Source of the DNA: Nitrosopumilus sp.
GTDB lineage: Archaea; Thermoproteota; Nitrososphaeria; Nitrososphaerales; Nitrosopumilaceae
Assembly (NCBI GenBank): GCA_029862745.1
Contig: JAOTWS010000001.1
Span: 62,001 to 126,000, forward strand
DNA: 64,000 nt
Direction: 5' to 3'
Within the stretch, counting starts at the first letter, position 1, and the number at the start of each line of letters is the position of its first letter. Position numbers and translations under genes: made by a program. This document shows positions 1 through 64,000 of this stretch, in pieces. The notes beneath the pieces were generated by a model. The model did not search any database. It saw only the letters and a program-made list of their open reading frames with translations, and had not been told where the DNA came from.

Positions 1-415
1 TTGGGCCAAATGCACTAAACTCAGTAGTTAACCCCATCGCAAATTCATCAAGATTTACTTTTCCAACAAATATTGCATCTTGTTCTTTTAGTTTAGTTAT
101 TGCTGTTGCATCATATGGTGCTATAAAATTTTCAAGCATTTTTGAGGCACAAGTCGTTTTTGAATTTTTTATACATATGTTATCCTTGATGGATATTGGC
201 ATTCCAAAGCACGAACCTACTTTAACTCCTGATTTTATTTTTTTATCAATCTCATGAGCTTGATCAACTGCATCTTCATTAACACTCAAGAAAGCATGAA
301 GTTTATCATCAACATCAGATATTCTTTCCAGAGTTTTTGCCATAAAATCTTCAGATGATATGTTTCCATTTTTAACTTCTTGAACATATTCAAGTGCAGA
401 TATTTTTAGATTCAT
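1..415 (-). CDS. gatA: Glutamyl/aspartyl-tRNA amidotransferase subunit A (N-terminal part, cut by window edge)
   Basis: The amidase subunit of GatCAB releases ammonia from glutamine so that Asp-tRNA(Asn) or Glu-tRNA(Gln) can be converted to the amide form. Only about 138 N-terminal residues are inside the window. They carry the amidase-signature start, with a glycine-rich stretch then PISIKDN, whose Lys is the first residue of the Ser-Ser-Lys triad. A later stretch, VGKVNLDEFAMG, matches the family. The ATG at 415 overlaps the stop of gatC by ATGA, so the two are translationally coupled. The serine-containing part of the amidase site lies beyond the left edge. Confidence 0.93.
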   Translation of the reverse strand, partial: MNLKISALEYVQEVKNGNISSEDFMAKTLERISDVDDKLHAFLSVNEDAVDQAHEIDKKIKSGVKVGSCFGMPISIKDNICIKNSKTTCASKMLENFIAPYDATAITKLKEQDAIFVGKVNLDEFAMGLTTEFSAFGP

Positions 416-681
416 GATGACATCTTTGGTGCGTGGATATAGGTCCCTTTGTAGTGATTTATTTTTTCAATCAGTTTATCTGAAAATGGAATATGTTTAT
501 CTTCTCTAAGAGATGATATTTGAATTTCAGGCATTGAGATTTCTTCAGATTCAACTCCAGCAGAATCTAGAACATCAAAATATCCTATCATTTTTTTTAC
601 TTTATCAACATATTCTCTATGATCATCTATCTCTATTTTCATTAATTTAGAAACACGTGTGATCTCTTCTTGAGTAACCAT
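412..681 (-). CDS. gatC: Glutamyl/aspartyl-tRNA amidotransferase subunit C
   Basis: This 89-residue protein has the size and layout of GatC, the small belt subunit that holds GatA and GatB together. The N-terminal helix with ITRVSKLMKIEI and the following acidic helix are typical. It is the first gene of a minus-strand gatC-gatA operon with a 4-base ATGA overlap. gatB is not in the window and may lie to the left. The AspRS gene about 2.3 kb upstream on the same strand shows features of a non-discriminating enzyme, which would supply the mischarged substrate. Confidence 0.9.
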   Translation of the reverse strand: MVTQEEITRVSKLMKIEIDDHREYVDKVKKMIGYFDVLDSAGVESEEISMPEIQISSLREDKHIPFSDKLIEKINHYKGTYIHAPKMSS

Positions 682-722
682 TTAATCAATCAACCCATTG
701 TGTTAATCTATCAATACCTAGC

Positions 723-780
723 ATTATTGGGTATCTTCTTGATATACAACGTATACTTTCAGGCATTATAGCCCAATAAT
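723..780. repeat. Inverted repeat upstream of gatC
   Basis: ATTATTGGG at 723-731 is matched by CCCAATAAT at 772-780, with partial matching continuing outside the arms (CTAGC on both sides). The repeat starts about 40 bases upstream of the gatC start. It could be an operator or a transcribed hairpin. The loop of 40 bases is long, so a DNA-level role is as likely as an RNA one. Confidence 0.35.
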
Positions 781-992
781 TATCTAGCATTACGATCATA
801 AATTGTGGGTATTTTTTTATATTATTAAACTATCATTTAATCCAAACATGATTTAACAACATCTCTGCGATATAATGGATAAATTAACCACAAATCACCA
901 TCTAGAACCCATGACAAAGAAATATAGATCCATAACAAAAAATAATGAGGCGATACCCAAATTCTTAAAAATAAATAGGTAGACGGTAATTA

Positions 993-1181
993 TTGAATTT
1001 CAACTGTGTATTCCCATCTTGTAATTACAGACGTAATGACATTGAAGAAGACGAATTTCTAAAGCATTTGAGAGAAGAGCATCAAAATGAAATAATAGAC
1101 ATTTCGAAAAAAGAGAATATTCAAATTAAAATAGCAGAGATGATGACAGTATCGAACTCAAAAGTATTCATTAATTTGTAA
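993..1181 (+). CDS. Small zinc-finger-like protein
   Basis: This 62-residue ORF begins with TTG. Its N-terminus has a C-x4-C pair, then FLKHLREEH, which gives a Cys2-His2-like metal site. The arrangement resembles the DUF1059-type small metal-binding proteins of thaumarchaea, one of which is at 43861-44043. The rest is charged and probably helical. No operon partner is evident, and the function is unknown. Confidence 0.55.
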   Translation: MNFNCVFPSCNYRRNDIEEDEFLKHLREEHQNEIIDISKKENIQIKIAEMMTVSNSKVFINL

Positions 1182-1228
1182 ATTCTAAATTTCAATACGC
1201 TTAAGTTAATAATTATTACAAAAGATTC

Positions 1229-1336
1229 ATGAGTTTTAGAGCAAGTGTATTTTCATCAAAAGAATTAGCAGTAATCATAGGCATCTCAATCATCATTTCA
1301 TCAATACTGTATATCACTTATGTTACAAGTAGGTAA
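1229..1336 (+). CDS. Single-span membrane peptide (35 aa)
   Basis: A 35-codon ORF starts at ATG 1229. After a short polar N-terminus (SFRASVFSSKE) it has one hydrophobic segment of about 20 residues rich in Ile and Ser, ending with a positive tail (TSR). It has the shape of a small bitopic membrane protein. Support is only size, composition and a clean start. Confidence 0.35.
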   Translation: MSFRASVFSSKELAVIIGISIIISSILYITYVTSR

Positions 1337-1679
1337 TTAGATTAGAACCTATAGATATGTGAAATACATAAAAACAAAATTGATTGCTAACTCAAAGAAC
1401 TAGATAAGAATTGAATTAGGTTTAGTTGGTAAAATCGTTATTATTGCTACACTTTTTAATTAATTTATTCCTTGTTTTTGAATGTTTTAAATCTGAAAAA
1501 TTGTTTTATTCATTATTTAATTAATGTTGTTTGCTAGCAGTTTAGATCAATAATTCTAACCATTAAAAAAACTTGATGTATAAAACTAAGGATCTAGGGA
1601 TTCATTGAGATTTCTGCAAGTATGTAATATAATTTTTAAAATTCAAATACAAATTTTGTATTGATATTACTACACATGT
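1337..1679. other. Gene-poor gap
   Basis: This AT-rich stretch holds no ORF with coding character and no RNA gene that I recognise. T-rich runs near the right end could terminate the gene at 1680-2171 on the minus strand. Confidence 0.4.
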
Positions 1680-2171
1680 TTAAATTCTATCCAATATTTT
1701 TTTCTTTTTTTCATTGAATTCTTTGTCAGTGATAATTCCTAATTCTTTGAGATTAGCTAGTTTTTCTAAAATTTCAAGACTTGATGTACCATACTGTGTA
1801 CCAAGTTTGATTCGTCCTATAAGTAACTCAAAAAAATAAAAAAAGGCATTTATGAATTTTTTATAAAATTTTGGACCTTTCTTTTTTAACATACTTTTCT
1901 GCTCTAAGCCTTTTTCCATAATTTTTAGTGAATTAGATTTTATTTTTTTCAGATATTCTTTGGATTTAAGAAAGTCAGCAGTACTATTAGTAACTTCATT
2001 TATCTTCAACATGGATTCTTTCCCAAGTTGTTTTCCATGTTCTACTGTTTGGACATAATTTTTTGTAATATCTCCTAGAACATTCTCTTGTTTTTTCTTA
2101 ATTATTTTTTTAAAATTTTCTGGTTTTTCTTTGTCATCAGTCAAGTAGTTAATCCTCAAAACTATAACCAA
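1680..2171 (-). CDS. Helical protein with C-terminal SHOCT-like domain
   Basis: This 163-residue, Lys-rich protein is predicted to be mainly helical. The last 35 or so residues (LEKLANLKELGIITDKEFNEK and following) match the pattern of the SHOCT short C-terminal domain: a helix, GxIT, then EFxxKKxxxL. SHOCT usually sits at the end of bacterial and archaeal membrane-associated or oligomeric proteins. A short hydrophobic stretch (FINAFFYFFELLIG) around residue 112 could contact the membrane. It may start 9 bases in at an alternative codon. The specific role is unknown. Confidence 0.6.
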   Translation of the reverse strand: MVIVLRINYLTDDKEKPENFKKIIKKKQENVLGDITKNYVQTVEHGKQLGKESMLKINEVTNSTADFLKSKEYLKKIKSNSLKIMEKGLEQKSMLKKKGPKFYKKFINAFFYFFELLIGRIKLGTQYGTSSLEILEKLANLKELGIITDKEFNEKKKKILDRI

Positions 2172-2223
2172 ACAGGATTATTTTAACATCTTCATTATCA
2201 GAGCAAATTAAGAATTGGGAGGT

Positions 2224-2643
2224 TTAGCCTTTGATGGTGATTTTATCTCCAATTCCAATAATTTTATCAGATGGAATAATTTTTGTTTTAAAGTATGATT
2301 TCATCTCAAGAGATTCAATTTTGTTTGTTTCATAATTGAGATTTATCTTGATTACCTTACCTATTTTTTTCCCTTCCACATTTACAATCCTATCATGTGG
2401 TTTTATTGGGATTGAGTTTAATTTAAGAGATGATTCACCCAAGGTTTCAAAATATGCAACAGATATGAAATACTCTGTAGTTAGTCTCTTTTTTACCATG
2501 ATTCCAGAAATTGAGAAAGTTTGAGGATCTATACAGAGAGAGTGTATTTTGCCGCAGTTATTTCCTTTACTGTCAAAAACAGATATTCCGACAAATTGTT
2601 GAGCAGACCAATATTTTGTCATGAAATTACTTTGACTATTCAT
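2224..2643 (-). CDS. PRC-barrel domain protein
   Basis: This 139-residue protein has two PRC-barrel-like repeats. The first, FVGISVFDSKGNNCGKI, is at about residues 17-33. The second, DRIVNVEGKKIGKV, is at about residues 83-96. PRC barrels are small beta domains found in RimM and in photosynthetic reaction centre H subunits, and archaea carry many short stand-alone copies of unknown role. There is no signal peptide, so a cytoplasmic location is expected. The gene lies 52 bases upstream of the SHOCT-domain gene on the same strand and may be co-transcribed. Confidence 0.75.
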   Translation of the reverse strand: MNSQSNFMTKYWSAQQFVGISVFDSKGNNCGKIHSLCIDPQTFSISGIMVKKRLTTEYFISVAYFETLGESSLKLNSIPIKPHDRIVNVEGKKIGKVIKINLNYETNKIESLEMKSYFKTKIIPSDKIIGIGDKITIKG

Positions 2644-3000
2644 ATCTTAAGTAAGTGAGATCCATTTTACATGTTTTTTTGGCCAATTAATCATATACAA
2701 ATAAAGCAATTCATTTTCACATGTTCTAAACATACTGCTAAAGAATGATAAAATCAGATAATGAGAAATAGAATCAAACAAAATTGACATTTCAGATATT
2801 GTATAGTATGTTATTTTAGCATCTTTTCTTAGATTTATTGAAATACAACTTAGTATGTTGAAATTAATATTTATAATCTCTGTAATATATTGGCATTGCT
2901 TATTGTCAAGTGAACATTGAAGGTTAGAGTATGTCTTGAATTCTTTTTAACCTGAATAGATATGATAACAACTTGGGATTGTCTGCAAGAATTGCTGATT
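2644..3000. other. Gene-poor gap
   Basis: No ORF, RNA gene or clear repeat is supported here. It contains the upstream region of the PRC-barrel gene (minus strand) and the 3' flank of aspS. Confidence 0.4.
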
Positions 3001-4311
3001 TTATGGTGTCAATCGGTCAACATCTCTTGGATAAAATGTTACGTCCCGTATGTTTTCAGTGCCTGTAAGAGCCATTAATAGTCGTTCAAGTCCTATACCA
3101 CATCCTGCGTGTGGTGGTACACCATAATCAAATGCCCCAAGATGATACTCAAATGAATCAATGTTCATTCCTTTGTTCTTCATTCTTTCTGCCAACTCAT
3201 CACGTTTTTCAATTCTTGTACTGCCTGAAGATAATTCTAAATCTCCAAACATTAAATCAAATGATTCAGAAACTTTGGGATTGGATTTACTGCCCTTTAC
3301 GTAAAATGGTTTTGGTGCAAGTGGCCAATCTTTGATAAAATAAAATCCCTCAAGACCAACTTTTTTGAGGTTTGACGGATACAAATCATCACCCCATTCG
3401 GTCTTTGCACCTGCTTTCTGCATTTTCTCTACTAATTCATCATAAGAATATCGTGGAATTTTTTCAGGAGTTTGAGGTGTAGTAAATCCTGCATCAGGAT
3501 TATCTTTAAGGTAATCTTTGACTGCTTTAATTGAAATTTTTATTATGTCTTCAATTCTATTCATTACATCATTATAATCTACAAAAGCTTCCTCCAAATC
3601 AATTGAAATAGCCTCTGCAAGATGGCGATTTGTTCTAGATGCCTCTGCCCTAAAGATAGGTGCAATTTCAAAGACTTTTTCAAAGCTCATTGTTAGTTGT
3701 TCTTTATACAATTGGGGGCTTTGAGCTAGGAAGGCTTCCTTGTTGTAATAAAATATTGGAAATAGTGCAGCACCACCTTCAGTGGCAGTTGCAATCATTT
3801 TAGGAGTGTTAATCTCTACAAATGTTTGATCATTAAAATATGCTCTAATTGATTTTAACACTGCGTTCCTAGTCTTGAAAATATGTTGAAGTATGCTGCG
3901 TCTGAGATCAATAGGTCTTACCTCTAGTCTTGTGTCTATATTTTTTACAGTTTTTGCAGTAGGCTCAAAAGGAGGTATTTTTTCAACTTGTGAAAATACC
4001 CTCAACTCAGTAGGAATTATCTCAAACCCACCAGGTGCTTTTTTGGAGGATTTCACTTTTCCAACAACACCAATTGAAGAGTGTGCCTTCAGAGAAGATA
4101 TTTTTTCACGAATTTCGTCTGGACAATCTCCTTTCTTTGCAACAATTGAAATGTCTCCATTTTTGTCGCAAATAGTAACAAAACTAATGTTTCCATGTCC
4201 ACGAACCGTCAAAACCCAACCCATTACAGTAACGATTGTTCCATCCATAGAGGAATTGATTTCATCGGAATAGTGAGATCTGCGTAAAGACCCTAACTCA
4301 GTTTCTATCAT
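3001..4311 (-). CDS. aspS: Aspartyl-tRNA synthetase, archaeal type, probably non-discriminating
   Basis: The enzyme is a class II synthetase of 436 residues. An N-terminal OB-fold anticodon-binding domain (about 1-105) is followed by the catalytic domain, with motif 2 (FRAEASRTNRHLAEA) and motif 3 (GCGIGLERLLMAL). In the Thermococcus discriminating enzyme, Trp26 and Lys85 exclude tRNA(Asn). By alignment from memory these positions are Leu (in GWVL) and Pro (in KAPGGFEI) here, which fits an enzyme that also charges tRNA(Asn). The gatCA operon lies nearby on the same strand and would amidate that product. Length and motifs are intact. Confidence 0.95.
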   Translation of the reverse strand: MIETELGSLRRSHYSDEINSSMDGTIVTVMGWVLTVRGHGNISFVTICDKNGDISIVAKKGDCPDEIREKISSLKAHSSIGVVGKVKSSKKAPGGFEIIPTELRVFSQVEKIPPFEPTAKTVKNIDTRLEVRPIDLRRSILQHIFKTRNAVLKSIRAYFNDQTFVEINTPKMIATATEGGAALFPIFYYNKEAFLAQSPQLYKEQLTMSFEKVFEIAPIFRAEASRTNRHLAEAISIDLEEAFVDYNDVMNRIEDIIKISIKAVKDYLKDNPDAGFTTPQTPEKIPRYSYDELVEKMQKAGAKTEWGDDLYPSNLKKVGLEGFYFIKDWPLAPKPFYVKGSKSNPKVSESFDLMFGDLELSSGSTRIEKRDELAERMKNKGMNIDSFEYHLGAFDYGVPPHAGCGIGLERLLMALTGTENIRDVTFYPRDVDRLTP

Positions 4312-4533
4312 AATTTACTTTCTTCTATGTTATGGTGTAATTAATTTTTAGGAATAGAATTTGGCGTAAACACTAAAAATCACCAAAATCAGACAAAAAG
4401 ACGTTCAAAAAAGCCTCTTTCACGCTTTAATCTACCATTATTATTTTTCATTTTGTGTTTTGTAAAACCAGGTAAGCCATATGAAATTGTAAAAACAATC
4501 AAAAATGTCAAAAAATTTCTCAATGTAAATAAT

Positions 4534-5985
4534 TTATGGTCCTGCAATACTACATCTGTTTGGTCCTAACTCCAGATCAGGAATATCCTTTTGGACAAAT
4601 GGGAGTGAACCTTTGTTTATTTGAATTATTTTTCTATAGTTCATAGGTCTTGGTGGAGTCATTCCAACTACTTTCTTTACAAATTCTTCTTTGGAGAGTT
4701 GTAAAATCTCATGCTTACTTGCCTTTTCGATAGTGGTAAAGAACACACCATTTTCGGGTTTTACGGATATACCGTGATGTGCAGGAAAAACTATTGTATT
4801 GGACGGTAACTTTAACAGATTATTATGAAGTGAATTGTATAATTCTCCTGCAAACTCTTGTGCATTGTCTCGAAGATCTGGTCTACCTATACTTTCTATA
4901 AACAATATATCACCAGTAAACACATATTTTTCATCTACAACATATGACAAACTTCCTGGAGTGTGTCCAGGAGTATGAATGACTCGAAGTTTTGCTTTCC
5001 CAAATTCAAGTGAATCATCATCTTTTAGGAATTTGGATTCTCTTTCCCATTGTTCTAATCCACTTTCATAACAAGTAGAATTGGTAATCTTGGCTAGGTT
5101 CCAGGCAGATGATAGATGATCGGCATGTTGATGAGTGTCAATTATCTTGATAATCTTGGCATCATTTTGAATTGCTATCTCTTGGTATTTTTCAGCAGGA
5201 AAGAGAGGATCAATTACAATTGCTTGCTCTTCAGATATCAATAGGTAGGAAAGGCAGCCTTTGCCAATTTTCTCAACCTGAATTATCTTAGGATTTTGTT
5301 CAACTGCTGTTACTGGATTTATAACTTGACTCCATCCAGCAAGTCCCCCCACAAGTATATGTGATTTAATTCCATTTCTTGCGAGAGCAAATGTGGCCAC
5401 CGTTGCTCTGTTGCCATGAGGACATATTGTGACAATCTCCTTGTCTTTTGGAATCTTTGATAAATTTTCTTCTTTGAAAATATCTTGCAGTGGGATGTTA
5501 ACGCTTCCTGAGATCTTAAAATCAGAAAATTCATCAACGTCTCTTACATCAAGCAAAAATAGATCTTTGGAATCTTGTATCTTTTTCCACAAACTGTTTG
5601 AGTTAATAGATGATGATGGACTACCCTTGACAATCTCCCTATTCCATCCTTTCATACCCTTCTTCAAATAGTATGCGTTTAATCCAAATGATCGCATCAT
5701 CTTTGCAGTTTTACTGGCAATTAAGCCATCAATATCCACTAGAACCACCTTTACATTTTTTGGAATTTTTGGCATAATAGTCTCTTTTGCCTTAGCGTCA
5801 CAGATTGCATGAACTGCACCTGCGATGTGTCCGTTCTTATAGTCATATTCTAATCTTAAATCAAAAAGTAATAGAGGATCGTTCTTTTGTAATAACTCAT
5901 ATAATTCCTCTACTGTAACATCAAAGTTGTCTGGCACGAATTGATTTTTCATTAAACCAATATCAATATTACATAGAATTTTCAT
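4534..5985 (-). CDS. Rhodanese-rhodanese-metallo-beta-lactamase fusion (sulfur transfer / persulfide dioxygenase-like)
   Basis: This 483-residue protein has three domains. Residues about 20-118 form a rhodanese fold lacking the catalytic Cys (VDIDGLIA in the active loop). Residues about 130-230 form a second rhodanese with a Cys loop, CPHGNRA, Cys at residue 188. Residues about 235-440 form a metallo-beta-lactamase domain with THQHADH at 284-290 and later metal ligands HTPGHTPG, TGDILF and PAHH. The MBL part resembles ETHE1-type persulfide dioxygenases and glyoxalase II-like hydrolases. The fusion suggests sulfane-sulfur transfer from a thiol persulfide coupled to oxidation. It has no signal peptide and is cytoplasmic. 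Confidence 0.85.
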   Translation of the reverse strand: MKILCNIDIGLMKNQFVPDNFDVTVEELYELLQKNDPLLLFDLRLEYDYKNGHIAGAVHAICDAKAKETIMPKIPKNVKVVLVDIDGLIASKTAKMMRSFGLNAYYLKKGMKGWNREIVKGSPSSSINSNSLWKKIQDSKDLFLLDVRDVDEFSDFKISGSVNIPLQDIFKEENLSKIPKDKEIVTICPHGNRATVATFALARNGIKSHILVGGLAGWSQVINPVTAVEQNPKIIQVEKIGKGCLSYLLISEEQAIVIDPLFPAEKYQEIAIQNDAKIIKIIDTHQHADHLSSAWNLAKITNSTCYESGLEQWERESKFLKDDDSLEFGKAKLRVIHTPGHTPGSLSYVVDEKYVFTGDILFIESIGRPDLRDNAQEFAGELYNSLHNNLLKLPSNTIVFPAHHGISVKPENGVFFTTIEKASKHEILQLSKEEFVKKVVGMTPPRPMNYRKIIQINKGSLPFVQKDIPDLELGPNRCSIAGP

Positions 5986-6061
5986 AATTGATTTTCATTT
6001 TTGGAAACTATGGTAGGAAATTGTCTGTGTTTGTAATATAATATAGTGTGAGATTATTAAT

Positions 6062-6166
6062 ATGAATAAAAACTCTATAGTTGGAATTGTCGTTGGTCTT
6101 ATGATAGCAACTTCTTCTGTTTACTTTGTTGAAACTTCTGAGGAGATATTTGAAGAACAAGAATGA
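6062..6166 (+). CDS. Small membrane-anchored peptide (34 aa)
   Basis: The ORF starts at ATG 6062. It has a short N-terminus (MNKNS), one hydrophobic span (IVGIVVGLMIATSSVYFV) and an acidic tail ending in EEQE. Its stop overlaps the start of the broken ORF at 6163 by ATGA, the usual sign of an operon, so this was probably the first gene of a pair. Confidence 0.4.
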   Translation: MNKNSIVGIVVGLMIATSSVYFVETSEEIFEEQE

Positions 6167-6479
6167 TAAAAGGTCCGTTCTTTTTGGCAGTATCTATAAC
6201 ATACATTTCAGTTGTATTTTGAATGTTAAAGAATCCTAACAGTTCTGCACCGTATGTTGTGACCTAGCTGGAACTGTTGGGATAATCGTGCTGTATGGAA
6301 TAACCAGAACAGATTTGGTAATCGTATTCGGATTGGATGCAGGAAATGTAAGCCATTTTGGAATGGTAACAAAGATAGTTCAAGTTGGAGTTGTAATTGG
6401 CTCTATTTGAGTACTAATTCAAACTAAGAAAGAAAAATGGTTACAAACCGAAGACATACCCAATGTGAGAAAACAATGA
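6163..6479 (+). pseudogene. Remnant of a small multi-span membrane protein
   Basis: Reading from ATG 6163 gives a hydrophobic segment, then an in-frame TGA at 6220-6222. The same frame continues with MLKNPNSSAPYVV, after which a one-base frame change is needed to continue into LAGTVGIIVLYGITRTDLVI. Another TGA interrupts before VLIQTKKEKWLQTED. The pieces together look like a protein of about 105 residues with three membrane segments. I do not recognise the family. Two stops plus a frameshift make a decayed gene most likely. Confidence 0.4.
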
Positions 6480-6966
6480 AGGTACTCACATTGGATTTAT
6501 TTTTATCTCTTTCATTTTCAGTTTGCCCATTATTGTATTAGGAGGAGATGTGGCTAGGCGACTGACTATTTAGAGCTTGACTGTAAAATAGATACTGATT
6601 CTTGTTCAGATTCTGCAAAGATAAGATTTGAAAATAGAAGGAACAAATTAACAAAATTGGTAAAAAAATCCCGGAATTCAGTTCAAAAATCTGATGTGTC
6701 TTACAAATTTGAAAAATGGGTGATGAGTCATCATGGTGTGTTCATAAGGAATTCTAATCTTAGTATCCTAATACTGAAAAATATGTATTAAAGTATCTCG
6801 TGAATGAACACAAGGATTAAATTCAGAATTGGAAGACCAGTGTTTTTAGTTTGGAAATGGTGTTTATCCCAGTTCAGTTTTGATTGTTATTGTTATGCAA
6901 AATTACGCACAAATTTACTAATTTTCATAATGCTTATAGTATGTAGATATTTTAGTTCAAAACGAC
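6480..6966. other. Gap with possible gene debris
   Basis: A frame without a start codon runs from about 6573 to 6791 and reads as a Lys/Ser-rich peptide (for example KIRFENRRNKLTKLVKKS). It may be the tail of a lost gene. An ORF at 6804-7055 overlaps the more convincing gene at 6967 in another frame and is not accepted. Confidence 0.25.
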
Positions 6967-7155
6967 ATGAATTTTCTAATTCTTTTGGTAATTGCAATAT
7001 TCATCATTACTGCAGGTTATGTAGGGTATCATGCATCACAAGATCAACCGGTTGAGAAGATAAAAGGGCATTGGATTGAATTGGAGGCACCCAGTATAGT
7101 AACAAATTCGATTCAATCTCTACAAAATCTCAAACTGGAAATAACAACTACCTAA
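6967..7155 (+). CDS. Small protein with N-terminal membrane anchor
   Basis: This 62-residue protein starts at ATG 6967. Residues 2-22 form one hydrophobic segment (FLILLVIAIFIITAGYVGY), followed by a polar domain of about 40 residues (QPVEKIKGHWIELEAP). It looks like an uncleaved signal anchor exposing a small extracellular domain. No family is recognised. Confidence 0.5.
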   Translation: MNFLILLVIAIFIITAGYVGYHASQDQPVEKIKGHWIELEAPSIVTNSIQSLQNLKLEITTT

Positions 7156-7197
7156 AAGCCGGATTTATATTAAATCAAGATCACTTTTCATAACGTT

Positions 7198-7416
7198 ATG
7201 ACGTTATCAGATAAGGAGAAAATAATTGCAATCATCTCAAATGGTATTACTGTTTTTTCACTTTTACAAGAAAGAGATGATCTGCCAAAAAATACTACAA
7301 TGTATGATTTTGTCATGAAGGTGATTCCTGAAAATATCAAGGCGGAGTTAAATGTAGAGTTAATTGATGAGGTGTTTCAGTATGTTTCATCCGCACATAA
7401 TTCATGGCGTGGATAA
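7198..7416 (+). CDS. Hypothetical helical protein (72 aa)
   Basis: The ATG at 7198 begins a soluble, probably all-helical protein: MTLSDKEKIIAIISNGI, later DDLPKNTTMYDFVMKV and ELIDEVFQYVSSAHNSW. The gap to the preceding gene is 42 bases, too short to tell whether it has its own promoter. The function is unknown. Confidence 0.55.
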   Translation: MTLSDKEKIIAIISNGITVFSLLQERDDLPKNTTMYDFVMKVIPENIKAELNVELIDEVFQYVSSAHNSWRG

Positions 7417-7565
7417 ACACAGTTTATAATCACATATGAAAATACATTGTATTAATTTTCTGAAAGTGGTATGAGAGGATCATTTTTTATCTATTCATAT
7501 TGAAATTATCAAACTTCCACCAAATGAGAAGAGATTCAAATACCTAAGAAACTAATTTGAAAGGT

Positions 7566-7823
7566 ATGGCAAAAAATGAAAGAATAATTGCACAAGACTT
7601 GGCTGAACTAAAACATGTAATACAAACTCAAAACATTACCAAAATCACAGAGTCATGTAAAATATTGTCAAGAGATATTAAAAAATATCCTGTGAAACCA
7701 GAACTCGTTACCAGGTTAAAGCATATGTCTAGTTATTCAGAAATGTCAACATCAAATAAATCATTAGACGAAGAGATAAAAGAGATAAGCATTATTATCG
7801 ACATTCTGATAAAGTCAATTTAA
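7566..7823 (+). CDS. Hypothetical helical protein (85 aa)
   Basis: ATG 7566 (MAKNERIIAQDLAELKHVI) is preferred over an in-frame TTG three codons earlier. The protein is charged and helical, with a central segment TESCKILSRDIKKYP and an acidic C-terminal helix (EEIKEISIIIDIL). There are no membrane segments or metal motifs. Its role is unknown. Confidence 0.55.
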   Translation: MAKNERIIAQDLAELKHVIQTQNITKITESCKILSRDIKKYPVKPELVTRLKHMSSYSEMSTSNKSLDEEIKEISIIIDILIKSI

Positions 7824-8191
7824 GTAAAAACATGCTTGAATGTTTTTTGCAAAATAACAATTTGTTTCATAGTGATCTCAATTCAAAAATAAATGAAATC
7901 AAAACTTTTGCCATGTCATTATCAATTATGATGTAATTTTAGAACCATTATAAAAATTGAATATTCCTCTTTAGATTGAATGTTATTGAGAAGAGAAAGA
8001 TCAAGAGTTTGATATTTGTGTATGATCAACATTATTATCACATTATTTTTTAATCCGCCCTTAGTATCTATTTTTGATAACTGGATTTAGACATACCATA
8101 AATATTAACAAAAAATATCAAGATATGAACAATTAGTACTTACTGATAAATTGCTCATAGGGGTTTTAAACAAATTTTGAAAAGTACTCTC

Positions 8192-8299
8192 ATGGATGAG
8201 TTTCATTACAAACAAACTCACTTTGTGAAATTAACCTGTGGTTATTTACTTCATAAAGATTCAGAGGAGCTGTATGAGAAATGCCTGCAACATGAGTAA
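8192..8299 (+). CDS. Tiny Cys/His protein (35 aa)
   Basis: A 35-codon ORF begins at ATG 8192: MDEFHYKQTHFVKLTCGYLL, then a second helix with KCLQHE. The Cys and His spacing could bind a metal. A TATA-like TTTTAAACAA lies about 25 bases upstream, as expected for a leaderless archaeal message. The identification rests on composition and promoter position only. Confidence 0.4.
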   Translation: MDEFHYKQTHFVKLTCGYLLHKDSEELYEKCLQHE

Positions 8300-8502
8300 G
8301 CACATTTCATGCAATAATCATTTCTTTTTCCAACACAAACCATGATTCTGCCTTGGTTCTAAGAAATAATATTGGTTTAGCAAATTAAATTACCATTTAA
8401 TCTTGTGAAAAGACAGTTAAACAGACAAAAGAATCTTGACTTTCAAGCAAAATATTTTCCTACTCAACAATGATTAACTCTAATTAAATTCCACCATTTG
8501 CA

Positions 8503-8700
8503 ATGAGAGTAAAATTTAAAATTAACAGGACAAAAAAAGAATTCAGTACGGAGCTTCCCTATGTACCTCAGGTAGGAGAAACGATGACAATTCACGAGGT
8601 AATACCAGGCACATATAAAATAAAATCAGTGGATCACGAGATCAAGGGAGGCTTTTACAATGCAAACATAGTCTTGTCATCTATAAATAAAAAGTCATAA
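8503..8700 (+). CDS. Hypothetical small beta protein (65 aa)
   Basis: ATG 8503 begins MRVKFKINRTKKEFSTELPY. The alternating hydrophobic pattern and GTYKIKSVDHEI suggest a small beta-barrel-like fold. It is basic and soluble. No family is recognised. The upstream stretch 8300-8502 holds nothing that I can support. Confidence 0.55.
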   Translation: MRVKFKINRTKKEFSTELPYVPQVGETMTIHEVIPGTYKIKSVDHEIKGGFYNANIVLSSINKKS

Positions 8701-8876
8701 CCCAAATTCATTATTTCAAGGGTAATTTTATGTAAGATCCAAATAAGGTGTTAAAATTTTAATGGATCCATGGAGGATTGTATTTTGAATCAAATAGAAC
8801 TAAGATGATTTATGCATATTTATAATGAGATTAATGTTTAATTCATAAAGTACAAGATTTAACTTACATTATCAAA

Positions 8877-9902
8877 ATGACTGCAATAGCTACATTAGGA
8901 TCACATTGCTCTTTGCAGGTTTTAAAAGGTGCAAAAGATGAAGGTTTAAAAACAATTCTTGTTTGTGAAAAAAAACGCGAACGACTTTATCGTAGGTTTC
9001 CATTTATTGATGAACTGATAATGGTTGATTCTTTCAAAGAAATTCTTGAAGAAAGATGCCAAATGATTCTTGAACAAAACAATGCTGTTTTGATTCCACA
9101 TGGAACACTAATTGCACAAATGAGTTCTGAAGAAATTGAATCTATTAAAACTCCAATTTTTGGCAACAAGTGGATTCTAAGATGGGAATCAGACAGAGAG
9201 ATGAAAGAAAAGTTAATGAGAGAAGCAAATCTACCAGTTCCAAAACCAGTAACAGATCCTAAAGACATTGACAAGTTGGTAATCGTAAAAAGACAAGGGG
9301 CTGCAGGAGGAAAAGGGTATTTCATGGCAGCTAACGAAGACGATTATAACAAAAAGAGAGATCAGTTAATTTTAGAAGGTACGATTTCTAAAGATGAAAC
9401 CCTTTACATTCAGGAATATGCAGCAGGTGTTTTAGCATATTTACAATTCTTTTACTCGCCATTAAAAGAAGAATTGGAATTCTTTGGAGTTGATCAAAGA
9501 CATGAATCAGACATAGAAGGATTGGCCAGAATTCCATCAGAACAGCAGTTAAAATCAAACAAAATTCCATCATTTAACGTCATTGGAAATAGTCCGCTTG
9601 TTTTACGAGAATCATTGTTAGACGAAGTGTATGTCATGGGAGAGAATTTTGTAAAAGCTTCTAAAAGAATAGTTTCCCCTGGAATGAATGGTCCATTTTG
9701 TATTGAAGGGGTATATGATGAAAATGCTAAATTCACGTCTTTTGAATTTTCAGCAAGAATCGTTGCTGGAAGCAACATCTACATGGATGGCTCCCCCTAC
9801 TATTCACTTTTGTTTAATGAGTCTATGAGTATGGGAAAGCGAATAGCAAGAGAAGTAAAAACAAGTGTAGAAAGTAATCAACTAGATAAAATTACAACTT
9901 AA
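8877..9902 (+). CDS. purP: FAICAR synthetase PurP (formate-dependent)
   Basis: PurP makes FAICAR from AICAR, formate and ATP, the archaeal route for the ninth step of purine synthesis. This 341-residue protein has the family architecture: an N-terminal domain (about 1-90, with IATLGSHCSLQVLKGAKDEG) and an ATP-grasp domain with VKRQGAAGGKGYF as the phosphate-binding loop. C-terminal metal/nucleotide residues are in NGPFCIEGVYDENAKFTSFEFSAR (split here as GPFCIEGV and FTSFEFSAR). It starts at ATG 8877 and is slightly short of the usual 355-360 residues. It converges with phnE, 13 bases away. Confidence 0.93.
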   Translation: MTAIATLGSHCSLQVLKGAKDEGLKTILVCEKKRERLYRRFPFIDELIMVDSFKEILEERCQMILEQNNAVLIPHGTLIAQMSSEEIESIKTPIFGNKWILRWESDREMKEKLMREANLPVPKPVTDPKDIDKLVIVKRQGAAGGKGYFMAANEDDYNKKRDQLILEGTISKDETLYIQEYAAGVLAYLQFFYSPLKEELEFFGVDQRHESDIEGLARIPSEQQLKSNKIPSFNVIGNSPLVLRESLLDEVYVMGENFVKASKRIVSPGMNGPFCIEGVYDENAKFTSFEFSARIVAGSNIYMDGSPYYSLLFNESMSMGKRIAREVKTSVESNQLDKITT

Positions 9903-9915
9903 AATATTAACAAGA

Positions 9916-10701
9916 TTATTTTGTAATAACTTCCATTCCATGCTGAGACTTTACTATGTATTTGTCTCTAATTTTTACACTTATCCAATCAATAACTAAT
10001 ACAGTCACCAACACAACCAGCATGAAAATTGCAGCTTTGCCATACTCAAAGAATTTGATATAATTAATTATGTAAAATCCAATTCCACCTGCACCAACTA
10101 ATCCCAAAATACTAGTTTGACGAACATTATAATCAAACATGTAAAGCATTTGGCCCAGAAGATGCGATGCAGATTCAGGAATTACAACATACCGAATTAG
10201 CTGTAATTTTGAAACGCCAATTGAATTTACTGCATCCATGGGATCAGAGTCAATTGTTTCAATCACCTCATATTGCAATTTACCAATAAATCCTATAGTA
10301 TACATAATAATTGCCAAAACACCTGCAAATGGTCCCAAACCAACCATGATTACAAATAAGATAGCCCATAAAATTGATGGAAATGTACGAATAGCTGCAA
10401 GCAATGCACGTGTTGGACCATAAATGTACTTGTTGTTTAGATTTCTGGCAGCAAGCATACTAAGTGGTAATGCTATTGCAACACCTACAACAGTTCCAAT
10501 AAATGCCATCTGAATAGTTTCAAGCATTGCCCAAAAAGCTGTGGGGATATACTTTGGTTCAACAAGAACCATTTCCTCAACAATAACAGCAAGATTTGGT
10601 AACCCTTCAACAAAATCAATAGGATTTGCATCTACATTGTAAGATGCAATTACTAACAGAGCAATAATAATTCCAATGATGATGTTATTTTTAGGAGTCA
10701 T
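9916..10701 (-). CDS. phnE: Phosphonate/phosphite/phosphate-type ABC transporter permease
   Basis: This 261-residue permease has a signal-anchor-like first helix and a BPD_transp_1 domain with about six spans. The EAA-type coupling loop is at EVIETIDSDPMDAVNSIGVS. It follows phnC with an 11-base overlap and is the last gene of phnD-phnC-phnE. In thaumarchaea such importers are candidates for phosphonate, phosphite or phosphate uptake under phosphorus limitation. The substrate cannot be told from the permease alone. Confidence 0.9.
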   Translation of the reverse strand: MTPKNNIIIGIIIALLVIASYNVDANPIDFVEGLPNLAVIVEEMVLVEPKYIPTAFWAMLETIQMAFIGTVVGVAIALPLSMLAARNLNNKYIYGPTRALLAAIRTFPSILWAILFVIMVGLGPFAGVLAIIMYTIGFIGKLQYEVIETIDSDPMDAVNSIGVSKLQLIRYVVIPESASHLLGQMLYMFDYNVRQTSILGLVGAGGIGFYIINYIKFFEYGKAAIFMLVVLVTVLVIDWISVKIRDKYIVKSQHGMEVITK

Positions 10702-11500
10702 TAGCGTACATCTCCATTATTTCGTCATTATTCATATCGCCGGTTTGAAAATCGACTATTGTATCTCCTTCAACACCTATTTCTAGAATTTTTTGGCCTT
10801 CTTTGATTACTGCAACTCTATTAGCATATTCTAAAGCTAATTCAATATCATGATGAACCATTATTGCGGTAAGATTCATTCTTTTTTGTGCACCAGTGAT
10901 CAATTTCATTATCTCATGAGCAGTAACATGATCTAATTCTGAGACAATCTCATCAGCTAACAGTATAGTGGGTTTTTGCATTAATGCTCTAGCAATTGCC
11001 ACTCTTCGTTTTTCACCCCCACTTAACATGTAGGCCTTTCTATTTTCCTTACCTGATAATCCAACTTGGGAGATAATTTTTTTGGCCTCTTGAATTTCAT
11101 GTTCAGGAAATTTTTTTAATAATGATTCTAATTTTCCAAGTCTAGGCAATGCACCAATTAAAATATTTTCGAGAACAGTAATGTTTTTCACCAAACCTAA
11201 ACTTTGTGGGATGTATCCAATCGTATGCATCATATTTTTGAATTTTTTATCATTCATGTTTGGTGTAACATAATCAATTTTGATTATTCCTTTACTTGGA
11301 ATCATCATACCATTCATTAATTTGAGTAAAGTTGATTTTCCGGAACCTGATTGTCCAACAATTGCATAATTAGCACCTCTATCAATTGATAAATTAATAC
11401 TCTCTAATGCAAAATTTTTTGAATCATATGATGTCCATACATCATTCATCTGAATAATCTTTTTTGTAGAAATTAATGAAAAAGAAGGTTTTTGAGACAT
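10691..11500 (-). CDS. phnC: Phosphonate-type ABC transporter ATP-binding protein
   Basis: This 269-residue ABC ATPase has Walker A GQSGSGKS, signature LSGGEKRRVAIARAL, Walker B TILLADEIVSEL and switch His in MVHHD. The signature ends in KR rather than QQR. The Walker B glutamate is present as DE. It lies between phnD (32-base gap) and phnE (11-base overlap), so all three share a transcript. Confidence 0.92.
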   Translation of the reverse strand: MSQKPSFSLISTKKIIQMNDVWTSYDSKNFALESINLSIDRGANYAIVGQSGSGKSTLLKLMNGMMIPSKGIIKIDYVTPNMNDKKFKNMMHTIGYIPQSLGLVKNITVLENILIGALPRLGKLESLLKKFPEHEIQEAKKIISQVGLSGKENRKAYMLSGGEKRRVAIARALMQKPTILLADEIVSELDHVTAHEIMKLITGAQKRMNLTAIMVHHDIELALEYANRVAVIKEGQKILEIGVEGDTIVDFQTGDMNNDEIMEMYANDS

Positions 11501-11532
11501 TTGAATTTATTTTACTTCAAAAATCCCAGTTT

Positions 11533-12621
11533 TTATTTGCTCTTGTTACCTGCATCAAGAATTTTTTGATCAAGTCCAGTCAATGCATCAATATAATCCC
11601 CAAAATCACCAATATGCATAGTGGTGGTTGTCGGAACTAGTGCATCTGCACCATACAAATCCTTCAAAACGGAGTTGTTTTCATCATAGTTGAGTTCAAC
11701 TAATGCATCAACTAATGCATCACGGGTGAATTCTGACATATCAGAACTAACCATAAATACATGTGATGGTACAGGTCCAATTGTTGCAACTGGACGCAAT
11801 TTTAATTGATCTTCTAACTCAAGATACTTTTGCGGAGCAATATCTGAACCAAATGCCACATCTACATTTTCATTGAGGAGTAATTCTAAAGCAGCTTTGT
11901 ACCCTCCTGCAAAAGTATAACTTTTAAAACTATTAGATAATGCAGATTCCAAAGCAACAATATCATCACCTTCAATTGTAATGTAGTCCTGTGTAACTAA
12001 AGCACCCATAGGTCGGATAAACCCTGAGGAGCCAGTTATGCTTGTAAATGCAACTCTTTTGTCAACTGTATCTTCTAACGAATGAATAGAATCGTTGCTA
12101 GCCAAAGTCCAAACCGTTGCCTGATAATTTACTTTACCTGCAACAATTTCAGCCAGTACTGCTTCTGCACCTGTACGTTGATGTGTAATCCACGCAGGAC
12201 CAGTATCCATGAAAGCAGCGTCAATGTGACCAAATCGCATTCCCTCAATAATTGACTCATAGTTTGTAGGTACTACTATCTTAACATCGACACCAAGTTT
12301 ATTTTCTAAGAATTTTTCCAGTGCTTGAGCTTTTGGTGTTAATTCATCAGATTTTTCAACTGGGATAAACCCAATAGTTATGGTATCAACATCAATTAGT
12401 TTGGGTTCAGATGAAACGGTAACGATGTCATTTTCAATCAGATATTTTATTCCGTTTAGAAATGTTGCATCATCTAGAGCGCCTTCAGCCCACCATCCAG
12501 CATTTTTTTTAATCCAATCAGGAACTAAACTCTCTGCTTGTACATGTTGAACCAAAGGAACGGACATAACGCCAAGTACTGCCATAGCAGTAAATAGTGT
12601 TAAAATTATTTGTCGTTTCAT
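11533..12621 (-). CDS. phnD: Phosphonate-type ABC transporter substrate-binding protein with N-terminal GWW domain
   Basis: This 362-residue secreted binding protein has a signal peptide (about 1-30). Next comes an extra segment of about 40 residues starting VPDWIKKNAGWWAEGALDD. The periplasmic-binding fold (about 72-355) follows, with TITIGFIPVEKSDEL, DAAFMDTGPAWI and FTSITGSSGF typical of PhnD/PtxB-like proteins. The WIKxNAGWW segment is common in thaumarchaeal extracellular proteins but unusual on PhnD. It heads the importer operon and has its own promoter. Confidence 0.9.
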   Translation of the reverse strand: MKRQIILTLFTAMAVLGVMSVPLVQHVQAESLVPDWIKKNAGWWAEGALDDATFLNGIKYLIENDIVTVSSEPKLIDVDTITIGFIPVEKSDELTPKAQALEKFLENKLGVDVKIVVPTNYESIIEGMRFGHIDAAFMDTGPAWITHQRTGAEAVLAEIVAGKVNYQATVWTLASNDSIHSLEDTVDKRVAFTSITGSSGFIRPMGALVTQDYITIEGDDIVALESALSNSFKSYTFAGGYKAALELLLNENVDVAFGSDIAPQKYLELEDQLKLRPVATIGPVPSHVFMVSSDMSEFTRDALVDALVELNYDENNSVLKDLYGADALVPTTTTMHIGDFGDYIDALTGLDQKILDAGNKSK

Positions 12622-12645
12622 AACTATTGTTTCTTAGGATAAGCT

Positions 12646-12656
12646 AATTATTTAAA
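12646..12656 (-). promoter_or_regulatory. TATA box of phnDCE
   Basis: On the minus strand TTTAAATAATT lies 25-35 bases upstream of the phnD ATG and no ribosome binding site is visible, as in a leaderless archaeal transcript. The upstream regulators at 12773-13463 are the natural candidates to act here. Confidence 0.55.
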
Positions 12657-12772
12657 GCAAGATTTCATTCCAAGGGTATAGAATGGGGATAGAGATTAAA
12701 AATAATTTTTAACTACCATGTATTAAAAAGGGGAACATGTTTAATCGTAGTTATTTTTTACTAATTCGTAGA

Positions 12773-13123
12773 TTAAACATTAGATCTAGGATTTACAGTG
12801 TTAGAATATAAATTCAGACTTGGCTCTAAATCATCTATAGTAATTTCAACTTTTCCAATTCTACTACGATATAATTTAATTTTTTTTCCTTCAGAGGAGA
12901 TCACAAATTTGTCAACTTCAGCAAGAGCTAAATCTTCTAAAATTGAGAGTGTTTTGTAAACTGTTGAAAGTGAAATCTTTAATTCATTAGCAATTTGGGT
13001 TGCATCTTTTGATTCATTTTTTACTGAAAACAGTACAGATCTTGTACATATGTTACTAAGTGACTCAATAATTTTCTGCGTAATATCAAACTCAGATAAT
13101 TGGATGATGTTTGGTTTTGTCAA
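12773..13123 (-). CDS. Winged-helix transcription regulator (paralogue 1)
   Basis: This 116-residue protein has a winged helix: ITQKIIESLSNICTR, then ATQIANELKISLSTVYKTLS as the recognition helix-turn-helix, then a wing and a C-terminal strand region (YRSRIGKVEITI). It is clearly paralogous to the next gene (13134-13463), and they are 10 bases apart. ArsR/TrmB-like one-domain regulators of this size usually dimerise. Position next to phnDCE suggests control of that operon. Confidence 0.75.
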   Translation of the reverse strand: MTKPNIIQLSEFDITQKIIESLSNICTRSVLFSVKNESKDATQIANELKISLSTVYKTLSILEDLALAEVDKFVISSEGKKIKLYRSRIGKVEITIDDLEPSLNLYSNTVNPRSNV

Positions 13124-13133
13124 TCAAAATCAC

Positions 13134-13463
13134 TCAATTAGGAATCAATGTAAGAACCGGATCAGGTTTCCTAATCGAGATATCTGCTTTGCTGATTCTG
13201 CTTCGATAAACTTTAAATTTTCTTCCTTTGTCAGAAAGTACCCATTTTTCTATTTCAATTAATGTTAGTTCTTCAAGATCTGTTAATTTTTTATAAACTG
13301 AACTTAGCGGAATCTTTAGCTTAACCGAAAGTTCTGATGCCGTATTTCCCTTTTTTATGATAGAAAATAAGATAGCTCGAGATTCTGAATCTGCTAAAGC
13401 TTCTATAACCTTTTGTGTTATATCATATTTTTTTAATTGTGGTAGTGTTAGTTTTCTTGACAT
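13134..13463 (-). CDS. Winged-helix transcription regulator (paralogue 2)
   Basis: This 109-residue protein aligns with its downstream neighbour over its whole length: YDITQKVIEALADSESRA, TASELSVKLKIPLSSVYKKL, then YRSRISKADISI. It lies upstream in a probable two-gene transcript. Tandem duplicates of a regulator next to one transporter may form heterodimers or respond to different phosphorus signals. That is inference from context. Confidence 0.75.
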   Translation of the reverse strand: MSRKLTLPQLKKYDITQKVIEALADSESRAILFSIIKKGNTASELSVKLKIPLSSVYKKLTDLEELTLIEIEKWVLSDKGRKFKVYRSRISKADISIRKPDPVLTLIPN

Positions 13464-13534
13464 TCAAGTTTTGTTAATTTCGTACGGATATTTAAACGAG
13501 GCGTGATAATTCTTATTCTATAGATTAAGAATGA

Positions 13535-14329
13535 TTATGGATATGTTGGATATTTTTTAGAAAATTCCAGACGATTCCAGAAATAACCAAGAATTATTCC
13601 AATTGAAACCCAAAAGGAAGACACGCCAAATATTGACATTAATCTAAATTCATTCACCAAATTCATCGGTGCAATAATTTCATCAGGATTATCGGGCATC
13701 ATAACAAATGAAATGGATATAAAAGTACCGTATCCGATTAGCGCAACAAGTTTTTGCTTGTTTTTAAATATTTTTGAAAGTTTGTAAAAACTAAATGCCG
13801 CGAATCCAGAAATTGCAATAAACGATAGATACAATACTGCTCGAAAAATCACAGTTTCACTATCACCAACAGTAGGGGGATTTGCAGGATATTTTAAGAA
13901 AGGAATCAAGTAAAGAGTGACCCACATAATTCCAGATAAAATAAGTGCCTTTTTGATATTGTTGATTCCATGCAATGAGTTTTTAGACAAGATAAACACA
14001 ATTCCAAATAGAGAACCAACAGATATTCCCAAAATTACTCCGGCAAGAGTCTGGCCACTTTTTTGCCATGATCTATACCCCTCATAATTTATCCAGAAAT
14101 CAGGAGTATCATTTTCATCACCTGAATCAAAGAGATTCTGATTTTCAATACCGATGGCTTGATTAAGATATGGTTCAACAATTGCAAAATTCACAATTCC
14201 ATGAACAAGACCAGCAGATGAACCAGAAACTAAGGATGTATTAATTAATACACTAAAACCTAAAGAAGGAGATATAGTGATAATCACATCATCAGATGAT
14301 AAATTTATTGCAGAAATTTCTGCAATCAA
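13535..14329 (-). CDS. cbtA: Cobalt transporter subunit CbtA
   Basis: This protein of up to 264 residues resembles CbtA, the membrane part of the CbtAB cobalt uptake system. It has about six spans with the family's SAGLVHGIVNF start, and WINYEGYRSWQKSGQTLAG after the first extracellular segment. It directly follows cbtB. The called start is TTG. An in-frame GTG at 14287 would give a start closer to the first membrane span. Cobalt is needed for cobalamin, which ammonia-oxidising archaea make. Confidence 0.8.
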   Translation of the reverse strand: MIAEISAINLSSDDVIITISPSLGFSVLINTSLVSGSSAGLVHGIVNFAIVEPYLNQAIGIENQNLFDSGDENDTPDFWINYEGYRSWQKSGQTLAGVILGISVGSLFGIVFILSKNSLHGINNIKKALILSGIMWVTLYLIPFLKYPANPPTVGDSETVIFRAVLYLSFIAISGFAAFSFYKLSKIFKNKQKLVALIGYGTFISISFVMMPDNPDEIIAPMNLVNEFRLMSIFGVSSFWVSIGIILGYFWNRLEFSKKYPTYP

Positions 14330-14369
14330 TACGGCACTATGGACATTAGGAAATGAAAAAAATTAATCC

Positions 14370-14585
14370 TTAGTGACAAGGAAATCCTGCTGCATGTCGC
14401 ATATCATGAGTAAGCTCATGGAGATAAAGATCAGTGAATGCTTGGTCACCATAAACTAGACTAAAGATATGCCCCTGATCAAATCCAACAACAAATAACC
14501 CCGCTACAAAAATAATTGCCAGTGCTATTATTGCAAGTTTTGGTACATCAGTTTTCGAGACATTAATTTGTCTTGTTTGAGACAT
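14370..14585 (-). CDS. cbtB: Cobalt transporter subunit CbtB
   Basis: CbtB is a one-span protein with a conserved His-rich tail. Here the span is LAIIALAIIFVAGLFVVGF and the tail LHELTHDMRHAAGFPCH holds the likely cobalt ligands. ATG 14585 (MSQTRQINVSK) is chosen over the longer frame to 14636 because it gives the usual short cytoplasmic start. It lies 40 bases upstream of cbtA. No cobalamin riboswitch is visible upstream. Confidence 0.85.
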   Translation of the reverse strand: MSQTRQINVSKTDVPKLAIIALAIIFVAGLFVVGFDQGHIFSLVYGDQAFTDLYLHELTHDMRHAAGFPCH

Positions 14586-15185
14586 GAGAATGATGTTTCT
14601 GTGAATATATTTAAGCTCTTGGATGATTGCAAACACATTAGAAAATGAAGATAGGTCACAAAAAAGATGATATTTTATGATCTAACAACAGATATTTTTG
14701 ATGGGTATAATTAGTAAAAAATCATAAGGCGTGTAATTTATGAATAAAAATCAACAAGGATAAGTCAGATAGCCAGATTTCAGACATAATTAAGTATAAT
14801 TAATTGATCTTTATAGATCGAAAAAATCTAAGTCATTACACAGATAATAAAAAAAATTCTGAAAAAAGGCTTTTCGTTTCAAATTTGAATCCATTTTCAG
14901 ATTTGATTCAATGTAAATACAAACATAATGAAATAATTCAGCTAATGTATCAACCAAACTAAGATGAGTGATAACAATAGTAGGAAATCATTTTTCTATA
15001 GTGATGAACCTACAGAAAACCAATACGATTTTTGAAGGATTAAAAAATAAACATAAAGTAATAGGAAGAAATTAGAAAAAATATCAGAGACTATGACGAT
15101 GATACAAAATAAAATTTAAAAATATCACTAATGTTTTGTAGTTCAATTTAAGAAGATATTTACTTGAAACAAACTTTCTCAAATT
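14586..15185. other. Gene-poor gap
   Basis: This 600-base AT-rich stretch between cbtB and the DsbA-like gene has only ORFs under 25 codons (for example one from ATG 14964). No RNA gene or repeat was recognised. Confidence 0.4.
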
Positions 15186-15824
15186 ATGGCAAAATTATAC
15201 TTATTGACAATTCCAATCATAATTGGAATTGCCACTGCAATGTTTTTGGTATCTTATTCTGAATCCGATAATGATTCACTTACATCGTCAAAATTAATTG
15301 GTAAAGGATCACCATTCCTAGGAGATGCAAATGCGCCAATCACAGTTTTAGAATGGGGGGATTATCAATGTACTTTTTGTTACAAATTCCATCAAAATAC
15401 ATTAGATGTTATTCTTGAAGATTATATCAAAACAGGAAAAGTAAAACTTGTCTTCAGAGATTTTCCGCTAAACGGTCAAGATTCTATTCTAGCAGCGGAG
15501 GCGTCATACTGTGCAGATGAACAAGAGAAGTATTGGCAATATCATGACGAATTATACAAAAATTGGGGTGGTGAGAGAACAGGATGGATAACAAGAGAAT
15601 CACTGAACGTATTTGCAACTAGCGTTGATTTAGATTTGGATGAATTCAACAAATGTATTGATAGCCACAAATATCAAAATATAGTAAATACCAATTATGA
15701 ATTTGGAAAAGAGATAGGAATTGATGCAACACCATCATTTTTAGTCTTCAATGATCAGAAAATTATCAAAATTAGAGGTAACCAACCATTAGAAGTATTT
15801 CTAAAATCATTTGATGAGTTATGA
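15186..15824 (+). CDS. DsbA-family thiol-disulfide oxidoreductase
   Basis: This 212-residue protein has an N-terminal membrane anchor or signal (about 4-24), then a thioredoxin fold with a DsbA helical insertion. The redox motif CTFC is in GDYQCTFCYKF. The cis-Pro loop is ATPSFLVF near residue 185. It matches the thioredoxin_4/DsbA group (BdbD-like) that forms disulfides outside the membrane, which would help the Cys-containing copper proteins of this window fold. It is encoded upstream of prf1 in the same direction. Confidence 0.87.
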   Translation: MAKLYLLTIPIIIGIATAMFLVSYSESDNDSLTSSKLIGKGSPFLGDANAPITVLEWGDYQCTFCYKFHQNTLDVILEDYIKTGKVKLVFRDFPLNGQDSILAAEASYCADEQEKYWQYHDELYKNWGGERTGWITRESLNVFATSVDLDLDEFNKCIDSHKYQNIVNTNYEFGKEIGIDATPSFLVFNDQKIIKIRGNQPLEVFLKSFDEL

Positions 15825-15880
15825 TTTTAGAGAAATAGAAGTGAATCAATTAATATTCGCATAATGAGGAGAAAGTACAA

Positions 15881-17164
15881 ATGAATAAGAAGATAGATGT
15901 TGAAAAGCAAGATTCAGTTAAAATCTATAAAATTAGAAAAATATTAGAAGAATTATCTCAAAAAACAGGGAGAGGTACAGAACTAATCTCGGTTTACATT
16001 CCAAAGGGAAAACAACTTCATGAAATTATTAGTTCACTTCAACAAGAACAAGGAACAGCAGACAATATCAAATCAGACTTGACAAGATCACATGTAGTTG
16101 ATTCACTAGGTAAAGTAGTTCAGAGATTAAAAATGTACAAAAAAACACCAGAACGAGGATTAGTAGTATTTTGCGGAGCATTACCGCCAGAAGGTGGAGG
16201 CCCTTTAGGAAGTGAAGCCGTCACTGTTTGGGAAATTGATCCTCCAAAAGACTTGAATCAGTACCTGTATCGATGTGATGATCATTTTCATGTAGACATT
16301 CTAAAAGACATGCTAAAAGATGACAATCTGATTGGATTTTTAGCAATAGATGCAAAAGATGCAGGATGGGGATTGTTACATGGAGACAAGATTGAAGTGT
16401 TAAGTCAAACAGGTTCAGGAGTTGCAGGAAAACATAGACAGGGAGGACAATCTGCAAAAAGATTTCAGAAGCTCAGAGAGATGGAATTGACATATTATTT
16501 CAATAGAGTAGCAGAGACTACACGCGAATATTTTATCGATATTTATCCAATCAAAGGATTGGTAATTTCAGGACCAGGCCCTACAAAAGAAGATTTCATT
16601 AATGGTAATTATCTAGAATACAGACTACAAAACATGATAATCAATACAATTGATGCATCATATTCAGGCGCAGAGGGGATCAGAGAAGCATTTGCAAAGT
16701 CAGCAGATATTTTAGGAGATTTTAGAATGGTTGAAGAGAAAAAACTTGTAGAAGATTTGTTTAGAGAAATTAACTCCAATTCAGGTAAAGGCTCATACGG
16801 GTTACAAGAGGTCATAGATTATCTCAAAAACAATGTTGTCAAAACACTGATCATCACAGACAATACAAATCTTCACAGAGTTGAAGCCAAGTGTAAGCGA
16901 TGCAAACATCTTCAAGAAGTGATTATTGAGAGACCAGAAGTAATTCCAAAAAAAACAGAATTTACAAGTACACCATGTCCATCGTGTAATGCTATGGATA
17001 CAGAAGTTTTTGAACAGGATATTGTTGATTATCTAGAAATTCTTGCCGCAAAGACAGGTTCTCAGTTAGAGGTTATTTCTGGAAGCGCAGAACATGGAAA
17101 CATGCTTGCAAGCCTAGGAAAAATTGGGGCAATTTTGAGATACAATCCAGGTCATACTAAGTAA
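15881..17164 (+). CDS. prf1: Peptide chain release factor aRF1
   Basis: aRF1 reads all three stop codons and triggers peptide release. The 427-residue protein has the stop-codon motif NIKS (in ADNIKSDLT, about residue 63), domain 2 with the catalytic GGQ (KHRQGGQSAKRF), and domain 3 with two CxxC pairs typical of archaeal forms. The start at ATG 15881 follows a weak GGAG-like site. Nothing in the motifs suggests loss of stop-codon recognition. This matters when judging the in-frame TAG codons elsewhere in the window. The 3' end overlaps the HIT gene by 8 bases. Confidence 0.97.
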   Translation: MNKKIDVEKQDSVKIYKIRKILEELSQKTGRGTELISVYIPKGKQLHEIISSLQQEQGTADNIKSDLTRSHVVDSLGKVVQRLKMYKKTPERGLVVFCGALPPEGGGPLGSEAVTVWEIDPPKDLNQYLYRCDDHFHVDILKDMLKDDNLIGFLAIDAKDAGWGLLHGDKIEVLSQTGSGVAGKHRQGGQSAKRFQKLREMELTYYFNRVAETTREYFIDIYPIKGLVISGPGPTKEDFINGNYLEYRLQNMIINTIDASYSGAEGIREAFAKSADILGDFRMVEEKKLVEDLFREINSNSGKGSYGLQEVIDYLKNNVVKTLIITDNTNLHRVEAKCKRCKHLQEVIIERPEVIPKKTEFTSTPCPSCNAMDTEVFEQDIVDYLEILAAKTGSQLEVISGSAEHGNMLASLGKIGAILRYNPGHTK

Positions 17165-17573
17165 TAAAACTGCGAATTTTTATTGCAAGTTTTAAAAGTT
17201 CGTCATCATCTGAGATTTGTCGTTTTGTCCATACAGTTCCTTTGCTGTTATATCTTGGAATAATATGAATATGAACATGTGGGATAATTTGTTTTGCGGC
17301 TCTGCCGTTATTTTGACCCAAACTAAACGCATCGGCTCCAGTTGCATTTAATATTGCCTTTGCAATTTTTGGTACAACTGAGAAAACATTTCCAACATCA
17401 ATAGAATCCATATCAGTAATTTTTTCATGATGCTTCCTTGGAACAACTAAACTGTGACCTACATCTATTGGATATTTATCTAAAAAGGCTACATGGTATT
17501 TGTCTTCATAAAGAAAATGTCCATCTCTTTTTCCATTTAGAATATCACAAAAAATACAATCCATACAGAACAA
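17157..17573 (-). CDS. HIT family hydrolase
   Basis: This 138-residue histidine-triad protein has the nucleotide-binding CIFCDIL zinc/Cys start and the HVHIHIIPR triad at about residues 100-108. HIT proteins of the HinT/Fhit group hydrolyse nucleotide phosphoramidates or dinucleotides. ATG at 17573 or, four codons in, MDCIFC could be used. It is convergent with prf1 with an 8-base overlap of coding ends. Confidence 0.9.
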   Translation of the reverse strand: MFCMDCIFCDILNGKRDGHFLYEDKYHVAFLDKYPIDVGHSLVVPRKHHEKITDMDSIDVGNVFSVVPKIAKAILNATGADAFSLGQNNGRAAKQIIPHVHIHIIPRYNSKGTVWTKRQISDDDELLKLAIKIRSFIT

Positions 17574-17674
17574 TTATTTCTGATTTTATTTATTATTTTA
17601 TGGAATAAATCATGTGAAATTGAATTAAACTGTCGAATGGTTAATTAGGGCAAATTTAAGACTCTGACTATCTA

Positions 17675-18271
17675 ATGGGCCGAAAAGAGAGAAGAGAACG
17701 TGAAGAAAAACGTGAAAATTATGCCACGAAACATTCAGCAGCTAAAAGAAAACAAACCCTAATTGCTGTAGGAGTTTTGACCGGTATCGCATTAATTGTA
17801 GGTTATGCAGGATGGCTATTTGTTAACATGTCAGACAATGTTCCAGGCGGTCCAGAAAATGCAGGAGCCTTAGGTAGTGAGCATTCACATGCAGCATTAC
17901 TAGTAAAAATATTTGGAGATAAATTTGATTTTTCAGCTCCTGCATATCAGATCAAATCAAGTTGGATTCATTTTGAAGGAAGAGATGGTTCTACAATACA
18001 TAAACACGCCACAGGTGTTACTTTGGGATATCTTTTTGAGACATTACAACTTGGTCTTGACGATCAATGCTTTGTATTCCAAGATGGCAGAAGCTTCTGT
18101 ACAAATGAGGATTATTCATTGGTATTTTACATAAATGGAAAACAGGTTCCAGACATCAGAGACTATGAAATCCAAGAAGATGACAGAATTCTGATTTCAT
18201 ACGGTGCTGAAACTCCTGAAGAGTTGCAATCACAACTACTAGAATTAGATAACCAAGATCTCATCAAATAG
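17675..18271 (+). CDS. Membrane-anchored conserved protein with His-rich extracellular domain
   Basis: This 198-residue protein has a strongly basic N-terminus (GRKERREREEKRE), one membrane span (about residues 28-52) and an extracellular domain. The outer domain has SEHSHAALLVKIFGDKFDFS, HFEGRDGSTIHKHATGVTLG and two Cys (QCFVFQDGRSFC) likely to form a disulfide. Similar domains occur in thaumarchaeal and bacterial anchored proteins. The His pattern suggests metal binding. The exact role is unknown. Its coding end overlaps the convergent zinc-ribbon gene by 8 bases. Confidence 0.7.
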   Translation: MGRKERREREEKRENYATKHSAAKRKQTLIAVGVLTGIALIVGYAGWLFVNMSDNVPGGPENAGALGSEHSHAALLVKIFGDKFDFSAPAYQIKSSWIHFEGRDGSTIHKHATGVTLGYLFETLQLGLDDQCFVFQDGRSFCTNEDYSLVFYINGKQVPDIRDYEIQEDDRILISYGAETPEELQSQLLELDNQDLIK

Positions 18272-18473
18272 AATTTTCAGATTCTTCCTTTGTAGTAAAT
18301 TGTGCCATCTTGTCAAAGAACATATAGTAACCACATCGGATACATCGAAGAACAGTTAGTTCAGTGGTAAGGAATTCTTTATCCTCAAATCTACCATTTA
18401 ATTTTACATTCTCTCCTGCAATTTCAGCCTTGTTGCTTTTACATACGGGGCACTCTAGTGATTTTTGCTCCAC
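18264..18473 (-). CDS. Zinc-ribbon protein (69 aa)
   Basis: Two CxxC knuckles, CPVCKS near the N-terminus and CIRCGYY about 30 residues later, form a zinc ribbon. The C-terminus is charged. Such small ribbons are common in archaea, often bound to RNA or proteins. The function is unknown. Confidence 0.7.
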   Translation of the reverse strand: MEQKSLECPVCKSNKAEIAGENVKLNGRFEDKEFLTTELTVLRCIRCGYYMFFDKMAQFTTKEESENSI

Positions 18474-18581
18474 AGTATCTGGACAAAATATTAGAATTTA
18501 AACTCAATGAAATATTTTGAAGTCTAAATTATTATCAAAAATAACCTATCATGTAGTTAATTTAAAATCCAAAAGTTTTTG

Positions 18582-19412
18582 TTAATTTTGTATGTCGAAT
18601 CTTAAGATAGATTGTTTTCTAGTCACCCAAACTATTATCGATATTGATAAAAACAAAATAACTATTGCTAATCCTGCAAATTCTGGAATTATAGTAGTTC
18701 CATTTATGGTAATTAATTTGGCATAAGAAGGAATTTGGTTAATTATTAGTACAGTAGTTTCACTATCAAATTCCTGGGAAAATTCTTCTGTCATGACGCC
18801 ATCAATAGATACAGAAGATATTCCACTGATCAGTGCAGACGGTAAAAACAATGTTAATGTATTGTCATCATTTATTGTGTTTCCCTTTAATTCAAGAGAA
18901 ATTGATTTTGTGTTTTTATCAATGCTGACATGATCTACCAATCGGTTGAATTTATACTCTAAATCAAAGGTATTTGTACCATCTCCAAAATCCGAGCCAA
19001 CATTTGGCAAAATGCTATAACCGCTACTTACGCTTACAAGACCTGTTTTCCAGGGATGAAGTGTGCAGTAATATGGAAATTCTCCTATCTCTGTGAATTT
19101 TTGCACAAATGATTTTCCCAGACCAATCTTGCCACTGTCAAAAATTCCATCAGGGCCTAACCTAGGTGTTCCAGAAGTCACTGTATGTGAAGTGGTGTCC
19201 CCATTTTTCCAAAAAATTGTATCATTTACTATAATTTCAATAAATCCTGATGCATCTCCATCCTTTTCACTTGACCAATGAAATGGAGCTGACATATCAG
19301 CTGAACCAGAAGGGATATTGATATCATAAACTGATTCTGCAAGTACTGAAGAAGAAGATAATAATGGAAGAATTATCAAAGAAGTCATTACAATCCAAAT
19401 TAATTTTTTCAA
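18582..19412 (-). CDS. Plastocyanin-like surface protein with PEF-type C-terminal anchor
   Basis: This 276-residue protein has a signal peptide (about 1-25). A cupredoxin domain (about 30-135) has type-1 copper ligands in SHTVTSG and YYCTLHPWKTG. A beta domain with Thr/Asn-rich strands follows. The C-terminal tail has IIPEFAGLAIVILF, one membrane span and a basic end (TRKQ). PEF(G) plus span plus basic tail is the archaeal sorting signal called PEFG-CTERM; this copy has PEFA. The closest relative in the window is at 29847-30659. It is likely an extracellular copper electron carrier. Confidence 0.85.
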   Translation of the reverse strand: MKKLIWIVMTSLIILPLLSSSSVLAESVYDINIPSGSADMSAPFHWSSEKDGDASGFIEIIVNDTIFWKNGDTTSHTVTSGTPRLGPDGIFDSGKIGLGKSFVQKFTEIGEFPYYCTLHPWKTGLVSVSSGYSILPNVGSDFGDGTNTFDLEYKFNRLVDHVSIDKNTKSISLELKGNTINDDNTLTLFLPSALISGISSVSIDGVMTEEFSQEFDSETTVLIINQIPSYAKLITINGTTIIPEFAGLAIVILFLSISIIVWVTRKQSILRFDIQN

Positions 19413-19668
19413 TTACAGTGTTTTGGAACTTTTTGGATTTAAAGTTATTCTGAATCAAACTTTTTGATGTCAAAAATCATTCTGAGTTACCAAATTTTTT
19501 TTATGCAAAAATTTTCAAGATTGTTTAAGGCTACTTTATATCCCACCTGTATCCCCTCATTTTTTGAAGTGATTTTAATTATAAATGAATTATATGAATA
19601 TACAAGTTTAACAATTATGCCTTTACATGGTGAGAAAGTATTAAACTTAAACTTTGGAGTGTGAGTAT

Positions 19669-21534
19669 ATGCGCATACTACAACTACACTGTGATAGTAT
19701 AGAGTATACTCCTACAAAAAAAGAGATAAAATCAGCTGAAGATATTGAGAATCCTCAAACTCAAAAACTAGAAGAGATCGTGGTTGTTTTTGTCGCAATG
19801 GAAGAAGGTGATGACTCTTCAGTTGCAAAAAATGCAATGTCACAGATAAAAAAGTCTATGGAAAAAATTGGTTGTAAAAAATTACTGTTATATCCATACG
19901 CTCATCTTAGTTCCAATTTAGCAAAACCTTCTACTGCCATGATGTTGCTCAAAGAGATGGAAAATAGCGCATCTGGTCTTGAAGTATCCCATTCACCATT
20001 TGGATGGACCAAATCATACAAATTACAAGTAAAGGGGCATCCTCTAGCTGAGAGTTCTAAAATCATCACAAAAGATTCCACAAGTTCAAAAGATGATGAG
20101 ATTACATCTGAGGCCCTAAAAGGTGAATCTAAAATTCGCTCAATTTGGAAGATTATGACTCCTGATGGAGTAATGACAAATATTGGAGATTTTAATTTTT
20201 CAAAAAATAAAAATCTAGAGATTTTAGCAAAATACGAAGCAGCAAAACAACGACGTGTAGATGAGCCACCACCACATGTTGCATTAATGAAGAAGATGGG
20301 AATAGCTGATTACGAACCTGCGTCAGACTCTGGCAACATGAGATTTTATCCTAATGGACGTTTAATAAAATCATTAATTGAACGCTATGTTACTGATAGA
20401 GTTAAGGAATATGGCGGGTATGAAGTTGAAACACCAATTATGTATGATTCAGAACATCCAAGTATGATCAGCTATTTTAATAGGTTTCCTGCGCGACAAT
20501 ACAATATTAATTCAGAAGGGAAAAAATTATTTTTGAGGTTTGCTGCATGCTTTGGTCAATTCTTAATGGCAAATCAATATCAATTATCTTACAGAAACTT
20601 ACCGTACAGACTATACGAGTTAACACGGTATAGTTTTAGACGTGAACAATCTGGCGAGTTAGTTGGTCTGAGACGATTAAGAGCATTTACAATGCCTGAT
20701 TGTCATGCATTTTGTAAGGACATCGATCAAGCCATAGATGAGATAAAGACAAGATTTGATTTATCTCAAAGTGTTCTTCATGAACTTGGAATTGAAGGAT
20801 CAGATTATGATATGGCGATTCGTTTTACTGAAGACTTTTACAATGAAAATAAATCTGCAATTGAAGAGATAGTAAAGAAACATGGTAGACCGGTACTAGT
20901 TGAAATGTGGAAAGAGAAATTCTTTTACTTTGTTTTAAAATGGGAGTTTAACTTTATTGATAATCTTGGAAAGGCATCTGCTTTATCCACTGATCAGATT
21001 GATGTTGAAAATGGCAATAGATACAATATTGATTTTGTGGATGAACATAATCAAAAGCAAAATCCAATCATTTTGCATAATTCCCCCAGTGGTGCAATAG
21101 AGAGAATAATTTATGCTTTATTGGAAAAAGCAGCCAAAAAGATTAAGGAAGGACAAAAGCCACAATTCCCATTATGGTTAGCTCCAACACAGGTTAGAGT
21201 AATTCCATTAAAACAAGAGTTTAATAATTTTTGCGAAAGTTTAGTTGATAAAATTTCATCAAACGACATCCGCATTGACATTGACGATAGAAATGAGAGT
21301 ATAGGAAAGAGAATTCGTGAAGCAGAAAAAGAATGGATTAGATACATTTTGGTAATTGGTGAAAAGGAAACAAATTCACAAAATCTAAGTATACGAGATC
21401 GGAAAACAGGAAATGTCAGAGAAGTATCTTTTGATGATTTTCTAAATGAGATCAAAGAACAAACGGATGGAAAACCATTCACGGGTTTGAATTTGCCGAA
21501 ACATCTATCAAAGAGACCCCAATTGATGGTGTAA
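19669..21534 (+). CDS. thrS: Threonyl-tRNA synthetase, archaeal type
   Basis: This class II synthetase of 621 residues starts at ATG 19669 (MRILQLHCDSIEY), preferred over an in-frame TTG five codons earlier. The N-terminal domain (about 1-145) is the archaeal D-aminoacyl-tRNA-deacylase-like editing domain that removes serine. The catalytic core has motif 2 FRREQSGELVGLRRLRAF and motif 3 NSPSGAIERIIYAL. The C-terminal anticodon domain has LAPTQVRVIPL. No upstream regulatory structure was found. The next gene follows after one base. Confidence 0.96.
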   Translation: MRILQLHCDSIEYTPTKKEIKSAEDIENPQTQKLEEIVVVFVAMEEGDDSSVAKNAMSQIKKSMEKIGCKKLLLYPYAHLSSNLAKPSTAMMLLKEMENSASGLEVSHSPFGWTKSYKLQVKGHPLAESSKIITKDSTSSKDDEITSEALKGESKIRSIWKIMTPDGVMTNIGDFNFSKNKNLEILAKYEAAKQRRVDEPPPHVALMKKMGIADYEPASDSGNMRFYPNGRLIKSLIERYVTDRVKEYGGYEVETPIMYDSEHPSMISYFNRFPARQYNINSEGKKLFLRFAACFGQFLMANQYQLSYRNLPYRLYELTRYSFRREQSGELVGLRRLRAFTMPDCHAFCKDIDQAIDEIKTRFDLSQSVLHELGIEGSDYDMAIRFTEDFYNENKSAIEEIVKKHGRPVLVEMWKEKFFYFVLKWEFNFIDNLGKASALSTDQIDVENGNRYNIDFVDEHNQKQNPIILHNSPSGAIERIIYALLEKAAKKIKEGQKPQFPLWLAPTQVRVIPLKQEFNNFCESLVDKISSNDIRIDIDDRNESIGKRIREAEKEWIRYILVIGEKETNSQNLSIRDRKTGNVREVSFDDFLNEIKEQTDGKPFTGLNLPKHLSKRPQLMV

Positions 21535-21535
21535 A

Positions 21536-22411
21536 ATGAGCTTTCTGGACTTGTACATGAATAGAAACCCACTGATCACTGCATCAGATGATGATTCTGA
21601 ACCTGTTGCAACCATTTTTGGTGTTCCATTTGATGCAACACACTCTTACAAGCCAGGTTGTAGATTTGGCCCCGATGTAATTCGTGATTCATTTAACAAT
21701 ATCGAGATTTTTCACCCTGATCTTCAAGTAGATTTGGAAGCAGCCAACATCGAGGATTTGGGAAACACTAGACATACTGTTGTGGCATCAGAAATGATTG
21801 ATATGATAAAAAAAATTACCACTGAACTTGTTGCAAAAAAAAGACAGTTATTCATTTTGGGAGGTGAACATTCTATCACATATGGAACTTACACCAGTTT
21901 TCCAAAAGAGACGGGATATGTTGTGTTTGATGCTCATTATGACTTGCGAGATGAATTTGCAGACATTAAATTAAGCCATGCATCATATCTTCGAAGAATT
22001 GTAGAAGAAAGAGGTGCTGAAAATATCCTACATGTTGGTGCCAGGGCTTTTGTAAAAGAAGAACTAGTGTTTCTTAAGGAGAATAACATCAAAACTATTA
22101 CCGATAGACAGATTAGAGATGGAGACGGACCACGCCTCCTAAAAGATTACGTATCTACATTTGATACAATTTATTCGAGTTTTGATCTGGATGTACTAGA
22201 TCCTGCATATGCACCAGGTGTTGGAAATCCTGAAGCTGTAGGAATAACTTCAAGGGAATTGTTTGACATGATCCATACATTTGAAGAAACAAAAATTGTG
22301 GGAGTAGACATTGTGGAACTAAACCCTTATCATGATAACGGTGCAACTGCATCGTTAGCTGCAAAAATAATTTCTAACTTGATTGCCATTAACTTGTCTC
22401 AACTTAAATAA
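21536..22411 (+). CDS. speB: Agmatinase-type ureohydrolase
   Basis: This 291-residue protein has the ureohydrolase metal motifs: GGEHSI, DAHYDLRDE, SHASY and SFDLDVLDPAYAPG. Agmatinases hydrolyse agmatine to putrescine and urea, and arginases of the same fold act on arginine. Length and motifs fit the archaeal agmatinase group. It starts one base after the thrS stop, so the pair is co-transcribed. A membrane-bound spermidine-synthase-like gene elsewhere in the window (57252) could connect to polyamines. Confidence 0.88.
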   Translation: MSFLDLYMNRNPLITASDDDSEPVATIFGVPFDATHSYKPGCRFGPDVIRDSFNNIEIFHPDLQVDLEAANIEDLGNTRHTVVASEMIDMIKKITTELVAKKRQLFILGGEHSITYGTYTSFPKETGYVVFDAHYDLRDEFADIKLSHASYLRRIVEERGAENILHVGARAFVKEELVFLKENNIKTITDRQIRDGDGPRLLKDYVSTFDTIYSSFDLDVLDPAYAPGVGNPEAVGITSRELFDMIHTFEETKIVGVDIVELNPYHDNGATASLAAKIISNLIAINLSQLK

Positions 22412-22639
22412 TTTAGTACATCGTCTACCAAAGAAATAGATTGTTCCAATTGGAATTAAATTTCAATTACGATCACAGATAAAATCATAATTTGGAGGAT
22501 GCTCATAAAATAGCATCATATTTTCATCATTTTTTTATACTGATCCTTCTAATCTATGCCTAATCTTACAAATATTGACTCTGGTTTTTCATGGATTTAT
22601 CCTCATCACTTTATTAGATGGGAAAATTGGGAATATCAC

Positions 22640-23218
22640 ATGCTAAACAATTTGCGTGAGTCACTTCGACCTGCACTTGAAAAAATAGGTAGGGGATTTG
22701 CATTAACGGGTTTATCTCCTGATTTTTGGACTTTTGTAGGTCTTTTGTTTGCCATAACATCTGCAGTTGTTTATGGCTTGGGAATTGAATATGGGTTAAT
22801 CATTGGTGGTGTTTTGTTACTTGTTTCAGGATTCTTTGACATGGTTGATGGTCAAGTTGCGCGAGTTACAGGCAAGACTTCGGTTAAGGGTTCATACCTT
22901 GATTCAATGTTTGATAAAATTGCAGAAGTAGCAATATTTTTAGGAATTTTGATTGGAGGATATGCTGAACCATATCTTGTGTTGCTTGCAATAACTTTGT
23001 CTTTATTGGTAAGTTATGCACGAGCAAAATCTGATGCAATAAACATAAAGTTGCAAGGAATTGGCATAGGTGAAAGAGCAGAAAGATTATTGGTAATTGC
23101 GATAATTGGAATTATTGGATTTATTGAATATGCAGTGATCATAGTTGTGATAATTGCAGGGATCACTTTAATTCAAAGAATGATTGTCACAGTAAAAAAC
23201 ATTCAAGAAAAAGACTAA
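22640..23218 (+). CDS. CDP-alcohol phosphatidyltransferase (probably archaetidylinositol-phosphate synthase)
   Basis: This integral membrane enzyme joins a CDP-linked lipid to a polar alcohol. The motif D-x2-DG-x2-AR-x8-G-x3-D-x3-D is present in DMVDGQVARVTGK and GSYLDSMFDK. There are about six spans. ATG 22640 (MLNNLRESLRPALEKIG) matches the usual start of archaeal members. An earlier in-frame ATG at 22556 would add 28 aromatic-rich residues, though a TATA-like TTTTTTTATA sits 20-30 bases before it. The S26e gene converges with a 4-base overlap. Confidence 0.87.
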   Translation: MLNNLRESLRPALEKIGRGFALTGLSPDFWTFVGLLFAITSAVVYGLGIEYGLIIGGVLLLVSGFFDMVDGQVARVTGKTSVKGSYLDSMFDKIAEVAIFLGILIGGYAEPYLVLLAITLSLLVSYARAKSDAINIKLQGIGIGERAERLLVIAIIGIIGFIEYAVIIVVIIAGITLIQRMIVTVKNIQEKD

Positions 23219-23502
23219 CGTAATTTTCCGCGTTTTCTTCTACTATCTTCTGATCTAATTTTCAGAATTTTAAAATGAATTGCACATGAAATACAATAGT
23301 GTTTCAAGACTGTTGGTGACGCAATATATGCTCCCTGCGCACGTAGTTCTTTTGCCAATGTATGTTCAACAAGATTTAATCGAGATGTAACTTTTTTTGC
23401 CTTGTCCTTAGGAACTGTTTGTCCACAGTTTGTACATTGTACTGTACCCGAGGATCCCTTTCCTCCTTTTGTACGACCTCTACTTGCACGCTTAAGTGGC
23501 AT
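23215..23502 (-). CDS. rps26e: Ribosomal protein S26e
   Basis: The protein begins MPLKRASRGRTKGGKGSSG and has a zinc site, CTNCGQ and CISC, as in eukaryotic and crenarchaeal/thaumarchaeal S26e near the mRNA exit channel. ATG 23502 (95 residues) is used instead of the upstream frame to 23514. S26e is absent from euryarchaea, so it supports assignment to the TACK group. Confidence 0.95.
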   Translation of the reverse strand: MPLKRASRGRTKGGKGSSGTVQCTNCGQTVPKDKAKKVTSRLNLVEHTLAKELRAQGAYIASPTVLKHYCISCAIHFKILKIRSEDSRRKRGKLR

Positions 23503-23695
23503 GAACCTGAACAAATTTGCCTACTTATATTCTTGATGCCTGTTTTTTGTAGATTATGACAAAGATGACTACAGATATGATGATGACAAAGATGACGATA
23601 ATGACAAGTCAGAAAGAGAAGAGAGAAAATCAGATTGTATGAAAAAATAACAAAATTCTTTTTTTAATCATACAACTTTTTACAAAGTTCTTAAC

Positions 23696-24220
23696 TCAAT
23701 CGTCTCCAATAATAATATGCAACACTACCAATGCTGTAAGTAATATCACAAGACCGAACTGGCCATGAAGCAACTTGCCAAATATTTTGGAGTTTCGAGA
23801 TGATGTGTACTTTAGCAATAATCCACTTACCATCATCACACTCATCACTATGGCCAAAGATAGAGAAATTGAATCCAGATGCCTGAATAACATCAGACCA
23901 TGAGTCATTCCCGCAAAATATCCAATAGAATTGAGCATTATGTGAAAATTTAGAACTGGTTTGTAGACAGTTCTGATCTGTTTTGCGATCTGTATTGTCG
24001 AACTGCTTGTCTTAAGTGCATATCTTCGGATTTTATTCATTGCAATAAAAGGTACGTTTGCCATTATTCCAGCTCCAACTGCAACCCATCCTAGGTTTTC
24101 TACAATGTCTTCTGCATCGTCATCATTGTCACCGGCATATGTTAGAGTTGGAGGAATCACCAGTAATATCAGTACTGTCAAAAACACAACAAGTTTCAGA
24201 CCATTTTTTTTATTTGTCAT
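23696..24220 (-). CDS. Probable di-haem b-type cytochrome membrane protein
   Basis: This 174-residue protein has a signal-like first helix ending at TYA, then an acidic loop (GDNDDDAEDIVE) and four spans. Two of the spans each carry two His: FHIMLNSIGYFAGMTH (spacing 14) and HGQFGLVILLTALVVLH (spacing 16). That spacing is what bis-His haem b sites across a bilayer need, so two haems are likely. It follows the 89-residue gene by an ATGA overlap at 24217-24220. The partner and redox role are unknown. Confidence 0.65.
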   Translation of the reverse strand: MTNKKNGLKLVVFLTVLILLVIPPTLTYAGDNDDDAEDIVENLGWVAVGAGIMANVPFIAMNKIRRYALKTSSSTIQIAKQIRTVYKPVLNFHIMLNSIGYFAGMTHGLMLFRHLDSISLSLAIVMSVMMVSGLLLKYTSSRNSKIFGKLLHGQFGLVILLTALVVLHIIIGDD

Positions 24221-24486
24221 GATTTTAGATGTGATTTTCTTTTTGAGGATGTGATCTTAAACGCAGTGTAAACTACTGATACTCCAATTGCTGCAATAGT
24301 GCCATACAGGATAACATTACCTATGTCTGTACCTAAAGGAATTCCTTCATCATGATGTTCTCTTTCTCGTTTCATTTCTCCATAACCCTCTCTATCATCA
24401 TCTTCCTCTTCGGCATATACAGTTGGAATTATGTATGTCGTCGATAACATAACAAACAGTACAAACACAAACAAAATAGGTTTCAT
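24217..24486 (-). CDS. Small membrane protein with acidic, His-containing loop
   Basis: This 89-residue protein has a signal peptide or first span (to about residue 25, TVYAEE), an acidic/basic loop EEEDDDREGYGEMKRERE with two His, then a second span (ILYGTIAAIGVSVVYTAF) and a Lys-rich end. It is translationally coupled to the probable cytochrome b gene. Both have an acidic loop after the signal, so they may form one membrane complex. Confidence 0.65.
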   Translation of the reverse strand: MKPILFVFVLFVMLSTTYIIPTVYAEEEDDDREGYGEMKREREHHDEGIPLGTDIGNVILYGTIAAIGVSVVYTAFKITSSKRKSHLKS

Positions 24487-24616
24487 ATGTGGTCGTGATT
24501 TAAGATTTACAGATTTAAAGAAAGTATATTATTTTCAGATATGGAAATCAAATTCAAAAATCAATAACGGGAATCTGGAAATCAATTATATTCGATTATC
24601 TCTTACTTGGAACAGT

Positions 24617-25216
24617 TTGCAAAACCAAATCTTTGTTATCACGGTAATTTTATCTGTTTTACTTTTGATTCCTACTGGTGTCTATGCAGAAAATATTTTC
24701 AGGGAAACAGAGGCTTTTGGACAGTATCCTGATATTGGACAGATTATGGCAGAAAAGATTACCTTTGAGTTTGGGGACGATATGTTTGATATTTATTATG
24801 GATACAAGGGAAGTCTTGACTCCATGGGATCTAAATATGAAGAACCAATATTGTTTTCTATGACAATCAACGAGGAAAGAAAATCAATTGAAATCATCAT
24901 GGAAGATGTTCCTGAGAAAACTGATTTTTGGGTAAGAATACCACCTGAAGTGCTTTATGCAGAAGGTGAAAAATTCACTGTTCTGGTAGATGGTGTGAAT
25001 ACTGGATATGATCTGATCATTTTTCCAAATGATTATGCGATTGGATTTATCATTTCAGAAACCACCGAAAATATTGAAATCGTCGGAACTAGGGTTATTC
25101 CTGAATTTGGATCTTTTTCAATCATGATTCTAGGAATTTCAATAGTGGGTTTGGTTTATTTTATTCAACAAACATCATTTGGTAGAGTTCGGATAAGAAA
25201 CAATCCCAGTAAATAA
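24617..25216 (+). CDS. Secreted surface protein with PEFG-CTERM anchor
   Basis: The signal peptide (QNQIFVITVILSVLLLIPTG, cleaved after VYA) decides the start. TTG 24617 gives a normal signal, while the upstream ATG at 24431 would place 62 polar residues before it and overlap the divergent gene. A beta-rich domain follows, then VIPEFGSFSIMIL, a span and a basic tail. This tail matches the PEFG-CTERM sorting signal. There is no copper site. The middle region resembles the C-terminal domain of the two cupredoxin-PEFG proteins. Confidence 0.75.
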   Translation: MQNQIFVITVILSVLLLIPTGVYAENIFRETEAFGQYPDIGQIMAEKITFEFGDDMFDIYYGYKGSLDSMGSKYEEPILFSMTINEERKSIEIIMEDVPEKTDFWVRIPPEVLYAEGEKFTVLVDGVNTGYDLIIFPNDYAIGFIISETTENIEIVGTRVIPEFGSFSIMILGISIVGLVYFIQQTSFGRVRIRNNPSK

Positions 25217-25284
25217 TAAAGAACAAGACAAATCTAGATATAATTTTTGAAATTAAACCAATCTTGAAGGATATTGGATTAAAC

Positions 25285-25432
25285 TCAAGATAATGAATTT
25301 AAATTAATGTCAGAGTGCAAAATAAATCGCCCTAACTGTATCTCCTGACATGTTGTACTTTCATCATAATTTGAACCAAAATGTGGCTCCAGACGGTTAA
25401 TCGTGACCCTACTTAACATCACACTACAAATG
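25285..25432 (-). repeat. Two-copy intergenic element, copy A
   Basis: A 67-base core (25314-25380) matches 60842-60910 at roughly three quarters of positions. Shared blocks include AGTGCAAAAT, CCTAACT, CATGTT and AATTTGAACCAAA. Shared flanks extend to CACTACAA at about 25423-25430. On the minus strand, copy A contains a 44-codon ORF from ATG 25419 (MLSRVTINRLEPHFGSNYD) to 25285. Copy B breaks that frame, although the FGSN-x3-S-x-TC pattern persists. It may be a non-coding RNA, a mobile remnant or a decaying small gene. Confidence 0.5.
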
Positions 25433-25897
25433 GAAATCACACTAATGGCTAATGTTCAACACGATAAATGTATTACAAGAAGATGAAGTCCATTATTCAA
25501 CAATCAGTATAACTCTTAGAATAATGGGAAAACTACAAAAGCATCAAAAACAATCTTTATTTTTTAATCAAAAATTGAAGAATGTTCAAACCGTGGGTAC
25601 TGGCATTTTACAAGGAGAAGATATCTTTTGATCCTCTAAACCTAGATAGATTCCCATAAAGACCAAGATTCAAGAATGTCCTTTCACTTGGAAGTATCCT
25701 TGTCAAGGATTCTAACTAAAATCAATTTAAGCAGTAATTGTTGTAATGCTTCATATCGTATTATTTTTGAATAAGTAGGTTTTTCGTGCATTGTACTCTT
25801 GTAGGATGCTAGTAAATAATATCTATTTTATGCCTGAGATGTGCCAAAAATTACCATATCTTTTAATCTTAGATCTAATTATTCTATATGTTATCAG
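25433..25897. other. Gene-poor gap
   Basis: Only short fragments are visible. One frame from ATG about 25582 reads MFKPWVLAFYKEKISFDPLN and stops after 25 codons, then stays open for 19 more. It might be a decayed gene. No RNA gene was recognised. Confidence 0.3.
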
Positions 25898-26005
25898 ATG
25901 CACGGTCTTTGTCATAATTGCTTTACATCTGGGACTAAAATTGAAGTAATTAAGGGCAGAATTCTTTGCAAAAAATGTATTGAAAAAAACAATGCAAAAA
26001 ACTAA
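25898..26005 (+). CDS. Tiny zinc-ribbon protein (35 aa)
   Basis: A 35-codon ORF from ATG 25898 has two CxxC pairs: HNC with the preceding Cys (MHGLCHNCF), and CKKC. The spacing of about 19 residues between them fits a zinc ribbon. It ends 25 bases before the PfkB-type kinase gene and may be co-transcribed. Confidence 0.6.
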   Translation: MHGLCHNCFTSGTKIEVIKGRILCKKCIEKNNAKN

Positions 26006-26030
26006 ATCACGATTCAGTAAATGAAATGAA

Positions 26031-26900
26031 ATGAAATTAGCTATTTTTTCTCACTGTACAATAGATTCTATAAATCTTAAAGATCAAACCTATGAACAAA
26101 TTGGAGGATCTGCTTGCTATTGCGGACTTACGGCACGAGAATTCAAGTTTGATGTGGACTTGTTTACAAAAATTGGTCCTGACTTTCCAAAACAGTATCT
26201 TACTCAAAATAAAATCAAATTCACAAATGCTGAATCTAAAAAAAATACTACAAAATTCAGCATCTCAATTACAGGATCTGACAGAGTCCTAAAACTTGAA
26301 AATGAATGTGAGCCTATAGAGTATTCGAGGGTTAATGCTGATGGTCATCTTGTTAGCCCAATATATCATGAGATAACTGATGATACTTTTAAAAAAATAA
26401 ATGATGATTCAAATTTTCTTTTTGTAGATCCTCAAGGTTTTCTGAGAAGAAAAGATTCACAAAACAATATTTTTTTAGAAAAGACTAATCTTGATTTATC
26501 TGGTGTTGATGCAATAAAGGTTAATCCTGAAGAATCTCAACAAATTGTTAGTGGTACTCATGATGAAATGATGTTAGCATTACAGAAAAAAGGAGCTAAG
26601 TATGTTTTATTGACAAACAAAGAAAATGTTTCTCTTTTGGTAAAAGATAAGGTATACTCTATAATTCTTCCAAATAAGCAAATTCATGACACCACAGGGA
26701 TAGGTGATATTTTCTGTGCTACATTTGTATGTACGATGCTCAAAGAAAAAGACTTTTTGTGGGCATTGTGTTTTGCAGGAGGTGCTGCCCAAGCTGCACT
26801 TGATTCAAAAAATCTAGGTTTGCAAAAAATTCCTTCAAAAGGAACAGTTCAAACAAATGCCTCATATTTTTATAATTTGGTAAAATTTAGAGACATATAA
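26031..26900 (+). CDS. PfkB-family carbohydrate/nucleoside kinase
   Basis: This 289-residue protein has the PfkB fold. The N-terminal substrate region has GGSACYCGLTAREF, and the C-terminal anion-hole/catalytic motif is DTTGIGDIFCATF with the general-base Asp. The usual motif is DTTGAGD, so Ala is replaced by Ile. The substrate (sugar, nucleoside or other) cannot be inferred. It precedes the NAD kinase gene by 39 bases to its ATG, in one direction. Confidence 0.85.
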   Translation: MKLAIFSHCTIDSINLKDQTYEQIGGSACYCGLTAREFKFDVDLFTKIGPDFPKQYLTQNKIKFTNAESKKNTTKFSISITGSDRVLKLENECEPIEYSRVNADGHLVSPIYHEITDDTFKKINDDSNFLFVDPQGFLRRKDSQNNIFLEKTNLDLSGVDAIKVNPEESQQIVSGTHDEMMLALQKKGAKYVLLTNKENVSLLVKDKVYSIILPNKQIHDTTGIGDIFCATFVCTMLKEKDFLWALCFAGGAAQAALDSKNLGLQKIPSKGTVQTNASYFYNLVKFRDI

Positions 26901-26939
26901 TCATCATTCTTTTATTGAACATGATTGATTGATTCTTCT

Positions 26940-27938
26940 ATGCAAATAGGAATTTATGGTTCAGGAACTACTGAATCAGCGGCAAGGACGATAAAGAAAA
27001 TACTTGACGATTCAGGAATCAAGTCGTTTCCAATTGGTAAATCTAAAAACAAGGAATCGGACTGTGTCATTGTTTTAGGTGGGGATAAGGGGGTTAGAAA
27101 TTATTTTCATAGGACATTTGATTCCATCTCTCCAGTACTAGGAGTGAGTGAAGGTGAGGCAAGTGGTTTTTTAGCTCAAGTTGAACTTAGAGAATTTTCG
27201 GCATATGTTAGTATTTTAAAAAGACAAAATTACGTTGTAGAAGAGGTTCCACGATTAGGAGTAAAGATTGATGGAAAAAATGTTTACCCAGTTCTAAATG
27301 ATGTTGCAGTATTTTCATCAAAGAGTGCAATGTTGATGGAGCATACACTTCGAGTAAATGGCGATGAAGTATGGCACGATAACAGTGACGGGGTAATTAT
27401 ATCAACCCCAATTGGATCTTCAGCTTACTCAATGTCTGCAGGTGGTCCTGTACTGTTTCAAGATTCTGCGGTATTTGAAATAATTTCTGTAAACTCACTG
27501 GATGTTACAAGAAGGCCAATTATTGTTTCTAACAAAAGTTCAATTGAAATTGATGACATCTCTGCAAGGTTACACTGTGAAGTTATTCTTGATGGTTTGG
27601 ATAGATACAAGGTAAGTAAGATTGTTGAGTGTTCTCAATTCCTTCCACCTGCAAAAATTATCAGACTTAAAAAAGACTCGACAGCAATTTCTGCGTTGGC
27701 AAAAAAAGTACATCTTGCAGGAGAATTACTTAGTATGCCTCCAAGCTCAAAATTACTATTGAAGACATTAGAATATGAGGGTGCATTGACCCAAAAAGAT
27801 TTGGCAAATAAAACATTACTTCCAGATAGAACTGTCAGATTAGCCTTGAGTCATTTGCTGAAAAAGGGATATGTGAAGAAAAAGGTATCAATTAGAGATG
27901 CTAGACAGAAAATTTATGAAATATCTAGAATAGAATAA
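26940..27938 (+). CDS. nadK: NAD kinase fused to a C-terminal winged helix
   Basis: NAD kinase makes NADP from NAD. ATG 26940 (MQIGIYGSGTTES) is preferred over an in-frame TTG. The GGDGT ATP motif reads GGDKG here. The second motif is LNDVAVF and the third, DGVIISTPIGSSAYSMSAGG, is intact. After residue about 255 there is an added domain, KLLLKTLEYEGALTQKDLA then LPDRTVRLALSHLLKKGYV, which is a MarR/ArsR-like winged helix. This could allow NAD(P)-linked gene control or be a dimer module. That is inference. Confidence 0.88.
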   Translation: MQIGIYGSGTTESAARTIKKILDDSGIKSFPIGKSKNKESDCVIVLGGDKGVRNYFHRTFDSISPVLGVSEGEASGFLAQVELREFSAYVSILKRQNYVVEEVPRLGVKIDGKNVYPVLNDVAVFSSKSAMLMEHTLRVNGDEVWHDNSDGVIISTPIGSSAYSMSAGGPVLFQDSAVFEIISVNSLDVTRRPIIVSNKSSIEIDDISARLHCEVILDGLDRYKVSKIVECSQFLPPAKIIRLKKDSTAISALAKKVHLAGELLSMPPSSKLLLKTLEYEGALTQKDLANKTLLPDRTVRLALSHLLKKGYVKKKVSIRDARQKIYEISRIE

Positions 27939-28091
27939 TCTCTTTGATGTTATTTTTTAGGAAATTTACTGATATATGATTAGTCATTTTGCCTAGATAT
28001 ACCAACATTTTGAATATTTTTCAAGACACTTCTGTAAATAAAATTCATTTATCCAACATCATTTTACTGCCACATACATTACAATTTGTTA

Positions 28092-28116
28092 TCATTCTTT
28101 TTTTAAAATTTTTTTA
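28092..28116. terminator. T-rich intergenic terminator
   Basis: Between the convergent nadK and pyrG genes lie ATTCTTTTTTTAAAATTTTTTT-type tracts. Archaeal transcription stops at runs of T, and the A/T mirrored sequence could serve both strands. Confidence 0.35.
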
Positions 28117-28164
28117 ACGCATATAATTTATCAAGTTTTAAATAATCATCATCTAATATTGAGT

Positions 28165-29766
28165 TTATTTTTCTGCAGATGCCTTTACAAATGCTTCAAA
28201 AATTTCTTCTGGGAATCCAGGTCGACTATTAAATTCTGGATGGAATTGAACACCTAGATAAAATTTATGTGATGGTATCTCAAGCATCTCCATTCTTTTT
28301 CCATTATCACTTTCAGCTGAAAATATCAACCCATTTTTTTCAAATTCTGGAAGGTATTTTTTATTAATTTCATATCGGTGTCTGTGACGCTTGTTAATTA
28401 TGGTTCTATGGTAAATTTTTTGTGCCTTTGTGTTGTCTTTAATGAATATTTCATTTGCACCTAATCTAAGGGATCCTCCTATATCTGAAATATCTTTTTG
28501 ATCTGGAAGTAAATCTACAATTGGATTTATTGCATCACTTTTGATCTCTGTAGAATTTGCATCTTCTAACTTTAGGACATTTCTTCCAAATGCCACTGCT
28601 GCCAATTGAAATCCAAAGCATATTCCAAGATAGGGTATGTTTTTCTCACGAGCAAAGTTTGCAGTTTGAATAATCCCCTCTGATCCTCTTATACCAAATC
28701 CTCCTGGAACTAGGATTCCATCATATTTTGATAAAATGTTATAGTCTGTAATTGATTCTGAATCAATCCAATCTATATCAATTGAATTACCTATTTTTGC
28801 TCCTGCATGTTTCAGTGCATGGTTTACACTAACATAACTGTCTGCAAGTGTAACATATTTTCCAACCATTGCAATCTTTATCTTCTGGCCTTCATGGTTC
28901 ACCATGTTTTCTGTAATCTTATTCCATTGGTCCCATTTGGTAGATGTATTGACCATACCAACCTTTCCAAATTTTGTAAATATCGAATCCATAATTCCTT
29001 GATCATGAAGCATCTGTGGGACTTTGAAAATGGACTTTGCATCATGACATGATAAAACGTCTTTTGGTGTGACATTTGTAAACATTGCAATCTTTTTCTT
29101 GGTTTTCTCTTCTAGTGGAAGAGTACATCTTACTGCCAAAAAATCTGGCTGAATACCTATTCTTCTGAGTTCCTGAACACTGTGCTGAGTCGGTTTTGTT
29201 TTTTGTTCTCCTACTACATCAAGCGATGGTGCTAATGTCACATGAACAAAAATCACACCTTGGGGGCCTTCTTCAACTTTCATCTGTCTTAGTGCCTCTA
29301 AGAAGGGTAACGATTCTATGTCCCCCACAGTACCCCCACATTCTACAATCAAAAAGTCTAATTTTTCATCTTCTGCAATTTTTCTAATTCTATTTTTTAT
29401 CTCATCAGTCACATGCGGGATAATCTGAACACATGCTCCTAAATAGTCTCCTTTTCTTTCGGCCTCAATTACAGAAGAGTAAACTTGAGCCGTTGTAATG
29501 TTATGACTTTTAAGAATATTTTGATTTAGAAATCGCTCATAATTTCCAATGTCCATATCACATTCACCACCATCTTCAGTAACAAAGACTTCTCCGTGAG
29601 CGACGGGATTCATTGTACCTGCATCATAGTTAAGATATGGATCTATTTTGACACATGATACTTTTTGATCTACTAACTGTAATAATTTTGCAATTGAGGA
29701 AGTAGTTACACCTTTTCCAAGACCTGACATTACACCTCCTGTCACAAAAATAAACTTCGTCTGCAC
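28165..29766 (-). CDS. pyrG: CTP synthase
   Basis: CTP synthase converts UTP to CTP using glutamine ammonia. This 533-residue protein has the synthetase P-loop GGVMSGLGKGVTTSSI at the N-terminus, PYLNYDAGTMNP and CGGTVGDIESLPF. The class I glutaminase domain has the Cys nucleophile in GICFGFQLA and the His/Glu pair in QFHPEF. Length and motifs are normal. It is a single gene between two plus-strand genes. Confidence 0.97.
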   Translation of the reverse strand: MQTKFIFVTGGVMSGLGKGVTTSSIAKLLQLVDQKVSCVKIDPYLNYDAGTMNPVAHGEVFVTEDGGECDMDIGNYERFLNQNILKSHNITTAQVYSSVIEAERKGDYLGACVQIIPHVTDEIKNRIRKIAEDEKLDFLIVECGGTVGDIESLPFLEALRQMKVEEGPQGVIFVHVTLAPSLDVVGEQKTKPTQHSVQELRRIGIQPDFLAVRCTLPLEEKTKKKIAMFTNVTPKDVLSCHDAKSIFKVPQMLHDQGIMDSIFTKFGKVGMVNTSTKWDQWNKITENMVNHEGQKIKIAMVGKYVTLADSYVSVNHALKHAGAKIGNSIDIDWIDSESITDYNILSKYDGILVPGGFGIRGSEGIIQTANFAREKNIPYLGICFGFQLAAVAFGRNVLKLEDANSTEIKSDAINPIVDLLPDQKDISDIGGSLRLGANEIFIKDNTKAQKIYHRTIINKRHRHRYEINKKYLPEFEKNGLIFSAESDNGKRMEMLEIPSHKFYLGVQFHPEFNSRPGFPEEIFEAFVKASAEK

Positions 29767-29846
29767 ATCAATGAAACAAGCATCTGGTTTTTGTATGTTT
29801 TGTCGATCTTGAATAGTTGAAATACCAGATTATATACATCAATAAT

Positions 29847-30659
29847 ATGAGAGTAGACTTTTTTGCTTTATCGCTATTCATGTTATTTAGTATAGGATTT
29901 GGGAGTTTGGCCTTTGCTGAAACATATAATATTAAAATTCCATCAGGTGCAGCAGATCCTAATGCTCCTTATTTTTGGTCTGAAAAATCAACAGGCGTAA
30001 CTACAGGTAAAATCACGATATATCCAGGGGATTCAGTTACTTGGAGTAATGCAGACACTGCATTTCACACAATTACTTCAGTTACTAAAGATGGTCAAGT
30101 AGATGGTCTCTTTGACAGTGGTTTTTTCACTGCTGGAAAACATTACACTAGACAATTTAATGACATTGGCGATTTTTACTACTTTTGTAGCATACACCCT
30201 TACATGAATGGAGTAGTTCATGTAGTGAATAATCCTGGAAGCGTTAGATCAATTGATGGTGTAGCTTCTGGATACACCGATGACGGTTTAGGATTTAAGA
30301 TCAAATACATTTTAGACACCAATCTCCAAAAGGAGGTTCATGTAGATCCTAAAGGAAATACATTAACATTTACTATTTCTGGCGATACATTAAATGAACA
30401 AATCATATTAATTTTGCCTTCAAATCTTATTGATGAACCAAACACCGCTTTAGTAGATGGAAACATGGTGGATTTTACAAGTGAAGAATCATCTACTGGA
30501 ACCAAATTAACAATTCCAATAGAACCACATTCTAGAGAGATTAAAATTATTGGCACCCATGTAATCCCTGAATTTGGATTCTTGGCAATTAGTATACTAA
30601 GTATTGGTTTATTTTCTACTTTATTTATGGCTCGCTCTAAATTTTCTTTATTCAAATAG
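29847..30659 (+). CDS. Plastocyanin-like surface protein with PEFG-CTERM anchor
   Basis: ATG 29847 (MRVDFFALSLFMLFSIGFGS) gives a clear signal peptide. The called longer frame from TTG 29817 would add ten polar residues. The cupredoxin domain (about 24-125) has His in AFHTITS and the ligand cluster FYYFCSIHPYMNG. A second beta domain follows, then VIPEFGFLAISILS, a span and ARSK as basic tail. The architecture matches the gene at 18582-19412. It is probably a surface-anchored copper electron carrier. Confidence 0.88.
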   Translation: MRVDFFALSLFMLFSIGFGSLAFAETYNIKIPSGAADPNAPYFWSEKSTGVTTGKITIYPGDSVTWSNADTAFHTITSVTKDGQVDGLFDSGFFTAGKHYTRQFNDIGDFYYFCSIHPYMNGVVHVVNNPGSVRSIDGVASGYTDDGLGFKIKYILDTNLQKEVHVDPKGNTLTFTISGDTLNEQIILILPSNLIDEPNTALVDGNMVDFTSEESSTGTKLTIPIEPHSREIKIIGTHVIPEFGFLAISILSIGLFSTLFMARSKFSLFK

Positions 30660-30680
30660 TTACGATCTTTACAAGTGTAT

Positions 30681-30729
30681 AAAAAAAATTCTTTTTTTTA
30701 ATAAATTTTTGTTTTTTTTACCATAGTTT
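30681..30729. terminator. Bidirectional T/A-rich terminator
   Basis: Runs of A then T (TTCTTTTTTTTAATAAATTT, followed by a longer T run) follow the cupredoxin gene and precede the 3' end of the trp operon on the other strand. Such tracts terminate archaeal transcription in both directions. Confidence 0.4.
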
Positions 30730-30839
30730 TTTTATTTTTCTTTGAGCTAAATTCCTTGAGAACATCTGGTATGGCAGTCAAAACTGGAAATAACAATCCC
30801 TTCAACCAGTTTGTGTACGACTGCCACACTTTTGACGGA

Positions 30840-31640
30840 TTAGAGAATGGTTTGTTTTTTGAGACTCTTAGTAAACTGCGAAATTTTTAATTCTAGTTTA
30901 TCCTGTGATGTATTATTAATTAATTTCAGGTATGCGCTACCAACAATTATTGCATCAGCACCTGCCTTTACATACGTTTTAACGTCTTCAGGAGTTGACA
31001 CACCAAATCCTATACCAAGTGGAATGATTCCTTTCGTCTGTTTTTTTACATTCTTAATTGCATCTAGTGTGTAACTTTTAATTCCTGTTTTGACTCCTGT
31101 TGTACCAAAAACTGCAACGAGATACAAAAAGCCAGTTGATGCTTTGGAAATTTTCTGTATTCTGGTTTTACTGGTATTGGGGGATATTAGAAAGATAGTA
31201 TCCGTGTTATTTTTTGCTGCTTGAATATACTCTTTTGATTCCTCAATTGACATATCAGGAAGAATAAATCCATCAATTCCTGCCTTTTTAGCTTCTGCAA
31301 TAAACCTTGGATACCCTGTGTGAAATAAGATATTGGTATACGTCATCATTACAAGTGGAATGTCGGTCATTTTTCGGATCTTCTTAATAATTTTAAAATA
31401 TTTGGAAATTGTGGTTCCATTTTGAAGTGACACATTACTTGCGTTTTGGATAACAGGTCCATCAGCTAGTGGATCTGAAAATGGAAATCCTAATTCGATA
31501 ATATCTACGCCACCAGTTACTAATCCTCGTACAACTGCAATTGTTGCTTTTTCATTTGGGAATCCAACCATAATGTATGCAATTAATGCCCTTTGATTCT
31601 TTGCAGCAAGATCTGCAAACTTTTCTTTAATCTTTGACAT
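30840..31640 (-). CDS. trpA: Tryptophan synthase alpha subunit
   Basis: TrpA cleaves indole-3-glycerol phosphate to indole. The 266-residue TIM barrel has the catalytic Glu in [19 protein letters not shown], catalytic Asp region [11 protein letters not shown], and the phosphate-binding [12 protein letters not shown] and [10 protein letters not shown]. It is the last gene of trpEGDCBA. Its start overlaps the end of trpB by 14 bases. Confidence 0.95.
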
Positions 31641-32817
31641 GTTTATCCAAATAGTTTTGTACTTCTTCTACATCTTTATCTCCTCTACCAGATAATGTAA
31701 CTACGATTGATTCTGATTTTTTTCCTTTTCTTGCAACCTTCATCGCTTCAGCAATTGCGTGAGACGATTCAAGGGCAGGTATAATTCCTTCAGTTCTTGT
31801 TAATATTAAGAATGCATCTATTACTTCTTTATCTGTAGCAGAATGATATTTGATACGTTTTGTATCCTTATAGTATGAATGCTCTGGTCCTACTCCAGGA
31901 TAATCCAATCCTGCTGAAATGCTATGCGTTTCTGTAATTTGACCTTCTTTATCTTGAAGCAAATATGTCATCATCCCATGCAACACTCCTTTGCTTCCAG
32001 CAGATAATGTTGCAGAATGCATTTTTGATTTTAATCCTTGACCTGCAGCTTCTACCCCAATAATTTCTGCATTGGTATCTACCAGAGGATAAAAGGTTCC
32101 AATTGCATTAGAACCACCACCCACACATGCTATTACATAATCTGGTGCCTTGTTGTTAATTTTTTTCATTTGTGATTTAATTTCTTTACCAATCACGCTT
32201 TGGAAATCTCTGACCATTACTGGGTATGGATGAGGACCTACTGCTGAGCCTAGAAGATAATATGTCGTCTCCACATTAGTAATCCAATCTCTAATTGCTT
32301 CGTTAATTGCGTCTTTTAGTGTCATGGAACCTGATTTTACTGGATGTACTTTGGAGCCAAGCATATTCATCCTATACACATTAAGTTTTTGTCTCATCGT
32401 ATCTTTGTAACCCATATACACTTCAGATTTCATTCCCAAAGATGCACATGCCATTGCAGTTGCGACCCCGTGTTGTCCTGCACCTGTTTCTGCAATGATT
32501 CTTTTTTTATTCATTCTTTTTGCAAGAATTGCCTGACCCAATGTATTGTTGATTTTATGAGCCCCTCCATGCAGCAGATCTTCTCTTTTTAGATAAATTT
32601 TTGCCCCGCCAATTTTTTCTGACAAATTTTTTGCGTAGTACAATGGCGTTGGTCTTCCTGCATAGACTTTGAGATAATAATCGAGTTCTTTTTTGAAACT
32701 GCTGTCATTTTTGAATTTAAGATAATTTTCTTCCAGTTCTTCAATCGCAGGAACTAGAGTTTCTGGTATGTATTTCCCACCAAACTCACCGAATCGACCA
32801 TTTATAGGATATTTCAA
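31627..32817 (-). CDS. trpB: Tryptophan synthase beta subunit
   Basis: TrpB is the PLP enzyme that joins indole and serine. The 396-residue protein has [12 protein letters not shown], the PLP-lysine motif [13 protein letters not shown] (the usual Thr before GAH is Gly), the phosphate loop [10 protein letters not shown] and the end SGRGDKD. It is TrpB1-like, the type that pairs with TrpA. It overlaps trpC by 4 bases upstream and trpA by 14 bases downstream. Confidence 0.95.
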
Positions 32818-33590
32818 TATGCATTCACCAATTTTTTAACTTGTTCTTCAATGTTGTCACTTTTCATTATACTTGAACCTATCAAAAATGCATCCGCTCC
32901 ACACTTTTTTAAATATTGAATATCTTCAGGAGTATCAATACCACTTTCTGAAAGAATTAGTCTTTTCTTTTCAAACCCTAAAAGAATTTTCTCTGTTGTT
33001 TTTAGATCAATTTCCAGTGTGTCAAGATTTCTGTTGTTAATTCCAATAAGATCTGCGTTTGTCTTTAGTGCATTTTGAAACTCTTGGTTAGTGTGAACTT
33101 CAAGTAAAATTTCCAATCCTTGTTTGTGTCCATAACCTATAAACTCATCAATTTCAGATAAAAATCTCTGATCAAAAAGGGACTGAATAAGTAGCATAAA
33201 ATCAGCCCCAATTTTTTTTGCAGTATCAATCTGAACTTTGTCGATAATAATATCTTTCATTAACATTGGAACATCCACTGTCTGCCTTACATTCATGAAG
33301 TACTCCGGTGAACCATTAAACAAGTGTGGCTGAGTTAATACTGAAAGTGCTTTTGAACCTCCAGCAATCATCTGAGATGCAATACTTACAGGATCCGCCA
33401 ATGTTCTAATTTTACCTAATGAGGGAGATGAGAATTTAATCTCAGTTAGCAATGTTGCGTGGGGATTCATCTTGATAATTTGTTTAAAATCTTTGGTTGA
33501 TTTTTTCAAATTGACATCTATTTCGTAAATACCATCATTGATCGCCATCTGTGAGTTATTCACAAGTTTTCTCAAAATATTTTCAGCCAT
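32814..33590 (-). CDS. trpC: Indole-3-glycerol phosphate synthase
   Basis: The 258-residue TIM barrel has the catalytic [11 protein letters not shown] region, [16 protein letters not shown] and [14 protein letters not shown], with phosphate-binding [10 protein letters not shown]. It is a stand-alone TrpC and not fused to TrpF. It overlaps trpD by 8 bases and trpB by 4 bases. Confidence 0.95.
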
Positions 33591-34629
33591 CAGTGATCTC
33601 CTTTAGCTTTGAAATGTCACCTGTCTCTTGAACAAAATTTTTCAACAATGAAAATGCTTTCCCGCTCTTTATCGTGTCTAATGCAATTTGTATTGCTTCC
33701 TCAAAGTTTTCACATATGTTTCCAACAATTAACCCACCTGCTGCATTAAGTGCAGTAGTCTCAATCATAGATTGGTTTGCAGTGTTATTTAATACGCCAA
33801 CAAATGATTTGATTGCAGCCTCTTTAGAATTAACTTGTATGTCCTGTAATGATGATTTGTGTAAACCTAGTACTTCTGGATCAATTGCATTCATTGTTAC
33901 TTTGTTGTTTTTTAAGATACATAGACGGTTAACTGAACTTGTAGAAAACTCATCCATGCCATCATCTGAACGAACTGTCATAATGTTTTTGCCACCTCTC
34001 TTTTGGAGGATTAATGGTAGTCTTTCTAAATAATCCGTAGAAAAAACCCCTACTAGTTGGTTTGTCACACCAGCTGGATTTGATAGAGGGCCTAGAAGAT
34101 TAAATGCGGTTCTTTTTCCCAGATTCTTTCTTGCAGTAGACACATGTCTCATTGCAGGATGAAACTTTTGTGCAAACATAAAGCAGATGTTATGTTTTTG
34201 TAATATGTCTGCAATCTTTGCAGGCTCTAAATCCAAGTCATATCCAAAATATTCGAAAATATCGGCACTGCCAGAAATTCCTGAGCTTGAGCGATTTCCA
34301 TGTTTTGCCACAATACCGCCAGCAGCTGCAACAACAAAGGATGCAGTAGTGGATATGTTAAATGTCTGGAGTCTATCTCCTCCAGTTCCACACATATCAA
34401 TTATGATTCCGTTGTTTTTAGGCTCTACCTTAACTGAGAATTCTTGCATTTTATCTAACATTCCAAGTAATTCATCATCAGTCTCCCCCTTATCTGCCAG
34501 GTATGATAAAAAATCGGCATTTTGAGAGTCATTTGTTTTACCAGATAGAATATAGGTCATTACATGGTTCATCTGATCATATGTGAGATCTGACTTTTCC
34601 TGTAATTTTGAGATCATCTCTGAAATCAT
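33583..34629 (-). CDS. trpD: Anthranilate phosphoribosyltransferase
   Basis: The enzyme transfers phosphoribose to anthranilate. The 348-residue protein has the glycine-rich CGTGGDRLQTFNIST loop, KHGNRSSSGISGSADIFE (the family normally has KHGNRS-xS-xxGSADxLE) and the metal residues in VRSDDGMDE. It overlaps trpG by 4 bases. Confidence 0.95.
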   Translation of the reverse strand: MISEMISKLQEKSDLTYDQMNHVMTYILSGKTNDSQNADFLSYLADKGETDDELLGMLDKMQEFSVKVEPKNNGIIIDMCGTGGDRLQTFNISTTASFVVAAAGGIVAKHGNRSSSGISGSADIFEYFGYDLDLEPAKIADILQKHNICFMFAQKFHPAMRHVSTARKNLGKRTAFNLLGPLSNPAGVTNQLVGVFSTDYLERLPLILQKRGGKNIMTVRSDDGMDEFSTSSVNRLCILKNNKVTMNAIDPEVLGLHKSSLQDIQVNSKEAAIKSFVGVLNNTANQSMIETTALNAAGGLIVGNICENFEEAIQIALDTIKSGKAFSLLKNFVQETGDISKLKEITDG

Positions 34630-35222
34630 TTCTTTTTCTCCTTTACTTGTTTGATAAAATTTTCAAGAATCTTTTTTCCATCTTCAGTCATTATTGATTC
34701 TGGATGAAACTGTACTCCTTGAATTAGATACTTTTTGTGTTGTATTGCCATCACTTCTCCATCATCAGCTGCTACTGCAGTGACTTGCAGTATATCTGGT
34801 ATCACTGTTTTGTCTCCAACTAAACTATGATAACGCGTAGCTCTAAATGGATTATTCACGCCTTTGAATAGTTTTGAATTCGTATGGTCAACTGGACTCG
34901 TCTTACCGTGTCGTACACATCCTGCATTTACCACTTTACCACCAAACGCATCAATAATTCCTTGATGTCCTAGACATACTCCTAGTATCGGTATTTGAGG
35001 TCCTAATTTTTTTATCACATCACTGCAGATTCCAAAGTATTTTTTATCTTCAGGAGTGCCAGGACCTGGAGAGATTATTATTGCATCATAATCTCTTTTT
35101 TTGATTTCATCTAGAGTAATCTTGTTATTTCTGATTACATCGCACTCTACTTGTAACTCTCCCAGATACTGTGCAATGTTGTACACAAATGAATCATAAT
35201 TATCAATTATTAGAAATTTCAA
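34626..35222 (-). CDS. trpG: Anthranilate synthase glutamine amidotransferase component
   Basis: TrpG is a 198-residue class I amidotransferase. The Cys nucleophile is in GVCLGHQGI and the His/Glu pair in QFHPESIMTEDG. It starts with IIDNYDSFVYNIAQYLG, as in the family. It supplies ammonia to TrpE. It overlaps trpE by 4 bases and trpD by 4 bases, so subunit amounts are matched by coupling. Confidence 0.95.
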   Translation of the reverse strand: MKFLIIDNYDSFVYNIAQYLGELQVECDVIRNNKITLDEIKKRDYDAIIISPGPGTPEDKKYFGICSDVIKKLGPQIPILGVCLGHQGIIDAFGGKVVNAGCVRHGKTSPVDHTNSKLFKGVNNPFRATRYHSLVGDKTVIPDILQVTAVAADDGEVMAIQHKKYLIQGVQFHPESIMTEDGKKILENFIKQVKEKKK

Positions 35223-36568
35223 CTTGATGCCTCATTTAATGCCTGAAGCATAGCTCCTGCTTTGTGTTCTGTTTCTTTGAATTCGTTTTGGGCAATAGAA
35301 TCTGACACTATGCCTGCCCCTGATTGCACAAATCCCTTGTTGTCTTTGATGAATATGCTTCTAATTGCAATTGCAAAATCACAGCATCCGTTGTAAGAAA
35401 AATAACCAACTGCTCCCGCATAGGGTCCTCTTGCTTCTGTTTCCAATTCATCGATTATCTCCATGGCTCGAACCTTTGGAGCCCCAGATACTGTTCCTGC
35501 TGGAAATACTGCCTGAAATGCATCAAACATGTCGTTTTCAGGTGCTAAATTACCTACAACATGACTAACAATATGCTGAACGTGACTAAATCGTTTAATT
35601 TCCATTAGAGACTCGGGGTGAACTGTTCCATACTTGCATACTCTTCCAATATCATTTCTACCCAAGTCTACAAGCATGGTGTGTTCCGCCAATTCTTTTT
35701 CATCATGAATTAGATCCTCAGCTAGCAAACTATTTTTCTCCTCATCATCAGTGATTTTTCTAGTTCCCGCAATTGGGAATGTTTCTACTTTATCATCTGT
35801 TATTCTAACTAACATTTCAGGGGATGCACCGATAATTGTTTTGTCATGTTGTTTTAGATGATACATGTAAGGCGATGGATTTAGATTTCGTAATGTTTTA
35901 TACAATGTTAAAGAATCTCCACTGACATCAAATGCAAATTTTCTAGACAATACTACTTGAAAAATGTCACCATCGTGAATGTATTTTTTTGCCTTGTTTA
36001 CAATTTCAGAGAATTTTTTTTCGTCCATGTTTGGTCTCACCTCACTTGAATGAAACTCTCCAAAAGAGTAATTGCTAATGATTAATTTGTCAAATCGATT
36101 CTCATCATGATAAAAATAAAATAATTTTTTGTGCAAATTATCATACAATATACCATCATCATAAATTCCAAACTCCATTAATGGTTGTGGTGAATTGTGA
36201 GAGTCTTTGATATTTTCAACCAGTCTTATTGCATCATAATTTACAACCCCTACTGCACCACCGAGATATCGATAACTTTGATCATCTGACTTACCCAACA
36301 ATTTCTTTAACTCTTCAAAAGGGTCTGTGGTTTGGATGATCTTTAGATTATTGTTTTGAGTTATTTCCACTCTGTCTGAAAATCCCTTGAAGATTATTTT
36401 TGGATCAAAACCCATCACTGATGTTTCAGCTAGAACTTCTGGACCAGTAAGCGATTCAAAGAGAAATGAATGTGAATAATTTCTTGAAATTTTATTGTAA
36501 ATTTGAAATTGGTTTTCAGGAAAATCTAGTGGTATTACTTTTGCATGAGTCTTTCCAAAGGTGTCCAC
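35219..36568 (-). CDS. trpE: Anthranilate synthase component I
   Basis: TrpE aminates chorismate to anthranilate. The 449-residue protein has the chorismate-binding core: DIFQVVLSRKF, MLVDLGRNDIGRVCKYGTV, GTVSGAPKVRAMEIIDELE and the end FVQSGAGIVSDSI. The start is GTG 36568. It is the first gene of the trp operon and has a TATA box close upstream. The N-terminal feedback region has LFESLTGPEVLAETSVMGFD, which differs a little from the bacterial LLES. Confidence 0.94.
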   Translation of the reverse strand: MDTFGKTHAKVIPLDFPENQFQIYNKISRNYSHSFLFESLTGPEVLAETSVMGFDPKIIFKGFSDRVEITQNNNLKIIQTTDPFEELKKLLGKSDDQSYRYLGGAVGVVNYDAIRLVENIKDSHNSPQPLMEFGIYDDGILYDNLHKKLFYFYHDENRFDKLIISNYSFGEFHSSEVRPNMDEKKFSEIVNKAKKYIHDGDIFQVVLSRKFAFDVSGDSLTLYKTLRNLNPSPYMYHLKQHDKTIIGASPEMLVRITDDKVETFPIAGTRKITDDEEKNSLLAEDLIHDEKELAEHTMLVDLGRNDIGRVCKYGTVHPESLMEIKRFSHVQHIVSHVVGNLAPENDMFDAFQAVFPAGTVSGAPKVRAMEIIDELETEARGPYAGAVGYFSYNGCCDFAIAIRSIFIKDNKGFVQSGAGIVSDSIAQNEFKETEHKAGAMLQALNEASS

Positions 36569-36590
36569 CCATAAACAAGATTATAGAGGT

Positions 36591-36602
36591 TTATTATTTA
36601 AA
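36591..36602 (-). promoter_or_regulatory. TATA box of the trp operon
   Basis: On the minus strand TTTAAATAATAA lies 23-34 bases upstream of the trpE GTG, and there is no ribosome binding site. This fits a leaderless archaeal transcript starting at or near the GTG. No Trp-rich leader or attenuator ORF is visible. Confidence 0.55.
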
Positions 36603-36719
36603 TTGGTGATTTGACTTTGCATAGATCACTTTGGTCTGAAATTATTGATTTATCAGGCATAAAACGATTACGGTATAGTACGGTACCTTTATAGGATAGT
36701 TGATCGTAATATAATCACC

Positions 36720-36890
36720 ATGCAAGGAGTAAAACAAACAATCGTGCATACACTAAACATACCTACCTCGGTAAGCAGGGTAGAATGTTATATTTGTGGA
36801 AAAGGATTAGAAGACGGTCATTCCATATCAGCTAAAACCTTGCCAAACGGAATAGTTCTATTTTGCGATGTTCATTATTCATTACAATGA
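36720..36890 (+). CDS. Small zinc-binding protein (56 aa)
   Basis: ATG 36720 opens a 56-residue ORF: SRVECYICGKGLEDGHSISA, then LFCDVHYSLQ. Cys2 plus Cys-x2-His forms a one-zinc site. A TTTATAGG TATA-like box lies about 25-33 bases upstream, and just before it the pentamer ACGGTA is repeated (ACGGTATAGTACGGTA). The role is unknown. Confidence 0.65.
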   Translation: MQGVKQTIVHTLNIPTSVSRVECYICGKGLEDGHSISAKTLPNGIVLFCDVHYSLQ

Positions 36891-37109
36891 TTGGTGATTT
36901 TACATTATTTACTGTAATGTTAGCAGACTCAGATAGGAAATAACAGTAATCTAATAATTTTAATATCTTTTCAATAACACACTACAAACATTCTGAATGT
37001 GCATGTGATCAGCTGAATATTTTTATCATGTTTAGATTTATTTTATCAGATTATTTATCTTGGTGTTTTCGTGATACAGAATAAACTATATCATACCCAT
37101 ATTTTTCCA

Positions 37110-37535
37110 TCATTTCTTCTGACTCTTTTTTGCTACCTTCTTTCTTGACTTGTCTGCTGCCTTGAAACCATACTTTGCAACTTTTATTTTCTTTATAATT
37201 TTTAATGCTTTGAGTATTTTTATTCCAGAAAATACTGGGATAAGAATCACCATAGTGACATCAAACCAATATTTTTTTAAAAACAGTTTCCAATCTCTAA
37301 TCTTCATATATTTTAATAATAACTCAAATGAAAGCAACCCAAGCATCACATACAATACAACTTCATTAATCTGCTTTAACTGCTGTGGAATTTCAATTAT
37401 TGGAGTCTCCAAGCCAAGTGTTTTGTATTCAGAGAAAAACAACACAACAAAATAAAAAATTACAAGAGACAAAATCAAATACTCTAATGATAAGACAAAC
37501 CTCCTGTCAGGGTTTTTCAGAAAACTAAAAATCAT
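37110..37535 (-). CDS. Stand-alone voltage-sensor-like membrane protein
   Basis: This 141-residue protein has four helices that fit a voltage-sensor domain. S1 is LEYLILSLVIFYFVVLFF. S2 carries Glu in LSFELLLKYM. S3 carries Asp in WFDVTMVILI. The S4-like segment, IKILKALKIIKKIKVAK, has Lys at every third position (six in register). No pore helices follow; the end is a Lys/Arg-rich tail. In ion channels S4 charges sense the membrane potential, and sensor-only proteins such as Hv1 conduct protons. Whether it conducts or regulates is unknown. Confidence 0.7.
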   Translation of the reverse strand: MIFSFLKNPDRRFVLSLEYLILSLVIFYFVVLFFSEYKTLGLETPIIEIPQQLKQINEVVLYVMLGLLSFELLLKYMKIRDWKLFLKKYWFDVTMVILIPVFSGIKILKALKIIKKIKVAKYGFKAADKSRKKVAKKSQKK

Positions 37536-37587
37536 GATTTTATCATATCTTTGGTGTATTATAATAAAAATGAAAAAAAGACAATTC

Positions 37588-37740
37588 CTAGATGTGTGAT
37601 ACTAGGAATGCTCCTATGCCCATGCCCATCACTACACCGATTCCCATGCAGATGAGATCGAATTTTACTACTTTTTTAAATGGTGCATGAACCATTTTGT
37701 CCCAATTGCTCATTGGTTTTTGTATTTGATTTGCTTTCAT
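37588..37740 (-). CDS. Small membrane protein sharing KMVHAPFKKVV (paralogue 1)
   Basis: ATG 37740 gives a 50-residue protein, preferred over an ATG 11 codons earlier. A short polar start precedes SNWDKMVHAPFKKVVKFDL, followed by one Gly/Met-rich span (CMGIGVVMGMGIGAFLVSHI). The same motif occurs in 53028-53231. The gene is divergent from the multicopper oxidase gene, sharing its promoter region. The KK-containing amphipathic segment probably lies at the inner membrane face. Confidence 0.65.
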   Translation of the reverse strand: MKANQIQKPMSNWDKMVHAPFKKVVKFDLICMGIGVVMGMGIGAFLVSHI

Positions 37741-37782
37741 GATAATACTATGATGTTGACGTTCATAGAGCATAGTCTCAGG

Positions 37783-37804
37783 TTAGGCTTACAGGTAAGC
37801 TTAA
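37783..37804. promoter_or_regulatory. Inverted repeat in the divergent copper-oxidase promoter
   Basis: TTAGGCTTAC and GTAAGCTTAA are separated by AG, forming arms of 10 bases with one mismatch. The site lies 40-61 bases upstream of the oxidase start, just upstream of its TATA box, and 43 bases from the start of the divergent small gene. It looks like a dimeric regulator site. Confidence 0.55.
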
Positions 37805-37816
37805 CAGCTGACCACC

Positions 37817-37824
37817 TTTTATAC
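37817..37824 (+). promoter_or_regulatory. TATA box of the multicopper oxidase gene
   Basis: TTTTATAC lies 20-27 bases upstream of ATG 37844. With no ribosome binding site, a leaderless transcript is expected. Confidence 0.5.
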
Positions 37825-37843
37825 CTGTACAGTATCATGAACA

Positions 37844-39229
37844 ATGATGACCAGTACGATAAAGCCAATCTGGTATATCGTTATTGGTGTAATAATTGGC
37901 GTAGGTTCTGCATCATTTTATTTTATTGACATGGCAAATTCCAACATAATTATTCAGGCAGAGGATCAACAGATTCATGCCGCAGGAATAACTGAAAATG
38001 ACATTTATCCAAGGGCTGATAATCCAAATCCGCAAAAACGAAACTATACCTTAATTGCACAAGATGCAGAAATTGAGGTATCAAAGGGAGTCAAGGCAAT
38101 GGTCTGGACATACAACGGAACAGTTCCTGCACCAACATTGAGATTTGATGAGGGTGATGAGGTTGAGGTCAAATTCGTAAATGATACACCATATGCACAC
38201 ACTATTCACTTTCATGGAACTCACAACTCTGCAAATGATGGAGTGTTCCCAATGATCAATCCAGGAGAAGAGTACACTTACTCCTTCAAGGCACATGAGG
38301 CAGGATTCTTTATGTATCATTGTCATGCGTTTCCTACAACAGAACATGTAAGAATGGGAATGTTCGGAGCAATGATAATTGATCCAGTTCATCACGACAT
38401 GGAGCCTGCAAGAGAATACCTCTTTGTATTAAGTGAGTTTGATCCAGATGATCCACTTGCAACGTTCACAAAATTTTATCCTATCAACGGGTATGCAAAC
38501 CAGTACATGGATAATCCGATTCAGGTAGTAGAAGATGAGCTTGCTCGATTCTACGTTATGGGAATAGGTGGCGTTTTGCAATCCCCATTCCATGTTCATA
38601 GCACAATCTTCAAGGTCTGGCCTTCAGGTATTCTTTGGAACGAGCCGTATTATGCACAGACTCATTTGATTGGAAACGGTGACACTGCAATAATTGAGGC
38701 CAAGTGGTCCGAATCTGGCAGGTATCTCTTCCACGTTCATGGAATACAAGAAGAGCGTGGCTCCATGGCAATGCTTGACGTGCTAGAAGATGATTCTAAA
38801 CTAGTATCAATAGAGCAGCCTAGCAATATTCCTGGAAGCAAGTCGATGATTCCATGGCAAGAAGATTTACTGTACAAATTAGAAGATCCTCAAATCATTA
38901 CATATGATGATTTGGGGTCTGCAGGAGTGCCCATTTCAACGCATGGTGCTGTATCTGCAGACAAGGTATCAATTGTCAAGGATTCTTGGAATCCAGAGAT
39001 TACAGAATCCTATGCACCAATTGCAGTAAAGGTGGAACCTGGCACCACGATAACTTGGACTAATGATGATATTGTTATCCATACTGTAACTGAGCAGGAA
39101 TCTACATTATTTGATTCAGGATTTATTCAGGCAGGTGCAGACTGGGACCATACATTTAACGAGTCTGGCGAATACAACTATTACTGTACGCTTCATCCTT
39201 GGATGAAAGGTGCAGTTCTAGTTATTTAG
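37844..39229 (+). CDS. Two-domain multicopper oxidase (NirK-like) with C-terminal plastocyanin domain
   Basis: This 461-residue exported protein has an N-terminal membrane anchor (about 7-28). Two cupredoxin domains of the NirK/2dMCO type follow (about 60-330), then a plastocyanin domain (about 375-461). Type 1 copper ligands are in YHCHAFPTTEHVRMGM. Four HxH motifs occur: HFHG, HCH, FHVHS and FHVHG. The C-terminal domain has HTVTEQE and YYCTLHPWMKG. In ammonia-oxidising archaea such proteins are called NirK and are thought to act on nitrite or NO. Here the residue matching the NirK catalytic Asp98 appears to be His (HTIHFH). Confidence 0.88.
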   Translation: MMTSTIKPIWYIVIGVIIGVGSASFYFIDMANSNIIIQAEDQQIHAAGITENDIYPRADNPNPQKRNYTLIAQDAEIEVSKGVKAMVWTYNGTVPAPTLRFDEGDEVEVKFVNDTPYAHTIHFHGTHNSANDGVFPMINPGEEYTYSFKAHEAGFFMYHCHAFPTTEHVRMGMFGAMIIDPVHHDMEPAREYLFVLSEFDPDDPLATFTKFYPINGYANQYMDNPIQVVEDELARFYVMGIGGVLQSPFHVHSTIFKVWPSGILWNEPYYAQTHLIGNGDTAIIEAKWSESGRYLFHVHGIQEERGSMAMLDVLEDDSKLVSIEQPSNIPGSKSMIPWQEDLLYKLEDPQIITYDDLGSAGVPISTHGAVSADKVSIVKDSWNPEITESYAPIAVKVEPGTTITWTNDDIVIHTVTEQESTLFDSGFIQAGADWDHTFNESGEYNYYCTLHPWMKGAVLVI

Positions 39230-39278
39230 AATTATACTTCTTTTTTGCTTCCAAAATTGCACATAAAATGAAAGAACA

Positions 39279-40080
39279 TTATTCCTTAAGCTTGCTTTCC
39301 TTGAAAATATCTGAACCATACCAGCAGTATCTAAAATAGTCAAGACACCACTCATTAAACATAGGATCATCACTGTAGAACATTTCACTTATGTCTGATT
39401 CTCCGTTCTTGTCTGGAAACAAGACACAGGACTCCTTTTCACTTAGAACCAGAACAGTCTGGACATTATCTGTCATCTTTCGTTCAACCAATCCTTTTTC
39501 CATCAGTATATCAAAACCAAGTTTTTTTAGAAGTGACTTGCGACCTTCTGGAACAATTGCAGATTCGGAGAATATGTAATTGAACTTTATACCTTTTTTG
39601 ATGCGATTGACCAGAGGTTCAATAAGGTCAAGTGGAACTTCGGACAGAATTTCATAGACATATTCATCTGCATTTTTGTAAATGGACTTCCACTTTTCAA
39701 TAACCTTGGAGAATCCTTTGATGTGTTGACCGTTTGCAAGCTGGCCGCATCGGATTTTGAACTTGTGCGGAATGTCTCCCATATTATGTCCTTCAAAATA
39801 CTTTCTGTTTTGTGAGAGAAATACAAGGGTCGGCACCTGGGTGCATACGATCTCGCCAAACGTTGTTAGACAGTACTTACTATCATTGTTTTTTTTTAAT
39901 TAGACCACTTTCAGCTAATCTTGTAAAATTTCGGTGGACCTCCTGTTTTGTAGAGTTTATCTCTTTTGCAATCTGAGTTGGGGTTGAATCTTTTTCAAGT
40001 AGTTTGAATAAGATTGCAAGTCGTTGAGGGCTGGCAAGATCTAGAACATAATTTGCAGTCTCGTCAATCAGATCATTCAT
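39279..40080 (-). pseudogene. HTH-DUF1724 (FilR1-type) regulator split at an A9 tract
   Basis: Two adjacent ORFs read as one regulator. The first (39883-40080, 65 residues) is a winged helix: LASPQRLAILFKLLE, TPTQIAKEINSTKQEVHRNF. The second (39279-39836) holds the DUF1724-like effector domain (EILSEVPLDLIEPLVNRIKKG). Between them is a run of nine A (39889-39897). With one A fewer, translation continues as GLIKKNNDSKYCLTTFGEIV into the second ORF. It could be a sequencing error, a phase-variable tract, a slippage site or a dead gene. It lies downstream of the copper oxidase on the opposite strand. Confidence 0.7.
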
Positions 40081-40159
40081 GAGAAATTGTTATCCAATCT
40101 GCTATTTAAAAATCAGATGGGAATAAGATTGTACTAGTGACATAGTAAAACGAAAGAAA

Positions 40160-41167
40160 TCATTCTATGACTTCGATTAGTTCCTTGAGTTTTCGTCTTG
40201 ACTTTGGAGGCCTTTTCTTGTCAGGATATCCAATGCAAAGAATCGACGAGGGTCTTAGATCAGTTCCAAGAATCGACTTTACCTTTTCCTCATCAATCAT
40301 TCCTATCCATATTGAGCTCAAACCCAATCCTGCAGCAGCAATCTGCGCATATGATGCTGCAAGTGTTGCATCCTGCATCGAAAACTTTTCCAAGATATTT
40401 GGAGGAAACTTTAGTTTGACTCTAGATGGATCCATACAGAACACCAATACTACAGGAGCATTGACGTATGGCTGCTTGTTTGCAGCCTCAACTAGTGCCT
40501 CCTTAGTAGTATTGTTTTTGACATAGTATATCTTCAAACCTTGAAAGTTTCCTGCAGTTGGTGCAGTGTCAGCTGCTGCAAGTATCTTATCAATTTTCCA
40601 GTCTTCTATCTTGGTCTTGGTAAATTTTCTTGTGGATCGTCTTGATGCAAATATCCTGAACACGTCAGATTCTGAATGTGATTCTTCTTTCTTTTCGGGG
40701 TTTGAATTCAGGATAGCATGCACCAAAGATTGATGGGTTATTTGTTTTCCAGAAATATCAGACGACGATTTTTTTTCTTTTTTATCCTTATTTTCTCTGA
40801 TCCAAACAGATGGATAGAATTGTTTTGAGCTAATGTAGACGTATTGCGGCTCATGTGGGATTTTGGCGTATTCCAGGATTTGTTTTTGGAGCTCAAACGT
40901 GTCAGCCTCAAGCAGTGTGTGTCCCTGTAATGTAAACAGAGTAACATCTGAATTTACAAGAATGGTGCTGACTTGATCTTCAAGTGTAACTGTTCCTGTT
41001 GTATCTTCTTTTAAAATCTCAACAAGAGAATCCAAATCCTCTTTGTTAAGTATTATGGTATCAGAATCATCTTCATCAGTTCCTTTCCATATCAATCTAC
41101 ATCCTTGTTTTGAGGTATAAGCTGGTTCTACTGTAGTAAATTTCATCATCATCTTGTTTGCAACCAA
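40160..41167 (-). CDS. Nitroreductase-family flavoprotein with N-terminal extra domain
   Basis: Residues about 165-335 form an FMN-dependent nitroreductase domain: FASRRSTRKFTKTKIEDWKI, TAPTAGNFQGLKIYYV, then the flavin-binding AAAGLGLSSIWIG. The first 160 residues form a separate unrecognised domain that may bind metal or nucleotide and has a Lys/Ser-rich linker (KDKKEKKSSSDISGK). ATG 41167 or MMMKFTT a few codons later could be the start. Related fusions occur in thaumarchaea, with unknown substrate. Confidence 0.8.
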   Translation of the reverse strand: MVANKMMMKFTTVEPAYTSKQGCRLIWKGTDEDDSDTIILNKEDLDSLVEILKEDTTGTVTLEDQVSTILVNSDVTLFTLQGHTLLEADTFELQKQILEYAKIPHEPQYVYISSKQFYPSVWIRENKDKKEKKSSSDISGKQITHQSLVHAILNSNPEKKEESHSESDVFRIFASRRSTRKFTKTKIEDWKIDKILAAADTAPTAGNFQGLKIYYVKNNTTKEALVEAANKQPYVNAPVVLVFCMDPSRVKLKFPPNILEKFSMQDATLAASYAQIAAAGLGLSSIWIGMIDEEKVKSILGTDLRPSSILCIGYPDKKRPPKSRRKLKELIEVIE

Positions 41168-41227
41168 TTGTAATAAAAAAGATAAGGTCTAGAAGCAACA
41201 TATATTCCTGTAATAAGGAGGATTTCA

Positions 41228-41523
41228 ATGCCCGGACTTGTAATCAAAATGGGCCATACAAAACAAATCAAACTTTACGACTTTTTAACAACTCTCTTAG
41301 GAAGAATAAATCAATAAAACTCCCACTTTTTAAATTTGTTCATGTTTTATTAATAAAAGAAGTCATAAAATTCTCTTTTTTCAATATCAAAATTCCTAAA
41401 ACAGTTATTACAATTCCAGGAGTGTTTAGTATTCATCAAATTGTAAAAAAGAACACATTTAGTGTAATGAAAGTATTTTCTAAAATATCAGGGTTTGTCA
41501 TGGATACCCAAAAAACATGTTAG
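41228..41523 (+). pseudogene. Possible frameshifted gene with strong ribosome binding site
   Basis: ATG 41228 is preceded by AAGGAGG (41215-41221, 6-base spacing), one of the few strong sites in this window. The ORF stops after 29 codons (MPGLVIKMGHTKQIKLYDFL). A different frame then stays open to 41523 and reads KSIKLPLFKFVHVLLIKEV and onwards. Together they could be one protein of about 98 residues broken by a frameshift near 41305. No family is recognised, so this is uncertain. An open frame from TTG 41158 is probably a shadow of this. Confidence 0.3.
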
Positions 41524-41913
41524 AAAATAGATAAAAAATTAAAAAAGCCACACCATAACTTAAAATCAATAATTAATTGAGGACAATCCAATTTATTTCT
41601 GCAAAGCTACAATATGGATGTACAACAGATGAAGACTAGTGTGGTATTGCTAGTTGCATACAGAGCACAAGGAAGAAATCAGAAACCAAACCATATCACG
41701 TATAATACTTGTCACCCAAATTTATAAAATAACTTAACTGAGTATCTATTCTGTTCTAATACATATCTTCTGTTTATTCCAAACAGTTTGGATTACACTT
41801 ACAATGAATTCCTACAGCAGATGTTTTTAATAAATAATAGAAAGTTATGAATTTAAAAATATTTGAGACATGCAGTGAATTATTGATTATAATGAACAAA
41901 GATACAGATATCA
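41524..41913. other. Gene-poor gap
   Basis: No ORF or RNA gene is supported. It holds the upstream region of the 5'-nucleotidase-like gene, whose promoter could not be placed with confidence. Confidence 0.35.
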
Positions 41914-43512
41914 TTGCATGTTGAATCTAAAATAGACATAAAGATGTTAGAATCCCACGATATATCAAGTATTGAGAAGATCAATAAACTTTTAGACAAA
42001 AATCCAAAGGGGGTTTTGATTCATATCACTGATACTTATTTCATAGAAGAATCAAGCGTGAATGGGATTATAGATCTTCCGGGATTTGCAAGATTTCTTT
42101 CTATGATAGACAACATAAGATCAAATCCTACCATTAAAAAAAATAAAACCCCTGTACTTGTTTTACATGGAGGTGATTTTTTGTATCCCTCACTCATGAG
42201 TCTTTATTTTCAAGGAAGTCAGATGATAGATGTTTTGAATCTATGCAGATTTAATTACTGCACTTTGGGCAATCATGACTTTGAGGGAGGTACAAATGTA
42301 CTGAAAACAAGAATGTCTGAAGCATTATTTGAAATCATATGTGTAAACATAAAGAATCCAAAAAATAAAAAAATTCTGGAAATTTCAGATTATGTAACAG
42401 CTGAGAATAATCGAGCAAAACCATTTGCAGCAATAACAGGCGTTGCTGGAAAAGCCACACTTAGAAAAGCAAAGCAAAATGGTTTTGTAACAACCACTGC
42501 AAAAACATCACTAAAGCAAACAATATCCAAGATCAAAAAAAATCATCCTGAAGTTAATTATTTAATTATTTTATCGCATATGAGTAACAAAGAAGATGTC
42601 AACCTAGAAAGATGGCTTGCCAAAAACTGGGATGGTTATCTATACTTGCTTGGAGGTCATGATCACAACGAAATCTTAAGATATGACAAAGAAAATCCAA
42701 AATCAATTCTTTTGAAGGGACAATCAAATTGTAGAACAGTACAGATTATCGGAATTCCTAGAGTTTCTGATCTTAAAAAAACAGATCAGTTATCAAGACA
42801 AGTAGTTGTAATAAGTTCTGCAGAATTGTCAAAATTTCATCCTGAAGCAAAAATGCAAAAAAAAATAATGCAATGGGAGTCAGATCTTGAGAGACATATA
42901 GATAAAATAAAATCCAAATTGATCATCAAGCAATTCAAAACAGATGTAATTCTTGATGCAACAGAACTACAATTAAGAAAAGGTTCCACAAATTTTGGCA
43001 ATTTTGTTGCAGATTGTATATTGAAGTTTACAGACTCAGACATTGTGTTTATCAATTCTGGTCATTTCAGAGGAGACCGAAAAATAGGAAATGTCATTCG
43101 GATGCTGGATCTTTATCGAGTGTTTGTCTTGGACAAAAAAGATTCACTTGTGAAAATAGCCATGACTCGAACAGAATGTATTAAATTTCTAAGACATGCA
43201 TATTCAGAAGAAGGACGTGGAAAGATACTACAAGTATCAAAAAACACATACAAAATTTTGCAAGAATCAAAATCCGAAGAGAAATTATCAGTCACAATGT
43301 TGTGGGATATGATAAAAACAAATGATGATGGTTTTACAACACTTTTGGCCAAAAGTAGGAAAACTACCATTGAGAACATCATTACCAAACTTGAAAAAAA
43401 CATAATTCCAAACTCTTCTCTTTTTGAAGTTATAAAAAAATCATCAAAATACGTAGAATATGATCCTAGTATGAGAATTTCTTTAGAAAAGATCAGACTT
43501 TTGAAGAATTAA
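41914..43512 (+). CDS. 5'-nucleotidase-like metallophosphatase
   Basis: This protein of up to 532 residues has the two-domain UshA/5'-nucleotidase layout. The metallophosphatase domain has HITDTYF (D-x-Y instead of D-x-H), LHGGDFL, TLGNHDFEGG, ILSHM and GGHDHNE. The C-terminal nucleotidase domain has LRKGSTNFGNFVADCIL and INSGHFRGD. Unlike periplasmic UshA, no signal peptide is present, so it is probably cytoplasmic. The start is TTG 41914, with an ATG at 41944 as alternative. D-x-Y metallophosphatases are known in this family. Confidence 0.8.
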   Translation: MHVESKIDIKMLESHDISSIEKINKLLDKNPKGVLIHITDTYFIEESSVNGIIDLPGFARFLSMIDNIRSNPTIKKNKTPVLVLHGGDFLYPSLMSLYFQGSQMIDVLNLCRFNYCTLGNHDFEGGTNVLKTRMSEALFEIICVNIKNPKNKKILEISDYVTAENNRAKPFAAITGVAGKATLRKAKQNGFVTTTAKTSLKQTISKIKKNHPEVNYLIILSHMSNKEDVNLERWLAKNWDGYLYLLGGHDHNEILRYDKENPKSILLKGQSNCRTVQIIGIPRVSDLKKTDQLSRQVVVISSAELSKFHPEAKMQKKIMQWESDLERHIDKIKSKLIIKQFKTDVILDATELQLRKGSTNFGNFVADCILKFTDSDIVFINSGHFRGDRKIGNVIRMLDLYRVFVLDKKDSLVKIAMTRTECIKFLRHAYSEEGRGKILQVSKNTYKILQESKSEEKLSVTMLWDMIKTNDDGFTTLLAKSRKTTIENIITKLEKNIIPNSSLFEVIKKSSKYVEYDPSMRISLEKIRLLKN

Positions 43513-43860
43513 ATGTTAATATCTTCTCATCATCTATTAATTATTAAGATACAATAAGAATCAATTTTATGAGTTCTAAGATTATTTGTCAATATACAGA
43601 ATGCAGTTGTCTGGAAAAATTTGTAACCATCTAGACTGAAGAATTACTCAATCTAATTTAGTACAGGCAATTAAATCATAAAGAAATTTTATGTCTAAAG
43701 ACCATGTAGGAAGTAAATTGTGCAAACAATGTTTTGTTAAATCATACAAATAGATTCTAAATTCTAACATGGTTAAAAGTATACAAAATTCATTAAAGAA
43801 TTAAACAAATATTCATCCTTGAAATAATCTACTTTTATTTCAGTAGACCATATTTCTGAT
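43513..43860. other. Gene-poor gap
   Basis: The gap has only one 20-codon ORF with a CKQC pair (from ATG about 43691: SKDHVGSKLCKQCFVKSYK). It could be a fragment of a small zinc protein. Nothing else is supported. Confidence 0.3.
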
Positions 43861-44043
43861 ATGGTCATTGTTAGATGTAATGAATGTGGGTTTGATTGTG
43901 ATTATGCCGCAACAGGAAATATTGAAAAAATAATATTTGATTATTGGGATCACATGAATAAAGAACATGGGATTGAGTATTCTCTAGAGACCCTAGAAAA
44001 ATACATAAAAAAGAAAATCCCAGCTCAAATTCCAGCTAATTAG
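43861..44043 (+). CDS. DUF1059-type small metal-binding protein
   Basis: This 60-residue protein has the DUF1059 pattern: VRCNECGFDCDYAATGN, then a helix ending DHMNKEHGIEYSLETLEKY. Two or three Cys and HxxxxH bind metal, probably zinc. ATG 43861 is used. These proteins are common in thaumarchaea and have no known function. Confidence 0.75.
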   Translation: MVIVRCNECGFDCDYAATGNIEKIIFDYWDHMNKEHGIEYSLETLEKYIKKKIPAQIPAN

Positions 44044-44365
44044 AGAAAGGAATTTTATTATTTATTTTTATTTTAGATGTTTCTTGATCTAAATTATGAT
44101 ATGACTGATTCTTGCAAGAAATTGATAAAAGGATTCACTTATGTTACATTTTACGGATTAAAAATATAGTAACCCAGTTAATCTCAATTAGTCCAGTACA
44201 AAATAGAATATTTTACTCATATTGCATACTGTCTCGAATCAGCCCCAATGTATCTAAAAAATGTACAAAAGGGCTATTTCAATACAGCAAGTACTAAATC
44301 TTTGATTAATGTAAAAATCTTAATTATATCAATATGCTTAAGTTTAATATTATTGAATATTTATC
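44044..44365. other. Gene-poor gap
   Basis: An ORF at 44112-44297 shows poor coding character (Ile/Ser/Cys-rich without a pattern). No other feature was recognised. Confidence 0.3.
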
Positions 44366-44494
44366 ATGGCAAAGATTTGTAAAAAATGTAACGTTGAGAT
44401 GAATGTTAAAAATGTAAAAGTAAAAAGACGAGGTAATGAAACAAAGAACATGTCTGTAGAACATTATTGTCCAAAATGTGACCATTCCGAGTAA
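44366..44494 (+). CDS. Tiny zinc-ribbon protein (42 aa)
   Basis: ATG 44366 opens a 42-residue ORF, MAKICKKCNVEM, then a Lys-rich stretch and HYCPKCDHSE. Two CxxC pairs separated by about 27 residues form a rubredoxin-like zinc knuckle. It is the kind of small protein usually missed by gene callers. Confidence 0.65.
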   Translation: MAKICKKCNVEMNVKNVKVKRRGNETKNMSVEHYCPKCDHSE

Positions 44495-44554
44495 GACAAT
44501 GATTGAGATCTAATCCAAAAATATTCTTAAGTTTGTCTTAACTTTACAGAATTC

Positions 44555-44743
44555 ATGAATTGTTTTGTATGTGGCAAAAAGAAAGAAGATTATCAAGTAT
44601 GGACAAACAAAATTGTAATTGGTGCAACGTATGATTCAGTATTTCAAGATCATGATATTATTCGTAACTTATCAGATAAATCTGTAATATGTCATGAATG
44701 CATCAAGTCACTAGAAGAAGAAGTTGATCAAAAGAGAAAATAG
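44555..44743 (+). CDS. Zinc-ribbon protein (62 aa)
   Basis: ATG 44555 begins MNCFVCGKKKEDYQVWTNK. A second CxxC pair is in VICHECIKSL. The C-terminus is a charged helix (EEEVDQKRK). It is near the similar small gene at 44366 and could be related in function. No family is recognised. Confidence 0.65.
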   Translation: MNCFVCGKKKEDYQVWTNKIVIGATYDSVFQDHDIIRNLSDKSVICHECIKSLEEEVDQKRK

Positions 44744-44936
44744 ACGGTTGTGCTGACAAAATTGAGTTTTTTAATACTAGAAATAACATAACTAATGATA
44801 TCAAAGTCCAGGTAATTATTATTCGTTGAAGAATATTTACAATCAATTTAATAAATTCACCAAGAAGAATACTTTCTGTCACTGCAATTAATTAAGAAGT
44901 TTAAATCTTGACTCAGTGATTTCATATATTTCGCAC

Positions 44937-45234
44937 TTACCAAGACCACTTTAGATTTGTGATCATCAGCTCTCCAATTTTTATGTCATCATGATCTTTA
45001 ATATGGCTTTTTACTATATCAAACATAGTTTTGTCAAGTAAAATTTGATTTGGTAAAAGCACATTTTTCAATTCTAGAACAAAGATCTACAGTTATACCA
45101 TAGATATCAATATCACGGTTTATTCTTGCTTCTTCAATTACACCGTATGTGATTGCGGTTTTTGAAGAGAATTCACAAATATCAGTAGCAACTTGAACGT
45201 TAATTGCAAAAAGACATACTGAAAACGGTAACAT
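44937..45234 (-). pseudogene. Fragment of a class III nucleotidyl cyclase, frameshifted
   Basis: The minus-strand ORF 45034-45234 ends with DIDIYGITVDLCSRIEKCA, matching the cyclase motif where most enzymes have FGDTVNLASRLESLA. One base later the frame continues as LPNQILLDKTMFDIVKSH and ends at 44937. A single T deletion restores one reading frame, so this is the C-terminal half of a cyclase-like domain with a frameshift. The N-terminal catalytic part is missing. Confidence 0.55.
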
Positions 45235-45441
45235 TATACAAAATTATAATTGTAGTAAAAGTATAACGATTTCCTGTAACATATCAAGTTACTAGAGAAA
45301 TTGTAATAAATGATAAAAACGATAAATGAGTGTCTTGGCAAGAGATTTAAGATATGTTTCCATAAATTAGGAAAATATTATTATGATATAAAATCATGAT
45401 TTCTATAGAAATACTTATTTTATTTAGTTACAATATTAGTT

Positions 45442-46178
45442 ATGCAAAATATATGTAAATTGATTGCAGAAAATTCAGACCTTATTAATGGCACAAACGA
45501 TTTTCATGTAGAAGGATTAGAAGATTTTGCAAGTGCATCCACATCAGTTGATGAGATTATTAATGGTGATAGACCATATACGGCAAATGGAATAAACCTG
45601 TTATCACATATGGAATCAAAAATAACAGGGCGCATCTTACCGATGGTCAAGTACGCAAAGCAGTTAATTGGTCACTTACTGCATTTGACTTTTTAATTGA
45701 AAATGAACTGAAATTTATAACAGATTTTGAAAATGCTGATTTTACATATGAGTTTAGAGCAACAAATGAAGATCCTGATCTTAATTCAACAACCCTTGCA
45801 TATGCTGGATACCCTTCTGCACCTGAGAACTATCGTAAAATCATAGTTATTAACACTGATTTTCCATGGACCCCCAATGGAGATTCTATTTAAGGACGGG
45901 AATTAGAAAAGATGGGATTCCATGTACAAAACCTAGATTTTTTGTATAAGACATGGGATCTTGATCAGGTTCTTAGACATGAAAATGGTCACAAGCTTGG
46001 ATTACCCCATTCACCTAACAATCAACGTTTGATGAGTGGTAATTACGAAGTAATGAATGAGTGGATAGATGAAGAGACAGAAGAAAGATTATTGGCAAAA
46101 TATAACAAAAGAAATCTTACAAGCAAGGATCTAGTCAGACTAATTGCACTTTCCAGAAGAAGAACCGAAACGTATTAA
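45442..46178 (+). pseudogene. Matrixin-like metalloprotease, broken
   Basis: Three pieces read as one protein. The first (45442-45696) has DFHVEGLEDFASASTSVD. After a frameshift near 45640 the frame continues as DGQVRKAVNWSLTAFDFLIE. An in-frame TAA (45891-45893) follows NGDSI. Then comes GRELEKMGFHV with the zinc motif RHENGHKLGLPHSPNNQRLM (HExxHxxGxxH plus Met turn). Matrixin-like M10 proteases are frequent extracellular proteins in thaumarchaea. The zinc site is intact, so inactivation looks recent. Confidence 0.7.
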
Positions 46179-46673
46179 AAATTAAAAGTATTTCTTGTTT
46201 TAGATCCTGCATTCCTCCTGTTTTTCATAATATTTAATTTAACCAAAATGATTTCAGCTAGCTTGATGTTATAGATCTATGCAGTATACTCCACTTGGCA
46301 TCAGCTATAAAACTAAAGAGTTCTAGTTGACCCATTAGATGATGATCAAATTGCAGAGGCCTTGTATGAAACTCAGAGTATACCCAAATAATAAAAAATA
46401 CATTTGAATATAGAATTTATGGATCCCTTTGGACCAGTTTTATTCCAAATAATTAATGTAGGATAATAGACTAAATTCAACGCACCATGTGGACGACTTT
46501 AAAATATTATAGTAATATAATTATTCTAAAATAGTGATTATCGATGGTTCATTTTGCAATATTCTTGGTCTCTCTAGACATTTCTAACATTTTTTTGTAT
46601 TTATCTTATTCAAAAAAAATAACTCTCTACATGTAGAGCCTACACCATTATTTCCCAGATACAAATGTGGTAC
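46179..46673. other. Gene-poor gap with gene debris
   Basis: A short frame near 46327-46390 reads VDPLDDDQIAEALYETQS and then stops. It may be the tail of a lost gene. No RNA gene or repeat was recognised. Confidence 0.3.
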
Positions 46674-49322
46674 CTAGTTATGTAGATGTGAAAATATAGA
46701 AAAAAACTCCAAAGCACCGTTTTTTGTTAATTCCTTATTTTTAGTCTGACAATAATTTGTGGTAAAAGTACATTTCGGACACCCTCCCCAAATTTCTCCT
46801 TGTTCAACTAACTTTCTTTGTTTAGGGTCAGATGGACAATCACAGTCAGAAAGCAGTGAATTGCATGTGACAAGAATCTTCTCAAAATTATCATAGACTA
46901 TTTTACTGTATCCGTTGAACCCATCTGATGAGTTGTCATACAGGTATATTGTTCCATTTTCATAATACGAATCAATATCACTTGATTCAGATTTTGTGAT
47001 AATTTTTGCTGCATTGATAAGCACATGGGCCATAGTATGAATTCTGGAGTCAGATGATAATTGCTCAGAGCCACCCGTTTTTAAAACAAACTCTGAAGGG
47101 ATGGTAATACTTACTGCTGAATGCTTTGACTTCCAATTAAAATTCCTCCATGACGAAATATTGGCACCATTATATGCCTCAAAGTTTTCAGTTGACTCAT
47201 TATAGTTTCCTTTAAGATATCCAGTTATTGTTCTACTTAATTCAATTACTCCATAGCGTAGTAGAATTTTCCTAGATTTTACAACAATTTCTTGCCGTAC
47301 AGCATTTTTCTCTGATGTTTGAATTATTGATGTTCTAACTATGGGCATGGTTCTTTTTTGTCTTTCATTTGATTTTTTTAGATATGCCCTTGCACCATTT
47401 TGGGATTTTATTAGAGATGTAACCTCGTAATTTTCTTTATTAAAGTGATACAACGCATTTTGATGTAACTGATAATATCCTATCGGGACTGCTCGCGTAC
47501 CAATCTTTTTTGAATTGTAATATATTGAAATCTCTCCAGATGATCCCCTAAGATTCACACTATTTGCAAAATCAAAGAATTTGGATTTATCATTAGTTGT
47601 AAATGCTTCTTTTTCAATTTCAATTGACTCCATATGTTTATCGGATATGATATGATTTTTCTTATTAATTGGTATAATGTGATCTTGTGTTAAATATTCA
47701 TCAATATGTCGTGCAAAATAATGACATACAGCATCATCTGGATCAAAAACACATATGGCATAAGACTTCTGTCCCATTCTTCCGGCACGACCTATTCTTT
47801 GCACAAAAGAATCATACTCATTTTTAAACGCAGAGATAACAACATCAACATGACCAATATCAATCCCCAACTCCAACGTAGGAGTACACGATAAGGCATC
47901 TAATTCGCCTGCTTTCATCTGAGATTCGTGTAATTTTCTATTATTTTGATCTAATCCACCACGATGTATCTGAATTCTAATTCCATCGTTTGCCTCCTCT
48001 ATATTAGATGCAAGAAATTCTGCATCATTGTGAGAGTTGCTAAAGATCAATTGTGTTGATTTATTTTTAAAACATATGGATGAAATCATCTCCATTGTAA
48101 TCCTTTGTCCATATTTTCTTGGCATTACAAAAAACATGTGCATGTTATGCTTTCGACGAATCTCACTTTTGATGTATGCAAATGATTCTTCAGGTAAATC
48201 AAACATGTTTGAAAAAAATTCCTTAGAATTATCAAGGGTTGCAGATGATCCTACATATTGAACCTTTCCCATGTATCTCTTCATTCTATTTAATACATGG
48301 TAGACATTAGACCCATGAAAACTAGAATAAGAATGGGCCTCATCCATTACAATTATTTTTGCATTCTTAAATAACTCATTCCATTTTTTGTCTTGTAGAA
48401 TTAAATGATAATTGATAAAATCAAAATTTGTTGCAATAATTAATGATTTTTTACTTGAATCTGCAATAATCATATCTTTGTATTCAGAACTTTGTCCGCC
48501 ATGAATTGAGTAAACTGAAACCTTATTTTTTAATCCACATTTGTCTATTAGATTAGATATCTTAGATACTTGATCATCAATTAGTGCATTAAGCGGATAA
48601 ACAAATAACGCAAATACTCCAGGAACCTCATCTTGTGAGATTTTTTGCAATATTGGGATACTAAATGCTTCAGTTTTGCCGGAACCCGTAGGTGCAGAAA
48701 TAATGCAATTGTCTCCTTTTATGATGGAACGAATTGACTGCTCTTGAAATGGTAAAAACCCTGAAAATCCGTATTTTTTAATTCCGTTCAAAATATTGCC
48801 TGACAATACATCATCAAGGCTGTCTACTGAGATTTTATTTGGCTCCGGGGATTTAATATTCTCATAGTATACAATTCCTAAAGTTTCATCCTTATGACCT
48901 TGAACTAGTTCATGAATTATTAGATCATCCTCAATCAGTGATTTTGGAATTCTGCTTATGTCAAAGAGAATTTCTGCAGGTAAGGGAATTTTAGGCTTTG
49001 AAACGATATCTTTTGGCTTTGAATACTCTTTGATCTTGTCTGGAAAATATTCGGTAGGTTCTACTATATCACATCTATGTGGCTCATCAGTTCTTGCGTC
49101 AATTGGGATAAATTTTCCACTTTCTGACTTGAATGCATCATCCCAATAAATTTGAGCACCGCATCCTTTAGAGCAGGACTTTGTTCTACCAGAATAATTC
49201 ATTCCATATGTAGGTCTTTTTGGCATTACTTTTTCAGGATGACACTTTGGGCAAACCCATGGGCCTCCAACATCATCTATATTTTGTGAAAGCTTAGTGT
49301 TACAATCAAAACAAAATTTCAT
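46674..49322 (-). CDS. MrfA/Hrq1-like DEAD-box helicase with zinc clusters
   Basis: This 882-residue helicase has an N-terminal zinc ribbon (CFDCNTKLSQ, CPKC) and a second Cys/His patch (CSKGCGAQIYW, HRC). The helicase core has APTGSGKTEAFS (Walker A), VMDEAHSYSSFHG (motif II), GSSATLDN and VQRIGRAGRMGQKSYA (motif VI). The C-terminus is the DUF1998/MZB-type cluster CDCPSDPK, GCPKCTFTTNYC. DUF1998 is shared with MrfA and Hrq1, which repair crosslinks and other DNA damage. The N-terminal zinc parts are an addition. It stands alone in a gene-poor region. Confidence 0.88.
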   Translation of the reverse strand: MKFCFDCNTKLSQNIDDVGGPWVCPKCHPEKVMPKRPTYGMNYSGRTKSCSKGCGAQIYWDDAFKSESGKFIPIDARTDEPHRCDIVEPTEYFPDKIKEYSKPKDIVSKPKIPLPAEILFDISRIPKSLIEDDLIIHELVQGHKDETLGIVYYENIKSPEPNKISVDSLDDVLSGNILNGIKKYGFSGFLPFQEQSIRSIIKGDNCIISAPTGSGKTEAFSIPILQKISQDEVPGVFALFVYPLNALIDDQVSKISNLIDKCGLKNKVSVYSIHGGQSSEYKDMIIADSSKKSLIIATNFDFINYHLILQDKKWNELFKNAKIIVMDEAHSYSSFHGSNVYHVLNRMKRYMGKVQYVGSSATLDNSKEFFSNMFDLPEESFAYIKSEIRRKHNMHMFFVMPRKYGQRITMEMISSICFKNKSTQLIFSNSHNDAEFLASNIEEANDGIRIQIHRGGLDQNNRKLHESQMKAGELDALSCTPTLELGIDIGHVDVVISAFKNEYDSFVQRIGRAGRMGQKSYAICVFDPDDAVCHYFARHIDEYLTQDHIIPINKKNHIISDKHMESIEIEKEAFTTNDKSKFFDFANSVNLRGSSGEISIYYNSKKIGTRAVPIGYYQLHQNALYHFNKENYEVTSLIKSQNGARAYLKKSNERQKRTMPIVRTSIIQTSEKNAVRQEIVVKSRKILLRYGVIELSRTITGYLKGNYNESTENFEAYNGANISSWRNFNWKSKHSAVSITIPSEFVLKTGGSEQLSSDSRIHTMAHVLINAAKIITKSESSDIDSYYENGTIYLYDNSSDGFNGYSKIVYDNFEKILVTCNSLLSDCDCPSDPKQRKLVEQGEIWGGCPKCTFTTNYCQTKNKELTKNGALEFFSIFSHLHN

Positions 49323-50400
49323 GATTATTTTTTTGATTTAATTTAATATTAATGAATTTAGCACAACCAAAACTTAATCATAATCTACATGAATTTTACT
49401 GAACCCTCTCTTTATGAAACTAAGACTTCGAATCTTTCTTTGAATTCTGAAAAATGTTCTAATGTTCCTTATAACATAGAAAGATCGGAGTATCGGTATT
49501 AGCTAGTAAATGTACTCTCATAGTGTAGGTAATTATTACAAACTTTTCAACTAGGATGTAATTTTACTAAAGATGATTTTAAAAATTATTGGATACAATT
49601 AACAACACTGACAAAATTTTCTATCTGATAACTTTAGTTTTCTTTTCAAATACCTCGATCATTTTGTTTACAATATTCTCCATCATGCATCTTATATTCT
49701 ACTAATATTTTCTTCACTTTGTTCATTGTGGTATTAGTAACTTGTAGTTGTGATATCCAAATGTTTTCCAAATAAACAAATCACAATAAACCCAGATTTG
49801 GTAATTCATTAGCAATCCTGGATATCCAAATGTTGTTGTAAGTAATGAAAATAGAATAGTTACACAGTGAAATAAAACTAGTTTTCATTTTGCTTAGTTT
49901 TTAAAAATATTTAGATTAATGCAAGAAATTATCTATGTACAAACATTTAGATTGTCAATCTAACAGTTTTACTAGATCAAATCATTTTTTATCAGAAAGT
50001 CAAGAAAAATCTTGTACCCGTAGATATGCAAGAATTTCAATAAATACAATCCTAATTATTGTCAACAAAAATATTATTTTTATATGATCTAAATCATGTT
50101 AGAAAGCTCATAAAAAATTCTATGGATGTGATTTTTATTCATTTTTGACATTTTCACATTTTCACATTTTATTTTACCATCAATTTAATAACAGGGTTTA
50201 TGTTCCTGTGGAATGCTCAGACAATACAGAATTGATAACTATAAGAAAACCAAAATGACTTTTCTGATATATTGTCTAAACTTTCTGAAAGATATCAAAA
50301 GAATCATCTGATCGGAGGAGTTCCAAATAATGATCTCAAGATTTGATTTACAGTAGATTATCATTTTGTGTAGTAATATTTAATACTGAATTTTCGGTCA
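49323..50400. other. Gene-poor gap (1.1 kb)
   Basis: No credible ORF occurs here on either strand. It contains a 14-base direct repeat (49752-49765 and 49821-49834) and a short tandem run of CATTTT(CA) units near 50148-50168. Base composition is more A/T-rich than nearby genes. Confidence 0.45.
49752..49834. repeat. Direct repeat GATATCCAAATGTT, 69-base period
   Basis: The 14-base sequence GATATCCAAATGTT occurs at 49752-49765 and again at 49821-49834 in the large gene-poor gap. The stretch between the copies is not repeated. It may mark a deletion or insertion scar, or a binding-site pair. Confidence 0.4.
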
Positions 50401-50754
50401 ATGATGATCATAATGAGCAAAGTATTGGCAATACTTGTACTCCTGTTTACTTTTGGCGTTGGTCTTGCATATGCAGAACCACTTGATGATACAAATGTCG
50501 CCATACTCAATCTCAATGGGACCTCTACTACTGTTGAAATGACATGGAATCATGATGATGAGGTGGCAAAATATAAAATAGGATGTGTAAGCTGCATGCC
50601 AAACATCACTGAATTTACATCTGAGAATAGCATCACAATGGATGGTATCACTTCTTTTCCAAACACTACAAACGCAATGCTGTACATAATTGCATATGAT
50701 GTTAATGATGAAATAATTCACGCAAAGCAGTTACTTGTTAGTCTTGAACAATAA
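50401..50754 (+). CDS. Secreted small beta-domain protein
   Basis: The 117-residue protein starts at ATG 50401 or 50413 (MSKVLAILVLLFTFGVGLAY), with a signal peptide cleaved near AEP. The mature part looks like a fibronectin-III or Ig-like strand pattern (TTVEMTWNHDDEVAKYKIG) and has two Cys in GCVSCMPNI. It is probably extracellular. A TATA-like ATATTTAATAC lies about 20-30 bases upstream. Confidence 0.6.
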   Translation: MMIIMSKVLAILVLLFTFGVGLAYAEPLDDTNVAILNLNGTSTTVEMTWNHDDEVAKYKIGCVSCMPNITEFTSENSITMDGITSFPNTTNAMLYIIAYDVNDEIIHAKQLLVSLEQ

Positions 50755-51494
50755 ATAATTATTTTCTACGCTGTCCAGACATATTCGGACTTTTTATCTA
50801 ATTATATTTTAGTGACTTTTCGGTAAATAGTATATTATCCAATCAATTTTTGGTAGATGGCTTTATACAATGTCCAATAAAGTCCAAATTTGTCCACTAA
50901 TACCAAATACTATCCAACTGGTTTGTCTAAAAATATTATAAAATGTCCAGTTTAGTCCACAAACATCAAAGAAAGTACAAAACACAGGTCACTGAGTAAA
51001 ACATTAGAAGAACTTGTGAGTTTTAAATTGAGTATGCAGCAACATGCAAGATAGATAAACAACATCTGAAGAAAACAAAACTGGAAAAAAGGAATAGATT
51101 TTTTGGTTAATTTTCCATTGGATCATCCCACTGTCGAATCTGAAGCATTTCGCCCAAGAGCATAATTGTTTGAATTGATTACAATAGTCAAACTAGTGAT
51201 AAAACTAGTCCTAGTGCCAATAAATGAGATATTGAGAATATTTAGACATTTAGAATAATGTTAATTTTGTTTAAATCATTTTGAATTAAAATTAGTATTT
51301 TAACTGCGATAGAACTCACTCAAATTAGCACTAGTTTTAATTTTAAACACTACTCATATATCAAAAAGTTACAAACAATATATGAGAATGATTTTAACTC
51401 AACAATGTAATAAAGGTGGAAAAGAATTCCAAGAAGGGTGTCTTGTGATTACTTATGTATAGTACAGGATTATTAAAAGAATGGAGGGATAAAC
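50755..51494. other. Gene-poor gap with clustered GTCCA motifs
   Basis: Six GTCCA copies lie at 50773, 50872, 50882, 50892, 50945 and 50955 (first base of each). ATGTCCA is followed by AGTCCA twice. GTCCAGACATATTCGGAC (50773-50790) is a partial palindrome. No ORF was found. Promoter for the gene at 51495 is probably in the right part. Confidence 0.45.
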
Positions 51495-51929
51495 ATGCAG
51501 AAATTAGATAGTAAAGAAATAGACAAATTCATCCCAGATCCAAAAATTCCAATTAGAATTGCCTTTATGAAATCTACTCATTTGCCCGCTGTTATTTCCC
51601 TTTGGTATGTTTGTAAGGATGGCAAAATTTACTGTGCCACACAAAAAACGGCAAAGATTGTTTTGTATCTTCAAAAAAATCCTGTATGTGGATTTGAGAT
51701 AGCAGCAGACAAACCACCATACAAAGGAATACGTGGCGAGGGAACTGTCCAAATTTTAAATGAAAAAGGGGCTCAGATATTAGATCTTTTGATAGGCAAG
51801 TATTTGGGAGAGAAAGAGTCAACACTGTCTAAATTTTTGAAAAGTAATTCCAAGGATGAAGTTGCAATTGAGATCACTCCACAGAAAATACTTCATTATG
51901 ACTATTCTAAAAGAATGAAGGATGCATGA
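51495..51929 (+). CDS. Pyridoxamine 5'-phosphate oxidase-like (PPOX) FMN-binding protein
   Basis: This 144-residue protein has the PPOX split-barrel pattern: HLPAVISLWYVCKDGKIYCA, then TAKIVLYLQKNPVCGFEIAA and GIRGEGTVQIL. Archaeal members bind FMN or F420 and often act as oxidoreductases of unknown substrate. A GGAGG-like site (51484-51488) precedes ATG 51495. The tiny zinc-ribbon gene follows 4 bases after its stop. Confidence 0.8.
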   Translation: MQKLDSKEIDKFIPDPKIPIRIAFMKSTHLPAVISLWYVCKDGKIYCATQKTAKIVLYLQKNPVCGFEIAADKPPYKGIRGEGTVQILNEKGAQILDLLIGKYLGEKESTLSKFLKSNSKDEVAIEITPQKILHYDYSKRMKDA

Positions 51930-51933
51930 TAAC

Positions 51934-52071
51934 ATGATAAAAGATCAAGGCTGCCCTACATGTGGTTCCAAAAACTTTGGAAATTTGGAGATGAAAAAAA
52001 ATAATGACGGTGCTGCAACATGGAAAAAGCAATGCTACAACTGCAAAAAATTCTGGTACTCAGAATATTAA
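51934..52071 (+). CDS. Small zinc-ribbon protein (45 aa)
   Basis: ATG 51934 opens MIKDQGCPTCGSKNFG. The second pair is in KQCYNCKKFWYSEY. CxxC-x25-CxxC forms a ribbon similar to those of transposase or TFIIS-like zinc beta-ribbons. It lies 4 bases after the PPOX gene and is probably co-transcribed with it. Confidence 0.65.
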   Translation: MIKDQGCPTCGSKNFGNLEMKKNNDGAATWKKQCYNCKKFWYSEY

Positions 52072-52265
52072 AATAAATTATTACAGATTTTATTTGACAC
52101 TAAAAATGCGCTACTAGTTAAAATGTAGTAAACGTAAATAACATCATAGGGTTGTAAGTAGTTCTAAGAAAAAATGCATGTGTGTCTTCAATGTTACAGA
52201 TGTAATGATTGAGGAGATAACCATATAGTAATTACGTAATCGTATTACTTGAAAAAGCAGTTTGA

Positions 52266-52436
52266 ACTTGGACGTTAAAATATAGGCCAGATCTTAATAA
52301 TGATACTAAGCTTTCGGAGATTTTTTACAGTGATGATATCCAGATTTTCATAAATCATGTGTTGAGTATTTTAGATATTTCTAGAAATCAAGTTTCAGAC
52401 TCTAATGAATCAATATTAATAAAAATTGAAAAGTAA
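52266..52436 (+). pseudogene. Open reading frame without a start codon
   Basis: A 56-codon frame (WTLKYRPDLNNDTKLSEIF, later DISRNQVSDSNESILIKIEK) has clear protein-like composition but no start codon, and an in-frame TGA precedes it. It is probably the 3' end of a lost gene. Confidence 0.3.
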
Positions 52437-52481
52437 CCAGTCATCATGACTAGTGTAGTTAATCTTACAAAAAACTTATTA

Positions 52482-52501
52482 AATGTAATATACATTACAT
52501 T
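52482..52501 (+). promoter_or_regulatory. Palindromic operator over the hsp20 TATA region
   Basis: AATGTAAT and ATTACATT form perfect 8-base arms around ATAC. The palindrome lies 14-33 bases upstream of ATG 52515, covering the position expected for the TATA box of a leaderless promoter. A dimeric repressor bound here would block TBP, fitting a heat-shock or stress gene. Confidence 0.6.
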
Positions 52502-52514
52502 ATAGTGATCAAAT

Positions 52515-53006
52515 ATGTGGTTTGATACCGAATTTGACAAAATGTTTCAAAGACTGTCGAACCGCTTTTTTACTCCGGACGACGTCATTGAAACCCCAAG
52601 TAATGGCCAAGTCCAGACTTTTGGACCATATTACTATGGCTATCAGATGACCGTAGGCCCTGATGGAAAAGCCCATGTAAAAGAATGGGGAAATGTTAGA
52701 CCAAATACACCAGTAGCTATTGGTGAATCAGGTACTAGACAGCCTGCAGTTGATGAGATATTTGATGAAAAGGCAAGGATTCTCAAGTTGGTAGCTGAGA
52801 TGCCAGGAATTGAAAAATCGGACATCAAAGTAAATATTGCAAAAGGGGTAATTGACCTAACTGCAGAACATGGTGAACGAAAATATCATTGCAGTGTACC
52901 TCTAAAGTACAAAGTAGATGAAAACTCTGCTAAGGCAAACTATGCAAATGGTATTCTTGAGGTCCAGATTAAAGTACCTGAGGAGAAAACAATCCCTGTG
53001 ATTTAG
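52515..53006 (+). CDS. Hsp20/alpha-crystallin small heat shock protein
   Basis: This 163-residue protein has an N-terminal variable region (FDKMFQRLSNRFF, then a Gly/Tyr-rich part) and an alpha-crystallin domain (about 85-155: VDEIFDEKARILKLVAEMPG, HCSVPLKY, NGILEVQIKVPE). It ends with the I-x-I/V-like tail (TIPVI). Small heat shock proteins hold unfolding clients. It heads a two-gene transcript with the small membrane protein at 53028. Confidence 0.92.
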   Translation: MWFDTEFDKMFQRLSNRFFTPDDVIETPSNGQVQTFGPYYYGYQMTVGPDGKAHVKEWGNVRPNTPVAIGESGTRQPAVDEIFDEKARILKLVAEMPGIEKSDIKVNIAKGVIDLTAEHGERKYHCSVPLKYKVDENSAKANYANGILEVQIKVPEEKTIPVI

Positions 53007-53027
53007 AAGAAAGGAGGTGAAAACTCA

Positions 53028-53231
53028 ATGTCAAGCACTGAACTCAAAAACAAAACACAAAGCATCTGGAACAAGATGGTACATGCACCTTTTAAGAAGG
53101 TAGTTGCATTTGATCTTCTATGCATGGCAATGGGAATGCCAATAGGTGCAGGGATTCTAGCAGCACTACTTTATGGTGCAAAACCTCTTGAAGAGCCAAT
53201 ACAAATGGCAATGAAAGTACTAGTTGGATAG
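53028..53231 (+). CDS. Small membrane protein sharing KMVHAPFKKVV (paralogue 2)
   Basis: This 67-residue protein begins at ATG 53028 after a strong AGGAGGTG site. Motif: SIWNKMVHAPFKKVVAFDLL, then a hydrophobic stretch (CMAMGMPIGAGILAALLYG) and a short amphipathic tail (PIQMAMKVLVG). It is 21 bases after hsp20, so co-transcribed. Its paralogue is next to the multicopper oxidase. Role unknown, possibly a membrane stress factor. Confidence 0.7.
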   Translation: MSSTELKNKTQSIWNKMVHAPFKKVVAFDLLCMAMGMPIGAGILAALLYGAKPLEEPIQMAMKVLVG

Positions 53232-53513
53232 AAATTCCAGATAAGTCTTGCAGAAAATGTTTGACTAGTTGGGAAGTAAGGAGAAACCAGTTATCGCAGT
53301 TTCTCCTGAATTATTTTTTTGTCCCAAGTACATACATATACTTCAATTCGTTTATCAGGTAGATTGCATCTGGGAGCAGGATAAACCTTTCAATTTTATT
53401 AATTGATGAAAAATCAGGCAAAACACTACTGATAGATAAATTTTGTATGATTATTCCTTAAAACATGATCTTATGAATCATGTTAGAACCCAGTCTAATG
53501 AAATTTAGAAACC

Positions 53514-53909
53514 ATGTCAAAGTATTTACTAAAATACATGAAATTTATTTGTATAAATAAATTGAAAATATCTGCAGTAACTTTTTTTGTAAAGAATATG
53601 GATTTAGCAGTAAAATTTTATTCAAATATTCCGGGATTTGAGATTGTATATAGCAGTCCAGAAACAAAATTTGTTACTTTCAAGATAGAAAACCAGTTTC
53701 TCAACTTGGAGCACAATCAAAATGAAGCATGTGATTTTGGAAGGATTATTTTACATGTTAAAGATGTTGACAAGACATATCATCATTTAAAACAATCTGC
53801 ATTTTCGGGTAGAATTGAGACAGTACCAACTGACGCAAGATGGGGTGAGAGATTTTTCTATATACGAGATCCAGACAATCATCAAATTGCAATTGCAACA
53901 CCTCTCTGA
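53514..53909 (+). CDS. Glyoxalase/VOC-family protein
   Basis: This 131-residue protein has one VOC domain: AVTFFVKNMDLAVKFYSNIPGFEIV, then HVKDVDKTYHHLK and FFYIRDPDNHQIAIATPL. Metal ligands would be His/Glu in those strands. ATG 53514 or ATG 53538 are possible starts. The family includes glyoxalase I, dioxygenases and resistance proteins, so the substrate is open. Confidence 0.8.
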   Translation: MSKYLLKYMKFICINKLKISAVTFFVKNMDLAVKFYSNIPGFEIVYSSPETKFVTFKIENQFLNLEHNQNEACDFGRIILHVKDVDKTYHHLKQSAFSGRIETVPTDARWGERFFYIRDPDNHQIAIATPL

Positions 53910-54073
53910 TTCTAAAAATAATCAAGTTGATACTCCAGACTAAATATGCTGTTTCCACGTAGGATACGTTTTATTTTACCTTCTATAACTCCGTGTACGT
54001 TGTGCTGGAGAGAGATATTTAGTGAGTTGGATTTAGCAACATCGTGGAAACATGAATTTTAAAAATATACGTT

Positions 54074-54703
54074 TTATGAGATAATTACATTTCTTAATTC
54101 ATCTAGCGAGTTAACCAAAAAATCAGGATTTTCTTTTATTAGTGCATCCTTTGTGTTATACCCCCATGTAACTGCAATTGACTTAATTCCAGATTTTCTG
54201 GCAGCCTCTATATCTCTCACTTCATCACACACATAAAATACTTCATTTTTGTCTACATGTCTTTGTTTTATGATCTTGTTGATAATGTGACTCTTTCCAA
54301 ATACACTTTTTCCAGTACGGATAAAATCAAAAAAATCCAATTCATTCTTATCAAGAAACTGCTTCACATTTTCCTGTGTGTTTGATGTTAAAATTCCTAT
54401 TTGGAAATGCTCGTCATGATATAGTTCAGACAATAGTGGGGAAATATTTACTGTTGGTGTCATGTTGGTTATCTCCTTGTTTATTTCTGAATGTATTTTC
54501 TTTATCCATGATGGAAGTTTGAAGATGGAAATTCCAAGATATGAAAGAATTTCTCTTGGCTTCTTTCCTTGCAGATATGGGATGTCTTCCTTTGTGACTT
54601 TTTTGTAGCCAAAATGTTCCGCATGATCGTTGACTATCTTAACAACAGAATTCAAGGTATCTGCAATAGTTCCATCAAAATCAAAAATGATAGTATTACT
54701 CAT
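54074..54703 (-). CDS. HAD-family phosphatase (phosphoglycolate phosphatase-like)
   Basis: This 209-residue HAD hydrolase has motif I FDFDGTIADTL, motif II ILTSNTQ and motif III/IV with VCDEVRDIEAARKSG. It resembles phosphoglycolate and related small-molecule phosphatases (cap type C1). It overlaps the flavoprotein gene by 8 bases and is probably translated with it. Confidence 0.85.
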   Translation of the reverse strand: MSNTIIFDFDGTIADTLNSVVKIVNDHAEHFGYKKVTKEDIPYLQGKKPREILSYLGISIFKLPSWIKKIHSEINKEITNMTPTVNISPLLSELYHDEHFQIGILTSNTQENVKQFLDKNELDFFDFIRTGKSVFGKSHIINKIIKQRHVDKNEVFYVCDEVRDIEAARKSGIKSIAVTWGYNTKDALIKENPDFLVNSLDELRNVIIS

Positions 54704-56009
54704 CTTTTTTCCAAATATAGTTTACAATTAACTGCAACAGTATCACAGGATGAAATATTATTGCAGGGGATTTTATCATGTGCATCATCTGCTGAAATGA
54801 TTTGGCTGCAAGTGTGCTTTTAGGTGAAAGCAGCAGTACTTTTTGAGCATGATTTTGCACCATTCTTGTAATTATATTGGGTTTTTTTCCCACAGTAGTT
54901 GGCCACCGCAAATCCTCACTTGTTCCAAGAATCCAGGGTAAAGATACACTTGTTGCAAGTCTTTTTTGAAATTTTCTTGTAAAATCATTTTTCATCTTAT
55001 GATTTTTTAGCATGTCATCAAGTACCTTGGCACCAAGTGCAGCTGAAGTTATACCTTGACCATAATAGGGATTAAAGATAGACACTGCATCCCCTAACAC
55101 AATAAAATTCTCAGGCCATTGTGACATTTCTTCATAATGATATTTTCTGCTACCTTGCACTTGATATCCATATATCTCAGAATCAGGTACTGCATCTTTT
55201 AGAGCATCATAAAGTTCTCTGTTTTCAAGATGTTTTGCAAACTCCAAAAATCCTTTCTCGTCTGTAGGAGGATAGTTCTTTCCAATTGAGTACAATCCAA
55301 CAAGCCATTTACCGTCTTCTATGGGATAAATTCCCCCTAACCTAGGATTTGTAATTGGTTTGTTCAGTATTACCAACATCTTCCATTCCCTGTCTTTCTT
55401 TGAAGGAATGTATCTTCTTGTAGAATATCTCACAAAAGAATCTATTTTAGTTTCCCTGATTTTTGAAAATCCTATATCTTCAAGCCAAGAGGGTGTCTTT
55501 GTGTTTCTCCCAGTACAATCAACTATCAGGTCTCCGTGAATCACTTTACCATCTTTTGTCTTTAGGCTTATCCTGTTTGATTTTTCCAAAACAAATGATA
55601 TGATTTGTTTTCCTTGCTCTATCTTAATTTTTGAAATTTTTTTGATTTGATGTCTTATTGTATTTTCTAAGAGTGTTCTTGTACAGGCAAATGTAATTAT
55701 CCCTGAATTAAATTTTGGGGCCCATCCACTTGGTAGATGATATCTACTGTTATTTAGAAAATCAATCTTGTTTGCGCCCTTTTTTAGAAGATCCCCTTCT
55801 AGTTCTGGAAAAAAATCTTGAAGTATCTCTCTTCCTTTGACAAGTAAAATATGAATATGGTTTGCCTGAGGAGTTCCAATTCTCACTTTACCATTATCTA
55901 TACAATTATCTTTTTCAATCAAGATGACCTCTTTGAAATAATCTGATAGAACACGCGCTGCTAAAAGGCCTGAAATACTACCTCCAATTACTATTGCTTT
56001 TTCTTGCAT
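54696..56009 (-). CDS. FAD-dependent monooxygenase/reductase-like protein
   Basis: This 437-residue flavoprotein has a Rossmann start, AIVIGGSISGLLAARVLSD, the second FAD motif VDCTGRN and the third LGDAVSIFNPYYGQGITSA. It belongs to the p-hydroxybenzoate hydroxylase/geranylgeranyl reductase superfamily. Ends with a hydrophobic stretch (FHPVILLQLIVNYIW) that may touch the membrane. The HAD gene overlaps it downstream. The substrate, perhaps an isoprenoid or quinone, is unknown. Confidence 0.82.
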   Translation of the reverse strand: MQEKAIVIGGSISGLLAARVLSDYFKEVILIEKDNCIDNGKVRIGTPQANHIHILLVKGREILQDFFPELEGDLLKKGANKIDFLNNSRYHLPSGWAPKFNSGIITFACTRTLLENTIRHQIKKISKIKIEQGKQIISFVLEKSNRISLKTKDGKVIHGDLIVDCTGRNTKTPSWLEDIGFSKIRETKIDSFVRYSTRRYIPSKKDREWKMLVILNKPITNPRLGGIYPIEDGKWLVGLYSIGKNYPPTDEKGFLEFAKHLENRELYDALKDAVPDSEIYGYQVQGSRKYHYEEMSQWPENFIVLGDAVSIFNPYYGQGITSAALGAKVLDDMLKNHKMKNDFTRKFQKRLATSVSLPWILGTSEDLRWPTTVGKKPNIITRMVQNHAQKVLLLSPKSTLAAKSFQQMMHMIKSPAIIFHPVILLQLIVNYIWKKDE

Positions 56010-56439
56010 CGTATATGATCATTGGCAAGTGTATTTTTGGATTTGGATATCTACTACATCGTATCCATGTGAAATCCAAAAAAATATTAAAAAATAACAA
56101 ACTAGAAGAATTTTTAGTACTAGTCTTAAATGCTTGAAACATATTATTTCATCAGGGTTTTCCCACCCATAGTTTCAAGTGAAAAATGGGACCTTAAGAT
56201 CAACTACGATTAGTTGTTTGATGACAGTCCCAATTGTATGGGATTAATCAGAAATAATATTTAGATCATACTGAGAAATCAGATATTTTACTTTTATGTA
56301 AATTTTACAAATACAATACAACATCTAATCAAGGTAATCAAAACAAATCAAGATGGAAAGAAGTACAAGGACTATCCTAGATTTTTTATAACGATAGACT
56401 CTTTTCAGATACTTTGGAAGAAAATTAAAAAATAGCATT
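56010..56439. other. Gene-poor gap
   Basis: No ORF or RNA gene is supported. A small inverted repeat, CAACTA-CGAT-TAGTTG, lies near 56199-56214. It is short and may be chance. Confidence 0.35.
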
Positions 56440-57108
56440 TTATGGATTAGTTTGAGCACTGATTTGCTTCATCAGCTCATCCATGAACTTTTGATGTTCT
56501 TCTACTTGGTCTTTGATCTTTTGTTGTACTGCGGGATCACTCATGTCTGCAGACATTAACTCGTTCATGATTCTCTGATGCTCAAGTTTTTGCTGGTTGA
56601 ACTGCTCTCGTAATTCTGGATCCTATATTATCATTTGACCCATATCGGAGCCTGACATCATTCCTTTGCCTTGCCCCATCATGCCAGAGCCAGTCATGTT
56701 GTGATTCATCATCATGTTCATCATTTCTGGATGCTGCATCATTGACTGCATCATTGACTGATGCTGAGACATTATACTCACCATTTGCTCTCGTAGTTCT
56801 GGATCATCCATCATAGAATTCATCATGTTTTGCATCATCATTCCAGTATTGCCTTGTCTCATGGGACCTGCCATATTCTGACCAAACTTAGGATCTTGCA
56901 TCATGTTTTGCATGAATTGCGGATCTTGCATCATGTTTTGTCTAAATTCAGGATCCTGCATGGCCTGCTGCATCTACTGCGGAGACATGTTCCCAAAGTT
57001 CATCGGACCAGGCCCTGGAGCCATTCCTTGTAAAGCTGCAAACCCTATGCCAATTCCTGCAACAAAAACACCTACTGCAATACCTACCCATATATATCGA
57101 CTTACCAT
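56440..57108 (-). pseudogene. Met/Gln-rich secreted protein interrupted by two in-frame TAG codons
   Basis: One 223-codon frame runs from ATG 57108 to TAA 56440-56442, broken only by TAG at 56974-56976 and 56623-56625. It begins with an exported anchor (YIWVGIAVGVFVAGIGIG), then the first TAG after GNMSPQ. The middle (56626-56973) has 10-residue repeats QDPEFRQNMM, QDPQFMQNMM, QDPKFGQNMA and many Met, as in copper/silver-binding proteins. After the second TAG comes DPELREQFNQQKLEHQRI. Either TAG is one transition from CAG (Gln). It could be a decaying gene or read through. Confidence 0.6.
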
Positions 57109-57251
57109 TATTTTGAGGTAAAATTTTTTACTTTAATATCCAATACATATTTTTCATATTTGATTATCATATATTATTCTCTGATGTTAGAACTATGATG
57201 TAATGTTGATATCATCATCTTGATATTGTGTTTTATGTACAAGAAAATACA

Positions 57252-58955
57252 ATGACAAGAGTTCGGTCTATTTCGAGATTTAGTCAGGATGGATTATGGA
57301 ATCTTAGAATTCTAACATTTACTTCTGGAGCAATTGTCATGGCATTAGAGATTGTAACAAGCAGAATTCTTACCCCTGTATTTGGCAGTACCATATACAC
57401 ATGGGGTAGCTTAATTGGAGTAATACTTAGCGGTCTTAGCTTAGGTTATTTTCTAGGAGGCAAGTTTGCTGACTGTCATCCAAGCTTTGAGAAGATTTGT
57501 GCAATCGTTTTCTCTGTAGGAATATTCATTGTGGGAATACCGTTTTTTGCTACATCTGTTGTAGATTTTTCTACTTTTGTATTGCCTGTTACTCAATACA
57601 CTCCGCTGTTGGCAACATTTCTTCTCCTAATTATCCCGTCAATTTTGTTAGGATTTGTCTCTCCATATGTTGTAAAACTTGGCACAAGTTCATTGCAAAA
57701 GATTGGCAACGTTTCAGGAAATCTCTACTCTGTTGCTACCATCGGAAGTATTCTTGGAACGTTTTTGACAGTTTTTGTATTAATTCCAAATATTGCAGTA
57801 AACCAGATAATTTTTGGGCTTGGAATAACACTAATTGCAAGTTCTCTTATAGGTCTGAAAAAACCTCCCAAAGCAATTGCAGTTATCATTGTATTAGTCT
57901 TGATAATTCCATGGTACTCGTTTCCAACAAACACCATTACTCACAATGGCGTACTAATCTATGAAACAGAGACGCTTTTCAGCCATTTGGATATCACTCA
58001 ATTTGGAAGTAATATTAGCATGTATCTTGATGGTATGAGACATAGTTCGATGAATCCAAACAAACCGCTTGACTTGGTGATAGACTATACTGAATATTTT
58101 CATCTTGGAATGTTGTTTAATCCCTCAGCATCTAATGTACTGTTTGTGGGAGGGGGAGGTTTTACGGGACCAAAAAACTTTCTGGCATTATATCCAGACA
58201 TAAAGGTAGACGTAATTGAGATTGATCCAGGAGTAGTTGAGGCTGCAAGGACTTATTTTGATCTTCAGGACGATCCAAGGATGAACATATTTGTTGATGA
58301 TGCAAGAAAACATCTTGCTACGTTTGACAAAAAATACGACATTGTTGTTCTAGATGCATATTCTGCAAATTACGTCCCATATCACTTGATGACAGATGAG
58401 TTCTTTGAGATTCTAGAGGAAAGAATGGAGTCAGATGGCGTCGTAGTGTCCAATGTTATAGGATCAATTGAAGGGGACAACTCCAAACTTGCAAGGGCAA
58501 TATACAAGACTATGAAGGAGACCTTCCCTGTTGCATATGTTTTTCCTACTGAAAACCTGCCAACCAACATTCAAAATCTTATGATAGTGTCATCTAACAA
58601 TCCATACGAGTTTGACAGGATTACACTATTGGAGTTGGCAAAAAATAGTCCTGCAGACTATCTTGTAGATGAACTAAGTAAACAAAATCATTTCTACGAG
58701 GGAATCATAAAGACATCAGACGTACCGTTTCTTACTGACCAACTCAATCCTGCTGAAGTTTTGACAAATCCTCTTACAAACAGGTCATACATGCAGGACT
58801 CTCAAGACCAACAGATTGAAAAGAAAGAACACAGAAACGATTCAATTAATTTGGGAATTGGTATAGTACTATCTGTTATTGCAGCAGCTTGGCTGTTTTA
58901 TTTTAGAAAAGAGATATGGAATTCTAACTCCTTTAGGTTAAAGAAAGAAAGATAG
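57252..58955 (+). CDS. Membrane-fused spermidine-synthase-like protein
   Basis: ATG 57252 (MTRVRSISRFSQDGLWN) is used, not the upstream GTG. The N-terminal half (about 15-235) has six to seven spans with conserved ALEIVTSRILTPVFGSTIYTWG and LSGLSLGYFLGGK. The C-terminal half is a spermidine-synthase-type Rossmann domain (LFVGGGGFTGPKNF, VIEIDPGVVEAAR, VDDARKHLA, DIVVLDAYSAN). A last span and basic tail follow. Such fusions are widespread, and their aminopropyltransferase activity is uncertain. The aminopropyl acceptor loop reads LDAYSA. Confidence 0.87.
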   Translation: MTRVRSISRFSQDGLWNLRILTFTSGAIVMALEIVTSRILTPVFGSTIYTWGSLIGVILSGLSLGYFLGGKFADCHPSFEKICAIVFSVGIFIVGIPFFATSVVDFSTFVLPVTQYTPLLATFLLLIIPSILLGFVSPYVVKLGTSSLQKIGNVSGNLYSVATIGSILGTFLTVFVLIPNIAVNQIIFGLGITLIASSLIGLKKPPKAIAVIIVLVLIIPWYSFPTNTITHNGVLIYETETLFSHLDITQFGSNISMYLDGMRHSSMNPNKPLDLVIDYTEYFHLGMLFNPSASNVLFVGGGGFTGPKNFLALYPDIKVDVIEIDPGVVEAARTYFDLQDDPRMNIFVDDARKHLATFDKKYDIVVLDAYSANYVPYHLMTDEFFEILEERMESDGVVVSNVIGSIEGDNSKLARAIYKTMKETFPVAYVFPTENLPTNIQNLMIVSSNNPYEFDRITLLELAKNSPADYLVDELSKQNHFYEGIIKTSDVPFLTDQLNPAEVLTNPLTNRSYMQDSQDQQIEKKEHRNDSINLGIGIVLSVIAAAWLFYFRKEIWNSNSFRLKKER

Positions 58956-59053
58956 AAGATTTGCCGTTATCAAGGGTGGTACCATACCATGATGACCCAA
59001 TATGTGATCATAGTTACGACACAATTTTATCTGCTTAAAACATAGATAAGGGA

Positions 59054-60160
59054 TTGAAAACATCCGAAGAATCTTTGACTAGTATAGATGCCAAGTGGCC
59101 TTTGACATCTCTTTTGATCTCAGTTATAGGCGTTACACTTTCCATGTGGGGTGCAAGTTGGGATATTACTTCCCATTTACTTCGTATTCCTGAGACATTT
59201 TTTACTCCATCTCATATGCTTTTGTATTCTGGGGTCGGAGTCAGTATTATCAGCGCAGTGATCTCTTTAGTTGTATTGTTGATAAAAAAACAGACAAGAA
59301 AGACATCCTTTGCATTCGGATTAAAACTGATTGTTCTGGGTGCAGTTATGCAGTTAATTGCAGGTCCTGGAGATTTTTACTGGCATGATATGTTTGGCAT
59401 AGATGGGTTACTCAGTCCAACCCACATCACGCTGGCAATGGGTATACTGATAGTGTCGATGGGATCCCTGATAGGATTTGCTAGAATACGCTCATATATT
59501 TCAGAACCGAACAATCTTGTAAAAATTATCCTTCCCGTATCTTTTGGTATCTTTTGGTTTAGCGTAATGTGGGCAGTATTCTTTTTTGTGTTGCCAATTT
59601 CTGAAGGCGACACGCACAACTTTAACCCTGATCCATATGTCGCAATAACATTGAGTTTTGTGGCTTTGCCGTTTGTATTCTCTGTAGTGTTCTGGTCTGC
59701 GGCAAAGACCTCGGGCAGATTTGGTACGGCTAGTGCATCTGCACTGGTGTTTGTTGTGATGAATGTGACATCAAACATATTTACATCTGAGAATCTCTTA
59801 TTCTATCTGCCCTTGTTTGCAATACCGATGGTCTGTGCAATACTTGCAGATTATATCTTGAATAAAAAATTTAAATCCAAAATCCTTTCAAGACATTTTG
59901 CTAAAATTTCAGGGGCCATACTTGGTTCAATGTTCTTTTTATTTTGCTTCCCCATGTTGGCAATGACCTTTTTGGATATTTACTTGTTCAATGATGTCTT
60001 TTCATATGATGTGCTACCTAGCGTATCAAACACCATACTTGATATCTTGATGCTGACAATTGTACCCGGTGCCATATCCGGAATGATTGGAATGATGTTG
60101 GCATCACGAAAGATAACTCAAATGTCCAATCCATATTTAGTTGCAAATTCTAAAATTTGA
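59054..60160 (+). CDS. Multi-span membrane protein
   Basis: This 368-residue protein has about nine hydrophobic spans. Conserved-looking polar clusters are in SWDITSHLLRIPETFFTPSH, DFYWHDMFGIDGLLSPTHIT and DTHNFNPDPY. The W-D-x-x-x-H and P-x-H pairs resemble a family of integral membrane proteins with a probable metal site. TTG 59054 is the start. It follows the spermidine-synthase-like gene at 98 bases. Function is unknown. Confidence 0.65.
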   Translation: MKTSEESLTSIDAKWPLTSLLISVIGVTLSMWGASWDITSHLLRIPETFFTPSHMLLYSGVGVSIISAVISLVVLLIKKQTRKTSFAFGLKLIVLGAVMQLIAGPGDFYWHDMFGIDGLLSPTHITLAMGILIVSMGSLIGFARIRSYISEPNNLVKIILPVSFGIFWFSVMWAVFFFVLPISEGDTHNFNPDPYVAITLSFVALPFVFSVVFWSAAKTSGRFGTASASALVFVVMNVTSNIFTSENLLFYLPLFAIPMVCAILADYILNKKFKSKILSRHFAKISGAILGSMFFLFCFPMLAMTFLDIYLFNDVFSYDVLPSVSNTILDILMLTIVPGAISGMIGMMLASRKITQMSNPYLVANSKI

Positions 60161-60224
60161 AATAAATTAGTTCAAAATCTTGAGTTGAATCTAACATTAT
60201 AAATCTGAAACAATTACAACTCTT

Positions 60225-60731
60225 GTGACAAAAGTTCTAGTGTATATCGCATCAAGCTTGGATGGATACATAGCGAGGGAAAACGGTGCAATTGATTGGC
60301 TGCCAGAAACTGCTGAATCTGGATATGATGCATTTTACAACTCAATAGATACCGTGATTATGGGTAAAACCACATATGACCAAATACTAACTTTTGGAGA
60401 ATATCCATACAAAGACAAAAAATCATTTGTTTTTACCAGGTCTACTCAAAATAAAGAGGAAAATATTGAATTTGTGTCTGATGTTGAGAAATTTGTAAAA
60501 GATGGTTTTCCAGGAGCAGGAGAAAACATTTGGCTAGTTGGTGGTGCAAAAATTATTGCATCTTTTCTTAATCAAGGGGCTGTAGATGAGATAATCATAT
60601 CTGTGATTCCAATTCTTTTAGGCAAAGGAATACATCTCTTCAAAAATATAGAAAATGAGACAAAACTTGAACTTGTTAAAACTGTAAAATATGAAAAATT
60701 AGCTGATTTACATTATAACGTTTTGAAATAA
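60225..60731 (+). CDS. RibD C-terminal/dihydrofolate-reductase-like protein
   Basis: This 168-residue protein has the DHFR fold of RibD_C: VLVYIASSLDGYIAREN, then VIMGKTTYDQI and NIWLVGGAKIIASFLNQGAVDEI. Many such proteins are pyrimidine reductases or unassigned reductases. The start is GTG 60225. It stands alone after the multi-span gene. Confidence 0.85.
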   Translation: MTKVLVYIASSLDGYIARENGAIDWLPETAESGYDAFYNSIDTVIMGKTTYDQILTFGEYPYKDKKSFVFTRSTQNKEENIEFVSDVEKFVKDGFPGAGENIWLVGGAKIIASFLNQGAVDEIIISVIPILLGKGIHLFKNIENETKLELVKTVKYEKLADLHYNVLK

Positions 60732-60817
60732 TCATATATCTATTTACACCAAAATTTATCGTCAAAATGGCAGTAGTACTGTGTAATTGAGACAACATTT
60801 CGGATCTAAAAAAAATT

Positions 60818-60933
60818 CAACAATAAATCGAAGTTAAGATTAGTGCAAAATCTGTAGTCCTAACTATATCCTCCCCTGCATGTTATACTCCCATTCAAAT
60901 TTGAACCAAATTATTTACTTATAATACACTACA
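60818..60933 (-). repeat. Two-copy intergenic element, copy B
   Basis: The core 60842-60910 matches copy A (25314-25380), with shared AGTGCAAAAT, CCTAACT, CATGTT and TTTGAACCAAA. Flanking similarity extends to ACACTACAA at about 60924-60932. Copy B has a two-base indel relative to A, and lacks about 25 bases between the core and the CACTACAA flank. It lies in an intergenic gap with no ORF of its own. Confidence 0.5.
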
Positions 60934-61172
60934 AGAAACATGATTTCTGGATATAAAATGGAGTTATTTTACTTTAGATAAATTCTAAAACAACATACCG
61001 AATTTTTACGATCAAATTCATTGGTGTCTTGAAATAATTTCTCATAAACAATATTAACAGAGTTTTTGCCCAATATTATAAACAAATGATGATTTGCAGA
61101 TTACGTAAAATCAAGTTTCATTAAACAATTGATTATCAAATAATTATTAAGCAAAAAATTCCGTATTTTGAT
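60934..61172. other. Gap after copy B
   Basis: No ORF or RNA gene is supported. The region holds the upstream part of the gene at 61173. Confidence 0.3.
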
Positions 61173-61586
61173 GTGCCATTAGATAAAATGCCTGATTCAG
61201 AGGAGTTCATTCCAACTCACAAATCGGTTGTGTTGCATAAGAAAGAAGAACCTGTTGCATGCATTATTGATGATTCAGATCCATCTTTATATGAATTACT
61301 TGAAACTAATTCTTCACTTCAAGCATCACTGACTGGTTTTCTAAACAAAGACGAAGAGTTTGGATTATTGTTTGGTTTCCAACTAAAGATCAAAACGGAT
61401 GTTATGTTCTTACAGTTTACTGTTTATCCTAATGAAGAATTTATTGACACTGTAATCTTTGGGGAGAGAATATACATCATTAATGAAAAACTGAAACCAC
61501 TTTTCACATTAAAGGTTGCAACAGATCAGTTTGTTATGACAAAATCAGAATTTGACAAATTCAAAAAAGATGATGTGAACATCTAA
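61173..61586 (+). CDS. Hypothetical conserved protein (137 aa)
   Basis: This soluble protein starts at GTG 61173. It has an acidic N-terminus, then SVVLHKKEEPVACIIDDSDP and mixed alpha/beta segments (LLFGFQLKIKTDVMFLQFTV). No metal or nucleotide motif was found. It precedes the nuclease gene by 33 bases and may be co-transcribed. Confidence 0.6.
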   Translation: MPLDKMPDSEEFIPTHKSVVLHKKEEPVACIIDDSDPSLYELLETNSSLQASLTGFLNKDEEFGLLFGFQLKIKTDVMFLQFTVYPNEEFIDTVIFGERIYIINEKLKPLFTLKVATDQFVMTKSEFDKFKKDDVNI

Positions 61587-61619
61587 GCATTTTATAGATG
61601 ATAATTTCTAAATTTCCTG

Positions 61620-62285
61620 ATGGCAAATTTTGCCCAGATGTTAAAGGCAAGAGAGCCTATTTTACTTGACAGAGATGACGGTCATTGGTATCAAACAAAA
61701 TTTGATAAGATCTATCCATCCATCAGCACTGTTTTGTCAGCTACGGCATCTGAGGAAAAGAAGAATGGACTCTCACAATGGCGAGAAAATGAACCTGCAC
61801 ATGAATACATCACTGCACAGGCTCAGCATGTCGGAACCCAGTCCCACAAAATAATTGAGGATTATCTGAATAATATTCTGTCATATGATGAATATGATTT
61901 ACTTCCAATTGCTCATTTTAATAATCTAAGGCCATTTCTTGAAAATATTTCAGATATAATATGTATTGAACAGAAAATGTATTCTGACAAACTCAAAGTT
62001 GCAGGAACAAGTGATCTTATTGCAAAATATAATGGAGAACTATCCATAATAGATTACAAGACAAAAAGAAAACCCCAAGTTGATGATTTTATGTATGAAT
62101 ATTATTTACAAACTACAACTTATGCTCAAATGTTTCATGAGGTAACAGGTCAGAAAATTAATCAAGTGGTGATTTTAGTTAGTAGTGAAAAAAATACTCG
62201 ACAGGAATTCATAAAATCATGTGATGATTATATTGAACCAATCAATAAAAGAGTGGAAAAATTTTATTTGAGTAATTTACTGTGA
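61620..62285 (+). CDS. PD-(D/E)XK nuclease, MGME1-like
   Basis: This 221-residue nuclease has the layout of MGME1 and phage-type single-strand exonucleases: IYPSISTVLSATASEEKKNG, then QHVGTQSHKIIEDYL and the catalytic AGTSDLIAKYNGELSIIDYK (D...D-Y-K). The final part, YYLQTTTYAQMFHEVTG, closes the fold. It would need free DNA ends. Such nucleases occur in phage and in the mitochondrial genome maintenance pathway. Whether it is viral in origin here is unclear. Confidence 0.8.
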   Translation: MANFAQMLKAREPILLDRDDGHWYQTKFDKIYPSISTVLSATASEEKKNGLSQWRENEPAHEYITAQAQHVGTQSHKIIEDYLNNILSYDEYDLLPIAHFNNLRPFLENISDIICIEQKMYSDKLKVAGTSDLIAKYNGELSIIDYKTKRKPQVDDFMYEYYLQTTTYAQMFHEVTGQKINQVVILVSSEKNTRQEFIKSCDDYIEPINKRVEKFYLSNLL

Positions 62286-62328
62286 ATAATTTAAACAGAA
62301 ATAAATTGGATTGTATATTTGATTACTT

Positions 62329-62574
62329 ATGGCAGATAAAATTACTGCATAGTAATTAAAATCACATGGAATAAATTTCGTGATTGTTGACATTAGAGAA
62401 TCTGATGAAGGGAAAATATGATTTCTTATTCATACGCCATTAGGATTGAGAATAACAAACACAAAGAAAAAACAGGTAGAGCATCTCAGTGGGAAAGAAA
62501 TATGCACATATTATGAAACTGATCATATACGAAATATTGTTGCAGATGAATTAGTAAAAAAATATTCAATCTAG
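62329..62574 (+). pseudogene. Decayed small gene with three in-frame stops
   Basis: An 82-codon frame from ATG 62329 to TAG 62572-62574 is interrupted by TAG-TAA at codons 8-9 and TGA at codon 31. Between stops it reads LKSHGINFVIVDIRESDEGK and FLIHTPLGLRITNTKKKQVE. All pieces are in one frame, so it is a recently inactivated gene. No family recognised. Confidence 0.45.
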
Positions 62575-62620
62575 TTACGCTGGAAAGTAGATTATACTCA
62601 TCTTGGATTCAATCTTAATT

Positions 62621-62971
62621 TTACTCGTTCCATATTGATTGTTTCTTGAGCCACATAATCAGTTCCTTGTAAAGATTACTTTTTTCCATATTTAAAACTC
62701 CTATCTCAAGATTTGTGGATGATTTTACTGTCTTGGTATATTTCTCGTGGACCGCAAAAATTATTTTGTCTAGAAACATTTCATTTTGCATCTCTTTTTT
62801 TGCCAATTCTTCAGATTCAGTCATTGCAAAACTTGCAAATAAAACTCCATCAATCCAATATGCATGAGCTGCCTCAAGTGAAGACATCATTCCTATTAAG
62901 TCATCTAGATTTAGTTTTATCATATCACGAACATAGATCTTGTCATACGGCTTATGGATGAATTGGGTCAT
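62621..62971 (-). CDS. Hypothetical conserved helical protein (116 aa)
   Basis: The protein is helical, MTQFIHKPYDKIYVRDMI, then IGMMSSLEAAHAYWIDGVLF and a C-terminal WLKKQSIWNE. It is soluble. No domain is recognised. It lies next to the nuclease locus on the opposite strand. Confidence 0.6.
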   Translation of the reverse strand: MTQFIHKPYDKIYVRDMIKLNLDDLIGMMSSLEAAHAYWIDGVLFASFAMTESEELAKKEMQNEMFLDKIIFAVHEKYTKTVKSSTNLEIGVLNMEKSNLYKELIMWLKKQSIWNE

Positions 62972-63040
62972 GATGATGTCTTTTTGTAGAGTTTAATGAA
63001 TATTTGGAAATTTTATATCTAGTTTTGCTCAATTCACTTC

Positions 63041-63268
63041 ATGGTTGAAGATTTTTCAGATTATGATTTATTCATAACAGAATTTCCAAAAAAGGGTTAC
63101 AATCTAATAGATTATCTCCAAGGCAGGGTTCATTTTGCAGTGCTTGATCAAATGAAGTTAATGCATACTTCTGGAATGACTCCAAATAAAATTAGAGAGA
63201 CAATTATGACAAATATTGTTGAAATCATTGATCACTTTGAGTCTGAAAAAAAATCAGAAAGTTCTTGA
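63041..63268 (+). CDS. Hypothetical small protein (75 aa)
   Basis: This helical protein, MVEDFSDYDLFITEFPKKGY, has a central VHFAVLDQMKLMHTSGM and an acidic end. It overlaps the convergent ORF at 63254-63556 by 15 bases at the 3' ends. The function is unknown. Confidence 0.55.
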   Translation: MVEDFSDYDLFITEFPKKGYNLIDYLQGRVHFAVLDQMKLMHTSGMTPNKIRETIMTNIVEIIDHFESEKKSESS

Positions 63269-63556
63269 TTCTAATGTTACAGAATCTGCCAAAATTATTT
63301 TATGGCATTTACAATAGCAGTTGTAATGAGGCATATCGTTGTCCATTCGGTACTTGCATTCTTTAGTATGTTCAATCATAGACACTGTAAATTCTTCTCC
63401 CTAGGATGATTCCTTGTATTCACAATAATCGCGTATTGATTCGTTAAGATCTTTTATTAATTGAGCATCTGAAAAATCGGCATTCTTTAACATATCCCAT
63501 TTTTTCTCAATATCTTCTTTTAAAACATAGAGTGTTCTCTTATCGTCGCAATGCAT
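63254..63556 (-). pseudogene. Cys/His-rich protein interrupted by one in-frame TAG
   Basis: A 101-codon frame runs from ATG 63556 to TGA 63254-63256 with a single TAG at 63401-63403 (codon 52). A site AGGAAGGTGA lies 12 bases upstream of the ATG. The first part is MHCDDKRTLYVLKEDIEKKW and on to YCEYKESS. After TAG it continues GEEFTVSMIEHTKECKYRM with HYNCYCKCH, a likely zinc cluster. The reading is uninterrupted apart from TAG, which is one transition from CAG. It could be a decayed or a read-through gene. Confidence 0.5.
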
Positions 63557-63917
63557 GAATAATTCACCTTCCTGTAGAATTTATGATTATTCATAAAAAA
63601 AATAATCCTTACAACTTCATAGTACTTAATGTCTTTGTTTTAAGTCTACATCATTTTAGACCCATTGCTGAATTAAATCTGAACTTGATATCATTTGGAG
63701 ATAGACATGAAAGTAAGATTACATCTTTCATAATGATTGATCATTATTTTACACATGATAAATCTATAGAATTGCAATTTAACAAAGATAAGTAATTTAT
63801 CAGTACTATGTACAAATTAGCAGTTGATTCTTTAAATTAAATATTCATTCAATGTGGCTGCCTAGCCATATAGATGATGTAGTTCAATCTTCCATGAATT
63901 TTTAATCTAACCATTTT
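63557..63917. other. Gene-poor gap
   Basis: The ORF at 63583-63795 has no clear coding signal and may be chance. No RNA gene was recognised. The end of a partial minus-strand ORF follows. Confidence 0.3.
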
Positions 63918-64000
63918 TCATTCTTGTAGGTTTGCCATTTTTTCATAATAGTACTCCTGTTTTTTAAGGTCTCTTTCGGAAATTATCCTACATTTTCTCA
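63918..64000 (-). CDS. Possible C-terminal end of a minus-strand gene
   Basis: A minus-strand frame enters from the right edge and ends at TGA 63918-63920: CRIISERDLKKQEYYYEKMA and NLQE. It has protein-like composition, but only about 27 residues are inside the window. No family assignment is possible. Confidence 0.3.
   Translation of the reverse strand, partial: RKCRIISERDLKKQEYYYEKMANLQE

Follow-up and report, generated by a model that had tools for sequence, protein, structure and literature searches.

We identified the minus-strand frame at 56440-57108 of the Nitrosopumilus sp. window (the whole stretch of DNA that was analysed, 64 kb in length) as, by homology, a broken copy of a large and widespread family of membrane-anchored Met-rich Nitrosopumilaceae proteins of marine ammonia oxidizers. 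Very probably this copy is a recent pseudogene, in which two nonsense substitutions ended a gene for a membrane-anchored, extracytoplasmic and probably Cu(I)-binding protein.

The frame comprises 223 codons, from an ATG at 57108-57106 to a final TAA at 56442-56440, and is interrupted solely by TAG at codon 45 (56976-56974) and TAG at codon 162 (56625-56623). No internal TAA, TGA or frame change was observed within it, exactly reproducing the coordinates, frame and stops given in the sequence-only reading. None of 20,000 Markov-random sequences built on the dinucleotide statistics of the window was free of TAA and TGA across 222 codons, and chance thus does not explain the frame, which must be a gene or a coding relic; taken alone, the 60 open codons beyond the second TAG had P ~0.015. 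The first segment (56977-57108, 44 codons) encodes an N-terminal transmembrane anchor and a Gly/Pro linker. The second (56626-56973, 116 codons), open from an ATG that abuts the first TAG, holds Met/Gln-rich repeats with three decapeptides and one DPELREQ unit, and the third (56440-56622, 60 codons plus the TAA) was assigned by sequence comparison to a C-terminal helical module beginning DPELREQ. The read-through protein had no Pfam match above a curated cut-off, and in the 64-kb window as a whole every Rfam family stayed below its gathering score.

The continuation of composition and repeats across both stops, which had been part of the initial description, was borne out for some features but not for others. 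The family motif MSPQ-x-MQQAM spans the first stop and DPELREQ recurs on either side of the second. However, the decapeptides MQDPEFRQNM, MQDPQFMQNM and MQDPKFGQNM were all observed between the two stops, and the Met codons are unevenly distributed, with 4 of 44 before the first stop, 34 of 116 between the stops and 5 of 60 after the second.

Using genome collections that held one genome per species, we found relatives of the N-terminal 79 residues in 91 of the 250 Nitrosopumilaceae genomes searched. In the layout of the protein family, a single hydrophobic segment comes immediately after the start and leads through a short linker to a PQQMQQ motif and Met-rich repeats. The window copy retains the transmembrane segment G[VI]F.AG..[IV]G right behind its start and Met/Gln-rich repeats downstream of PQQMQQ; because a continuous frame is absent, we classed it as a broken copy and not as a working member. 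Across the 91 genomes with relatives, stops within the matched N-terminal part were observed only in the window copy and in one copy from G076. The G076 member (L156; G076:C21:36000-39500, minus strand) carries TAG at a position that is Trp in relatives, has a frameshift upstream of the part encoding its cupredoxin core, and looks like an independent pseudogene. A match in G001 with an apparent internal TGA was set aside, as this codon appears to be merely the gene's own terminator.

The C-terminus of the family is variable. Members such as G075:C32, G107:C14, G073:C3 and a paralogue on contig C2 of the source genome have a cupredoxin domain there (Pfam Cupredoxin_1, the match being computed for G075 only), while others, including the source genome's own C5 paralogue and G109:C25, end in a short, probably helical module beginning DPE or DPQ (DPETR/DPQKK). 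In several members (L002, L003, L005, L127, L139) the anchor and repeats were constant and the cupredoxin and helical modules exchanged. The window copy shares the N-terminal anchor, linker, PQQM motif and Met-rich repeats with the cupredoxin-type genes of G075, G107 and G073, which differ from it in being uninterrupted and in ending in cupredoxin where the window copy has the short helical end and two TAGs. Its C-terminal architecture is that of the own C5 paralogue and G109:C25, the latter also having the middle repeats in common with it; both are uninterrupted and carry Glu at the second stop site, in contrast to the TAG of the window copy. Near the cupredoxin type in its N-terminus and of the helical type from the middle onward, the window copy appears to combine both types as a mosaic.

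Both stop sites were observed as sense positions in relatives, which for this comparison were other species and the source genome's own paralogues. At the first site, the four closest homologues (G107, G075, G073 and the own C5 paralogue), all with open frames, have Gln. A free alignment was made of 57 family rows, of which 50 had a residue or stop in this column; 32 of the 49 residue-bearing rows, including the syntenic G075 gene, carried Gln (16 CAG and 16 CAA), 17 carried other sense residues, and the sole stop was the window TAG. The closest homologues end in cupredoxin and not in the helical module, so the second site could be aligned only to more distant relatives; the 11 alignable homologues with the helical module carried Gln (6), Glu (3), Ala (1) or Thr (1), and the homologue most similar over the middle part (L139) has GAA. 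The sense residues found at both sites across the family indicate that TAG is private to the window copy.

Divergent from the window copy, at 57228-58955 (plus strand), lies an intact gene for a membrane protein carrying a spermine/spermidine synthase domain. G075 contains an intact Met-rich gene at the corresponding place beside the same divergent neighbour, with related intergenic DNA and with ~80% DNA identity to the first segment of the window copy. The N-terminal part compared with G075 had a pN of 0.13 and a pS of 0.69, similar to the 0.145 and 0.682 of the intact neighbour gene. Constraint thus seems to have persisted through most of the interval since the two lineages split, and the stops are probably recent, although the test is rough, given a short segment with nearly saturated synonymous sites.

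The two stops would have arisen by independent nonsense substitutions, with the first site most likely having changed from CAG to TAG and the second from a Gln or Glu codon to TAG. Translation would then end after 44 residues, leaving the membrane anchor alone and no full-length product. This loss was probably tolerable, since redundant intact paralogues are present on contigs C5 and C2 of the same genome. Two stops of the same type without an indel are a pattern also expected from readthrough, and count as a point against the pseudogene. The codons of this gene offer single-step routes to TAA in 34 cases, to TAG in 25 and to TGA in 17 (25 of 76 for TAG); TAG is therefore a frequent one-step stop here, and two TAGs need no special cause.

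A sequencing, assembly or strain-mixture artefact, with the living cell carrying a sense codon at one or both sites, is an unlikely source of the stops. The source genome is a 1.81-Mb draft in 17 contigs, each stop is one substitution from a Gln codon, and the N-terminal part still appears constrained, all of which would fit an error. Two substitution errors per 669 bases are nevertheless many for a modern assembly, and a second gene in the window is broken as well. This metalloprotease-like gene (45409-46178, plus strand; motif RHENGHKLGLPHS) has a frame change near 45573-45696 and a TAA at 45891-45893, and suggests that real decay happens in the window. It is also the one case that we confirmed from the broken genes, carrying TAA, TGA and frameshifts, to which the sequence-only reading had pointed.

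Functional amber readthrough, in which a suppressor tRNA, a pyrrolysine-like system or misreading by a near-cognate Gln-tRNA yields the full-length protein, is very improbable. We hold as little expectation for its weaker form, in which the strain would read UAG through in the Met-rich protein conditionally or at a low level with a near-cognate Gln-tRNA and so make the protein despite the ambers. The frame is open and homologous across both TAGs, and in this combination of in-frame UAG with downstream coding continuity the window copy resembles known pyrrolysine systems. It differs from them in that no PylS match exceeded the cut-off, no CUA tRNA was found among 44 tRNA matches and TAG serves as an ordinary working terminator in the window, where it ends 6 of the 39 long non-overlapping ORFs. 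These include the neighbour at 57228-58955, whose homologue terminates within a few residues of its TAG end.

A search of the source genome with TIGR02367 for PylS returned two matches only, which scored 23.9 and 20.3 bits where the cut-off is 178; 1 of 14 control genomes scored above this cut-off. A tRNA model gave 44 matches, with anticodons read using ARAGORN (introns allowed where needed) and three read by eye. No CUA anticodon was found among the 44, in a scan that was good but not exhaustive, since the expected Trp, Leu-UAA and Glu-UUC tRNAs were likewise not seen. The proposed look for an amber suppressor tRNA or pyl genes thus gave a negative answer for PylS at the cut-off, and no CUA anticodon within the reach of that scan. 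The three tRNA genes read by eye (L094, L095 and L093, on the source genome's contigs C12, C2 and C4, respectively) have introns at unusual places; among them were an iMet-like CAT and an Arg-CCT tRNA in which the D-loop appears to carry insertions, and a tRNA that ARAGORN called Gly but that is probably Gln-CTG.

RNA folding 3' of the two TAGs was not unusual (z -1.3 and +0.55), leaving no structural signal for readthrough, and neither site was TAG in any relative read. In the titles and abstracts that we searched, no paper was found on amber readthrough in these archaea. TAG suppression, which had been raised alongside recent mutation, was thus unsupported, while the lean toward decay was upheld by the sense codons at both sites, the other genes ending in TAG and the failure to find a suppressor tRNA or PylS. 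Separate translation of the segments, by reinitiation at the ATG right behind the first TAG (TAGATG) to give a cytoplasmic, anchorless Met-rich peptide from the abutting ORF of 116 codons, is scarcely credible, as no such organisation was observed in any family member read and the family's anchor would go missing.

A young pseudogene made by nonsense substitutions is ordinary gene loss. It does carry a caution, in that stops of the same type in an otherwise open frame mimic recoding, while relatives, stop usage and tRNA content indicate ordinary loss. The more useful observation than the broken copy is the intact family with its interchangeable C-terminal modules, on which no paper was found for these archaea among the titles and abstracts searched. 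Met-rich repeats together with cupredoxin fusions suggest that its members are probably extracytoplasmic (surface) Cu(I)-binding proteins. Ammonia oxidation in these archaea is copper-dependent. The distribution of the family, its constant anchor and repeats and its swapped modules would fit extracytoplasmic copper handling in ammonia-oxidizing archaea.
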